Assembly (NCBI RefSeq): GCF_000165425.1
Contig: NW_001798963.1
Span: forward strand, 186,001 to 250,000
DNA: 64,000 bases
Reading direction: 5' to 3'
Source of the DNA: Paramecium tetraurelia
Lineage: Eukaryota; Ciliophora; Oligohymenophorea; Peniculida; Parameciidae
This document shows, in pieces, positions 1 to 64,000 of the stretch (position 1 is the stretch's first letter; every line of letters starts with the position of its first letter). The position numbers were made by a program, and so were the translations under genes. Under the pieces are notes generated by a model. That model was not told the origin of the DNA. It ran no database searches and was given only the letters and a program-made list of their open reading frames with translations.

Positions 1-1304
1 AAAACAACAAATCATGAATTTGAGCTGGACATTTTTAAAGTGGGTACTTTAATGTATAAATTGTACTAATTATTATGTAAAATTAGCTACAAAAAAAATA
101 TGTAAGGCGATTAAGACTAATTTCCTGAAATTCCAGATTTTGGAAGTGATCTTTTGAAAAATCTCCTTGAAAACTAGTCTTACTATAGATTTAATATGGA
201 TGCAGCCTTATAACATCGATACTTCAATTCTTTAAGCGGAGATGGAATTTATAAAGGTATTTATCCAAACATATTTAGAAATTTATTCAATGAATCCCAA
301 ATTTAAGGATAAGATCGAAGAATCCTAGTCTTACTAAACTAAGAATTTTAACACTCTATTATCTTTAACAAAATAATAATAATATTTTTAAGTAGATATG
401 TCGACAGAACTCTAAAACTGATTTTATATTTTTTTTTAGTTTATTTAACTATTAAATTTAGATATTGATCTTCCAACGCAAATGCTATTTGAAGCCAACC
501 AGATATTTCATAACTTTGTTAAACTATAAATTAGAAATTTTAACTATTTTGATATTTATATGGTAACACTTTTATTGTTTCAATTTTTAATTATTTACAA
601 TATAGTATAAAAATATATTTATCGCATTTATTGCATGCATAAATAGTACGGTAATTACATTTCCATATCTTTGATACGTGATTTTTCTTTTATCAACTGT
701 GTCTTAATTAAACAAAATTTTGAAGATTAAACCAAATTGGGAATATAATAATAATTTAATTTATGGTAGTAAATTGAATTAAAAAAAAAATAATCTTTAA
801 CAAAGTTTAGGTAATTTACAGAACACAAGTTAACAGTTGAATTATACAATATCATAAATTCCCTAAAAATGTATATTATTAAGATCGTAAATTTATAATC
901 ATAGTTTTAAATTTCTTATGAATATTATAATTTATTGCTCAATCCTGTTTGAGGATAGTATTTATAGGATTTCAGTCGACTTCTATTAAATTCATAATAA
1001 CTTTTTTTTAGTAGCTTATAAATCTTATCAATTAAAGAAGAAAAATCTAATATAATAGTAAGAATATAATTTATTTGTTTAAAATACTAATATTATTTTA
1101 GGGTTCGTAAATATTGACCTATTCCATTTTCAATGAGATCTCTTGGGATTGAGAATATAAGAATGATTAAATCAACTTCTATAGTATTTTACTCAATAGG
1201 TACTCTAAACGATAGTTTTTTAATAAGTCAAAGGTAAAAAAATCAGTTAGACCCATTTATATTCTATTAATTTAAAAAACCTATTTTTTTTCTTTATGGA
1301 ATGA
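1..1304 (+). CDS. Ser/Thr protein kinase, C-terminal part (5' end outside window)
   Basis: The frame is open from base 1 with UAR read as Gln. The first 95 residues look like the end of a kinase C-lobe: a D-I-F-K-V-G-T-L helix as in subdomain IX, then SDLLKNLL and RFNMDAALQHRYF, which resembles the R-x-x-x-x-x-L-x-H-x-F element of subdomain XI. The catalytic loop lies upstream of the window. TGA occurs in this frame at 466-468, but a second frame is open for about 160 codons from about 463 with lysine- and glutamine-rich helices, so I infer that small introns carry the protein on as a long tail. The end at 1304 is the first TGA that fits. It converges on the gene ending at 1402. The kinase remnant is fairly sure; the tail structure is not. 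Confidence 0.55.
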
Positions 1305-1401
1305 TATTAATCAATCTTAATTTCTATAATTAATTATTAAATATTCTCAAATTTATTTACTCCTAAAAATAAGAATTTTATATTAGATAAATTTATTAAT
1401 A

Positions 1402-2744
1402 TCATAATCTAAATCCAGATTAATAACTCCCATTCGGTTATGTTTGCTTAATATATTGTGTATCACCCTATTTTAATAACAACCCTTTTGGAATAAACTC
1501 TCCTACTTATTATAAATGTTCCTGTAAGATTTTATTCTTCTCCTCCTCTATTACTTGTTATTTATAGACTTCTTCTCTTCTTTATCTTTCTAATTATTCC
1601 ATCTCTTTTTATTTTTCCATTTAAAACAATTGTAATCTTTGTTGCCATAATCTCTCAACTTCTTTTTTATGCTCCATTTCTTTCATTCTTCTTTTCTATT
1701 ATCCCAATTATTCAAGTTTATCATCTTCAGCAAATTTTTTCATCATTTGATCTCTAAAATCTCTTTCTAATTATTATTCTTCTTCTTTCTGCCTTTACTT
1801 TCTTATTCTGGCTTCTTATTCAGCTTATTGCATTTCTCTTTTCTAAAATTCTCTTTTATTTGCTTCATCAATATCCTTTTATCTCATCTAAGCATCATAT
1901 TATTCTTAATAAAGCTAGAATCTTAATTCTGTTAACAATTCTGCCTCTTACTTTCTTCTCTCTTCCTCTTCCTTCAATTTTTAGAAGATTTTATCTCTAC
2001 ACTATATCCAAAACAATACTTAGCTGCATTTTCTTCTTGTTTCTTTACTTTTATTTCATAAGCCTGTCTATCTTTCTCTTTTATGAAATCTAAGTATTTT
2101 TAATTTTCATCCCTTTCTCTTTGTTTCATTCTTTGGATAAGTTCTGCTTTTTCCCTTAATGCTACCTGCATATCAGAAAAAGCTATTTTTTTTTTTTTGG
2201 CAGAATCTTCCAAAAATTTTCTATCTTCTTCAATTAATTAATGAATAACTCTATTCACTTGATCCTTTTCATAAATATATTATTCTTTTGCTTCATCTCT
2301 CAATTATTCATGTTCTTTCATCTACTTTTATAAAGTCTGAAATTTATTATGTATAACATTTTACATATTTTCCCTCTAATCTTTAACCCAAACGGTATTT
2401 TTCTTTAGCTCTTTCTTCTTCTTATTCTCTTTTTAGTTTTTCAAGAATGGCTGCTTCTATTTCACTCTCTTATTTCTATCATAGAAAATATAACTGTCTG
2501 AAAATACCAAGTCTTAAATTCTTCTTAATTGTTATTCTGCTAATTATTGAGTTCTCTCTTTGGTGACATATGCTGTTTGTACTTTTTATTTTAGCAATTT
2601 GATTTCTTCACTTTCAGCACATATCCTTTCAATTTCTCTCTTTCTTTTTTCTTCCTCTACTTTTCTCTTTTATAATTCCCTAGCAAGCTAATCTTCAAGA
2701 CCATATGGATCAGAGATTGGATTTCTATTTTGATTGTGAATCAT
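1402..2744 (-). CDS. MNS1-like trichohyalin-plectin-homology coiled-coil protein (axonemal)
   Basis: The frame runs from ATG at 2744 to TGA at 1402 after removing three introns of 23-32 nt. The product of about 420 residues is almost entirely charged coiled coil (runs of KREIER, EEERAKE, KQRQKEEE), typical of the TPH group of ciliary microtubule inner proteins (MNS1, CFAP45, CFAP53). The C-terminus LQEHLQQVGEFIPKGLLL resembles the ending of vertebrate MNS1 (KEHA..LLGYLPKGV), so MNS1 is my preferred family. The expected role is a filamentous protein inside ciliary doublet tubules. The start lies 24 bases after the stop of the upstream minus-strand kinase gene. The TPH class is fairly sure; the exact orthology is not. 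Confidence 0.65.
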
Positions 2745-2768
2745 GATAAAATAATTAATTATAATAAT

Positions 2769-4216
2769 TCATTTTAATACACCAGCTTAGATTAATGGGA
2801 GTAAATTTGCATTAGGTAAACTTTAGTTTCTATGCTTGTTAGGTCTTGCCTTTCTCTTATTTGGAGAAACTTCCTCAAGTATGGGCAATCTATTGTTCTC
2901 CAAAGATATTTTCGATTAATGTTGAGTTATCACCTCCAAAACACTCACTTCCTCTTAACTTTAATGTCTATTCGGTCTGACCTTCATAATCGGCTTTCTT
3001 ATTTACTTGTTGGCTATCGAAATAAATTCTATACTTTATTATATTATTCTAATATCAACAATACTTCTGGTTAAGCTTTGCGATTATTATGTACGTGGTC
3101 TTTTTTATCAATAGACTTTTAACTAGTTACATCTTCATAACTTCCATTCACACTCATTAAAGATCTTGGATTCGGACTTGCTTGTTGAGAATGTAAAGAT
3201 TTTATTTGTTTTCTATTGACACACTCATAACAAGGTTTTGGAAGCATGGATGTAAAATAATGGTAATTCTTAGGAAACTTAATGGTTGACAACAATGTAT
3301 TAGGTTCGTTATCTGTTTATTCTTGTTTTGGTAGTTCCTCCTATCTTTTCAAAAGAGATGGAAATTATAATAATTTATCGCAATTTGGTCTCAAATGAGG
3401 TTTCACTTACAACATTGACCTTATTGCATTGCTGAGATCTTGAGAATAATTATGAGAAATTCTAGGATAATACCCTCTAATAACTCTCTGATATAATTCT
3501 TCCATACTCTCTGCCTGAAATGGGGGCTTTAGGGCTGCCATCTCATACACAACGCAACCTAAACTCCAGATGTCTGATTTCTGATCGTAAGGTTGATCTT
3601 TCCACACTTCAGGACTTGCATAAAACGGTGTTCCTGTTTGAGTGTAAAGAAGTCCCTTCTTAGCAACTTTAGAAACATTCATATCCCCCAATTTTACATC
3701 TCCATTCTAGTATAAAAATACATTTGCACTCTGTTAAAATATTATATGTTATACCTTTAGATCTCTGTGTAGAATTTTTAATTCATGTAATGCTTTCAAT
3801 CCCCTCACTATTTAAATAAAAGTATTCCAAATTATTTGTTCCTCAATCAATTTCCCAGTTTTTTTAGAGTTTACAATTTTTTAGTACAAATCGCTACCGT
3901 CTGCAAATTCCATTACAATACTAACCGCAAAATTTATAGTTTTTACCATAATGAATTGCTTTGAATATCAATAAAAGCTTCTTTATAACTGATAATATTT
4001 GGGTGTTTTACAGAGGCTAATATACGAACCTCGTTCATTGCATTTTATTTTTCCTTATCATTCAAGTTCTATAATTTCACTTTCTTTAAAGCATATTCTT
4101 ATGAATCCTCCAATCTTTTTACCTTATATACAGACGAATAAGCTCCCTCACCTAATAATACCTGTTATATTCGTCTTACCTAATTTGGACAGCAGTTAAA
4201 AATCTTTCAAAGACAT
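2769..4216 (-). CDS. NIMA-related (NEK) protein kinase
   Basis: N-terminal kinase domain: glycine loop LGEGAYSSVYKV (split by a 28-nt intron), catalytic lysine in YALKKV, catalytic loop LHRDLKSANVFL, metal motif G-D-M-N in place of DFG, activation segment TQTGTPFYASPEVW, then SDIWSLGCVVYEMAALKPPF. The GDMN motif and NVSK after it match the NEK pattern (GDLGVSK or GDLNVSK). The tail of about 180 residues is basic and low in complexity. Ciliate NEKs commonly act on cilia and basal bodies, so that role is inferred. Near 2985 the tail changes frame. An intron ending in AAG would explain it; otherwise this is an indel. The start at 4216 directly precedes the kinase domain. Confidence 0.85.
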
Positions 4217-4295
4217 TGCTATTTATATATGTTATAATTATTGTTAAAATATTAATAATTATATATATATTAAGAAATTTTTATACTTTGATTTA

Positions 4296-5709
4296 TCATC
4301 CTCCAACCCATCTCACTTTAACTTTGAATGTCTAATATTCTTTAGTCAACTGCAGCATCTTTAATGTTAACGGAAGTTTACCTCCTCCTAGGGGTGTTTC
4401 ATTGATAAATAGATCAACAGAAGCTGCATCTCTACATATAAAATTGATTATTACTTAGAAATTCCTAAATATTGGTAAACTGCCTCCTATAATTATAATA
4501 GGGTGTTATTAGTATTTGTAATTGTTGAGAATTGTCGTACAATTTATCCATCCTAAATCTCAAAGTTGATTGTTATTTATTTTCCTGGACTTTAAACATT
4601 TGATTATGGAGGATTATTGACTTATGATTATCCATATTGACCTTATTTAGATTATTATAATTATTATTATTATTGCTATTAATATTGTTATTGTTATTGC
4701 TATTAATAAGCCATATTAGTTTATTAAACATTTTATTATTGATTGTACTGTTGATTTTGTTATTGATATGGTTGTTATTGATATTGTTGTTATTGATATG
4801 GTTGTTGCTGATTGTATTGCTGATTTTATTATGAATTATATTGGGTTTACCCTCCTGGATTTTATCCCTAAAAATGACTTTAATTAATCACATTGTTCCT
4901 AATTTAAGAATATAGAGATACTATTAAACAGGTCTTTAATTAAAGTTAGCTTGCTAATTATTTTGAAATTAATTAATTTGGCTTGATACTTTCCAATCCA
5001 ATTAGGCGAAATATTACAGTCCTATTGTATTAAGAGTAGTTTATGGATTCATTAATGACAAGTTTTTAGTGCCATGGTAAAGATGCTAATGCCTAAGGAT
5101 ATAAATTAAAATTTACTGTAGATCCACTCCTAAACTTTACTAACTGGCCAAGATCAAATCATGAATTGTAATATTATCACTTAATTAAAGTTAGATTTAC
5201 TAGTTCCCATTTTTTATATTGATATTGCTAATATGGTTTAATATTAATACAATTGTTTTGATTGTTGAGTATTGTACACTTATTATTATTGTTATTAGGG
5301 TAGTGTTGTTAAGACTTAAGGTTAATTTCTTGCTTGAGAATTGGTATAATCAATTTGATTTTGTTGATATGGCCGATTCTAGCTTCCAGATGGCTATATA
5401 TCTAAATTATTTTGATTTGGGTATTGCAATTATTTTTTTTAGAGTAAGAGTTTTGCTTTCTTTAATCCTCCTAAAACTTGTTGAAGGCTGTTGTTTGAAG
5501 GAATAATCACTTGGCCTGTGGCTTAGATTTGAATTTAGATATTACTTTAATCTAATCCATTTAGTTTCCTAAAAACATATTAGAATATTCTACTAAGAGT
5601 GGGTTGTTTGAATGAATTCGATTAGTTCATTTATACTCACTGTATCATCTATGCATAAGGTTGTTTTGCAGGTTGAATCAAATATTTCGATTTCTAGTTC
5701 AATTTCCAT
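4296..5709 (-). CDS. Q/N-rich protein with three ubiquitin-like (beta-grasp) segments
   Basis: Five introns of 23-25 nt, each GTA...TAG, join one frame from ATG 5709 to TGA 4296 (about 430 aa). Segment 1 (residues 1-70) alternates beta strands and helix (ELEIEIFDSTCKTTL, VSINELIEFIQ, GQVIIPSNNSLQQVLGG). Segment 2, in the middle, is the clearest: FNINIKNGNQQIQLQL, TIHDLILASQQSLGVD, LYHGTKNLSLMNPQTTLNTI, as in a ubiquitin domain. Segment 3, at the C-terminus, has ITINFEIQDGQIVRQF, LLQLQEAVYQYLG and a final F-K-V-K-V-R-W-V-G-G. The linkers are PYQQQ- and QQNQQ-rich. The last residues are Gly-Gly, reminiscent of processed ubiquitin-like modifiers, but this is only a resemblance. I do not recognise a named family. 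Confidence 0.7.
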
Positions 5710-5864
5710 CTATTTCTATTATTTTTTGAAAATTAATTAAAAATATATTAAATCTTGATTGGGAATTCACAGACTTATTAGAGGGAATATAATTAATGTT
5801 GCTATTACGAAAATCGAGCCTAAACTATTTGAATATAAATATATGATATGCTTTAAAATAATTA

Positions 5865-8037
5865 TCAGAATTTATTAATGATGAGGTCTAAGACTTTATC
5901 AATTTCAGGTTCTGAATATTTCCAACAATCATCCCAAAACACCTCAACATAACCTAACTTCGTTTTCAACTCAAAGGAAGCCATCTGCCCTATACAGAGA
6001 TTAGGTTTCCTATTAGGTTGCGTCTCAATTGATTAATCCTAATCCACCTATTTCTCCTTTCCTACTAGACTGTTCAATCTTGAGGATGTATGTTTTGTGA
6101 AAATGAAATGCATAGTCATTGAGCATTTCATTTAAACCATCGTAACGTAATCTCTTTTTATCATGTCAATGAGAGATTGTTTATCGTTTTCAGCTAACAA
6201 ATAATCACTCCTTTTAAAAACAATTTTGTATTTATCATCAGAAACTTCGCTTGCTAAATACCTCTTATGATAGATTCCATTGTCTATGGTTATCCAGCCA
6301 ATGATATTTTATTCTATCAATCTGTTTAACACTGATTATTGAGACCATTAATCATCGAGTAACGGATATTTCAATTTTAATCTATTCAATTTAAAAACCA
6401 AAGTGTAATGATTATCATCAATATTATACGAATGCAAACCTATTATAACTGGTAAGAAGATTCCCAAACCACACATGAATTCCTACTCATACCTTAACCA
6501 TAATTATTACAATCCTCCACCTTTAGTTAATTGTCTCTTCTATTCATTGGTAATAAATTCAACTGAAATTAGATTATCATGAGATAAGAAGAAAGTCCCT
6601 TCACGGTTAATTCCTTATTATTATTATTTTACACATTCGACATTCTTTTCTACATCTAACGACATTTTTATTTCTTTCATTGTAATTCCAAAATACTCTC
6701 TTACTTTTTAATTCAGAATATCCTAACCAAAAGTTGTAATCAGAATATTGTTATTGTTACTTATTTGAATTGCTTTCTATAACATCTTATTGAATTGAAA
6801 GTGAGTCATCTCGTTATTTAATAGATTTTGGCCATCTTCTAACATCTCATAACTTGCATAAAGGAATAATCTCAATTAATTATGACCAACATGTTGAATG
6901 CCTTTTAATAACTACTAAGGATCTTCGTATACGGTTTCTTAAGGCAATAATTAAAGTGGCTAAAAGGATTCCAAAGACAATGAAATAGTATTGTTCTTTT
7001 TTTATCTGTAAACTTTGATTTCAATACTATTTATATCTTGGCCTTTGGTCTCGATTTGAATGTTTTCATAAGACTTCTGTATCGTGTCTGACCTCTCCTC
7101 ATTATTTGTATCCAAGAGTCTCTATTACAGAACCAACTTTTTCGGACGAAATAAATATCTCACGTGTCTATGGATTATTGGCTCATACAATCGAATTATG
7201 GTCATCATTAATGTGGCTATCACTTAAACGAATTGACACACAATTCTTAATCTTTCATCATCCTAAAAGTAATTTATAACCACAGGCTATCATAATGACA
7301 ATCATTTATACTATCAGCAATCTCGCAAATACATATAGCAATCCGTAAGTAACATTTATTTTAATGTAAGTTTGCAGGTATTTCTTTATGAACTTATCAA
7401 TTACAGTCTTGTATATTTCCGTTTGTAATATCTCTGGAGGATACTTTAACAACTTCATTAACATCGTTGATAGAATTATCATCACAATACCTCTTAGATA
7501 TACTAAGAATGTTGAAAACACATTGTGTGATTTTAAGTTACAATCTCCTAAAATACTAGTCAATGTATTATTAATACCTTACACCTAAATCATCAAAAAC
7601 CACTACGAGTATCAAAGAAATCAATGCTGCTGCAAATATTCCTATCTTGATCTCCCTTGATATATTGAAATCATTGTAATTCTTAGCATAAATCTAACAA
7701 TATAGGTTAACTATCAATAATGTGTTCAATAAATTATAAACAATTGAGACTATCAAAGAAGGAATGGCAATCATTTGGCAAGTCTTCTCATTAATAGACA
7801 AAATATTTTCTTATTAATCTAATGAGTCATCAACTTAATAAAACTGGCTAAACATAAGAAAGAGACTCATTATCTAAATAACATAATCAAATCTACAGAT
7901 TGAGAGATAAGAATTCCCAAGATAATCTGACCAGGGTTGTGTCTTAATCTCCTGATCTTTCTTTGCGCATGTATTAGGATCAAAGTTATCACAAAAATAA
8001 TTCCATACAAGGATGTAAGCATAATATTTCTGAACAT
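5865..8037 (-). CDS. Seven-helix receptor fused to a PIP-kinase-like domain (GPCR-PIPK type)
   Basis: ATG 8037 opens directly on helix 1 (LYGIIFVITLILIHAQRK), then a basic loop (RRLRHNPGQ) and helix 2. A conserved-type Cys precedes helix 3, and helix 5 lies near FLVYLRGIVMIILSTMLMK. Helix 7 ends in RLYEPIIHRHVRYLFRPK. After a linker, ILNQKVREYFGITMKEI matches the helix that opens PIP kinases, and REGTFFLSHDN-LISVEF matches their glycine-rich sheet (usual form GSFF-x-D-x-IIKT). FLPVIIGLHSYNI corresponds to the F-x-G-L-x-R element. The usual ATP-binding lysine position reads Glu, so activity is doubtful. Introns are about 23-25 nt. The architecture is known in Dictyostelium, oomycetes and ciliates; signalling to phosphoinositides is inferred. 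Confidence 0.75.
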
Positions 8038-8340
8038 TTTTTTGTTTTAATAATCTATATATTCAAATCATATTATTCATAATTTTAAATGCTTATTCTA
8101 CTCAGAATAATAACATAAATTGACTCCTTTAAACAACACCCATATCCAAAATATGCTTCACACTGGGATAATGTAATTTTAGAATTCAAATACTTATTTC
8201 ACTTCCATTTTCATAGGTTATCTCTAAAACTTGATTTTCGTTATATAATCTCAATTTAATTAATTATAAAAGAAATTTTTACTTTCTAGATAATCCTTAC
8301 CTAAGGAAATAAAACCTAATCTGAATATTAATAATAAAAA
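8038..8340. other. Divergent intergenic region
   Basis: This 303-bp AT-rich spacer lies between two genes transcribed away from each other, so it presumably holds both promoters. I see no repeat, RNA gene or recognisable motif. Confidence 0.5.
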
Positions 8341-9624
8341 ATGAATATCAAGTTTGTTTACTAACAAAGGACTCATAAGATATCCTCAAAATATCAAACA
8401 TTGGCTGAAATAAGAACTGCGATGTAAAATATCTATCCAAATGAACTTTCTTAAGGATTCTCTCTGTATGTGACTTTGGATTAAAGTAAGCTTTTTATAA
8501 TTCACCAATAGCCCAAAGTCCTTATGAAATTCAGGATGAGTAGTTTTTCAAAAGGATTAAGGACTTATATGGTCACCTGGGATGGCAATCAATTAAGTTT
8601 CTTGTCAAAGATGTAAACTTTCCTGTTCTGACTACAGATGAGATCAACACACTCAATCAAAGTGTAGTAATAAAATCGAATGTGTAATTGAAATAATTTG
8701 ACGATATCTTATTGAAAAAAGCAGCAGATAAACCCCAACCTTAGAAATAGGAGATTAAAGAAAGTAATCCCTAACATTAACCTTAATAAACTAAAGTTGC
8801 AGACGGATTTACACAAGAGTAATTGATATTTCATAATTTTCAGGATAATTTAGCAGATAAATATGTTATCATTGCAAGATGTAGATTGCAATAGTGAAGA
8901 ATTCAAAAAATTTGTTTTCGAACTAATTGATGAGCGATTAGTGTTTCATGGAATCATTTAAAATCAAAAGCCATAACTTTAGTAGGAATAGCCGATAAAT
9001 CCAATATATAAAATGCAGGTTTTGTAAAAATAGAATAATCAAATTCATATGGAGATAGGGAAACCTTATAAATGGGAAATAGTTTTGAAAAATGATGGTA
9101 ACGTCATTTGGAAAAAAGGAATAGTAAAGTTAATTGGCATAGCTGGAACATTTAAAGACTTAAAGATAGAGGTATATTTGTAATCATGAATTTTAAGTTA
9201 TAAAACGATGTTAAACCCTAGGATACAGGATTGTTTTAATGTATGTTGAATCCACCAAACTAAAAGGTTAGTAATGCTATCAATGAATTTAAAGTAAGTG
9301 AAAACAATGATCGTAATTTAGTTGGCCCATTTTTCAAGTAACAAACCTGAATTTTTTGGACAAAAGGTGTGCTTCTGTTTGTTTGTGAATAATCAGGATG
9401 AGAAAATTAATAGAACATCAACAATAACTTAAAAAGATGCTCAATTTGATAGTAAGATATAATATAAAATTTAAGCTACCATTATAGACTAACAATTAAA
9501 AAAGATTTCAACTTTAGTATCTGTTCTGGGAGTTTCTAATTCTGAGGCGTAACTCTTTGTTCAATAAAACTAAAACCTAGATGTAGAACAACTAATTAAT
9601 ACCTACTTGGCAAGAAATAATTGA
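8341..9624 (+). CDS. NBR1-like protein: PB1, FW (NBR1) and UBA domains
   Basis: ATG 8341 follows an A-rich leader. Removing introns of 25-28 nt gives one frame to TGA 9624. Residues 1-75 resemble PB1 (start MNIKFVYQQRTHKI, then FSLYVTLD and a YEIQDEQFFKRI end). The middle domain matches the FW/NBR1 Ig-like fold: KWEIVLKNDGNVIWKKGIVKL, a P-Q-D-T-G-L-F strand, then EFFGQKVCFCLFV. The C-terminus (VLGVSNSEAQLF, NLDVEQLINTYLARNN) is a UBA-type three-helix ubiquitin binder. No Cys-rich ZZ finger lies between PB1 and FW, unlike animal NBR1. The likely role is selective autophagy cargo recognition; I saw no clear LIR motif. One intron ends in AAG. Confidence 0.75.
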
Positions 9625-9735
9625 TTTATGAGTATATGTAAGCTAACATTTCACTTTTGGTAATTATTTTTTTTGTATAATCAGTGAGACAAGGGATGAA
9701 TAAATTAAATTCTTACTATATTATATTTTATAAAA

Positions 9736-11793
9736 ATGGACCCAGGTGGTTCTACATTTGATTTAACAGCGCCAGCCTAGTTTTTATAACCTAAAATTAA
9801 TGTTAGCAAGCAGGCTGAGTAACCGATCAACAAGCCTTAAAAGGATGTATGGAATGTATATATAAAGCAGTTACAACAAAAAACACAAGCTTCAAATTCA
9901 AAACTACCTTAATTAAACAGCAATTAGAATGTGGCGAAAGGTTCAAACCAAAAGTAGACCTAGCAGGTGCAATAATCATCTCCAAAGCCAATCTAGAAGG
10001 CTAAAAAGATTGATTTGTTTAGAGATGCATTGTCATAAGCAACAACAAAATATTTACGTATCTTGTATTTTGACCATAGCTCCTGGGAAAAAGGAGAAGG
10101 ACAAGACTCAAAAACCTAAACCATAATAAGAATTGCAACAGCAATAGATAGAGGAGATCAAGAAGGAATATGAGGATTTGGTGTAAAATCATTATAAAGA
10201 CTTGTATGGACATGTTGCGAATGATCAGTAGAAGAGTTTGCAGGATTTACATAATAAGAGAATTGTTACTGCGTTGCAGGATTTGGAATCCAGGCCGAAA
10301 GTTTAGAATGCTCTTGAGAAGAAGGAGGAACAAATCAATAAGCAAAGGTTGTATAAGGATAGACTACTGTATGACATCAAGTAGATGATCATAAAGAGCA
10401 GAAGGCTGGATGAATTACTGAATGATTTGGTGTTGCAAAATGAGGATACAGTTAAGGAGACAATAGAGGAGTTGTTGGAGAAGGAATAAGTATAGGAGGA
10501 GAAAATGGCGAAATAAACTTATGAAATCGCTAAGTTGAGAGACATGTATTTAAAAAGAAGTATTTTCAATTTGATAACGAAGGGAAACTATTGTTGGAAG
10601 TGCAAAAATAATGTCAAATCACCTATGATGGATTAAAAATCAAATATTAATAATATGAAGCATCCTCTCAGAGTATGATGAGTAGGAAGAAGCAATTGGA
10701 ATCGTTATCAAAGATAGTTGCAAAGTATCGAAGTGAGTTTTAGAGTTAACAGAACTTCTTTGGAGCCAGTCTAAGAGGGAGATTTGATCCTATGTTGGAG
10801 GAAATATTGGAGGATGAACTGTCCAAATGTGGTGATGAATAGGCTTTGGAGATCGTTTAGCAAGGGGAAAAGAAGATCATAGCCATCAAGGAAGATAATG
10901 AAAAGAGGAAGAGGGGGGAACAGAAAGATAAAGCCAAATTGGCAATTGAGAATGCGACTTAAAATATTAATAAACAAAAATAGGATATACAATAGGAATT
11001 GGAGAAAAAAGTACTTTTGTTAATTTTCTAATTAGAAATAAATGTTCTAAAAATTAAGAGTAGTTACTAGCATTTCAAATTAAGAGATCATGAAGAAATA
11101 TAAATTAAATATGGATTTAGATTAAAATGAATTAAAAAACATTCAAGAATATGTTGGAAAAGAAATTGAAAGATACGAAAGATAGAATGATGAATTAAGG
11201 TCAGAAATTAAAAAATTGAAATATGAATAAGAGAATTCAATATTAGATGCTCAAATAAATTTGGATCAATTGGAAAGAGATGTTACTAAATAATAAGATT
11301 GTTTGTCAGAAAAAGAGAAATAAGTTAAAAAAGTTGAAAAATCAATAGATGAAGTGACCATGTCCTTATCTAGAATTATGTATCAATTAAGTGGTAAAGG
11401 AATGAAGGCAAAAAACATCGAAATTAAAAGGTCTGCTTTAGTAGCAACAGCCTCGACTATCTAATTACGTTTGGAAAGAATGCTAACAGTGCTGTCAAAA
11501 ACATAAGAGTTCTTAAATGAAGAATCTATTAACACAAATCCAAGATACAATAAGGTTGAAGATTTTATATGTTTGAATCCAAAGGTATAATAAATTAATT
11601 AATTTAGAGTTATATATCCCAAGAAATTAATGAGTAAGTCGAGGGTAACATAAAGTTTGTGTATAAGGAAGAGGATAGCTCTGATGAAGATTGCAAAGAT
11701 ATGGATGAAGTGAGATAATAAGTAAAGACCAAAGCTTAAGAAGATAAACCGTAAGTAGTTGTAGTACAAAAGAAAGATAAAAAACTTAAGTGA
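9736..11793 (+). CDS. Long coiled-coil protein, probably ciliary or cytoskeletal
   Basis: ATG 9736 to TGA 11793 with several 22-25 nt introns; about 610 residues. The first 100 residues are Pro/Gln/Lys-rich and disordered. The rest is heptad coiled coil (LQDLHNKRIVTALQDLE, KKIKNELRSEIKKLKYE-like stretches), with a more hydrophobic helix near residue 500 (LSRIMYQLSGKGMKAKNIEI). The end is acidic (EEDSSDEDCKDMDE). Such proteins in ciliates often belong to docking or linker complexes of the axoneme, but I do not recognise a specific family. One frame change near 10560 needs an intron with an AAG acceptor. The gene is certain; the function is not. Confidence 0.7.
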
Positions 11794-11893
11794 TATTATT
11801 TTTCTTTCCATTATAAATATATCTATAAAGATTAAAGCATTTATCCAGCAGCTTCGAAGGATAAATTATGATCTAATACAAAAGAAAATTCCA

Positions 11894-12040
11894 TTATTTC
11901 AAAGTATGTGTAATTTGACTGAATAATAAATGATTACATAGAAGACTTTATTAATACATCTGCATAGTCGTATAGACACTTTTGAAACAAAGGATTCCTC
12001 CATTAAACTATGGGATAGTTATTTAAAAATGATATAATGA
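11894..12040 (+). CDS. Possible small ORF
   Basis: From about 11830 to TGA 12040 a frame is open and amphipathic (FIQQLRRINYDLIQKKIPLFQ, LIHLHSRIDTFET). The only inner ATG candidate is near 11894. It could be an unrecognised last exon of the coiled-coil gene ending at 11793, or noise, since random frames are long when only TGA stops. Low confidence. Confidence 0.25.
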
Positions 12041-12075
12041 ACTAAGTTGATTTCTAATCGTATATATAATAGTAA

Positions 12076-12477
12076 TCAAAAATTGTATAAAAAGAAGGAT
12101 TCACTTTAATCTAGATGTTCTTCCCATCTTGAAATTGAATTTTTGGTTATCCTTAATTTTTCATCATTTTATTTAGATATTGTTCCATTGATTAGGTGAT
12201 TTTTCTCATTTCCTATGATTCTCCTACTTCTCATAGTTTTATATGGAGTTGTCTTGTTGAAGCTGAGATTCAATTTTGTAGCCTGAATTCTTAAAGGAGT
12301 GCAGCATTGAAAAGGACCTTTCCTTTTCTTTTTTTCTGTTCTCTATTTCTCTAAGTAAGAATTGAAAAATGATATCTATTCATCCAATCGAGAAATGTCT
12401 TTCAAATAGGTCTCTGATTTAGCAATTGGGAGTGGACTAAAGTTTAGTAGTCTTTTTTATGATCGACTTGTAATCAT
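12076..12477 (-). CDS. Small basic hypothetical protein
   Basis: Single uninterrupted frame of about 133 codons from ATG 12477 to TGA 12076. It is rich in Lys, Arg and Ser, with a short helix (YLKDISRLDEQISFFNSYLE), a CC pair (FQCCTPL) and a final tryptophan motif (SRWEEHLDQSE). No known domain is apparent. It converges on the plus-strand coiled-coil gene. Codon use matches its neighbours, which supports a real gene, but no function can be given. Confidence 0.55.
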
Positions 12478-12858
12478 ATATAAATTAATTTAATATACTT
12501 GAATAAAATCCAAAATATAAATAACAGATCGGATTCTCTTTATAATGGACATTTACTCGATATATTCACAGATATTTGAGATAGATCTACGTATTTTGAT
12601 TGGATAATATTAATCGTTGTTTTTAAATGAATTTAATCATCAATATATTAATTAACTATATAATCATTTGCAATCTATGTCAACCAAGAGACAAAACTAA
12701 AAAGAGAAGTAAAAGATTATGCAACCATTACAAGAGCATAATGAGAGTACAATTATTTAAATTGATAGTGGTAGCTGAACCTAAAATACTTTCATGTGAA
12801 GGTACTTTTCAAAGTCATTTTAGTTGGAGACACTCAGAAATAATTTCAAATTGATAAC

Positions 12859-13296
12859 ATGAGGGACTCTAATGAATATCTAAATTCAGATGTAACTTAT
12901 CAATAATATTGCAAGAAAGAACTCAATTTAGACTAATTTGAACAATTCCCGTAAAACTCAAGCAACAACCTGATCGATAACAATTATCCATTGAAAATGA
13001 TGGATTCAACTCAGCAATAAGATTGTAAAAAGATATAAAAGTAGAATGCTTCAACTAAACAAACAAATGATTTTCAATAATTGCAAGAGATCCAAAATCC
13101 AAACTAATTGGATCGGAAAAGTCTATAAAAGTAATCTAAAGAGACCAAACCATAAAGTACATTAAATGAGGAAATCAAAACTTTTGAAGAAAGAATTGTG
13201 AAATATACATCAGAAGTCAATCAAGAAATTAAGTTGAGTCCTAAGCTTTCAGACGAATGGAAAAAGAAGTTTACCTTCATTAAAAAAAAGAAATGA
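12859..13296 (+). CDS. Glutamine-rich hypothetical protein
   Basis: ATG 12859 to TGA 13296, about 145 residues. It is Gln/Asn/Lys-rich with a C-terminal helix (EEIKTFEERIVKYTSEVNQE) and a polylysine end (FIKKKK). An upstream exon may exist: ATG 12677 opens a frame with similar Q/K composition, and removing about 53 nt would bring it into this frame, longer than the usual intron here. I therefore chose the simple start at 12859. No domain recognised. Confidence 0.5.
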
Positions 13297-14545
13297 TTTC
13301 AATATAAGTGAATAGATTATAAAATTCACACTCCCTCTAAATCCTATTATAGCAATTTTGTAAAATTACAGGTAGATGTAAATGCCCTTTTTCCCTATTT
13401 ATGCTTAATTGTATATTAAAAGAAAATCAGAAATTTTCTAATCATAGGGATAATGATAAATGTAATAAAAGAATGATGTTAACAACCATGTTAAAATTCA
13501 TCATTTAGTACACTTTTATCATATAATCAAATTTGAGTCAATTATTATTATCCCTATTTTTATTTGCTTCATGTTTTTATATAAAATAATTCACTGAGAT
13601 CTTGATTCATCTTAATTAAGAAAAATATCATTTATCTTGTTCTTTTAGTATCCTCTGTTTATGTTAATATTATTTACTAATTTATAAGAAATTATTGGGA
13701 AAATTCTAAGCATTTAATCTTCAAACATTTTTGTTTGGTAGTTCAATGAATTAATAGGATTATCAGATTTATTATAAATAAAGGAAGTAATCAAAAAGAG
13801 AAAATGTTTCAATATTAATGAATTGATAGAAAAGTGATGTTGTGAATTATTTCAAAATAATAATGATAATTATTATTTAAAGAAGATAAAGAATGAGAAC
13901 AAAATACCTATTATCATTTTGATATCATGCAATTTTTAGAACTTGTATAAATATGTTAGTTTAATAGGAGAGGAGTAGATTATTCATTGATGAATATAAT
14001 TAGTATTTAGATTTTCATAAATGCATCAAGTTGGATATACATCAATCCATTAAGTAACCTCAATTTTTCAATAGGTTTATTATAATTGATTTAACAATGT
14101 CCAAAAATTTAATTTACCAATTTTTTCTTATTTATTAGTATTCTATTAGAATTTCAAATTTTCTTATTGTTTTTCATAGATGTCAATTTGATTATGTTTA
14201 CATTGAGTAATAACTAAATTGTAATGTTTATTATATTTTGACAAAATTTTAAACCCATTAACAGTCTTTTGTTGTTAATGAACACCAACGTAAGAGTTAT
14301 TAATATTGAATGTGCATTTCATGATTTATAATTAGAGTTGAATATATTCCGTAATTATCCATCTCTTTTTTGAGAGAGACTTCTACATATAATTATTTTG
14401 AAGACATTATTTTTAGTGAACCTCTGTTAATGAGTTCTTATTCAGTTGATTTTGATTCATCTAATAGAGACAATTTATTGTATTAGGCTTTTATGAAATT
14501 GAGAATTAATAAAATATAATAAATAGTAAAAAAGATAACTGAAAG
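13297..14545. other. AT-rich region with decayed or unresolved coding stretches
   Basis: This 1.25-kb gap is long for this window. On the plus strand about 13645-13841 is free of TGA and looks protein-like (ELIGLSDLLQIKEVIKKRK). Further short stretches follow, around 13905 (NKIPIIILISCNF) and 14385-14520 (YFEDIIFSEPLLMSSYSVDF). They do not join into one frame. It may be an old gene remnant or a gene whose introns I failed to place. I assign no function. Confidence 0.35.
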
Positions 14546-17500
14546 ATGGCTACAGCACTAGTATCTGCAGGATAATCAATAAGTAAAATGCTTTCATTTA
14601 CAGGTTTAGTTGGAACTTATGTACAACAAGATATAGAGACAAGATTACAATAAGAAGTGTACAAAAAGTAAATAAGAGTGAGGGAATTCTTCACAGATTT
14701 TGATCGTCTCCGTAAAGGTTGGGTAACAGAAGATAAGGTATTATTGATTCAATAACAATAAGTTTCGTTCTGCTTTGTCGATGATAAATTTCCACTTTAC
14801 TAGGGATGAAATCGAGGAAATTATAAGAAGATATAAACTCAATGATGGATTAGTCTAGTACACAACATTCTGTAACAAGCTTGAAGAGCAATTCTTAAAT
14901 AGTGAGGCTAAAGCTTAAGTGTTTTAGGCCCCCCAAGTATGAATAATAGACTAATTGTAGATCTTCAATAAGGATGAGGAAGACACCGTAAAGAGATTGA
15001 TGTTGGCAATAAAAAGGAAAATAGCAACAAAACGAATATTTTTGAAATAGCCATTCCAGGATTTTGATAGAACTGCCTGCTCCCATATCACCATAGATCA
15101 ATTTTCAAGAGTGCTCAATTAATTAGGATTACTACCTAAGGATCAATATTTGTAATTGCTTATCAGATAATACATTGATAATGGAAATCCTAAGGAAGTC
15201 AATTATGGTTAAATTTTGTGACGATGTTGATAATGTCCAAGAAATGCTCAGTGGTGTTATCACTGGTATTAAGCATAATCCAAAAGAAGTATTACTCATT
15301 GATTATGTAGGTTCATCCTGATGATGATTTCATTGAAGACAAAGAAGGACTTGATTTGATTTCTACTTTGTTTACTTCCAAGAAATTAACTGATAACATC
15401 AACACCTTGGAATAGGTATTGAAGAAGATTTAAGGAGATGTAGTTATGAAGAGAATCAGAATCAGGGAGTTCTACAAGGACTTCGATTCCTTGAGAAAAG
15501 GATTAGTTACTGAATCTCAAGTATGCTATGATTATTGATGTTAGTTTGCTAGAATATTGCACCTTCAAAACATTCCTGTTACTGAAAAGGAAATATCCAT
15601 ACTATTGAATCACTATAAAATTGACAGCATTCCAAATGGTCAGGTAGATTACAATCAATTCTGTGAAGATGTCGATAAGATTTTCACTATTAAGGGAATC
15701 GATAAGTCTCCTTAAGCCTAAGTTCCTTAGATTGATGATACAACTACACTACCAGCTAGAAGGAGATATTTATAAATGACAGAGTAAGAAGCCATTTAAT
15801 TGGATGAATTATTGATGAAATATAAACAAGCCATTCAAAATAAACGATGTTCTCTTGAAACCAGTCTTTGAAGACTTTGATAAGACTAAGTAAGGGTACA
15901 TCACTACAAATCAATTCTTAAGAATTCTTAATTAATTCAACTTATTCCCAGACCCCTGTTTACATTGAATTTACTATTGAAAAGATTTGTTGATAAAGCC
16001 AATTTAAATGAAGTCAATTACTATGATTTTTGTAGAATAGTTGATCAATCTGATGAAGGTGTTGCTATAAGTAGATCTCATGCAGACGCATTCAAAAACT
16101 ATGTTAAGTCAGACAATGTTAGTTAAGCATTCATCAGAAATGATTAACCAAATGATTTTGAAGATCTTATGGCTAAATTAAGAAGAATAGTTAAGGAATA
16201 GAGACAAAGAGTTGCAGAATTCCTTAAAGATTTCGACAAATTAAGAAGTGGAACCATTACTGTCACTCAATTAAGAAAAGGATTAAGCATGGCCAAGATT
16301 CTATTATCTGATGCTGAATTCCAATTGATTCTATAGAACTTTGGATGCAAAGACAAACCAAACTTTGTATATTGGAAAGATTTCACTGATTAAGTTGATT
16401 AAGTATTCACAACTAAGAATCTTGAAAAAGTCAGTCCTTCAGAAGATGTTCCTCTGATGTCAACTCAATATAATTACGGTAGAGTGTCAATTACAGAGAG
16501 AGATCGATAAGTCGCTGAAGTTGTCAAGAAGAAATTTTAATATTTCTGTAAGGCTACTAGATTGGATATCAAATAGTTTTTCTAAGATTGGGATAAATTG
16601 GGTAGAAACAAAGTGTCTCCTAAGTAATTCAGATAAACCTTGGCCACTGTCAATTTCATTTTATCTGATGAAGAATTCTAAGCAGTTGTTAAAATATATG
16701 CTGCTGAAGATGATGGAGATATTAGATATGTTTAGTTTATAAATGATACTCAACCTCCCTTGGAAATGTAAACTGAGTCAGGAGCATCTCAGGCATATGT
16801 GGGAGTAAAACCTAAAGAAAAAGAAAAAGTATATATAATTATTATGTTAAATTAATTAGTTACAACCTTCTGTACTCTTAGAATAAATTAAAGTGGCTGT
16901 TAAGATCAAAAGATTAAGATTGGGTGATTATTTCAAGGATTTTGATCCTCTACGAAAAGGATTGATGCCTACTAATAAATTTAGAGGAGTGTTGAGTCAA
17001 ATGAAGATAGATTTGGATCAAGAGAGTTTAGACCTATTAGAAACCATGTATGTTGTGCCAGAAGATCCCATTAGAGTTAATTATGCTAAATTCATAGAGG
17101 ATGTTGAAATTGTATTTACTAAATCTGTAAGAATCTATATTTACCAATTTAACAAAGGGATTGGATAAAGATCCGTTGATGAAACCTCCTGTCCATGTTA
17201 TTCCAACCTTCCTTGATCCCAGAGATGCCTTGACTTCAGAGGAAGAGGAAGCCTTACATGCTATTATGTTGAGATTAGGGGAAGTCGTTAAAAAACACAG
17301 AATCCTACTCAAACCTCACTTCTAAGATAAAGTAATGTATTTCATTCACATTTTATAGGACAAAACTAAATCTGGAAAGATTACTTTTACTCGATTTAGA
17401 TCTATTATGGATTTTCATAAATTGCCATTAACTGATGATTAATTTAGAGTCATTTGCAAAAGGTAACCAATTATATTTTATAACCTATAGATTTGCTTAC

Positions 17501-17569
17501 TAGGGCATTGAATTCAATTATGTGGAATTTGATGAAATTTTAAAGAAATACGAGAATTTTTATCAATGA
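14546..17569 (+). CDS. Long EF-hand-type repeat protein (ciliary EFCAB-like)
   Basis: ATG 14546 to TGA 17569, about 950 residues. It is built from about eight repeats of one module: a helix, then a core such as EFFTDFDRLRKGWVTEDKFR, EFYKDFDSLRKGLVTESQF or DYFKDFDPLRKGLMPTNKFR, then VNY-x-x-FC-x-x-VD. These are paired EF-hand folds of the EFCAB6-like kind. Most loops keep only part of the Dx-Dx-DG calcium pattern, so many may not bind calcium. Introns are 22-31 nt. Three places do not splice into frame: near 15207, near 15850 and near 15955, each between well-conserved repeat pieces. They are either sequencing errors or early decay. The role is probably an axonemal scaffold, inferred. Confidence 0.7.
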
Positions 17570-17606
17570 ATTATAAACACAAAAATCATATCTATTAATA
17601 AATTTT

Positions 17607-18313
17607 ATGTAAATTTTTAAGAATTCTAAATTTTTCTTTGGAACACTCAAAGCTCACACTTTACCAGCCCTTAAGTATGGATACAGTGATCTTGAACCAG
17701 TTTTGAGTGCAACACTTCTTGAATTCCATCATTCCAAACATCATTAAGCTTATATCAATAATCTTAATGCTGCATAGGAGTAATTGGAGGATGCCTTAAC
17801 AAAGAATGATGTCTAGAAGATTGCCACTCTACAAGGCACCATCAAATTCAATTTGGGAGGCCATTTGAACCATAGTGTTGTTTTGGGAGAACTTGTATTC
17901 ATATTTAACTTATAATGCAGGACCCCAATTAAGAATGGAGGAGGACAATTACCTCATGGAAACAGTGCTCTAGTCTAAGAAATCAATAAAAATTGGGGAA
18001 GTGTTGACAACTTCAAGACATTCTTCAACACTAGAACTGCTGCAATTCAAGGCAGTGGATGGGGATTCTTGGGAGTTGATTAGCAATCAAAGAAATTGAG
18101 ATATTTGGAACTTCCCAATTAAGAAATTCCATAAAACTATGGTCTTACACCAATCTTAAGTAAAGATTCACACTTATACGATTAGCAATCGATGTTTGGG
18201 AACATGCCTATTGGTGGGATTACAAGAATGTGAGACCAAACTTCTTGGCTAATGTATGGAAAATCGTTAATTGGAAGGATGTAGAAGCAAGATATAATCA
18301 AGCTTAAAAATGA
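17607..18313 (+). CDS. Fe/Mn-family superoxide dismutase, probably mitochondrial
   Basis: Dismutates superoxide to oxygen and hydrogen peroxide. Metal ligands are visible: His in [17 protein letters not shown], His in GGHLNHSV, and Asp and His in [22 protein letters not shown] and GSGWGFLGV are also family signatures. The N-terminus ([17 protein letters not shown]) lacks acidic residues and could be a mitochondrial presequence. Two 26-nt introns are used. A one-base shift near 17880, right after LNHSV, is needed to reach the expected FWENL. It lies at a GTTGTTTT run and is probably an assembly error, though it follows three similar shifts in the gene before. The family is certain. Confidence 0.88.
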
Positions 18314-18794
18314 ATTAAGAATCATAACATCCATTTATTAAAGTATTTTTAGATTATCTAATAACTTCTTTATTATGTATGTTTCTAAACGAGGGTAGAG
18401 AGATCATTCTGTTCAGTATAATCGGGAAACCTTATCGTTAACTATCGATCTCTTTTATTGAGCAATCCTTGATATTGCTCTTACAATTTCTGCTATTGCA
18501 TCATTCTATGAGATCCAAACGGAAATATTGATTATACTTCTCAACCATACAACTATATATATTATTCTGCTTGATAAAATTCTTCTTATATGTTGACGAT
18601 TGATATACTGTCATCAAAGAGTATATGATTTAACAAACATAAAGTAATTATCCTTATTAATATATGAATAATATTGTAATATATTAAGAGTAATGTGGCT
18701 CTAATTGATTTTATATGGAGTTGCGCATCAATAAGTTTCATTAACAATTTTTTGTTGTTTTATTAATTAATAAAATAACATTTTTATTTTCAAA
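18314..18794. other. Intergenic, no gene seen
   Basis: A 480-bp AT-rich spacer between tandem plus-strand genes. It shows no open frame of protein-like composition and no tRNA fold. Confidence 0.5.
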
Positions 18795-21114
18795 ATGTTA
18801 CATCTTGATATTGAAGTGCAGACTATCCAATTTTTCATTGGCTCCTCACTCGATTCATGTTCTATTAGATTAAACGATTGTATTTATAGTGTGAAATCTT
18901 AGCCTCCTCCACTACTGTCTTGGAATCGAAAGTCAGATGCAAATCCAAAGAGATTCAAGAAATTTGGGAGAAAATTGAGTTAAATGTGTAATATGTTGAG
19001 AAAGGCAATGTATTGGATTATTGCATATTTTTATAGTTGAAACTCTTCTTTTATGAAGGGACATCCATTTTTGGAGAGGCGACCATTAATTTAGGGTTTT
19101 ATATTGAGAACAATCTTCCTCTTATCATTGACAAAATTACAATACAAAATAAATTCGATTCAGAAGCATAAGTTTAAATGAGTCTCGCATGGAATTAGTT
19201 GGATTAGGTGCAACCCAAATAAAATCGGTAAGTAAGTCCTTTGAGAGACCAACCACCTTCTTAGAGACCAATTGGGTAATAAAAGAAACCAGCTGATGAA
19301 CTTCATTTTGATAAGAGAACTGTTCATGCCACATACACATAATGGAAAGATCACTAAGAAATGGTGAAGGAATAATATGTCAAGAGATTGAAGGAACCCA
19401 TCAAAAAAGGACAATTAGAAGATGAAAAACTTGAAGAAGTTCGTAAACCTGAAGTTCGAATCATGAGTCCTCGCAGATTCCAAACTCCCAAGGATTATAA
19501 ACCTCTAAATAAGTAATAAATTTAAAAATCAACTGGAGGATTTGACAATCTAAAAATCTCAAATAACAATCAATTGGATTTCAGATAAATCAACAAGGAC
19601 TTACAGAACAACTCAAATAACAGAGCTCCATCTAAAAGTCCCAATCGTTATGATTCAAGAACGAAAACAAGAAATGAAATCTTATCTGCTACTTCACCCA
19701 TCGAATAGAGTGAAATCCTCAAAGGATCTACCAAACCCAAACCATTGCCTAAGAAAGGAGAATTCTAAGAGAATTTTGGGACCAGACCAACCTAATTGGA
19801 AGGAGGTTTGACCATGTCCAGCAAGTAATTGGATACAGAAGGAGATTCCAGTTAATGGAGATAATAATTGTCCTAGTTATAATAAGAGAATTCTCAATTA
19901 AAAAATTAAATTTAAAAACTAACTAATGAAAATTAGAGTTTAAAAGATCAATAAATCAAAAGTGAAGCTGCCTTTAATTTGTTATCAGAAACTTACAGCA
20001 ATCTAAGGAACGAGTATCAAAGAATCTAGGTGAAGAGCTTTAATAATAGTTCAAGTCATTCCTTATTAACAAGCAAGGAAACGGATCATTTGAAAAGAGA
20101 ATTAGATCAAAAATCTAAAGAAATTGAATTCTACAAAAAAGAGGCTGAATTATGGAAAAAGGATTTGGAAGTTACTAAAAGAGAAAATGCCTAAATTAAA
20201 AAAGAAGCAGAACAGCAAAAGAGAGAATTCGAAAATAGATCTTATGATTTCGAAAACCAAAAAAGAGATAACGAGAACAAAAAGAGAGAAATAGAATATC
20301 TAGAAAAGGAGTTGTAAAGAGCTCAATAAGCTATTTAATTGATCCAAAATGAAAGTTTTAGGAATTCCTCTTAACTATCAGGACAAAGTGGCAATTAGGA
20401 AATTCTAGAGCAAATGAAAAATCTAATTAAAACGAGGCAAATTGAAGTGGACAGTAAGAATGAAGAAATTAAGTAAAATAAGATTAGAATAGCTTATTTA
20501 GAGAAGGAATTGTAAGAGAAAGGCAGACGTTCTTAGGATTAATGCGATCAAATTAAGAATCTAAGTTCTTAGTTGGAATAAGAGAATGATCAATTGAAAT
20601 AACAATTAATTGAAAAGAATGTTGAATTGAAATCAAAGTAAATATGAATCATAGAACATAGAAATTAAGAGATTGAGAGATTAATGGCTTAGAATAATTT
20701 AATCCTGCAATCTCCTGATATTTAGAATACAGATTAAGCTAAATTATTAAATGAATACTTAGCAAAGACAGCTGCTTTGAAATAGGAGAATGAAAGTTTA
20801 AGTAAATATAGTATTTATATAAAAATAGTCTTGTAAAGTAAAAAAGATTAAGTTGAAATTGAGAGTTTACAAAACTAGGTTGAAATAAACAAGGTAACCA
20901 CATAATATATAATAATTGACAGAAAATTGTTGTACTAAGTGATTAGCGCCATCAAACTCTCGAGCATTAAATATTGGAATTAGAAAAAGCTGTCGTTGGA
21001 GGAAAATAAAATATGGCAGATGTGATCAATGCTGTAATGGAATGCGGTGGTCCTCAGTTGGCTGAGGAGGTGGAGAGATTCTTGATTACTAGAAGGAGTA
21101 CCAAAATCGGTTGA
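18795..21114 (+). CDS. C2-like N-terminus followed by a long coiled coil
   Basis: ATG 18795 to TGA 21114 with four introns (23-29 nt). Residues 1-115 alternate beta strands (LHLDIEVQTIQFFIG, GATINLGFYIENN-like) as in NT-C2 domains that open many cytoskeletal proteins. A basic, proline-rich linker follows (VRIMSPRRFQTPKDYK), then about 350 residues of coiled coil (EIEFYKKEAELWKKDLEVTK, LEQENDQLKQQL). The end is a compact helix (MADVINAVMECGGPQLAEEV). The layout suggests a membrane- or basal-body-associated scaffold. The gene is certain; no named family is recognised. Confidence 0.65.
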
Positions 21115-21569
21115 TATATACCATTTTTATTAAAATTATTAAATTATAAAAATTGAAAAAAAAAAAAATAAAAAAAATTTATTATTACTTTTTTTGTAAA
21201 AATTCCTTTTTTAAAATTCTGCTTCAAATTTGAATTATCGATAGAAACCGAAAAATTTCTCAAGATTATCATTTAATAAGGATTGAAAAGTGTTTTTAAA
21301 AGTGAATTCTCTGCAGTAAGTCTTAAATCGATCGAAATTAATCATAATTTGAACTGCTCTAGTAGGCAGAATTTTGAAATTATTTGATGTTTAAAATACC
21401 TTGTGAGGAAGAGCATGTGCACAATTATCTATTTGACAATTAAAGTAGAGCAATATTATTATCCAAAATGTAATCAAATAAACCAATGAAATTAACGAAA
21501 TTTTTATAATTCGAATTCAAAGCTTAAGAGAAAAAACCTTAATAATAAAAATAAGAAAACATAATTAAA
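21115..21569. other. Intergenic, A/T runs
   Basis: A 455-bp spacer with long A and T homopolymers near 21155-21215. Nothing coding recognised; it presumably holds the promoter of the histone-like gene. Confidence 0.5.
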
Positions 21570-21877
21570 ATGGCAAAAGCAGCAACTAAAGGAAACAAAG
21601 GAGCAAAGAAGACAGCCCCCCCAAGTCAAATATTTAATTAATTGTAGAAGCTACCAAGCATGTCAAGAAAGTTACTAAAAAACCAACTGAAACAACTCCA
21701 GCACCAGCCCCAGTCACCACTACTCCATCTGTTCCAGCAACCGCAACACCAGTCGCTGCCTCTACACCCAAAAAGCAAGGCAAGAAAGTAGCCTAAAAGC
21801 CAAAGGGTAATAGTAATAAAAAGGGACCAGCCAAGAAAAACACTAAAAAGGCCCCCAAGAAACAAGTTAAGAAATGA
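21570..21877 (+). CDS. Linker-histone-H1-like basic protein
   Basis: ATG 21570 to TGA 21877, about 94 residues after removing a 23-nt insert near 21615 (GTC...TAG). The product is almost only Lys, Ala, Pro and Thr: a start MAKAATKGNKGAKKTA, a P/T/A-rich middle (TTPAPAPVTTTPSVPATA) and a final KNTKKAPKKQVKK. No globular winged-helix domain is present. Ciliate macronuclear H1 proteins lack that domain too, so linker-histone function is likely. Other lysine-rich nucleic-acid binders are possible. GC content is higher than in neighbouring genes because of Ala/Pro codons. Confidence 0.7.
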
Positions 21878-22751
21878 TTAGTTATTTAAGAATTAATCAA
21901 TTAATTAGATTTAATTTTACTTTCTCCTCCTTGCCTCCTTTGCAATATTATTTTCTTATCAACTCCATCCTAAAAAATTTTATTTTAACAAATAAAAAAA
22001 TCAAAAACTAAAAAAAAACATACAGAAATCATTCATATTCAAAGAATTGAAAAGAATGTGACTTACTATCATCAATAGCAATAACTGGAGTGAAGGTTTC
22101 TCGGAAAAGGGAAGTATTCAAGATCCCAGATCCTAGTATATGATTTCAATATTGTATATTTAAACATCAAAGAATCAAAAATTCTAGATTCAGGTTTAGA
22201 GCGATGTCTGTCCATCTTGAATGATTTAAACACTAAAGGAGATGTTTGATTATGAAGAAATAATAGAAGTTTAATGAGAAGCAATATATCCTTTCTAATA
22301 GTAATTAAAAATGGTTTTATACAAATAAATAAATATTATTGGATATATATTTTATGAAAATTAATACTCTTGATTAAATCTTTTACTAATAGTTTCTTTA
22401 CTGCATAAGATCTCATTTTAGTACATATGCTCATGGAAATTTATAATGATATCTTTTGATTAAATATTTTAACTCCAATCATAATTTTCATGTTGAATCA
22501 TTATTCTCCTAATATTAACTAGATTTTCAAAGCCAGAGTTTGTCAAATACTTGTGATTGCGAATCTATAATAATTAACTCTTCTTTTAATGTAATCTTTA
22601 GTCCTTAAAAGACTCAAGTGTTATGTTTTTATTCCTGCAGAGATGATAATTAGGATTTTAAAATTAGATATAATATAGACATTTAAGATATTTTTTATTT
22701 AAGCAGTTCATATCTTAAATTATATGGAATAATTGTATAATTATTATTAAA
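21878..22751. other. Intergenic, possible small remnant
   Basis: No convincing gene in 874 bp. Around 22085-22250 on the plus strand two short protein-like pieces occur (VKVSRKREVFKIPDP and ILDSGLERCLSILNDLNTKG), separated by a 37-nt stretch. No good start codon precedes them. They may be a small unrecognised gene. Confidence 0.35.
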
Positions 22752-23751
22752 TAATGAGCAACTTTAGTAATAAAAAAGGTTTAACAAATTATTCTTATTT
22801 AGTTGGTAAATAAACAAGAGCTTAAAACAAGAAGTAGGCCGCAGCCCCTGTAATGTTGAAGAAGATGAAACTTATTTCGAAAAGCAAAGGGATATATAAG
22901 TTGGAAGTGGATGAAGCCTTTGTCCAATAACTATAGCAAGTTTAACAATTTTTGTCAGAATTAAACGACACTATGGTCGGTCCTGTAGAATAGAGTTAGG
23001 CAATGGCTCAAGAATCGAATCCCCAATTTGAGCAGTAAGAGGAGGAAGGGTCATCGTCTGCCTCAGAAGATAAAAGTGGTGCTCCAATGTCTCAACAACC
23101 ACAAGAGCAATAATCTCAATAACCCAACGAGGTCAAGGAAACGTAGGACTTTTATAGGTAAGATTATGAATCAAATTAAGACGTATACCTCATTTTTTTA
23201 TGGGGAGGTTCAAGAAATGGGCAAAGATTTTAAAAGAAGATGATGTTAGTTCATTTTTACATCAACTAAAGTCTAATAAGAAATCGAAACAGGGCAGATA
23301 TGAGTTGGGGGATTTTCATAAGTAATGATATAATTGAAATGAAAGATGTTTTTAGATTGACAAAAATGATAGCAATGATTAATAAAAGCAGAAGAAGAAA
23401 ATAAAAGAATTGTTTCTTGAATTTTTATAGAACGAGGCCGTCCTCCAGATCATCCAATATAACAAGATCACCAACCAGGATTAGAAGGTAGTCCAATGAT
23501 TGATCATATAGATTAAATACATAGATGTGATTCCGAATATGGTTTAGGAGATGTACAGTGATAAGCCATTTGATTAATTTTTGGCTCAGTAGAACATAGA
23601 GAAACAGATAAACAAAAAGAAGCAGTTGTTGACTGAGACCCAGGAAGTGAAGCAATAGCAGCATTAGCAACTCCCTTAACAAAAATAAGATCTATCTTTT
23701 GAGGAGCCCATGAAGCTAGCGCGAGAAGTATCATTTCAAAGCTAATTATGA
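22752..23751 (+). CDS. Q-rich hypothetical protein with helical core
   Basis: ATG 22752 to TGA 23751. The N-terminal 150 residues are disordered and Gln/Ser/Glu-rich (EQQEEEGSSSASEDKSGAP). The second half is a helical core (MGRFKKWAKILKEDDVSSFL, LFLEFLQNEAVLQIIQYNKI, DVIPNMVQEMYSDKPFDQFL). Four introns are needed, and two of them end in AAG rather than TAG. The stop lies 24 bases from that of the convergent vault gene. I do not recognise the family. Confidence 0.6.
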
Positions 23752-23774
23752 TGTTTAATGATTTATGTATAATA

Positions 23775-26422
23775 TCATTAAGGCAATGCTCCTCCAATTA
23801 ACTGTTGGGCTCCATTGAACAAGTTTATAGGGTTATTACCATCAGTGAAGATATAACCTTATAATCCCAATCCCTTGAGCAACTCAGCTTGCATTTCTGG
23901 TCCTGCATTGGCCATGGCAATAAGGGTATCTTGTCCTAAGGCTTCGATGATTTGCTCAAACTTATTGGATTCGATTGTAGCTAGTTCCTTGGCTCTTCTG
24001 ATTTCAAGTTCAGCCTTCTCTTGTTCATACTTGATGGTTTGATCTTGTTCCTTTTGCTTTTGTTTCAAAGCAGCTTCCTTTTCAATCTTATTGGCTCTTG
24101 CTCTCAATTGAGCCAATTCATATTCCTTTTGTGCTTTGATTTGTTCAGCCTTGGCAATGGCTTCAGCTTCTGCAATGGCAGATCCTTATTAAGTAACTTC
24201 TTGTGATTTGTTTTCCATTTCAAGCAATTTCTGTTTAGCAGCTTCAGCTTTGAGATCGTCTTCAATTCTCAATTAATCTAATTCACCCTAAGCTTATTGT
24301 TCTTGTTATTCAGCAACGTGTTAAGCAGCCTATTCCTATTTCTTGGTTGAAATTTCAATAGCCAAAGAAACAGATCTTTGAAGACTCTATCTAGTTTGGT
24401 TGTCCACTGGTTCGACTGTTTTGATATCTACATTAGTAATGACTAGATTATTCTTCACCATCAGATATTCCTTTCTGATTTTGCCATTTTCATCAGTACC
24501 GAAGATGGCTGTTCTGATGAGTTTGGCAGAGGTCTTATGGAATTTGTCGAAAACAACAGAGGCAACAGCAGCTCTGACTTTAGAAGCCATTTGATTACAG
24601 AGATCTCCAATGAAATCTTTGACTGCAAAGATCTGGGAGGCTGATTCAATGTTATTTTCATCTACCTTAAATCTCCAATTGTAAGCTAAGAGTAATTTCA
24701 AGACAGCATGATCGGATGTTTCAAACAGTGATTTCATCAGTGGAGAATTCTGGACCCATCATAACATGTAATGTATTGACAACACCAGGAGTCTTTGGTG
24801 TTTTACCAGACAAAGATAATTGAGTAAATACTTCATCTGGTTCTAAACATACCAAAGCAGGACCAAATACAATTCTTGTCTTCTTGGTCTTGTAATCATA
24901 GACCTACACTGATGTATTGAAGGGAGCTCTGTAACTAACAACCTTCCATTTGTCTCTCTTTCCACCTGTATGGAAATATTGAGATGACAACAATTATTCA
25001 ACGTTGTTTGGCAATTCCATAGACCATAATTCCTCATGGGATTTCAACATATAGGATTCACCAAAGACAGTTCTCACTTAACCTGTTCTTGTGTCTCTGA
25101 CATACACACCTTCATTCTTGTCAAGAGGAATTCTCTCTCTCTTCTCAATCACTTCCACTACAATGGGAGGTGTGTAGATGCATGGTCCATGAATCATCCA
25201 TTTATTACCTGGTTCATAGTCCACTTCAACTTCTTCAAATTAATTGTTCTTAGCCAACTTCTTCTCAGTGAATTTGCATTTCTCTTTTGCTCTCAAAAGC
25301 AATGCTTGATCCTCTGATAAGATGTAGGAATCTTGAATTCCATATTGCAAAGATTCATTGGGTCTAAGGAAAAAGCTTCTTGGACCTTCAACAAGCACTT
25401 TGGATCCAAATTTGTTTCTTTGAGTTTCAAAATCAAATGGATTCTCTATTATACAATATTGTCTTGGATCTAAAATGGTCAAATTTATCACAGTGACCAA
25501 TTCTTCAAACACATCCACTATGTGTGCAGATGTCTGTTCAGATGTTATCAAATATTCCTCTCCTGCCTTTCTCTCAATTGCTATTCATATTTACACATAT
25601 AAATTACAATAAACATCTTTGAAAGTCTGAATTGCTTTTAAATGCAATGCCTTGCGATTGTCCAAAATCTCAGCATCAATTATCTTGACAAACTCCTCAT
25701 AAACTTAAGGAAGATAGTATCCAGGTGTTCTAATCAACCACTGCTCTCCTGATTTTCTGACAACTCCATTAGAATCATTTTCTTCTTATTTTGCTCTGAT
25801 AAGAATTGCTTAATTCTCTTTAATTAGAATGGAATCGATTTATCCCAAGATCTTTTCCTCAATTCTTGGATAATAAGTGGCTGGACCTTTGAATAGGTAC
25901 TAGTCACCTGCCAAACTGTATTGTTGTTATTAAAATATGATACATATTATTTTCTCCCTATTTAAAGTTACGTTGTGCCTCTATTTTCAAGGCACTTCCT
26001 TCCTTTACAACTGTGAGCTTTTTAGGCTATTGAAGAAGGTTTTCTTTTGGGAAAAGGGGGAATGGAGTGCTGTACTGCTCGAAGAAACGAATCTCTCGTT
26101 CACCATGCAGAACGACAAATTGACTAAACATTAGAGGAATCTCATTACCCATATCGATCCTTAGTAGGCTAACCATCTTTATCCTTCACAATTGGGTTTT
26201 CAATGATGCAATAGTGTTGTTTTGGGAGCACAACCATTTTTTGAGGTTGTTAACCAGACGTAACCTTTGTTGCTATTTCATTATTACTTATTCATGGTCT
26301 TGACGAATAAAAGTTTACGGGCCTATCTCAACTCTAGTCACATTCGAATTGCAATCCAAGACATGTATGAATTAATATGGTAAAATTTTGTATGTGCTTG
26401 TCTATCCTTTGGCTTATGACAT
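23775..26422 (-). CDS. MVP: Major vault protein
   Basis: Structural protein of the vault ribonucleoprotein shell. ATG 26422 gives the start MSQAKGQTSTYKILPYQFIH, then VLDCNSNVTRVEIGPQTFIR, which aligns with the human N-terminus (YIHVLDQNSNVSRVEVGP). Successive vault repeats follow (YCIIENP, LAGDQYLFKGPATYYPR, EQWLIRTPGYYLP, GIQDSYILSEDQALLLRA, KVVSYRAPFNTSVQVYDYK). The shoulder/SPFH-like region is clear (NWRFKVDENN, VRAAVASVVFDKFHKTSA, VDIKTVEPVDNQTR). A cap coiled coil comes next, then the end LLKGLGL with INLFN. Length of about 800 residues is normal. At least four introns; one near 26275 ends in AAG. Identity is very secure; the cellular role of vaults is unclear. Confidence 0.95.
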
Positions 26423-26842
26423 ATATCTTTATTTATTTAATAATTATTTGCATCAATTTTAATCATATATATAATGGCTCAGAAAAGATATATCTCATTT
26501 CAGATATGACATCATTTTAATTATTTAAATTCTTTGCATTTTTCATTTAAAACCCACTTTCCTTTAACTCTTTCTTCTAATTTATAATAAATTCCTTAAT
26601 ATAATTTAAATGCAGAATGTTTTCATTTCTACACATGCTTCAAAATCTTAAATGCCAAAAACTCTATATTAGATTGCATACACATATTTCGTTGAGAAAG
26701 TATTTAAGCTATAAGTACAATATCTTATAATATTTTATATACTTAATATTAATAAGTGAAAATTTTCTATTATCAGCAATTTTACCTAAATTTGTTTCTA
26801 ATATTCCCATAAACGTAACGAAAATATTTTATTATCTCTACG
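26423..26842. other. Divergent intergenic region
   Basis: A 420-bp AT-rich spacer upstream of both the vault gene and the plus-strand frame at 26843. No features recognised. Confidence 0.5.
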
Positions 26843-27720
26843 ATGCCTTCTGTATTAATTTCATAATTTTATCCTGTTAATACTAAATACCCCAAATAAA
26901 TACCATTTCAACATATTTTTAATGAAATTGTAGACTTTTTGAAAGTGGATGAAAATTGGGGTACATAAAGAATTTGTCAGTAGATTACAGCAATATTAGG
27001 GCAAATAAAGTCACTGCCTATTTTATAATAAATATCAGAGGTGCAACCAATGACTTCTTAAACTTATTTAAGATAAATTCAATTAAAGAGCAAAATTAAG
27101 AAAACTAGAAGATGTATGAGAATTTGCTTATCATAATAAGGACGAATAAATACAAAAGATCAGTATATTATTCAAAAAAAGTATTAAATATTTAATCTGA
27201 GATGAATTGATAAGAGGATGATAGTGATAATAAAATTGAGATTTTGAGCACAAAACTTGAATTCTATTTTATTAAAAGGTAGAGAGTAATAGTTGGTGAG
27301 GGCATTTTAAGAAGTTTTGAGACAATCATTTGGCATCTTGAATGTCTAATAGAAATGATTTTAAGTTGTGTTAATTAAAGATGGAAGCATCCGATTTGTA
27401 TAAAAAACAATTATTATTTCGTTTAGTTACTTTTTGAAAAACTTATTATAATCTTGTAAATTCTTTTAAATGTGGGATTAATATATGAAAAAAGGAACTT
27501 ATTGTATTTATTAGTAATATTAATTAAATTAGGCAAATAATTAATAAGATAGGAAAAAATGTAAAAGAGAAAAAGTAAGTTTGTTCCAAATTAATTAATC
27601 ATTTTTGAGATAAAAGAAAAATTAAAGGAAAATCAATGGAAGGTAACTTTAGTTGTCAAGAAGAATGATCATACTTTATATAATTTCCTATCATTTCCAA
27701 AGCCTACAAAATATATATGA
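26843..27720 (+). CDS. Uncharacterised gene, structure unresolved
   Basis: ATG 26843 opens a frame whose first 100 residues are protein-like (YPKQIPFQHIFNEIVDFLKV). A 23-nt intron gives DYSNIRANKVTAYFIINIRG, then TNDFLNLFKINSIKEQ. After about 27200 no single splice pattern joins the pieces, though several stretches are clearly coding-like (for example VLIKDGSIRFVQKTIIIS near 27370). TGA 27718-27720 is the last possible end before the convergent MORN gene. It may be a real gene with misplaced introns or one that is decaying. No family assigned. Confidence 0.4.
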
Positions 27721-27762
27721 GTTTTAATAAGAAAGTGTTATGGAATTAAAATATCTTTTTTA

Positions 27763-28898
27763 TCAATTAATAGCATTATGTCCATCCCCAGCAGCTTCAT
27801 CTAACCATCTTTATCTTCTACCATCAATCCATTCACCTTCTCTTTGTTCTCCCCCTGGCTTAACAAATATTCCCTTGCCATGTTATTTACCTTTTTTCCA
27901 TTCTCCAATATATTTTCTACCATCACTCCAAATAAAAGTCCCTTATCCATGCTTCTTATCATCCTCATAGCTTATGAATAGTGAAAAATTAATTACTCTC
28001 CCTCATAACTTCTTCCATCAGGCCAGGTGGTTGTTCCTTAGCCATGCATTTTATTTCTCTTCCATTCTCCTTAATATTTTCTATTATCAGCCCAAATATA
28101 CACTCCAAACCCATGGATGTCATTATTATCAAACTAACCTTCATACATGGATCCATCAGCAAATACTAGTTTCCCTTTACCATGCTTCTTCCCCTCTTCA
28201 TACTATCCTTCGTAATGAGCCCCGTCTGGCCATGTCTCTTTACCATTACCATGTTATTTATCATCCTTCCAAAATCCTACATATTGAGCTCCATTGTTGT
28301 GAATGTATTTGCCCTCTCCATTTGCTTTGTCATTTAGCCATTCACCTTCGTATACATCTCCATCAGCATGTATTAATTTGCCTTTTCCACATGCCTTATC
28401 ATTCTACCAATATCCTTCATAAACTGAACCTAAACACTTGATTATTATAATTACCATCTGGCCAAACTTATTTTCCCCAACCCCATCTCATTTTCCCTCT
28501 CCATTAACCAGCATATGTGGCACCTTTTAATGTAAATCAAAGATAATACCAGTCTCCAAAGTTACTGGTTCATACTCTTTCTACTCATCAGGAACAGGTT
28601 GTTGATTATTTTAACTATCTTTATGAGGATTAACTGAAGCTTCGTTGCTTTCAACTAGTTTAACTTTTTCTTTGTAGGACTCATTTTTCTATTTGTCCTC
28701 CTGTTGTTGTTCCTACTTTTTTTCATCTAAAATCTCCTCTTTAGGTTAAGCTTATTATTAAGCATCATCTTATGGGACATTTCCAACAGCAAACACTTAT
28801 TCTATTTATTACTATTCCTCCAAATCCACCTTCTATTTCTTATCCTCAATTGTTTGTGCTACCATATCCTTACCACAAATTCCAGTGCAGTTGCCCAT
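27763..28898 (-). CDS. MORN-repeat protein with N-myristoylation signal
   Basis: ATG 28898 gives MGNCTGIC: Gly2 and Cys4 form a classic myristoylation/palmitoylation start, predicting membrane attachment. About 110 disordered acidic residues follow, then roughly nine MORN repeats of about 23 residues, such as [40 protein letters not shown] and [16 protein letters not shown]. Three introns of 25-26 nt fit; two end in AAG. MORN sheets bind lipids or act as membrane-cytoskeleton tethers in ciliates and apicomplexans. The cortical role here is inferred. The stop lies 43 bases from the convergent frame ending at 27720. Confidence 0.88.
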
Positions 28899-28979
28899 AA
28901 TTCCTTTTTTATATAATAATTAAATAATGAAAAATTAATCATTATGGACAAAATATATATCTCATAATTCCTCCCAACT

Positions 28980-29208
28980 TCAATTTAAATACCAGCTCAA
29001 CCCTCCCTCCTTCAATATATCTCTTGTTCCCTGTTAATTTGCTTTTTTAGCTTTTTAATTTTTTAGAAACATCATCCCTAAGCCCAAGTCATTTATAACC
29101 ATATTACCATGTAATCCTATTACCTATTCAAATATGTCGCTTGCTCATAATCCTAAAATGTCAAACTACTTATAAAATAAATTATTCATCACTATATCCG
29201 AATTTCAT
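28980..29208 (-). CDS. Possible small protein
   Basis: Between ATG 29208 (MKFGYSDEQFI) and TGA 28980 lies a protein-like stretch ending IFEQVIGLHGNMVINDLGLG and MMFLKNQKAKKANQQGTRD. The two pieces are in different frames and I could not place an intron that joins them exactly. A small real gene is plausible given its position 81 bases upstream of the MORN gene start. Confidence 0.35.
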
Positions 29209-29663
29209 TCTCTTTTATCAAAGACACTTTGTATTGTATGGAATTAATAGAGAAACAAAATTATGATTAGTATATAGACCTTTGAAGAGCAATTGGTTAA
29301 AGCAATTGATTAAAGCTTATTAAATAACTCTGATTTATTATAATCTTATTTGATAATATTTACATTGTTATAAATCTTCCTTAATTAACTCAAAATTTAA
29401 GGTTTAAATCCCTCTATATCACTTCTCTTTAATATTTACTTACTTTCTCATTAATATACTATCCTGATTTTATCATATATTCTTGTTTGTATTTATTTTA
29501 ACCAGTAAAATATTAACTAATTAATTAATCGTGATTATTCAATTATTAAACCATCTTTTCTTTTAACTAAGAATCTCAAGAAGTATATTTAATTTCTTTA
29601 AATCTCTAGAACACAGTTCTCGAAACTATCTAATTAATGTATAATAAACATATTATAAACAAT
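29209..29663. other. Intergenic, very AT-rich
   Basis: No open frame of protein-like composition. A tRNA-A-box-like string occurs near 29287, but no cloverleaf forms. Confidence 0.5.
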
Positions 29664-32600
29664 TCAACAATTTCTCAAATTGACAAATCCCCTTCCTAAT
29701 TCGACCAACTCTTAAAATGTACCCTATTCTACTATGGTTCCATTTTCCATATAGTAAATTCGATCATAATCCTTTAATGCTTCCAATCTATGTGAGATTG
29801 TTATTATTGTCTTTCCACACTCTCTCAAATATTATTAAATGAAATCTTCCACAGATTAATCTACGCTTGCAGTCGCTTCATCTAAACAAATGATATCTGG
29901 ATTTTATAACACAACTCTTGAAAATGAAATCAACTGTCTCATCCCCTAAGAAATTTAATTTGACTCTATCTATGTCTCACTATCCATTGGAATGTATTTT
30001 GAAATAAGATCCTAATCAGAGCAATCCAAATTCTCACTCAAAGTTCCATCAAATACAAATCCTGATTAAGGAATAACACCCACTTTATTTCTCCATTAAA
30101 AAAGCTATTATGATGGCACCGACATTTCTCCATAAGTTTGCTCATATAATTGAAATAAAACTGCCAAAATTGAAGATTTGCCACTTCCTGTCCTCCCACA
30201 AAATGCTATCCTCTTTCCTTATTCAATCTCTAAGTTTATTCCTTTTAATGCTAACTACCCATTAAGGTACTATAATTGAACATCCTTAAACTTTATCTCT
30301 TTGGAATAATTCAAGTATTTATTTTGTTCCATTGAATTATTACAATATTTGTTTACTCTTTCATATGATACCAGTTCTTGTTCACAAGTAGTTAACGATA
30401 ATGTTAAATCCTTAAATATACTTATCTTAGTCAAAGAGTAATATAATAACAATTATAAGGTTGACTTACTGATAGACAACTCATAGTATAAACTTAAAGC
30501 AGTGAACAATAGAATAAAAAATACGATGAATCCTGCAATTAGTTGCAATCTTATCTATAACCACAATGCAATTACTCTACTACACCATTAAACTTAAGTG
30601 GCTTGTGTTAGTTTATTTAGAAATATACCTTAAAATATATTATATTCATAAATACTTCTAAATTCTTCCCGTTTATTGAAGGCATTTATAGTTAAAATTC
30701 CTTTGAATTACTCAAAAATGATGGTTGCCAAATTTGAATTAGTCTCTGCATCCAATCTACGTAATGACAGACTGGTTGGTCTGTATAGTTATTATAATCT
30801 ATAAAATAGTAGTGCTGACACTATTACAGGTAGCATCAATTGATACTAAAGAACAACCAACACAATTAAGGTTCCGATACAATTAAAAACGTTATTGCAT
30901 AATATATTCAACTCAAATGGAAATCTGTTATCTATAACATTTTGATCATCTGAGAATCGTATTAATATCTGTCCACTATCCTCAGCATCAAAAAAAGAAC
31001 AAGTTGCATGCATCACATGGCTCAATAAATTACTGAATATAGATTTGGCTTAAACTAAATTACCATAAGCAAACGACACAGCTCTTGATAATTTGATGAT
31101 TATATCTAAAACTAATAATACAAATAAGGTCAATTCAAAAGAATTACTAAAGATAAATATTGGATTCTAATTAATATAGGAGTTTAGCCATAAATCATAG
31201 ACATTAAAAGACATTTACATTAAAGCTAATGAAATCAATATCCATAAAAAGTTGTTTAACCCTAGTGCTTGTAAATAGCAGGAGATTGAGTTTTAAGCCT
31301 TCTTGATTTCAGGTTTTTCATTATTTTCTCTTTCCTGCTACACTGTTTCTTATTAGACAATATTGCCACTCTACTCTTTCAAATCAAAGGTTATATCCTG
31401 CAAATCTTGGAAATACATATCAATTTTCTGTTAATCATAAATGACCTAACCCTCCTGAATAATTATAATTTAATCTGCATATTTTTTGTATCTCTGCAAA
31501 TGATTATCATTTAATGCAAATATTATCGGTTTCTTTAACTTCAATAAATTATAAAAAATGCTATCTCCTACTAGTGGATCTAAACTACTAAAGATATCAT
31601 CCATTAGATATATATTACTATAATTGTACAAAGCTCTACAGATACACAATCTCTATTTTTATCCTCCTGATAGTTTAGATCCATCAGGGCCAACATCAAA
31701 TAAGTCCTTCTCTGGATATTGTTTAATATCATCAATTAAATTACTCAAAATCAAGCACTATTGGTATAACTCAGCGTCATAATTTGATTACATTAAAATG
31801 TTATCCCTAATTGTCCCTTTAAAAAGCCAACATTATTGCGAAACATATGAAAATTCTTAATTTACTTAAAAAAATCCAGAATACGGCTTCATTTAATTCA
31901 AAAGCGAGAGTAGAAATGAAGATTTTCCTGATCCCACTTTTCCTCCAATGAATACTATATTATCTATCTTGAAGTGAGGAATTTTCAAGGTGAATGCGGC
32001 ATCAAAATCCCATTTTAGCTCTGCTAAGTTAATTTGAATGCCTTCTTCAAACTAATTTTTAACTTTTCGAGTTATCACAAATGAATTAATTCTTTTAAAC
32101 GAAGTCTTTGCTTATAGCATCCCAGCCAAAGTCCAAGGTAATGCGTTTAAAGGATTTGTTAATAATGAAAATACATAAATGATGGTAAATACATTATCTA
32201 GATCGTTGTTTTGGTGAAATATATGTATACAGTAATTGAAGATATCAGAAGTATTAGTAATTGACCAAAAGATGACACAGAGAGAATCCAGCCATTTTGA
32301 ACCTGCAATAACTGCGAATTCTTTATCTCTGAGATTCATAATTTTGGATTCCCATTTGTTCTCCCATTTCAGAAATTTGATAGATTTAGGATTAGTAATA
32401 AACTCTTTTAAAGCTTTCATTCTTTAATCTTTGTAGATCAGACCTGATGAATAATATTGGCCTATTTTGTTTGCAATTGCAAAATTGATAAGCATTAAAA
32501 TGATGGCTATAGTAAATCCTACAAAAACTGCCTCTTGTATTTGCAAATATAAAATTGTCATGCCTATCATCAATTTTAGAATTAAAGACCAAAATTCATG

Positions 32601-33179
32601 AAAACTTATAAAATAATTCATGATTGTATTGACATCAATATTGATTAGGTTCATGAGATCTAAATTAGATTAGGCTTCAATGGAATTATACAATGTTTAG
32701 ATCAAGAATGATTTACATCTGAACTCTAAAATCTTGATTTAATAATTGTATTATGTATCAGTGAGGGTAGACACTAAGGTTGAACACAAGACTGCACCTG
32801 AGTAGACTACAAAGTCGTTATTTGATTAATCTACCGCAGTAGTCAAGTAATTGATTAAAATTGGAGTAGTGAATAAAAAAATAACCGAGAATAATTTTAG
32901 CAATCCAATCCATATAAAATTCTGCAAAAACATTTTCTACAAGGTCTTCAAAATGGGTTCATTGTTCTCCAATCCTCCATCATATTAACCAATTAGTTCA
33001 TTGGGTAGGTAATTAGAATCACTAAGAGTGTTTTCTACTTCCTCCAAAGTAATAATTCTCTCCTTCGATTATATGATTTTGCGGATTTAAGTGAAGAATA
33101 AACTACTCAGATTTTATTTGTAATTTTTAGACATATAGGACTGGATCTCTTCATTCAAATTTTGATGTTGAACTTTCAT
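29664..33179 (-). CDS. ABC transporter, ABCC (MRP) subfamily
   Basis: Full transporter of about 1,150 residues, TMD1-NBD1-TMD2-NBD2, without a TMD0. ATG 33179 starts a short cytosolic N-terminus. NBD1: Walker A GGKVGSGKSSF, signature LSGGQKQRLCICRAL, Walker B IYLMDDIFSSLDP, where Asp replaces the catalytic Glu as is usual for ABCC NBD1. NBD2: Walker A CGRTGSGKSSIL, signature-like SQGMRQLISFSR and Walker B IICLDEATASVDQ, then the switch His in TISHRLE. TMD2 contains the intracellular coupling stretch FFDAEDSGQILIRFSDD. It probably exports organic anions or conjugates; the substrate is unknown. Few introns are needed. The start is 79 bases from the stop of the upstream cyclase gene. Confidence 0.9.
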
Positions 33180-33258
33180 GAATAAAATATTCCTGTTGAT
33201 TTATAAGAATGATAATTTTAAAACAAAAGAATTGTAAAACATAATAGACTTAATATAT

Positions 33259-36009
33259 TCATTTTTCTGTTAATTCTCTATACCCCTTCCAATCTTAAGG
33301 AGCTTTGAAATTAGTTTCTCCCATTACATTAAAAAGTGTACTGATTGGACCATCATTCGGTTTAAGTTACTTAGCTTTTTCAAACCACATATGGGCCTCT
33401 TTCCAATTTCCCAACAGGTAGCCTTAGAATCCTTGACCAAATTGATGCTAGATTTAGTAGTATGTATAACATTACCAAGAATTCTGGATTGAAATTTTTA
33501 GTTATAAGTCCAAGATCCTTGTTTCTTTTCATATACAATTCTCCATTAAAATCACCAGACTCTAATTATTAAAGAAAGATTTGCTTTTTCTCATACATCA
33601 CTTATTGCTTCTCTTCCTAAGGGTAATCCTACTTACTAAGAGGCAAATCATCTCCCTCCATCTCAACTGTGAACAAACCAACAGGCTTAACACTTCCCTT
33701 CACTGTAACTTTATCGATCTATCTTGTATATTTCTTGATTTCATTGGAGAAATATTGGTGCAATTCACTTGAGATCAAGACTGCCACTCCATATTATTTA
33801 GTTGCAGCTTCTAAACGGGAGGCCATGTTAACATTTGGACTTAGATAGGAGGCATCAATTTTGAATTCTGATCCAATGGCCCCTTCTATACCCCATCCTA
33901 TATGCAATCCGAATCCCATCTTGACTTTATATCCTGGCAAACGTTGACTTAATCTCTCATCATTTCTATATTCTAATATTTTGGGTTCTCTATTGATCTT
34001 AGCATATATCTTCATGAAAGCAATTAGAGCACAATCAGCTAATTAATTTATGAACACCAAGTTGGACCTTGTATAATATAATGATATTTACCATTTGATT
34101 TCATTTCCATCCTCATACCATTAAGAATCATTGATTTTCCAAACTAATAAGAATGCATCTCCTATGTTTTTATTGGCTGATCCTTGATATCGATCCACCA
34201 TTGAATGAACAATCTCAGCTATATTATTGACAAACAACATCACATCTTTTTGCAAGACCTCAGTGGCATCAGTGAAATTACGAATATCACAAAATCCATA
34301 AATTGCCCATTTACGTTTACCTGGTAACATAGGATCCACATCTCCTGATGATGCCATATTAGTTCCTATAATAGCAGAACCTGCATCACCAAATCCTAAT
34401 GCCAACAAGGCCCCTATTTTGATGATAGCATTTTCTATCTAAGTGGTTTCCTTTTGGGTTCCTTCAGATTCTAATTTCATCTCCTTAGCCAATTAAGGAT
34501 TCTTAGCTATTAAATTGACTTTCACTATCATCCTATCTATTGGTTTCAATGCAACATTACTAGCATCATTGGAAAATGCAATTGCTCCAAATAACAATAC
34601 AGCACTCACAAATAAGGTATTAACAATATTGATAATTGAATTCTTAGACTCAACATCAGAATTATCTGAGACAAAAAGAATGACAGGATCACCGATGTAA
34701 TCCAATCCCACTAATACAGGATCTACTAATTCAAAATAATAGCTTTTCGAACTTTCTCTTAAAAATTAATATGAAGGGGTTTCGTAATTCTCTATCTCAG
34801 TAAATGGGTTAGTGATATATCCTACAGGTGTGTCAAATGATTTATGCTAATCGATCACAAAATTAATTGTCTAATTGATCTCACTTAATTTAGTATTCGG
34901 AATTTCAGCCACAACTCTGAAATATGAAGCTGCATAAGCCAAACTATATGAGGGTTCAAAATAGTAATCAGAACTAAATAAAGGCATGATTAAAAGCAAT
35001 ATAATGACAAGGATGATGACTTTCTTCGTTGTGGAATCTGATAATCTCTTGCTCACTCTTGATTCTTTTATTTCTTTTGCTTTGATTTACGATGGTTCTT
35101 TCATAGACTGTCTACGATTTGGTAAGCTCTTTGGAATCGAATTCTCAATTTAGAGTTATTTTGCAACCATATTTTAATTTTCTCGATTTTCTTAACTATT
35201 CGCATTATCTTCTCCTTCTGGTTTATGACTCTCAATACTGCCCCGTTATTCAGTGTGATTCTCTTTTTTATTTAGATTCTCTTATTCAATTGCTATATTA
35301 TTAATGTTCTCATAAACAGATGGATAAATTGTTGCTCTACTTTTTTTAATGGTCTAAGTTCGGATTGGTTACCTTTTGAATGCTTATTCCTACGAATAAC
35401 TAGCTGCCTTATACAACTTAACTATTCTAATTAATCTAACAAGACGAACAACTCTAATTGCTTTTGAACTAGTCTTAGAGGCTTTGTTGGCTTGGGACAA
35501 TTAGGAGGCGGATTTTGCAGCTACGGAACCTCTAAAATAAGATTAGGGGGGGAAATAGTTACTGTAAACCAACTGCAATATTGAACTAGGTGATATCCAA
35601 AATTTAAGAAACTGTTGATATTATATCCAGCCAGAAAAAGAATGAATTAAAATAGTCAGTTCTAACCATGCTTGCAATGACAATTTCAATTGAAAATATT
35701 ATCTACCATAGATGATGATTTTACCATGCATATTATAGTGATTACATCGAATCCATCATCAGCTCTTTTATCAAAAGCAATAATTCTAATGTCATCGCCA
35801 AATAGAGCATAGATAGTTAACAGATTTACGAATATTTAAAACCAACTACTATCCAAAATACTCGTTAAGAGTGGAAACTTATCACTGAATTCATAATTTT
35901 TTCATTACATTTCTTAATCTTGACCAAACACGTCGATATCATCAGCGTTGCTCTCTTCTGAAATTACAGATTAGTTATCAACTTCTGGATTTACTTGCGG
36001 TTCATTCAT
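33259..36009 (-). CDS. Voltage-sensor-containing class III adenylate cyclase
   Basis: Makes cAMP from ATP. From ATG 36009: an acidic N-terminus, S1 (FQIFVNLLTIYALFGDDIRI), S2, S3 (NSFFFWLDIISTVSQILDI) and a textbook S4 with Arg/Lys every third residue (AIRVVRLVRLIRIVKLYKAA). About 110 charged residues then follow with no S5, pore or GYG. Next come a membrane helix (VIILVIILLLIMPLF), an outer domain, a second helix (TLFVSAVLLFGAIAF) and a HAMP-like turn. The cyclase domain has metal Asp in YGFCDIRNFTD and NIGDAFLLVW, and the transition-state Asn/Arg in SPNVNMASRLEA. The C-terminus is TPR-like (GNWKEAHMWFEKAKQLKPND). Related to ciliate and Plasmodium channel-cyclases. Confidence 0.88.
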
Positions 36010-36292
36010 TATTATTTCTATTTTAATTATTATACATATTCCTAAATTTATAACTATATAATAATATAATTAACTAAATTATTTATAAGTAAGATCTTTT
36101 TCAAAATATATTCTTCAATCTTTCCAATTTCGTTTTCATAAATATATAAATAAAGAATAATTATATCTATCAATGAGATTAGGGTTGGTTGGTTTTCCGT
36201 TTTTTCCTTTTTGCATCAGTTTTTCCAATTCAATTCATTTTTCATCATCACAATTTGTAATAATAGAAAAGTGTGAGAAAAATGTCTCTGCA

Positions 36293-36974
36293 TCAATCTA
36301 AAGGAATTTCTTCTTGATAACTTTTTTACTCAGTCTTAAAACTCAATTAAGGTGTTGATGTTTTCAATTTAATTACAGTTACCTGTGTATCTGTAATAAG
36401 CATAAGGTCCTTACTAAATGGATTTTGAATCAGTTGTTTAAGCACAGATTTCTTTGATTCATCTATATTATAATTTATATTTTATATTATAAGATTCTGA
36501 ATTTAAATAATGAATTCATTACTGTTTAAAGGAATACTTACTTTTGCATTACTAGAATTATTCAAATATTGCGGATTCTGATAAAAGAGTATTATTGATA
36601 GTATTAAAAATCTTAACTAATTACGAGAATTATAATCAATTCCATATTTAAGATTTCGGGACATTGAATCGTTGAGCATATTTGGTGTATATACCTAATT
36701 CTCTATTTTTAATTTCTTCTATTTTCTGTCTGGATGCCAAATTGATTTTGTTATTCCTATAAAATGAATTTCTAAACCCAATATGTTATTCTAATTAGGA
36801 GGAAACAACAGGAGATTTGTGAACATTTTGTCTCCTCCTCTTCTTGTCTACCATGACTCGTATATCCACTTTCTGTAATGGCGGTAGTGATCTTTTTTAT
36901 TATTCTCGTGAATTTTTTTCTGAATACTAATCTTCGTCAGTCTCATTTATGGGGAGTGGATTGGTTCCCTCCAT
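36293..36974 (-). CDS. Hypothetical basic protein
   Basis: ATG 36974 gives an acidic start (MEGTNPLPINETDEDQYSE) followed by a basic region (VDKKRRRQNVHKSP). A 19-nt insert near 36795 (GTT...TAG), if it is an intron, joins it to a frame that runs to TGA 36293, with pieces such as TPNMLNDSMSRNLKYGIDYN and SVLKQLIQNPFSKDLMLITD. No domain recognised. It is divergent from the phospholipase D gene and upstream of the cyclase gene on the same strand. Confidence 0.5.
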
Positions 36975-37376
36975 TTCAGCTAAAAAAATTGGTACTCTCT
37001 TAAAATTAACACCATAAATCTAATCAAGAGTAAGAGGAATAGATTAAATCATTTTGTATTTCCAATTAAAGTTCCTATTAATAATAATAATCATAATAAA
37101 TTTGGCTTCTGTAAATGTAAATCATGTTCTCAGATGTTCTCTCAAGTGGGCATCCAAGTACAGGAGCAATAATAAACGGGATATTTGTAAGCAATTGGAA
37201 ATTCGTTTAGAAAATTATGCAAAAATGAGCGTTTTATTTAGGTTTTGGGGTGATTGAAAATATAATAATAAAAGGGGGGGGAGTAAGAAATTCTGGGTGA
37301 ATATTATTATCATTCTATAATCTTCAAAGACTCATAAATTTATTTATTATTAGTTTGTAAGAATTAATATAAATCA

Positions 37377-40292
37377 ATGAATTAGTAATTGCTGTCTGAG
37401 AAATTGCAATTGAGTGGATTGAAAATTGAATCATGTGGATTTATTAGGACATTTGATTATCTTAGGAATTTGAAGTTGTAAGATGAAATTCGGATTGAGG
37501 ATATTGGTGCACATAATATCTATAAATTTAGTGTTAGAATATTAAATCAGTAATATATCATAAGGAGAAGGGTGAAGGATTTCTAGTAGTTGGAATCAAC
37601 GACAAATCCTGATCCGCTTTTTTTATTCAAAAAAAGAGAAGTAATAAAAGAAAGTATGGAAGATTAACCCAAAGAGAAATAATAAATTTTGTTCAATTTT
37701 TTGAAGTCATTTCTGCAGAGTGAAAATTTGAATGAGCTAACTCAAGAGGTTTTAAAGTTTTTTGAGATTTCTGAAGTGGAGTATGGCGATTTCAAAAAGT
37801 TCAAGGAATGCACCTTAAAAAAGAGAGCAGGAGGAAGATTCTCCGAAAGTAGATGCACCAGATGCGGAACCCTCTGGGGAAGATGGTCAAAAAGGTACGT
37901 ATTCCAACATTAAAATTAGATATTTCTATATATCGAATAATGGAGTGATGTATTGTAAGGGTCCCTTCGGACAAAGAGCATAGATGAGAGAATAATTGGT
38001 GTTTGATTACAATTTTCGAATGAAATATGGTAAGGCAGGAACTGGTTACAATCGAGGTATCAAATTAGAGTTCGCGACAAGACATCTATTGCTTGTTGCC
38101 CCTGATTACTTCACTTATACAGAATTCTTAACAGCATTAAACCAAGCATAATAGTGCTGTCCTTACATGCAGCTCCATAGATTCAATTCCTTTGCCCCCA
38201 TAAAGGATAGTCATTGCAAATGGTACATCGACGGAGAGGGGTATTTCAGCGATGTGATGACTGCCTTGTTGAGTGCCAAGGAATATGTATATATTACTGA
38301 TTGGTGGATGAGTCCAGATCTCTACTTAAGGAGACCCATAGCCATAGATTAAAATGATTAAATAAATTAGGATTCCAGATTGGATAGGATCCTCAAGAAG
38401 ATTGCAGATAGGGGAGTGGCCGTCTACATCTTAATGTATTTAGAGCCCACCATAGCATTAAAGCATGATTCAAATCACACTAAACTTTTCCTTGAAAGAC
38501 TGTCTCAAAATATCATAGTCTTAAGACATCCCTCACCTATGCCTTAATTATGGAGTCATCATGAGAAGATTGTGGTTGTAGATGGATCAGTGGGATTTAT
38601 GGGAGGCCTCGATTTGTGTTTTGGCAGAATGGACACTCAATAGCATTTACTCACTGATTTGGATGTGAGGAAACAGTTCTGGCCAGGGATTGATTATGCA
38701 AATAATAGAATGAAGGATTTTGAGAGTGTTCACAAAAGTGGAGAGAGCTAAATCAACAGGAGTGATCCTAGGATGCCTTGGCATGATATTGCAGTCAAAG
38801 TAAGTGGATAATCAGTTAGTGATTTAGTCAGACATTTCGAATAGTATTGGAATCACGTTATGATTAGTCAGAATTTTTAAAAGAGAATACAACATTAATT
38901 ATAAGGAAATGCTAAAAATCCAAGCAATTATTATAAAATCTAAGATGCTCAATTGCAAACTACCCATGATACTTTCTTCTAAAAATATAAGAATGAAATC
39001 AGGGAGGAGTATCAATGTTAGGTTCCAGAAGAAGAGTTCAAAGATAATTTGGAGAAGGCGATTACAAAATCTTATAATCCAAAACAAAGGTTGTCAGCCA
39101 TTTTCCCCAATAAACAATAATGTAATAAGGACTTTATGGAAATTCTTGAGAAAATTCATGGATAAAAGTAAGAAGATGAGGAAGATTTCGAAGAGAGTAT
39201 TGTGCCGATAAATAAACAATTTCGATCAAGCATTATGATTCAACCTAAATTGTAGATTGTCTACGAGAAGGGAGAATGTCAGACTTAAATTTTGAGATCA
39301 GCATCAAATTGGTCAATTGGTTGCTCTCCTGCCAACACTGAATTCTCTATTCAAATTGCTTATACTCATCTTATATCAGAAGCTCAAAATTTCATTTACA
39401 TTGAAAATCAATTCTTCATTAGTGCTGTCGATGACAATCACAAGACCTTAGAAAATAAAGTAGCTTTGGCTCTAGTTCAGAGAATCAAAAAGGCAGCCCT
39501 AAAAAAAGAGAAATTCAAAGTGATAGTATTCTTGCCTTTATTACCTGGCTTTGCTGGAGAAATTGACAAGGATTCTGCAGTTTTGAAGGTCTAATTGCAT
39601 TGGGAATATTAGACAATTAGTAGAGGAGGGAACTCCATTCTTGAGACACTTAAAAAGGATGCCAACATTTAAGATCCTAGTGAATATATTGAATTTTATT
39701 CATTGAGAACACACACCAAGATTTTGGATGTTCCGAAAACTGAATAAATTTATATTCATTCTAAACTTATGATTGTTGATGATGAATATGCTCTTATCGG
39801 ATCTGCAAATATCAATGATCGAAGTTTGGTTGGAAATCGAGATTCAGAAATTGCAATTGTCATTTATGATAATAAAAAAAAGAGATCCATGATGGGCGGT
39901 GAAGTTGTGGGAAGGTCTATATTTGCTTAGGAGTTAAGGACTTCCCTCTACATGGAACATTTCGGATTAACATATGAATAAGTCATAGATCCTTTGAGTC
40001 CAGAATTAGAACAACTAATTAGATATAATACTCGTAGAAACACAATTATATATAGATAAGTATTTGCATGTTACCCTGATGATTATATTAAATCATTGAA
40101 TGACTATTAAACTGTAAATGAATATTTAATTTTTAGTTTAAATCTTAAGGAGACCTTTCCAAATATGATTAATTATCTTAATAAATTGTAGGTCATGCCG
40201 TTGAATTCCCCTTAGAATTTTTATGCAAAGAGGATTTGACAATTAAAATCTTGAGTATGGAAATTATCGTTCCAGAAATCAATTTTACATGA
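37377..40292 (+). CDS. Phospholipase D with N-terminal PX/PH-like regions
   Basis: Hydrolyses phosphatidylcholine to phosphatidic acid and choline at membranes. ATG 37377. Residues about 40-130 resemble a PX domain ([20 protein letters not shown]). A PH-like region follows ([20 protein letters not shown]) after a 25-nt intron near 37895. The catalytic half has both HKD motifs: [19 protein letters not shown] at about residue 395 and [19 protein letters not shown] at about 800, plus ENQFF and GNRDSEIA. The C-terminus [13 protein letters not shown] matches the conserved end of eukaryotic PLD once a 23-nt intron near 40117 is removed. Length of about 950 residues is normal for PLD1/2 or plant PLD-zeta types. 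Confidence 0.92.
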
Positions 40293-40613
40293 ATTTAAAT
40301 TATACACAATTTTAATGCGCTTAATGTACATTTCTTATTAATTTTATGTTTACTAGCTAAAATCTTATATTCTTTAATTAACGTATTCATCATCCATAAT
40401 GATATGATTATTAAGTTTATGAAGAATAAATATTTTGTTTGGATTAGATGAAATCAGATTAGTTCATTTATATATGTAAGAATAACCCGAAAGTATCATC
40501 ATTTATATTTATAACTCACCTGCGGATAAATAGACTTGTTCATATTTGTTTATTATACTTCATTTTTAGAATATTGTGGAAATTCGTTAAGAAATTAATC
40601 CATTAATATTAAT

Positions 40614-42384
40614 AATGTTTCTGAGATTAGCATCCAATTTCATTAGGCAGCCTATGATGATGAAACAAATTTCAAAGTAATTGAGATTTCTGCCTATGAC
40701 AACAATATTGAACAATCACAAGTTGTTGATCTATAATTTATCATAATTGCACACAGCATTCTTTTAGATTGAAGAGTAGAATGATGATGAGGACTTATTG
40801 TAAATACTGTCTATGAATAGAGTAGATTGGAAGAGGTCCCAGTACGTAGGACAAACTCAAACTAATTGAAAATTGATTGATTATTATAGTCATAGTGAAA
40901 TATTCAAAATTATTCATTCATTTTAAGTGTGGATAGTATTTTAATTAAATTAATGAGAAGTTTTCCGCTTAGATTCATTGCTTAAAGAACCACGCAACTA
41001 TTCAGATCAAATTAATCCCTTTCGAAATTAATGTCATGCAGAACAATCAGATTTCATTATTCCCAAGAGTTCATTCATAATAAAAATAGCAATAATACTT
41101 CGAATCAGAGCAAAAAGGATAATAAAATTATAGATATTCAACCCTTTTAAATGATCGAGCTATTCTAAAAGTTGGTCGCTTTGAGAAAAGAAGAATAGAA
41201 TGAAACCAATTGTATTTCATAATTCGATATTTGTAGAGGAAAGTATGATCTTAACATTGGAATAATTAGTACCCTTTATTGACAACTTCAACATTCATTA
41301 ATTAGAATACTTTTTGGTTCTGGCAAATGAGACAATTGAAATTGATCAAAAACTTACTGATAAATTGTATGAATAGAATAAGCATCTCTTGTATTCAGAG
41401 TATCCATATTTCATTAGAATTTTAGATAATCTGATTTCATTAAGTGTTTGTAAGTCCTGGCTTTATTGACTGAAAATCCTCTTGAAGAGCCACAATTGGA
41501 AAACTTCATTAAAATGATCTTTACAATTCTTGAGATTCCAGATCTTGAGGCATCCATTCTTGCTTACTCTATATATGTATATGGACTAATCATTAAACAA
41601 TACAAAATCGAATCAAAAGAATTCTATTAATCAATCACTAGGCATTTAAAAAATATTGATTTAGATTATCAGGAAATCATGGAAAAGGGTAAAAAGGATT
41701 CTTAATTAATTAATTTTACTTAACAAGACCTCAAACTACTATCCTTAGGATTGCATTTTGGTGGATGCTAAAACTCTGTTCTTGGAAAATATATTTCATT
41801 AAAAGCACAAAGTATTTTTGTTGAAATCTCGAATCTCATTTTTATATCTAAATTTTTGTTTAAATAAGAATAGGTTGAGCAAGAATTCTTGACTTACTTT
41901 AAACAATAACTTGAGAAGTCCAAGAATAAGATTTAACCAGATGACTTGATGCAATTGGCCATTGCTGTCAAACAGATGAAATAGCCAGATTAACAGATAT
42001 TAGAATTCATTGTTAAAGAATTCTTGAGGACGAAAAGCAATTTTACAGTAGGGGACAAAGCATTCTTATACCAAAAGATGGCATAAATGCTTTGTACATC
42101 TAAGGAATTATGGACTCAATTTGCATCGGAAGTGAAAGAAATTACAGATAAATGTGAGTGGTTTGATGCGTGCTTTATGTTTTATGGCATTTTTGATGTA
42201 ATCCTATTGGATTATTTAGGTTTTCGAAGCTTTGTCACCAGAATGTCAAGAATTCATATTCAACTATATCATTGGGCATGAGAAAGTGATCGATAGTGAA
42301 ATGAAGAAATTGCTATTCACAAAGTTGAAAGAGAAGGGGATCCTTACCGAACAAGATATTGAGGAATCAAAAAAGTAAAATTGA
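40614..42384 (+). CDS. Probable mitochondrial protein of unknown function, possibly decaying
   Basis: The start MFLRLASNFIRQPMMMKQIS has basic and no acidic residues, as in a mitochondrial presequence. The remainder is all-helical (DNFNIHQLEYFLVLANETIE, LENFIKMIFTILEIPDLEAS, DDLMQLAIAVKQMKQPDQQI), reminiscent of helical-repeat organellar RNA-binding proteins (RAP/FAST type), though I see no RAP motif. A 22-nt intron near 42194 restores the end (IDSEMKKLLFTKLKEKGIL). Two in-frame TGA codons (near 40868 and 41201) and one frame change (near 41452) are not explained by standard introns. Hence the gene is either misassembled or a recent pseudogene. Confidence 0.5.
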
Positions 42385-42407
42385 ATGTGTATAATATGCG
42401 TATAAAT

Positions 42408-43225
42408 TCATAATGCTAATTGATACATGTAATTGACTCTTTTTAATACTTCTTTGTAATTTCTAATTGCTTTGTTTGCTCTATCCGTGAGCGATGTGTT
42501 AGTAGTAATCGAAAAATTGAATGGTTTTAGTTATAATATATTATCTTTGAATGGTGACAATTAATTCTAATTAGATTTTGAGTTCTTACATATATTATTT
42601 AAATTTAATCTGTATCTTTTGAATTTACAAGGTCAAATATTTTTTGTATTAATAATTTACTGTACCTACATTCATTCATCATGTAATTCAAATTATTCAT
42701 ATTTATTGTTTTGTTATCTTCCAGTATCAAGTATTAGGATTCCCTAGTGCATAATTCAAAGAGCGCCAACCCTAATTGCTATTGCATGTTGTAAGATTCT
42801 CCCTCCATTATTTTAATCTACCCATTATTATAGAAAATGCAGGTGGTGCTAAGATTTGAGGTTTAATTTTTAGATTTGATGAACATTACTCCTTGCAAGA
42901 TCTAATAAAATAGATTCCAGATTTCAGTCTCCGCAATGGGTAATTCCTGATTGATTAAATAATCTTGTAGAGTGGAGTCATAAAACTCATAATATATTGA
43001 AATGTAGCTATTATCGTTTTGCTTGTGTAACTCCGCAGCTAGTAGCTCGATTACATTCTCGTGTTCCCAATTTGATCTTTCATGCAATTCCTGTTTCGAA
43101 ATATCTGATTGCAATATTTTGCAATATGCCAACTATCCATTCTCCTTCTATTTCCAAATATCAATTTGACCCAATTCCAAATGCCGAATGGTAAGTAGAA
43201 AGTCATAGCTTTCCAAGAAACTCAT
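42408..43225 (-). CDS. Divergent protein pseudokinase
   Basis: ATG 43225 to TGA 42408, about 265 residues with one 23-nt intron near 42585. The N-lobe has QLAYCKILQ at the VAIK position and HENVIELLAAELH like the alpha-C/beta-4 segment. YISIYYEFYDSTLQDYLI matches the hinge and alpha-D, and ETEIWNLFYQILQGVMFI the alpha-E helix. The catalytic HRD stretch is replaced by KSKNQTSNLS and the DFG position by a MEG-like motif, so catalysis is unlikely. The end (NKAIRNYKEVLKRVNYMYQL) is helical. It lies 24 bases from the stop of the convergent gene. Confidence 0.6.
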
Positions 43226-44244
43226 TTTTTGTTAACTGATTAATTAATTATAAAAATCTATAATAAAGTTCATATATAATGATTATAGAAATCTTTAATA
43301 CTCATCAAGTAATCCATAGTAAATACTATTCCTACTAAGTAATAGCTAAAAAATATAATTTAACTGTTTATGTTCTTATATTAAATTGAAAATAAGAAAG
43401 TTAATTTGCATCAAATTAATTTATTTTATTTCGTTATTATTCACAATCTATTTAATCAATAGTCTGAGGATAGTGCTTTTATTTATAATTTAATTGAATT
43501 CTAATCATATTAAGTTATTTTATATTACCACTATAAACATTATATTAAATGTCCAAATTTAGAATGATAAAAATGGTTAATTTTAAATCCTTATCAATAT
43601 GTCCTATTATATAATACAAAAATTCTGTATAGTTATTGAAATTATATTAATTAGTTGGTTCATCCATCTATACTCGTTATTAGAATCATGAAAAAGTATT
43701 TGTCATTCACTATTAAATACATACTTTCTTTATATTAATGTTCTTTTGATTAATTAAAAAATATAAAATTCAATTTAATAGTGAAATTATAAACCATAAA
43801 TCAACAATTCTAATGTTAATTGGGTAAATTCATAAATCCAACTTTGAATTTACCAAATATTTGTAAAATTAATAAGTTTACTAATGTATGAACAATCATT
43901 GCAAGTGTTTGATTTTCTATTCATAGATTTCATATAGAAATTATATTTTTATTCTATTTTAAATTTGATTAATATAATTAGTATTATTAATTTGATTAAT
44001 TTGTTTGTGAAATTCCTCTTCAAATAATATTATTATTTTCAATTATAGATAAACAGCAATTCATTGATCTTCTAAACAGTAAAACTAATATATAATAGTA
44101 CTTTATTAAATGATATAATTTGTTTAGGTGTTTTGATATGCTGTATAAATACCATTATTATTTTGAAATTGATATAACTTATCAATCTTTACATTTGATT
44201 TAATTTCCAAAAAGGTCTTGGTTTGATTAATTTATTTAATTTTA
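43226..44244. other. Divergent intergenic region, about 1 kb
   Basis: Extremely AT-rich and unusually long for this window. It separates two divergently transcribed kinase genes. I see no coding stretch, RNA gene or repeat. Confidence 0.5.
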
Positions 44245-45364
44245 ATGGATAAACAATGTAAAATATATAAGTCGAAGGAGATAGTTTACTCCAGGGATCC
44301 CAACGATGTAAGACTATATCTTAGTGAATTTTAAGAAAAAGAAAATCATAAATGGGTATAAGATTATGAAAATAATTGGGGAAGGATCATATGGGAAAAT
44401 TAAACTAGCAATTAAGGATAATCAAGAATATGCAATAAAAAAGATTAATAAGTTTATTCTGAAAAAGAAGAATAAAATGTACAAGAATCCCAATGGAAGT
44501 AATTAAATATAGAATTATTTAAAGCTACCAAGTATGTTTCATTGTTGGATGAAGTATACAGAGAAATAGAAATTCATCAAAAATTAGATCATCCAAACAT
44601 CGTCAAGATGCTTGAGATATATGATGATGAAGAGAGAGAGAAATTGTATGTGGTTTTAGAATATGCAGAAATGGGGCAAATTTTGAAATGGGAAAGCAAA
44701 TAAGAATTATTCACAGCTCCATGGAAATTCGATGAACTCACATTCAAAGATTATGCCAAACAAATGCTGACGGGATTGCAATATCTATAGTAATAATATG
44801 TTGCACATCGAGACATTAAGCCACACAATATACTATTGACCAAAAATCATCAGATTAAAATATGTGATTTTGGATCTGCTCAATAAATGTCTCCACAAAA
44901 TGACAGAGTAAAAGGTACTGAAGGAACATTTCAATTTGTTGCTCCAGAATGTTTAAGAGAAAATAAAAAAAGTGAAATTCCAGGCTATAGTGGTCATCTG
45001 GCAGATGTTTGGAGTTTAGGAGTTGTGTTCTATTGTGTAGTGGAATTGAGATTGCCATTTCAAAGTGAGATAATGTTGGAACTATTTAATTAGATAGAAA
45101 CTAAAGAGTATTGTATATTCTGTTAACATTAGAATTACAATGAAATATGATGGACCTGCAAAAGGTGTGATTCTCAAAATGTTGACTAGAGACACTAATG
45201 AAAGACCGAATGCAACCTAGTTATTAGAGGATCACATATTTTTAATGATTTAGTATCGTAGTAGCATTTTTAGATATAATTAATTCTACAATCACATCAT
45301 TTTGCTCAAGTACTTCACTCTTAAATTCATTATAAATGTTATACTCTACAGGTTAATATTCTGA
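44245..45364 (+). CDS. CaMKK/LKB1-kinase-like Ser/Thr kinase
   Basis: Active-looking kinase. Glycine loop IGEGSYGKIKLA, catalytic Lys in YAIKKINKF, hinge VVLEYAEMGQILKW, catalytic loop AHRDIKPHNILL, DFG in KICDFGSA, APE region QFVAPECL, then ADVWSLGVVFYCVVELRLPF. The hinge GQILKW and the W-x-F/Y element after it resemble the CaMKK/Elm1/SnAK group that phosphorylates AMPK-type kinases. Introns: 28 nt after residue 21 and 26 nt near 44500, both ending in AAG, and 25 nt near 45110. After LLEDHIF the frame runs on to TGA 45364, overlapping the minus-strand gene below. The true stop may be earlier. Confidence 0.8.
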
Positions 45365-45646
45365 TTGAACAAAATTCCATTTCAAAATCAGACATCGCTT
45401 ATTGTCACATTCAAATTCAAAAACATACTCCTCTTTGTTAAAATAGGAATAATCGTAATTCAATCCAATTTCCCATACAAACACAACCCATTAAGGACCA
45501 AAGAGCTGATTCAATTGATTTCGAATGAATTCTGCCTAATTGACAAATACTTTCTATTTCTAGCTTCTTGAGAACACATCATAAATAGCCTCCTTGTGTA
45601 TTTAAGTTACATTATAGCCTTATCTAATGATGCTAAATTAACTCAT
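45232..45646 (-). CDS. Dynein light chain LC8-like protein, divergent
   Basis: ATG 45646 gives MSQFSIIRQGYNVTQIHKEA. A segment like the LC8 fold follows: AEFIRNQLNQLFGPQWVVFV, then WEIGLNYDYSYFNKEEYVFE and a closing strand KRCLILKW. In LC8 the corresponding parts are [22 protein letters not shown] and the FYLGQVAILLFK strand. A 28-nt intron near 45290 leads to TGA 45232. If correct, the end overlaps the tail of the convergent kinase gene. The expected role is dimerisation hub or dynein subunit. The sequence is divergent, so the family call is moderate. Confidence 0.55.
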
Positions 45647-45651
45647 AGATT

Positions 45652-45950
45652 TCAAATATATTCTGAGTAGTTTATATAATAATTAAAAAAAAGAATATTC
45701 AACAATGATTATTATAATTATTACTTGGCTTCTTTTGTTCTTCTTTTTAGCTATTCAATCAGCTTTTGATTTAATCGAAAATAGTTAATAATCTTTTATC
45801 TCTAATATTAAATTGCTTCTAATACAATATCATTTTATATATTATTAATCATTCTTTTAACTTCCTTCTGATCATGATATAATTATTTATATCCTTTTTT
45901 GGAAAGATGAGATATAACTATTACCTTTTGAACTTTCCAATTATTGTCAT
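45652..45950 (-). CDS. Small coiled-coil protein
   Basis: ATG 45950 (MTIIGKFKR) and, after an intron I could not place exactly, a helix of about 70 residues (YHDQKEVKRMINNIQNDIVL, LIEQLKRRTKEAKQQLQ) to TGA 45652. The stop is 5 bases upstream of the LC8-like start. Function unknown. Confidence 0.45.
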
Positions 45951-46137
45951 TTCTGCGAGAATATTAAGTTTTAGTATTGTAAAAGTATAAACAATTAAAT
46001 TTAGCCTTATTAATATGAATTAGTAAAGCGTTGGAATCCTATTTTATTTTTGATTTTAGATTGTAATTCCTTAGAATATCAAATTAAGAATATTTAATTT
46101 TATTTAAATGCTTAATTCATCTTAAACCAAAAGCACT

Positions 46138-47441
46138 ATGGAGACAAAAAGGCCAATAATTATTGAACACAAATATAGCATTATCAAAAACATTTACAGA
46201 GGGAAACAATATAACATATATTTAGGTAATAGATGTAGAATTTAAGAGATAGGTAGCCATAAATAAAGAGGAGGTTAATGATTTCAATTCGGCAAATTTC
46301 AAAGATAGGTTTTACCTAATAAAGATGAGAAAGTAAGAATGTATTGCCATTTTAAGATAATCCTAACAAAACGAGATAATTCCAGAACTGCAATTTTTAT
46401 TAAGATTAAAGGACAGTATACTCCTATGTAATATTAATAGCCAACTGTGCTTCCATATTAGTCAAACATGGAGATCAGGTTATAAATGGCTAAAAATATC
46501 ATTATCAAATCCTATAGAGACATGGTCCTTCGATCAAGCTAGTTTACCATTATCTGTCCAAAAGCCTTCCTCTACCTCTACTGTGTCTCATAGCCATTTA
46601 AACTGTACTATTGAATACGAATATTGTAGTTAACTTGTCTTGAAGCCATCCACAGAAATTAAATAGTTCATAGGAATATTCGACCGAAAAAATTATTGCT
46701 TTCAACCAGTGGCAATGAAATCTTACTTTGCGATTTCAAATTTGCTAGTAAGTTCAAGTTGCAACAAGGATCAATTTGCTGTTTGGAAAACCACAATTCC
46801 AATTCAAGCAAACTATTCCTCAATAAATACTCAAGTATTAATTAGCATTTGAATCAATGTAAGAGTGTCAATACAACTATTAGTTCCCACACCTAAGGAT
46901 GATCTAGAGTCCCTAGCTTATATATTGTTAGTGTATGCAACAAATTCTAGTATCTTCAAGATAAAGGCTGATAATAAAGGGCTGAAACTCAAAAAATTGG
47001 AGAACATTAAATTATCGATGGTACCTGAAATTGCATTTAAATCCGCTCCAATTGAATTCATCCACTTTCTAAACTTAATTAAGACTAGCAATGCTAATGA
47101 CTATCCTTAAGAATATGAGAAGTTCAAATCATTATTTCGTAAGATTATTTAAGCCAAGGGATACAATGAAAAAGATTTATAATACACTTTATTCCATATG
47201 CAATTTCAGGAATCTCATTCCTAATAATAAAAAGTTTAGGCAAGTAGATTTAAGAAAATATCGAATCGCAAAGAGAGTTCTGAATAAGAGGCAATGGATG
47301 ATGAGTTTTCAGTTTAGTAGTGTAATACCGTTGGAGAGGATTGTACTATAGAACCAATCATAAAATCTGTAGGATCATAATCACATAAAAGCCTATCTGG
47401 TCTTAATTCACATAGACTTGAACTTGAAACTTAAATCATGA
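46138..47441 (+). CDS. Casein-kinase-1-like gene with degenerate catalytic motifs
   Basis: ATG 46138. Order of CK1 landmarks: KYSIIKNIYRGKQYNIYL (glycine loop region), RQVAINKEEV where CK1 has VAIK-E, LVKHGDQVINGQKYHYQIL (hinge), VHRNIRPKKLLLS (HRD reads HRN), ILLCDFKFAS (DFG reads DFK), TTIPIQANYSSINTQ (CK1 T-R-Y-A-S-I-N), and PKDDLESLAYILLVY (the CK1 R-R-D-D-L-E-S-L helix). Each catalytic residue is altered, so a pseudokinase is likely. Frame changes near 46755 and 46850 are not solved by normal introns. The tail end is also uncertain (TGA 47439-47441 or later). Confidence 0.55.
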
Positions 47442-47540
47442 AACTCCAATTAACGAAGACTCGAAATTTAGTATATTTTTTAACAATTTTCTACATTTAT
47501 TAGACATAATTATAATGTTTTAGTGTCAATTAATAAATTA

Positions 47541-48157
47541 ATGAAATATTATATCATTCTTTGTTTAGTTGCAGCTACTTTGGCTGGATCTTGTGGATAA
47601 ACATGCTGCTAGGATTTAAAGACCAGAGCTGCCATGACTTATCACTATTATATTAATACAGGTAGATTTGTTGGAGGCAGTGGAGACTCTGCAATTAAAA
47701 CATTTGGATATTCTGGTTCCGGTCAAGTATCTAAAGTCATATGATAAAATGTAGTATAGAAATGATCCAGCATCTATGTGCATCAAGAACAAAGGTCCTG
47801 CTCCAGCCACTACTTATAAAATTACATTGTGCAAAAACACAATGCATAATCCCCCAGTTGACAGACCTTGTTCTTTTTGGATCGAGGCAGTAGATGAAAA
47901 AACAATGTGTGGCAGAAGTGAAATCTTCATCCACGGTTGTTAATGCTGTTCAAATGGAGATTGGACCGAACCACCTGTTGATGGATGTTCTGCAGGGTAT
48001 TAAATATTTGATTACATCATTGTAGATGCGTCATCATAAACGAAGCCAATAGAAAGAAGTTAAGAGTAGGAGACACTATAATTATTGAATAAAGGGATCC
48101 ATTGGGTGATGATGTTCAATTCTTGGAAGATTACTCTTAATTTGCACAAGAAGAATG
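47541..48157 (+). CDS. Secreted cysteine-rich DUF2778-like (L,D-transpeptidase-fold) protein
   Basis: ATG 47541 gives a signal peptide (MKYYIILCLVAATLAGSCG). After introns of 28 and 29 nt the mature protein has GRFVGGSGDS and FGYSGSGQ, then IKNKGPAPATTYKI, MCGRSEIFIHG and DGCSAGCVIINEANRKKLRV. This order (small-residue loop, KGP-x-P-x-G-x-Y, GR-x-x-x-x-IHG, then S-x-G-C with a final R-x-x-L-x-V) matches the bacterial DUF2778/Tlde1 group, whose His and Cys sit in IHG and GC. Bacterial members act on peptidoglycan. In a bacterium-eating ciliate a digestive or defence role is plausible but inferred. It lacks obvious breaks. A broken copy lies 43 bases downstream. Confidence 0.72.
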
Positions 48158-48200
48158 AAGCAATTGTTACATCATTGGACAATTATTTATCAAATTATTT

Positions 48201-48772
48201 ATGAAATGTTTTCTTGCTCTTTTATTTGTTGTCATAGCATAAGCTGGGAATTGTGGACAAACTTGTTATTAAGATTTGCCAACGAAACCTCCAATGACAT
48301 TCTATAAGTTTATAAGCACTGGGAGATTCTTCGGAGGCAATGGCGATTCATCGAATAGTACTTTTGGTTATTCTGGAACTGGAAAAGTATTTATTCTACA
48401 GACTCAAAACTAGTTTAGAAATGCTCCCACAGCCTAATGAAGAAAGAACTAAGGACCTGTTCCTGCAAATACTTAAGCAATAAAAAAATGCTAAAATACA
48501 ATGCATAATCCTCTAGTGGACGGGCTTGTTCATTTTAGATAAACAGCAAGGACAAAGACAAAATGTGTGGAAGAACAGAAGTTGTGATCCATGGATGTGC
48601 TGGTTGTACACCTAGTGATTGGAATGGAATGTACCATCTATTGATGGCTGTTCTGCCTACAGGGTGATAAGTAATTGCTAAGATAGATGTATCATCATAA
48701 ATGAAGAGAGTAGAAAAACTAAGAGTGGGAGACACTTTGATCGTTTAGGATTATGATACATTGATTGATTGA
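48201..48772 (+). pseudogene. Broken tandem copy of the DUF2778-like gene
   Basis: It starts with a similar signal peptide (MKCFLALLFVVIAQAGNCG) and keeps GRFFGGNGDS, MCGRTEVVIHG and a terminal C-x-I-I-N-E motif. It is therefore a tandem duplicate of the gene before it, with the first intron still in place. The reading frame is broken in about half a dozen places, so it looks like a fossil. The degree of similarity suggests a moderately old duplication. Confidence 0.7.
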
Positions 48773-48890
48773 AAGTATGAAATTAGATGACATCATCTTG
48801 GAGAAAGAATTATGTATGAATGAATTATTAATTTGCAATAATAATTCCTGTTATTATTAATTATATTTTTAGATAGAAGGTTTTTTCTTA

Positions 48891-49640
48891 TCATTTGGTT
48901 CTTTAATAAAATTCAAAAGCTGAATCGTACATTGTTTTGATATAGGGTGATAATTTTTAGAGAACATTTTTCAATGAAATTTGACAACATCCAGCCATTT
49001 CAGATATTGCGTTTAAATTTATACCTCCTTTTTCTTTGAATACGAAATCTCCTGATAATTTAATTAGGACTGATGCGATTACATGTTCGTGTTCTCCTTA
49101 AATAAGATTCAGATTCTTTAAATTTGAAAAGAAGAATTTGCATAGTGTTTAAAACTTCTGATTAAATCCTATGCCTTTACAAATTCTAGCCATGAAAGCT
49201 ATGGTAAAGGCGTCTTCATTAAATGGTTCAAATTGGTTTAGTTGATTCAGGATCTTGCGTACTTACTTATCATTCACATCTATAATTTAAATAACTTCGT
49301 TGACTCTTAATGGGACGAGCAGAATTCTTAAAGATTATATAATCAATGCACATGCTATTGATTAATATTTTTTCGATTTTACTTTCTCTATTAACTCACT
49401 ATTCAACATCTCGAAACATTTGGCCTTGATCGTGTCTTGATTTAAATCACTTAAGAATTAAGGATTATCTTGTGAGAGTTTTTTGAGCATTTCATCGATT
49501 AATAGGTTAACTTGTTTAAGTCTTCTTTTGTCGGATTTCTGCAATTCTGGCATCTGTTTTGTTTCTTTGATTTATTTCTGTGCTACTAAATTCCAATTGA
49601 ATTTGGGAGGAGGTGGTCTTTAGCTAATTTTGTAATTCAT
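48891..49640 (-). CDS. TFIIB-like cyclin-fold protein without zinc ribbon
   Basis: Intronless frame of 249 codons from ATG 49640 to TGA 48891. Two cyclin-like repeats are seen. The first has SIACALIIQSLRILLVPLRV and NEVIQIIDVNDKQVRKILNQ; the second has HEHVIASVLIKLSGD and NLNAISEMAGCCQISLKNVL. The pairing of a S-I-A-A-A-type helix with a helix-turn-helix of the form E-I-A-x-x-x-x-V-x-x-x-x-I-R is the TFIIB/Brf core pattern. The N-terminus (MNYKISQRPPPPKFNWN) has no zinc-ribbon cysteines. It may be a transcription factor relative or another cyclin-fold protein. A role in transcription initiation is only inferred. Confidence 0.6.
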
Positions 49641-49853
49641 ATTATTTTGGTTAATTAATTAATTAGAAGAAATTTAATTGAAGTGCCACTGACCAGAAAA
49701 GACCAGAACTTAATTTCAGAGCATGTTATGTTATTGAATTCAAGTAGATATTATTTCCATAATATATTCTGCATATTTGATCGGGCTGTTATTCTATTGC
49801 GCTTATATAAATTTATTGCTATTATTGTAGAAAATCAACTGATAAATAAAAAT

Positions 49854-51460
49854 ATGTTAACAAATGTTAGCAAACCTGTTGAAATCTCTTATCAATCTTA
49901 AATCATCTGTAAATCATCCCATCTATAGAAGAACCTACTTTAAAGTCGTAGCAGCCACCCACTACTTAGATACAAAAATAGGCATTATAATCGATCCCTT
50001 TGGTTCCTTTGAGATAAGCCCACAAATCCATGACCACAATTAGACCCTCCATATTTAAATCCAGAGTGGAGGAACCGACTTCATTTAATAAGTATCACAT
50101 TATCTATAAACTCAGAGATGCCTCCTCCCTGATTGCTAAACTTGATTCGTTACGCGAAATTAAAACCTAAGAGAGTCCTTTCAGACATCACAAAACAACC
50201 TATATTCAACCTCAATCTAGCGTTGTCTTGGAATTCAAAAACGCTGCACCCAAAACTGTGCAATTGCAATCAAGTGTCTTCGCCAGTTGTGTTGAACCTT
50301 TCCGTTCTTCCAAAAGCATCGCAAGCTCGAGTGTCTCAAACAGTTAATAATGGAGTAAAACTATTCCTCCCTAAAAAAATTATGAAGCACTCATCGAAAC
50401 TCTGATGAAGGAACAAGACACAGTGGTTGAACAATACGGTGATAAATTAACGAAGTTGGAATAGAAAGTGGTTGTCCTCTCTCAAGAAAACACAAACCTT
50501 ATGGAATAAAATAAATTACTTTTGACTTAAAACATTGAATTAAATGAAGAAATTACATAATGGAAAAATTAAGTAAAACAATATCTTCAATAATCCTAAA
50601 TTAATTCCAAATTCCAAAATGATATCGAAATCTTAGAGAAACAACTTGAATACAAACAAGATGAACTCAAATAAACCATCTCTAACCTGGAATAAATCAA
50701 AAATATTAATCAATCTTTCGAACTCACCATCAAAGAATAACAAGACCAAATCAATTCTATACTATAACAATAACTTAAAGAAAGTGATGCTTACAACTCA
50801 AAAATCATTGCCCAAAAATAAAATATCCAAGAATTAGAATCAAAAGTCAATCAATTTTACAAAAATGAATCTTCATCCTAAACCTTAATCAGAGATTTGC
50901 AGAATAAAATCAAATTATTAGAACAAACCAATGAGAGATCGAAAGTCCTCAATTAACAATCTCCTGCCAAAGTATAATTATATACTATCTAGATTAATGT
51001 TAAAGATTAGTATGAATATAAACAATTACTCTTGGAATTGGATAGCAAATCCATGACCATTACAGAAAAAGAAACCTAAGTAGAAGCTTTGAAAATCAAG
51101 AACACCATGCTCTAACAATAGCTAATCTAATTATAAGCATGCCAATTGGGTATCAGAGACTATGAATCTGGATTAAAATAAAAGCAACAAGAAATCAATG
51201 AATTATAATTAGCTTTACAAAGGAAAAATTAAGAATGCGATGCTCTTTCATAAAATTAACAAATCATAATCAATAATAGAAATGAAGAATATGAAAATAT
51301 CATAAATGAACTGTAATCAACTTTGCAAAATAAAAATGATGAACTCGAAAAAGTTACCCTTCAATTAAAAACCGTCAAAAAGGAAAAAGCCAAACTATCT
51401 ATGAATTTAATTACAGCCGGAATGGCAAATCTAGTAATGGTATCCTAAAGTTCTACCTGA
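49854..51460 (+). CDS. Coiled-coil protein
   Basis: ATG 49854, a 20-nt intron near 49910, then one frame to TGA 51460, about 525 residues. An alternative start is the in-frame ATG at 50030 (MTTIRPSIFKSRVEEP). The N-terminal 130 residues are basic and proline/serine-rich. The rest is near-continuous coiled coil (ALIETLMKEQDTVVEQYGDK, LQNKIKLLEQTNERSKVLNQ, YENIINELQSTLQNKNDELE) ending in a hydrophobic tip (MNLITAGMANLVMV). Cytoskeletal or basal-body scaffold is the likely class; no family recognised. Confidence 0.7.
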
Positions 51461-52093
51461 GCTATGAGTCTCCCTGATAATCATTTATATCAAGCATATA
51501 AAAATATTATTAAGATTCTACTTATAAATATACAATTATTTAATTTTGGTTGAATCAAATTTAAAAAATATATGATAAAAACAAAAGAAATACATAATTC
51601 TGGTGGAGATTTTAATTTTCTTAAGTTATTTGAACATTCCCTGGAGTTGAGATCAAACCTAATAAGTTTATGCAAAATTTACAGATATAAACGCTAATCC
51701 ATACTCTGGTATCAATTTTGCACTAGTTCCAAATTTAATCTTCTATCTCATTTAGAAGTGCCGTACCGAACCCAATAATCAATAGATTTTGAGTCTAAAA
51801 TTCATATTCATGCAAAAAAGTAACACAAAAATAATATATTATACATAATGCTATAAAATAACTAGTAAAAAATTATCATAATATAATATATTAATTATAT
51901 TTATAATTAATTAATAAATTATTAATATAATTATTTTATAGAATTTAATTAAACTTTTTATATTTTTTTAAAATAATTTGGATAATATATCTTCTAGTAA
52001 GACTCATTTTTCAAATATTATGAAACTAGACATTAGATTGAAAAGGATACTAACCATTCTTATAAATATTTTATGTTCTTAAATATAAAATTC
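51461..52093. other. Intergenic, possible small minus-strand ORF
   Basis: A minus-strand frame from ATG 51751 reads MRQKIKFGTSAKLIPEYGLA and then IKISTRIMYFFCFYHIFF. It carries one TGA that an 18-nt insert could hide and has no clear end. I do not call it a gene. The rest (51830-52090) is very AT-rich. Confidence 0.3.
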
Positions 52094-53108
52094 TCATGAG
52101 CAACAACATCTTACAACGTTTTGAATAACTACTGGGCCATTAAAAGTGAGAAGAATTGAGATAGAAAATCCTACTATTCCCATTGTTATTTTATTTGTAA
52201 AGCTTAGACCCTCTTATACCTCCTTTTTCTTTATGTGTGCTAGAAAATATTAATTTTTGTTCATATTTTTTTCTGCTGCAAAGATAGCAACACTTTTAGA
52301 AATCTCTGAAAAATTGAATTCCAATAAAAGATACATAACTTTCTTACCTTCCTTTAAAATTGTTTACGATTATTATTTGATGTCATTAAAAAATGTCAGC
52401 TTTAAGTCTTCATAATTTTCAAGCTAAAATAGTTAAAAATCCATATTACTATGAAAGATATTTCAACCTATTTCTTTTATTCTTTTAAATCCATTACATA
52501 ATATTGCATTTACTCTGGAACATTTAAATTCAAATCTTTAGTATCGGAGAACTTAAAAACTTGTGAATGGCAATCATCTCCAAAGTATCCTGAAAAACAC
52601 TCACATTTTTATTTCTAACAATATTGAAATCTGTTACTTAACATAAGCCATGATGATTACACTAATTCAAACAGTTGTTCCCTAATTTCTTCATAGCAGT
52701 TATTGTGATTTTATACTTTGTGTTATTTTAAGAGAACACCTAAATATTAGTTTATTTGTGATGCTTATTGTAAACTATAATATGCCTTTCCAATTAGCCA
52801 TCCAAATAACTTTATAGAATATTATTTATTTACCTTGAAATAGTTACATATTCAAAATCCTATTAATCATATTGGGTAAAACTATTTTCTTTAATATCAA
52901 GCTGGATAAGAAGAAAGGTTTGATCCTCATGCTCTAAAGTTACATCAATGCTATAGTAGGAATGACCAGCAGGGAGAGTGTAAAAGGAATTACTTGAAAT
53001 ACTTTCTTCGCTCCATTAATTTAAAGAATTTTCCGACTGATGTAAGTTGATTTATTTGGTCAATCTACATTTTGCAACAATGACAAGCAAAATTATGTAG
53101 CAGAACAT
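52094..53108 (-). CDS. Secreted protein with an EGF-like module
   Basis: ATG 53108 gives a signal peptide (MFCYIILLVIVAKCRL). A beta-rich region follows (FYTLPAGHSYYSIDVTLEHE, TFLLIQLDIKEN). Then comes an EGF-like module with C-x3-C-x4-C-x3-C-x-C-x8-C spacing (NNCLNQCNHHGLC, then KCECFSGYFGDDC) once a 23-nt intron is removed. More beta strands and a C-terminal hydrophobic stretch (ITMGIVGFSISILLTF) follow, ending at TGA 52094 after a CCC triplet. The layout suggests a surface protein with one membrane anchor. A further exon beyond 52094 is possible. No named family. Confidence 0.6.
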
Positions 53109-53324
53109 AAGGAATTGTGTAAATAAACTAAATTTATTTAATACTAAATAAATATTTAATGTTGACATAAGGATACATTGTAGATTTAATTGGAATATCA
53201 AAGTACTAGTGATTAGATGGAATTCATTTTAATATCAAAATTCTTAATGAACATTGCATCACATAAAATCATACAGAAATATTATTATAGTAAAATTCAA
53301 ATAATATAATAAATTAGAAATTTA

Positions 53325-54370
53325 ATGGCGGATAGATTTGATGAGCATTTCTTTTTAATCGCAAAAGAAACAGGAGGAATCGAAGGGTTGTTAAATTCGT
53401 TATTCAGTTTTCTATTGCGAAGGACAGATTATTATTATGAATGTATTGCATGACAAAATCAATTTAGGTGATCCTGGAGATAAGATGGGATTTCCACCTG
53501 GAGTGGCCTTGAATATGTTAGGAAACATATTTAAAAAATATTAAGATGAACACTATAAAGTACATAAAAAGAAGTCTGCCTAAGAATATAAGGAGAAGTT
53601 GGAAATTTATTAAAAAAAGTAGAAGGAACTGTAAGAGAAGTAAAAAGAATAGGAAGAATTAAAGAAAGAAGCATAAAATCAGCAAAAGCAACAAAAGTAG
53701 GTTCAATCGTGTGAGAATAAAGAACAATAGGAGGTTTCGATTAAATAAGAGCAAAACCAATAAAAGAATGAGAGTTTTACTCACAAACAAAAAATAGATC
53801 CATACATTAATACTTATAATGGAGGAGAGACAGAAAAATATTCTTGGAGTTAATCTGGCAATGATGTGGTAGTAACAATGAAAGTTCCAGAAGGATCTAA
53901 CAAAAAAAATGTATTATATATTGTTAAGAATAATTCATTAGATCAAGGTGCTTATTACGGCAAACACATTAACAGTGAAGGTGAAGGATAATGTGGTTGT
54001 GGATGGAAAATTATACGACAAAGTAAAATGTGATGAGTCAGTATGGTCTATAGAGGAGAATCTATTGACCATCACTTTGGAGAAAGGGTAAGAGAACATT
54101 TGGAAAACTGTTATTCAAGGGGATTAAGAAATAGATGCAACGAAGGTTGAGAATACAAAACCTTTAGATGATTTTGATTCTGAAACTCAAGGGGCAATCA
54201 GAAAGATTATGTACGATTAACAAAGGAAATAGCAAGGATTGCCAACTACTGAGGAGGAGTAACAATTAGAGATGTTAAAGAAAGCTTGGGATGCTGAGGG
54301 CAGTCCATTCAAGGGTTAGCCTTTTGACCCGAGCAAATTCAATCTTAGCAATGGTTAAATATAGTTCTGA
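53325..54370 (+). CDS. nudC: NudC (nuclear movement protein)
   Basis: Hsp90 co-chaperone-like protein linked to dynein function. ATG 53325: the NudC N-terminal domain MADRFDEHFFLIAKETGGIE with LLRRTDYYYE and PGVALNMLGNIFKKY, then a lysine/glutamine-rich coiled coil. The CS domain follows (KYSWSQSGNDVVVTMKVPEG, VVVDGKLYDKVKCDESVWSI, LLTITLEKG, WKTVIQGDQEIDATKVENTK). The end matches NudC closely (AIRKIMYDQQRKQQGLPTTE, KKAWDAEGSPFKGQPFDP). Introns of 25 and 31 nt restore the frame. Length of about 330 residues is normal. Confidence 0.95.
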
Positions 54371-54404
54371 GATATTATAGATATTATATTATGTTGATAT
54401 ATAA

Positions 54405-54420
54405 TTATATATATATATAT
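54405..54420. repeat. (TA)n microsatellite
   Basis: A run of alternating TA between the NudC stop and the next start codon. It is typical of AT-rich spacers, with no further meaning seen. Confidence 0.7.
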
Positions 54421-54434
54421 AAAAATTTGATTGA

Positions 54435-57400
54435 ATGTCTGTAAACTAAATAATCGAATAAGTACTTGTGAGTATGTTGGATTTTGAGAACACAGACTTC
54501 AAGTTATCTAAGAAATCTCAGATACTGGAATTGATTGAGAGAGATGAACTATTAGTTATGGAAAGACAATGGCCTGCAAAACGATTAAATATGGTGGAAT
54601 TCATAAAATTGATGATTCCTATAGTGCATCATAAATAGAGTGAACTGTTATATTTGGTGATGGGATTGATTGAATTATATAAAGATGTTGTATCAATAAG
54701 TTAATAGAATGAACTCAGCTTGTAAGATGTTACAAGTTATGTATGTTAAGTAGATACTAGTGAAAATACTATGGTGCCATAACGTTTAATATCAGATCCG
54801 AAGAAGTTCAACTTGAACAAAACAAGAATCAGAGAAATAGATGTGGTAAGTTATAAATTTGACAATTCTAGGAATCAGCCAAAATTATTGGTAGCAATGA
54901 TAATGAGATATTTCATATAGTTCCAAATTAATTGTAAAATGACTCAATCAGACATCATAATGGTATTGTTCATACAGGTGTATATTGCAGCAAACAAATT
55001 ATAACACTGGATAGTTTGGATTCAAAGATTAATATCTATCATGTTGATGGTTCATTGAAACAAATGGTCAAGATATCTCAACATGAAGATAAAGAAACCA
55101 TCATTTTGAGTTTCGCTTGGTCTGACAGATAACAGAGAGTAATCTAAAATATTATATATTAAGATTGGCTTGACTCTAAAATCACATTCCATCTGCATGT
55201 ATGAGGGTGACTTTAAAAAATATCGTATATTCTCAACTGTTTTGGCCTCATAGGAATATCAAACCAACATTTGGTTTCTAGAGAACCAGAATTAATGGGT
55301 TACTACAGATAGCACTTTTAAATTATACTTTTGGGATCTATTGAATGAGTCAGCTAGTCTAATCTTTCAGAATAAATGCATCTAGGGAAATATCATTGAA
55401 TGTGTAGAAGTAGTTCATATGAAAATGATAGCGACTGCCTCCTTAGACAAGTAAGTGGCCTTATGGGATATCTAGAATGGAGAAATTAAAATTACATTGT
55501 CACTCAAAGAATATGGGGGTATTCATAGTTTAGTCTATTCTTATTACTACTAAGTCTTCATTACATGTGGATATTCTACGTATATAAATGTATATGACAT
55601 CAATCCTAAATATCATGATGTAACTCAGATAGGTAAAATGACAGGACACACTTCCATGTTAACATCTATTCTCATGGTTGGAAAGTTACCTGTGTTGGTC
55701 TCTGGTGATGATAGTGGATCCTTAAGATTATGGGATATTAGAACATTTTCTTGTCTTCAATCCCTTAATTTTGGAAAGAAAACTCAAATCACTAAACTAC
55801 TAGATATGTCTGATATTAATATGTTATGTTTTCTTGGATCAAGAGTGAACATTCTAAAATTAGATATTAAACATAATGAAGAAATTGAAAATTATGCAAT
55901 TAAAGTTGAATTTGATCAATAAAGAGATGAATTAATTGTGGCAACTAAAAAATAAATAATATTCCTTGACATTTTTACTGGCAAAATTAAAACTATATTG
56001 AATGGGCTACTATCAGAATTCGAAGATGACATCACTTAATTTAGACCTCTCAATTATTTCAATAAATTCATTTTGGCAGATTCTAAAGGTAACGCTAAGA
56101 TTTATTATCATAATGGAGAATACATTTCATCATTGAAAGGTCATTCAGACATTAATGTATTAAAATTAGACATTTTAAACAAACTAATTATTACAGCAAA
56201 TTAAGATTGCATTCTTATTCAAAAAATGAATGGGGAAATTCTGAGAGAAATTACTCATTTCGAGGCTTCCCAATTAGAATTATCTGTTCATCATTCTCTC
56301 ATTCTATTATCCTAAGGCTCTAAACTATATTATATAGATTATGAATTTGTTAAATGTCTCGGAGTTCTGGAATTTGATGCAGAAATTACCAACATTATTA
56401 TCATAGCTAATTATCCCTTATTGGCTGTCTCTACCATACAAGGAAAAGTAATATTTATTAAATTCAATATCAAAGAGCACATTTAAGTTGATTCAGAACT
56501 CTATGATCTCTATGATGTGGGTTCAAATAACTATATTACTGAAGATACAGAATAGGAATTTGTGACCAAGATGCTATTCAATTTGAAAGAACTAGAGCTA
56601 TTGTTTGCAACTTCGGAAAGCAATATCATCAGAATATCTTTAAATTTAGATGATTTAGCAACTACAGAGCCAATCCATGAGAGAATCAATTATAATCCTC
56701 TCAGAAAAGCTAGAGAGTAACTGTTGTTTAGTGAACCTTAAAAAATTTCCATTCCTCAAAACTTTACAAGCATTAAAAATTTACATATGTTTAAAGTCTC
56801 AAAAAAACAGATAATTTCTCTTAACTTCCTAGAATTAGACAATCGCTATATTTTAATCTCTACTATTGATGGATAAATTTCAATTTTCGATCTGATTGGA
56901 AACTTAATTGCTTTATATAATATTAATCATCCTTTGCCTATCAAATGGAACATCTAGTATTCAAAATAAGGAGAACTAAGAAAAAGAATCATTTATGGTT
57001 TTAAAGTCATCGACATTTTAAGAAAGTAATCTAAATCCGAAAAGGAAGCTGAATAATACAATTTAGTTGAATCTCTGGCAGTCACTGGTAGGATTCCATT
57101 AAAATCACCCAGATAATATATAACGACTGTCATGAGAGATGAATTCAGTCCTAGAGATCTTAAATTCAATAAAATTAGACATCTCTATTAAGCGGAAGTG
57201 TAAGGCCCAACTCTTAAATAGCTTGAGGCTTAGAGAAGACTAGTAGAAGTTTAGAATATGTTTAAAGATGATTCTAAAGATCCAAAGCTAGATCTTATGC
57301 TCAAATAAAAAGAGAGGGAAAGATAAAAGGTAATTGATAGAGCAAGCAATTTAAATTTCTTAGATCCTGAATTTAGAGACAAATCTTTATTAAATACTAA

Positions 57401-57923
57401 ATTCTTCTAAAATAATTAATATCTTACTAATCTAAATTTAAGACTAGAAAATACAGAAAGATAAGATTATTCTTAACACACTAACAAGGAAATCAATAAT
57501 AATAATACTAATAATAAATAAAACATATCTCTTCCTATCAATAATCGACATCATAAATCTATCACTAAAAAGAAATCAGTATCTGATTTTTATCAATATG
57601 CTGTCGAAAAAAACCTATTTAATAACGATCAAAACACTATAGATACATTTGCATCGCAAAGTAGTTTGAGACCTATTCAAATTAGCACTAATCGATAAAT
57701 GAAATCCATTGGATCTTCCTTAATATCAAGTGACTTAACTTGGCATGGATAACATCGATAACAGCAAAAAGATTTATCTACAGTGCTTCATAACTTAAAT
57801 CAAAAACTAAGACTTAGCAAAAACTCTTAAATTAATGAACCCATCTTAAAGGATATCTCCAAGTCAGACATTACATTTGAGGAATAAATCGACGATTTTA
57901 CAAAGCGACACAAACTTAAATGA
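54435..57923 (+). CDS. WD40 protein of CFAP337/WDR49 type (axonemal)
   Basis: ATG 54435 to TGA 57923, about 1,120 residues. Helical N-terminus like a degenerate EF-hand pair (LELIERDELLVMERQWPAKR), then two rings of WD40 blades. Clear blades: IATASLDKQVALWDIQNGEI, GHTSMLTSILMVGKLPVLVS followed by GDDSGSLRLWDI, and LKGHSDINVLKLDILNKLII. After residue 830 the tail is charged and low in complexity (NNTNNKQN, RHHKSITKKKSV). An EF-hand/WD40 layout of this length is typical of WDR49/WDR64 and ciliary CFAP337, which sit on axonemal microtubules. WD40 is certain; the subfamily is inferred. A few introns lie in the first 900 bases. Confidence 0.7.
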
Positions 57924-58255
57924 AATTTATATTTACATAAAATATATATATTAAATATTAAAAATTATATATATATTATGATATATTTTAATCTTATATT
58001 GTATGTCATTTCTGTGTCAAATTCATCGGACTTTGAAAGACTTGATTTGAATTAGATAGTAAAATTAGTTATTTTTGAATCCCTTCGCACCATTGTTAAA
58101 TCAGACAGAAATTGTTGAGCTCTATTTCTTCAGTAAATTTCTCGTTTTAATTAGTTTTTTCTTTTTATCCTATATTTGAATTTTCTATACAATTTTCTGT
58201 TTTTTATGATGAAAGAACTGTTGACATCAAAGGATATATTGGATTTAATACAATT
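57924..58255. other. Intergenic
   Basis: A 330-bp AT-rich spacer between convergent genes. No feature seen. Confidence 0.5.
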
Positions 58256-58501
58256 TCATATGTCCTTGTTAGTTTTCGAATTTTTCTGGTTCTACTTGGC
58301 TTTTTCCCCACTCTACCCTCTCTCTAAAAAGTGTTTATTATCGATTTACAAGTAGACTATAAGATGTTGTACTCTTATGCCACCTAAATCATTAATGCAG
58401 AATACTTCCATTAAGGATTTTTTTTCATTTAGAATCTTGTGAATAATTTATCCTCTTAACTCATTTTTGATTTTGCAATATTGTTTCTTAGAGTAATCCA
58501 T
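58256..58501 (-). CDS. Small hypothetical protein
   Basis: Uninterrupted 81-codon frame from ATG 58501 to TGA 58256: MDYSKKQYCKIKNELRGQII, then LMEVFCINDLGGIRVQHLIV and a basic end (KAKQNQKNSKTNKD). It has a mixed alpha/beta look. No known domain. Confidence 0.5.
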
Positions 58502-58981
58502 TTTGATAAATATTTATATTTTATTTGATTGAATTTGCTAATCATTTTAATTATATAATAAGAATCTTTTTTTCAATTAAAATTATGTTCAAAGTCTCTT
58601 CTCAACCTTTAATTTTTGATCATTTGTTTAATTCTTATAAAATATCCATTATCATAAAAGTTTAGAAAAGAAGAGTTAAATCAATTTTTTGAAAATTCCA
58701 TCATCTTATTTATCTTAAATAAATTTATCAAGAAATTTAATCTCATCCAAGTGGAATTTTACTTAATTCAAATAGCTAATGACATTTCTTTTATTTTGTT
58801 TAATGCCTCCATCATTCATTAGAAGATTGGAAAAATTATTATATTTCAAATTTTGATACTTTAGAAGATTTTTATCATTTTTATTTAGAAAAACCCTTCG
58901 CATATTAATGTATTCGAATATTAACATCTAATTATAATTATTATTCAAAATTATTAAATTATAATTATTATTAACAGTAAG
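58502..58981. other. Divergent intergenic region
   Basis: A 480-bp AT-rich spacer that presumably holds promoters for both flanking genes. No motif recognised. Confidence 0.5.
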
Positions 58982-60631
58982 ATGGCTTACAGTATTTCTA
59001 AAGAAGCTCAATAACTTCTGTGTGAGATCATAAATTAAATAAGTCTGACCGAGAGGAGAGCAGAACAAATAAGAATATAATTATGCAGAAAAACTAGTTT
59101 CAATCCATACGCTAGCTTCAAAAGGTAATGCATGTAGCAAACCCTAGATTAGATTTAATGAACACTAATTAAATTAAACCTGAATAGGTAGTACAACTTT
59201 TGAAAGAGAATGATTTCTTCGTTTAAGAGCTAAACACATTGTTTAATAAAACATTTTTGAAGGAATTTCTTAATTATCAAGAGTATAATTAATAGTTGCT
59301 AATTTTTAAGCTTTTTAAACTTAATTTTACCAAAAACCGATAGTGAATTGAGAGAGATCACAGCTATGAAATAACCAACAAAATCTGCTGTAGAAAAATA
59401 GATAGATTACACATTAGCTTAATTATTCAATTTGTATTTCCAATACTAATTATAGAGAATATAATGAAGCTATAAATTTAGAAAGACTGAAAACTAGATT
59501 AAGTAATCAATATAATGCTGATCAAATGTTTTAAAGTTTGGATTCTCTAAATAACAATATCCTTAATTTTAAGGATTTCGATAGGTTCTTTAGAAGGAAT
59601 GGGCTGCTGTTATATGAGGAAGAACTGGTAATTGAAACTATAATTGATAGATAGCATTTTTTTATAGAATAGATCTTCAAAGGACAGGATAGATTACTTT
59701 GAATGAGTTTAGAAGAATGTTAGAACCTCTCCAAAGATCTGAATAGCCAATTTCAACAAATACTCTATAAACTCCAAAATAGACAATTTCATAACCCAAA
59801 TTTTCTAGTACCTTTAAAGACTAAGTTGGCAGTGGTAATAAAGCTGGACAAATAGTATAAACCAGAACCTTCTCAGCAAGCAATAAAAAAAAGTTTCAAT
59901 CTACTAGAAGAACGTCATCTATTACAGAAAGTCTATAAACAACAAAATTAACAGAGAATTTTTTAAATGATGAATAAAGATTTATTGATTTAGGATTGGA
60001 AGTCTTAAAATTGGAAATGTATTTAGAAGAAATAAGATTAAAATTATAATAGTAAAAAGATTTCAACACTATGGATTTTTTTCATTTTATGGATTTGAAG
60101 AACAAAGGTAAAGTGAATCAACATGAATTTGCGTATTTTTTGGAACAAATATAACTCAAAAATATTGATGTTATTGACTTGTTTAATTATTTGGATACAG
60201 ATTTAGATGGGTTTATTAGATATTCAGATGTTTCTGAATTTATTTCTCCTTCAAATATCAGCTCAACTTACATTTGTAAGAAACCAGCTAAAAATAGTCA
60301 TCTCTCATATTCAATCTCCTAATTATTCTCAAAAACTACTATAGTATTGATTCAGTTGCTATTTAATTAGTGGAATGCAAATGAAAAAATCATTAGACAA
60401 AAAAAAAAATAATTCTTGAATGAATAAAGTCTATATTAAATATTCAATAAACTTGATCAATACAAAAAAGGGAAATTCAATCGATAAGATGTATTTTTAT
60501 TATTAATTTAGCTTCAACGGTTTTTTGATCTTTATAATGTTAAAGACGATATTAAATTACTGTATAAACGATTGGGAAAACTCAACAAAGAGATTAATTA
60601 TAAGGAATTTGAATTATTTTTTATCAACTGA
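58982..60631 (+). CDS. EF-hand protein
   Basis: ATG 58982 to TGA 60631 with introns of 22-23 nt; about 500 residues. The N-terminal half is helical (RLDLMNTNQIKPEQVVQLLK, EFLNYQEYNQQLLIFKL). EF-hand-type units follow: FFYRIDLQRTGQITLNEFRR, and a complete-looking loop in LFNYLDTDLDGFIRYSDVSE (D-x-D-x-D-G pattern, likely calcium binding), then IFNKLDQYKKGKFNRQDVFL. A Ser/Thr-rich segment of about 80 residues separates the first from the others. It resembles ciliary calcium-sensor scaffolds. The stop lies 3 bases from that of the convergent RING gene. Confidence 0.75.
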
Positions 60632-60634
60632 TAC

Positions 60635-61478
60635 TCACAAATACAATTGATAAAATCTATCTATAGAATAGTGAATTTATCTATTCACTTTCGCCTTGTT
60701 CTATTGATGTAAATCATTAGGATTGTAAATTTATTAATCTTCTCTCTTATCCCAATATTAAGTATTCAGGTCTGCCAAAGTTTTATCCATTTAATTCTAA
60801 ACTTCGTTATTTATAAATATGTCGATGTAATTTGTGAATTCTTCTGGTAGATTTAATTGGTATCCTATTAATTGAATGATGTCAGCAACCGTTGTGATTA
60901 GAGGAGCTTTGATGAAATTTTTATCAATTTGGTTGATCAACTAATTTTAAGCACAGAGTTAAATATTGCAAGATTGATTGGTATTGGTTTAAGCGACAAA
61001 TTTTTAAAGCTTATCATTTTTCTATTTTTATTATCTAAAATTTTTAATCTCTTATTATATTAATAATTCTTCCTGCATTCGATATTATTTGATATCAGGA
61101 ACTACAGTATTGAGTATTTTATTCACAACCTCATCAACACGTAAGTCTCTCCTAGTTGCTATTTTTTTTCTACATGTGGGACATGACTTTTCTCTTTAGA
61201 ATCTTATGCTCTTTTCAATACATTCCTTACAAAACCTATGACTACAATCCTTAACTGAGTTCAATTAAATAAATACTATAGACTGGCTATTCAAATAAAC
61301 TTAAACAGATGGGACATTAAAGTTCATCAAATATTTTCGCCACTTGATGATCTGTAGGTTCTTTGTCAGAATCTATTAATGCACGAACCTTGAATATTCC
61401 AATTAAATTATTTGTTTATTCATCTACTATATCTTCAGAGTCTGATTAGTCTGAGGCTTCTTTTAATGTTCCGAGCAT
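60635..61478 (-). CDS. RING-finger protein with RAWUL-like domain (PRC1 RING1/PCGF type)
   Basis: ATG 61478 opens an acidic N-terminus (KEASDQSDSEDIVDEQ), then a C3HC4 RING: CPICLSLFEQPVY, DCSHRFCKECIEKSI, SCPTCRKK. A 22-nt intron sits inside the RING near 61280. IATRRDLRVDEVVNKIL follows, as the conserved helix after RING in RING1 proteins (R-x-L-R-P-D-x-x-x-x-x-L-I). A basic coiled region and a ubiquitin-like C-terminal domain come next (TVADIIQLIGYQLNLPEEFT, IDIFINNEVQNQMDKTLAD), as in RAWUL. Such proteins form the H2A ubiquitin ligase of Polycomb complex 1. In a ciliate it may serve chromatin silencing, which is inferred. RING is certain; RAWUL is likely. Confidence 0.75.
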
Positions 61479-61559
61479 AAATTTAAAAGAATATTATTGT
61501 TTATTTATAATTTTTTCAAGTGATTTTTGTTTTACTAATATATAATGCTATTTTAATTA

Positions 61560-61901
61560 TCATGCCCTTTGTGATGAACTGCATCTTGGTTTTAATTTCG
61601 GTAATGTACATGTAGTCTTATTCTAAGTATTTATTTTCTTTATAGTCTGAAACTCTATTGCGTCACTAGTAGTATTCAATGCAGATTTAATATTTGTTAT
61701 GTTTTAATGAATTTTTTGATTCTCTTAAAAAATTTCTGTCCATTTCTCATTTTCCAATCTTCGAAATTAAGATTGCACAGAATAATGAATTTCTTATTTT
61801 GGCTTTCTCAATTTTATTTTTTGTATTTAATTCGTCAAATGTTTCTAAGTTAGAGCTCTTCTTATTTTATCATTCAAAGATAGTGTATATTCAAATATCA
61901 T
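61560..61901 (-). CDS. Small CFAP97-like (KIAA1430) basic protein
   Basis: Uninterrupted 113-residue frame, ATG 61901 to TGA 61560. A basic N-terminus (KIRRALTQKHLTNQIQKIKL, RKPKQEIHYSV) is followed by RLENEKWTEIFQENQKIHQN and ITNIKSAL. That helix recalls the E-I-x-R-E-N-x-x-L-L-x-K-I-x-x-I motif of CFAP97/hemingway proteins found in cilia. The end has LPKLKPRCSS. The family call rests on that one motif. Confidence 0.5.
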
Positions 61902-62308
61902 ATTCGTTAAAATTAATATAATTATAATATATGAATTTAATGAGTTTAGAAAACTATACTATGCTCATTAATATTATTCATTTTTACCTTAATGTTATTT
62001 GACCAAATATATATTATATGAGTGAAATCTATTTCCTAACTTATTTAATTATCATTAGTTTTGATTGTGTATTCAAACCAGCCATAGTAGTCTGGCATAG
62101 TATCAATATAAAACGAAAATGAAGAATAGTTCTCTAGTTAACGCCAAATTTAAATTAGATTTTCCTCTTTTTCTTATTATTGTTGAATTTATTAAATTGT
62201 AGAACACAAAATCAAAAAATAAGAAAATAATAACAAAAACTAAGAAGATAACGAATATAAATTCAATGACATATTCAAATACTTATTATTACTTGCTCTC
62301 TTTTTCAT
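61898..62308 (-). CDS. Small membrane-anchored hypothetical protein
   Basis: Frame from ATG 62308 to TGA 61898. A hydrophobic segment near residues 25-45 (SSQFLLLFSYFLILC) precedes a Q/E linker and a globular-looking part (QLENYSSFSFYIDTMPDYYG, WFEYTIKTNDNQISQEIDFT). Read without introns, its stop overlaps the start of the next gene by 4 bases (ATGA). A 34-nt intron near 61960 would change the end. No known domain. Confidence 0.45.
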
Positions 62309-62959
62309 AAATCAATTAAAGTAATAATTTATGGTATCACTTTACTATCTGATGCAATTAGTCCTAAATTGAATAATCATGAAATCAAAATAAATTGTAA
62401 CTAATGAAATAAATATATTTGTATGAATTGTTATCAGATAATAAATAAGAAGCAAATTTAGTCTTTGAGGTTTCCTAACTTTGATAATAATTAAGAAATA
62501 TGAGAATATTATGTGTAAAAAATATTTAATCAATATATATCATCAATATTTACATCAATTAGCAATTATGATAAAACACTCCATAACATTGTATAATCTT
62601 AATGCCTATTAAAATTAACAATCATGATAAATTTTGTAGAAAATAATTATTAACAAGCAAAACTAATTATTATTTAGAAATAAATTCTATTGAATTTTTT
62701 TTTAGAAAAGAAAGAAATTATACTTAAATTAATTTCTAAGTATTCTCTGAAATACTAATGTCTTTATTAGTATTGACACATATGTTCACCTTTTGTAGAA
62801 TTTTCTAAGTAAAATTGATCTATAGCCTTAAATAATTTATTGATTAACATAAATCAACAACTACAAAATAGATACTAATAAATTAACTTATATGTTGATT
62901 ACTATTTAAATTATCTTTTAGTGATAATTTGTAATAAATTATATAAATTATTTTTAATA
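62309..62959. other. Divergent intergenic region
   Basis: A 650-bp AT-rich spacer. Short open frames on both strands have no protein-like composition. Confidence 0.5.
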
Positions 62960-64000
62960 ATGAAAATAATAATTGACGCCATAAATTATGAATCAGATTA
63001 GAATAATTATTAAGTAAAATTAAAATGTGGACCAACAGTGTTATAAACAGTGTTAGGAAACAATTGGAATCACAGGTTTGTTTTAGAACATAAAAAAACA
63101 TCAGAAATCAGAGTTGAAGTTTGGCAGAAACCTAATGAGGAATACTAATTAATTGGAGATTCAATAGTTTAGAGAATAGAGGGTGCATAAAGATTGAAAA
63201 TAAAATAAAATAACAAGGAATAGGGTTTTATCAATGTGTTTTATAAGGAAGTGAAGGACTCAGTTACACAATAAATTCTTAGTTAAGACTCATTGAATGT
63301 AAGTATTAAATGAACTTTAGTTATCCAAAATAGAAAAATAAGCTTAAGCCCTTTAGAAATTGAATGATTCATTATCGATGATGCCCAGTCCACGTCAAGA
63401 TTTTGGATCCGTAAATGAATATTTCTCATAATAATTTTAAAATGAAGATATAGTAGGAAATTCGAAGTAAGTAGCTACTAAACTCGTAAAGGAATCATTT
63501 GATAGAGTATTACAAAACATCCAAATTGAAAAAGAAACTCATATTCAAGAGGATGATGAAATGGTGGAAAACGAAATAGAAAAAAAAAATATTGAGAAGG
63601 TGCAAAAGTAATTGATGAAAATTGATTGTAATAAATTGGAGAGAAAAAGAAAACAAATAAGTTCTGAGATTCTCTAATTAGATGAGATAGCTTAATCATT
63701 GAGAATAGATCAGATAGATTAAAAATAATAAATATAAAATCTAAGACAGGATTTGTTATAGAAATTGCTTTATCTTGAAGAATAGATTGAGCATTTAAAG
63801 AAGTAAATAAGAAAGTAGAAACATCATGTGTTTGGAACAAATCCTAATTTAGTAAATAGTGAAATAGAAATGAGTTCGATTAATTTATAAAAATAATTTG
63901 TTGAAAAATGGTAATAAGATCCTAATGTCGAAAAACAAAGACAAGATTTCATATAGAAGTAGATACAGGAATGGAATGACATTTAAATTTAAAGGAAAAA
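62960..64000 (+). CDS. C2-domain/coiled-coil protein (3' end outside window)
   Basis: ATG 62960. Residues 1-100 read as a C2-type beta sandwich: MKIIIDAINYESDQNNYQVK, LKCGPTVLQTVLGNNWNHRF, EIRVEVWQKPNEEYQLIGDS. A 22-nt intron at about 63300 follows, then a helical part (LVKESFDRVLQNIQIEKETH, IDCNKLERKRKQISSEILQL). The frame is still open at 64000. The layout resembles the C2/coiled-coil gene at 18795-21114, and both may be membrane-cytoskeleton linkers. Function unknown. Confidence 0.65.

What the first reader, a model, noticed from the sequence alone, without database searches (positions are those of the whole stretch)
33259..36009. Voltage-sensor cyclase with no visible pore
The S4 helix has Arg/Lys at every third position and the cyclase domain keeps its metal and transition-state residues. 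Between S4 and the next membrane helix there are only about 110 charged residues, with no S5, pore loop or GYG. Published ciliate cyclases of this type are described, as I recall, with a full potassium-channel-like module. A pore-less version would act like a voltage-sensing phosphatase, turning membrane potential directly into cAMP.
Basis: partly seen in the sequence, partly recalled or inferred. Interest (0 to 1): 0.75.

Follow-up and report, generated by a model that had tools for sequence, protein, structure and literature searches.

The report
Pore-less voltage-sensor adenylyl cyclase, also bacterial
A ciliate gene joins a membrane-voltage sensor to an enzyme that makes the messenger cAMP, with no recognisable ion pore between them, and the same fusion turns up in three Poribacteria genomes, which suggests that enzymes called 'channel-cyclases' may sense voltage without being channels.

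Summary
On the minus strand, 36009-33259, five exons (ciliate code, introns of 22-31 nt) encode 881 aa: a Kv-like S1-S4 voltage sensor (VSD), a 126-aa hydrophilic linker, TM5, an ectodomain of about 107 aa, TM6, a class III adenylyl cyclase and a TPR-like tail. No S5-pore-S6 was found between S4 and TM5.

Two results change the interpretation. (1) The kind is known. Phytophthora proteins with VSD and cyclase but no pore helix were reported in 2025 as a stramenopile/alveolate family, and the older alveolate 'channel-cyclases' are described as having a GXG after TM6. This protein has GFG there. Its phenylalanine falls at the position of the ordinary class III cyclase-transducing element (75 of 80 viral cyclases have a Phe 34 residues before the metal Asp; here 35), so it is probably not a K+ filter. 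(2) Three of 84 Poribacteria genomes encode the same architecture in one intronless frame, in an ABC-importer gene cluster, with a 37-38-aa linker. A missing exon is thus very unlikely, and the family reaches bacteria.

Best reading: a homodimeric cyclase controlled by membrane potential through a pore-less VSD, with a second, ectodomain input. Coupling and polarity are inferred, not shown.

The parts
33259..36009 (-). whole gene, 5 exons (36009-35909, 35884-35725, 35702-35563, 35531-33476, 33447-33259), 881 aa, ciliate code (TAA/TAG = Gln, TGA stop)
   Evidence: frames
35788..35859 (-). S1 (residues 43-66), with Y59-A60-L61-x-G63-x-D65 invariant in four relatives
   Evidence: hydropathy; invariance
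35667..35745 (-). S2 (residues 81-99, interrupted by the 22-nt intron), motif F90-S-I-E93
   Evidence: alignment to Kv1.2
35589..35654 (-). S3 (residues 104-125), SFFFWLD with D113 invariant in four relatives
35405..35464 (-). S4 (residues 157-176), seven Arg/Lys at i+3
   Evidence: Pfam Ion_trans
35027..35404 (-). hydrophilic S4-TM5 linker (residues 177-302), 31% charged; no S5, pore loop or S6
   Evidence: no PDB hit for residues 178-540 at E up to 10
34964..35026 (-). TM5 (residues 303-323)
   Evidence: hydropathy
34643..34963 (-). ectodomain (residues 324-430), poorly conserved (20% identity to the bacterial relative in a pairwise alignment)
34577..34642 (-). TM6 (residues 431-452)
34355..34426 (-). 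segment with GFG (residues 503-526; GFG 513-515 at 34388-34396) at the position of the class III cyclase-transducing element
33653..34324 (-). class III adenylyl cyclase domain (residues 537-760): D549, D592 (metal), K588/S695 (adenine), N702/R706 (transition state); roles recalled
33262..33444 (-). TPR-like C-terminal tail (residues 821-881) ending APQDWKGYRELTEK, 47% identical to the bacterial relative
   Evidence: (designed TPRs, best E 7e-4)

Best explanation
It is a membrane adenylyl cyclase controlled by membrane potential, without an ion pore. Shown by sequence: a complete Kv-type voltage sensor (S2 F-x-x-E, S3 Asp, S4 with seven basic residues at i+3), no recognisable pore module, a receptor-like TM5-ectodomain-TM6 unit, a segment at the cyclase-transducing-element position, and one catalytic domain carrying the full class III residue set, which would have to act as a homodimer. 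Inferred: S4 moves with voltage; the movement reaches the TM5/TM6 bundle or the cyclase dimer by side-to-side contact rather than through a stiff linker (the linker is polar and of very variable length); TM6 and the transducing element change the dimer geometry and so cAMP output; the ectodomain is a second input. If it behaves like the Paramecium activity, hyperpolarisation raises cAMP. The GFG after TM6 belongs to the cyclase's transducing element and is not a potassium filter.
For: Architecture and residues. Same architecture in three Poribacteria in single intronless frames: G001:C57 (49% over window residues 428-757, VSD E 5.9e-10), G026:C51 (88% to G001) and G025:C111 (52% and 50% to G001 in two stretches) (alignments), with a 37-38-aa linker. 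The four cyclase domains form one group with support 100/100 against 27 other class III rows (13 further rows were dropped before the tree). Conservation is highest where the enzyme works: cyclase 53%, GFG segment 39%, VSD 31%, ectodomain 20%, linker mostly unalignable (38 of 126 residues aligned) (against G001). GFG as transducing element: F514 is an invariant column in 33 rows, of which 31 are viral cyclases; 75 of 80 viral cyclases carry F-x-x-Y-[LVIM]-x-[PA] with F exactly 34 residues before the metal Asp, the window 35. The AlphaFold2 model of residues 430-765 (mean pLDDT 78.0, pTM 0.65) has GFG inside a helix, at low confidence there (about 49), ahead of a confidently modelled cyclase best matched by OaPAC, bPAC, CyaB and CyaC. 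Literature: hyperpolarisation raises cAMP in Paramecium, and the sixteen P. tetraurelia AC genes are said to share one architecture (PMC4588038 passages); VSD-cyclases without pore helix in Phytophthora, one found mainly on a flagellum (PMC12223298, section 15 read).
Against: No functional data. S4-TM5 linker length (37-38 vs 126 aa) and net charge (-7 to -9 vs +5) are not conserved, against a fixed S4-to-enzyme lever. S4 is weaker in the bacterial members (longest i+3 runs 5, 5 and 4). Pfam Ion_trans falls below its cut-off in two of three (19.9 and 22.6 against 25; 25.6 in G025) and Guanylate_cyc is reported only for G025, not for G001 or G026 at the E-values used. The bacterial proteins have a GTG or GAG inside TM6, and G001 two more GxG before it, none of which the window protein shares. 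The purified Paramecium cyclase is reported to carry a K+ conductance (Schultz 1992, known here only through citing papers). A Shaker-like S4 usually activates on depolarisation (general knowledge), whereas the Paramecium response is to hyperpolarisation. The GFG segment resembles the bacterial element in position and one or two residues only; one alignment, with four readable cyclases of the phylum of G130, set GFG against a different, downstream LG[DE] stretch. The 80 viral cyclases include near-relatives, so 75 of 80 is not 75 independent observations.
Confidence: 0.65

Rival explanations
1. It is a true potassium channel-cyclase as published for Paramecium, Tetrahymena and Plasmodium: TM5, TM6 and the GXG after TM6 form an unusual pore, and K+ flow or voltage through it drives the cyclase.
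For: Citing papers report a K+ conductance of the purified Paramecium enzyme and a GXG after TMD6. The window protein has GFG after TM6 and the segment is hydrophobic (1.56 over 503-521).
Against: The Phe of GFG falls at a generic class III cyclase position (75 of 80 viral cyclases); the segment is 58-62 residues past TM6 in all four family members and modelled as helix, though at low confidence. No canonical filter motif, and no GxG between S4 and TM6, in the window protein; residues 178-540 have no PDB sequence match at E up to 10.
Confidence: 0.12
2. The VSD is not a working voltage sensor here but a membrane anchor, targeting or dimerisation module, and the cyclase is regulated by the ectodomain, bicarbonate or Ca2+.
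For: Variable linker; weaker S4 in bacteria; ectodomain present in all four; Ser at position 695 resembles class IIIb sites (alignment, assignment recalled), and Plasmodium AC-alpha and AC-beta are described as class IIIB, similar to the bicarbonate-regulated mammalian sAC (PMC3383692 passages).
Against: F90/E93, D113 and R160/R163 are invariant across ciliate and bacteria that are only about 31% identical in the VSD; the window S4 keeps seven charges.
Confidence: 0.15
3. The VSD itself conducts (protons or cations), as in Hv1, so the protein is a VSD-type channel coupled to a cyclase; this could explain a conductance in purified enzyme without an S5-S6 pore.
For: D65 near the outer end of S1 is invariant in all four, reminiscent of the Hv1 selectivity aspartate (recalled); the Paramecium conductance is described as relatively non-selective (PMC3283738 passages).
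Against: The match to Hv1 was not tested by alignment; the solved chains that the window VSD matched at E up to 1 were all Kv1.2 or Shaker (12 of 12).
Confidence: 0.06
4. The pore was lost by an assembly error or lies in an unrecognised exon.
For: No reads or RNA-seq could be examined.
Against: Exon 4 is one open frame from S4 through the cyclase; no filter pattern in the region; three bacterial genes without introns show the same layout.
Confidence: 0.02

Closest known systems
PPTG_13136 / PPTG_13761 of Phytophthora parasitica (VSD plus guanylate/adenylate cyclase, no pore helix; PMC12223298, section 15 read)
   Same: N-terminal Ion_trans/VSD, C-terminal Guanylate_cyc, pore helix missing, membrane protein; [quoted passage not shown]
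   Different: Direct sequence comparison could not be made. Here three Poribacteria also have the architecture. The section read does not discuss the GFG element.
Alveolate 'ion channel/cyclase fusions' (Paramecium and Tetrahymena ACs, Plasmodium AC-alpha; Weber 2004, not held, known through citing papers)
   Same: Six TM helices, one C-terminal class IIIB-type cyclase domain, GXG after TM6, ciliate host.
   Different: Published reading is a K+ channel; here the GXG is read as part of the cyclase-transducing element. Sequences of those proteins were not available to align.
Voltage-sensing phosphatase (Ci-VSP)
   Same: Pore-less VSD tied to an enzyme.
   Different: Different enzyme; here two further TM helices and an ectodomain separate the VSD from the catalytic domain, and there is no short direct linker (comparison from general knowledge).
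Bacterial class III adenylyl cyclases CyaB, CyaC, OaPAC, bPAC
   Same: Catalytic fold and residues; a TPR-like tail with a P..W.G motif is also seen in 3 of 4 readable cyclases of the phylum of G130.
   Different: Other sensors; no VSD-cyclase was found outside Poribacteria in the sets searched, which are not a census.

Membership tests
Class III adenylyl cyclase | Two metal-binding Asp, adenine-selecting Lys plus Asp/Thr/Ser, transition-state Asn and Arg (roles recalled) | tested here: met
   D549, D592, K588, S695, N702, R706; invariant in four relatives; Pfam 2.2e-10; fold match to CyaB/CyaC/OaPAC. Substrate (ATP rather than GTP) is inferred
Voltage-sensor domain (Kv/Ion_trans type) | S1-S4 with basic residues at i+3 in S4, S2 F-x-x-E and S3 Asp | tested here: met
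Voltage-gated K+ channel | S5-P-loop-S6 with TxGYG-like filter following S4 | tested here: not met
   Ion_trans match stops at position 110 of 241; no filter pattern; no PDB hit for 178-540
Alveolate channel/cyclase fusion (AC-alpha type) | Six TM helices, one class IIIB catalytic domain, GXG after TMD6 | tested here: met
   TM count from hydropathy; GFG 513-515 about 62 residues after TM6; definition from PMC3283738 and PMC3383692 passages
Alveolate channel/cyclase fusion (AC-alpha type) | Sequence homology to the Paramecium/Tetrahymena/Plasmodium proteins | not testable with these tools
   no eukaryote collection; Weber 2004 not held
Alveolate channel/cyclase fusion (AC-alpha type) | K+ conductance | not testable with these tools
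   needs electrophysiology
Stramenopile/alveolate pore-less VSD-cyclase (PMC12223298) | Ion_trans N-terminal half, Guanylate_cyc C-terminal, no pore helix | tested here: met
Stramenopile/alveolate pore-less VSD-cyclase (PMC12223298) | Sequence homology to PPTG_13136 | not testable with these tools
   sequence not available here
Voltage-sensing phosphatase | PTEN-like phosphatase domain joined to the VSD | tested here: not met
   the only catalytic family in the Pfam scan is the cyclase

The most novel reading that the evidence does not exclude
The protist 'channel-cyclases' are not channels: the GXG after TM6 taken as a selectivity filter is part of the cyclase's own transducing element, and these proteins are voltage-sensor-gated receptor cyclases. 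The family is not confined to protists: Candidatus Poribacteria carry it inside an ABC-importer gene cluster. As far as the searches show, no bacterial enzyme (as against channel) built on a voltage sensor has been reported; this points to gene transfer between bacteria and protists or to a bacterial origin.
Probability: 0.5. Interest if true: 0.85.

Novelty: new member of a known kind. Interest (0 to 1): 0.62.

Why it matters
Voltage control of cAMP in Paramecium has been attributed since 1992 to a K+ channel built into the cyclase (as citing papers tell it). If the protein has no pore, voltage acts on the enzyme directly, and the cited filter motif is a misreading that can be tested by changing three residues. 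Intronless bacterial homologues (open frames of 780, 793 and 877 aa; linker of 37-38 aa) may be easier to express and study, and are natural templates for voltage-to-cAMP tools. A voltage-sensor enzyme in bacteria would be a new way to couple membrane potential to a second messenger.

Tried and rejected
Own-genome search for paralogues: no genome is held and no file could be laid. IMG/VR scans for the family found none; a GFG-motif scan gave seven matches, none in a cyclase by its translation. Plasmid and phage tblastn gave only matches under 60% identity; the listed ones begin near the catalytic domain, two of them somewhat upstream, and none includes the GFG segment. The first structure prediction (residues 135-819, two rows) failed, pLDDT 31, and is not used. 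PDB and NCBIfam searches gave nothing for linker, ectodomain or TM5/TM6 (NCBIfam's one listed family lies far below its cut-off and in the VSD). The four-row MAFFT local alignment misplaces the window's TM5 because of the linker; the two-row alignment places it against the bacterial TM5.

A wider look for VSD-cyclases outside Poribacteria found none: 386 relatives of G001, Poribacteria among them (164 have some match, only G001, G026 and G025 match the VSD columns among the listed rows; the list was cut and at most two candidates a genome were scored), 386 genomes of the phylum of G130 (9 matched at 1e-20, none of the ten listed places reaches the VSD), 44 and 2 further genomes, with no match at 1e-25. 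These empty answers are not a census: the genome contigs pattern would itself miss two of the three Poribacteria sequences. In the tree 13 rows were dropped because my motif cut failed on them, six end branches were flagged as long, and the branch to the VSD-cyclases is long (4.04). In one search two of six rows (L058, L062) were read in a wrong frame and carry no weight.

Direction of gene transfer was considered and left open: no eukaryotic relative other than the window gene could be fetched.

Full report
What is there. The window is ciliate nuclear DNA read with code 6 (TAA and TAG as Gln; 26 and 9 of them inside this gene, one TGA as its stop). The gene runs on the minus strand from ATG 36009 to a stop ending at 33259, with four introns of 24, 22, 31 and 28 nt. 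The short introns suggest Paramecium or a relative (general knowledge; the organism was not established). The protein has 881 residues.

Voltage sensor. Pfam Ion_trans matches residues 47-175 at 9e-9, but only profile positions 2-110 of 241, the S1-S4 half. S4 holds seven basic residues at exact spacing of three; 3 of 20,000 shuffles reach seven or more. The solved chains that the VSD alone matches at E up to 1 are Kv1.2 and Shaker, over S2-S4 (12 sequences, best E 0.0096); the four-row family profile finds Nav1.5 and Nav1.1 instead (0.018, 0.055). F90, E93 and D113, the gating-charge transfer residues by analogy with Kv channels (recalled), are invariant in the four relatives aligned.

No pore. 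Between S4 (ends 176) and TM5 (starts 303) lie 126 residues, 31% charged, without GxG, and none of the filter patterns I scanned for occurs in 34880-35540 on either strand. The best 19-residue hydropathy means in the minus frames of 35050-35535 are 1.19, 0.56 and 0.96; the 1.19 is in a frame the gene does not use. Residues 178-540 match nothing in the PDB by sequence at E up to 10. After TM5 comes an ectodomain of about 107 residues, then TM6, then about 62 residues on, GFG (513-515), then the cyclase.

The cyclase. The class III residues are present. The AlphaFold2 model of residues 430-765, from 33 rows, has mean pLDDT 78.0, with 150 of 336 residues at 90 or more, and matches OaPAC, bPAC, CyaB and CyaC. 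One complete site set per chain implies a homodimer (inference). The tail is TPR-like, and its P..W.G motif also occurs in 3 of 4 readable cyclases of the phylum of G130.

Bacterial relatives. A DNA pattern for YLSP[NDHY]VNMA and a few bases more, scanned over a collection of one genome for each of 84,980 prokaryote species, gave one hit: a Candidatus Poribacteria MAG. The full frame encodes the whole architecture: window residues 428-757 at 49%, the VSD at 28% and E 5.9e-10, the tail at 44%. The 177-kb contig looks bacterial: sampled stretches hold ORFs that read like translation, transcription and tRNA-modification genes (my reading of the translations) and an ABC importer (Pfam). Of 84 genomes of the phylum, 10 have some match and 3 the full protein: G001, G026 (88%) and G025 (52% and 50% in two stretches). 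In all three the gene sits between a solute-binding protein gene and two permease-like genes, with an ABC ATPase beyond (ORFs; Pfam, where the ATPase of G001 and the second permease of G026 were not scanned and are my reading). Three copies, one of them well diverged, in one gene context make contamination or misassembly very unlikely. Start codons were not determined; lengths (793, 780, 877 aa) are open frames. Linkers are 37-38 aa. Weak points: Ion_trans is under its cut-off in G001 and G026, and Guanylate_cyc is reported only for G025, although the cyclase residues are all there. A tree of 31 cyclase domains puts the window and the three bacterial proteins on one side of a branch with support 100/100.

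The GFG. A review says that the alveolate 'channel-cyclases' carry their GXG after TMD6, an architecture 'radically different' from canonical K+ channels (PMC3283738 passages). The only GxG between S4 and the catalytic domain of the window protein is GFG 513-515. In 75 of 80 an F-x-x-Y-[LVIM]-x-[PA] motif lies upstream with its F exactly 34 residues before the metal aspartate; the other five did not match my pattern; in the window the F is 35 before. In an alignment of the window, L016 and 31 of these 80, the column of F514 is invariant, and an alignment of L016 with two plasmid, one phage and one other bacterial cyclase sets the GFG segment against the same Y/F-[LVM]-x-P stretch. Against this, an alignment with four readable cyclases of the phylum of G130 set GFG against a downstream LG[DE]. 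The place is that of the cyclase-transducing element, described as positionally conserved ahead of the catalytic domain with an SxL/MP centre in mammalian enzymes (PMC9552081 passages). The model shows a helix there, at low confidence. So the GFG is most likely a family-specific form of that element; this is an argument from position, not proof, and I could not see the Paramecium or Plasmodium sequences themselves.

What it probably does. Hyperpolarised Paramecium makes cAMP and swims faster, and the sixteen P. tetraurelia adenylyl cyclase genes are said to have one architecture (PMC4588038 passages). The simplest account is that voltage acts on the cyclase through the VSD. The link from VSD to TM5/TM6 is not a conserved lever, so contact between bundles is more likely. 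Each functional step is inferred.

Novelty. [quoted passage not shown] Searches for 'Poribacteria' with 'adenylate cyclase', for six phrases of the type 'voltage-sensing adenylyl cyclase' and for VSD with bacterial cyclase terms gave two papers each; none of the six listings looks like a report of a bacterial VSD-cyclase (I read passages of two of them, and only listings of the others). The library holds open-licence PMC papers only. The bacterial members and the reading of the GXG are the parts that appear new.

Noticed in passing
L023:7206-9587, L047:8381-10723, L046:6325-8958 (minus): Three Poribacteria carry a VSD-cyclase between the solute-binding protein and permease genes of an ABC importer (MalK-like ATPase domains in G025 and G026), suggesting that membrane potential or cAMP is tied to uptake of a solute.
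   Followed up: partly
   Followed up: no
window 23775-25551 minus: Major vault protein (shoulder and repeat domains, Pfam 4.8e-43 and 4.1e-28), split over two frames.
   Followed up: no
window 29664-33440 minus: ABC transporter gene (two membrane regions and two ATPase domains) directly downstream of the cyclase on the same strand; its long open frame overlaps the cyclase end, so the real start probably lies below 33259.
   Followed up: no
window 37732-40239 plus: Phospholipase D-like ORF upstream of the cyclase on the other strand.
   Followed up: no
window 35859-35788 minus (S1): Asp65 near the outer end of S1 is invariant in the four VSD-cyclases, reminiscent of the Hv1 selectivity aspartate (recalled); could permit a VSD conductance.
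   Followed up: no
window 33262-33444 minus: C-terminal P..W.G....T.K-like tail shared with 3 of 4 readable cyclases of the phylum of G130 and matched in G339 and G254, a possible conserved module of class III cyclases.
   Followed up: partly
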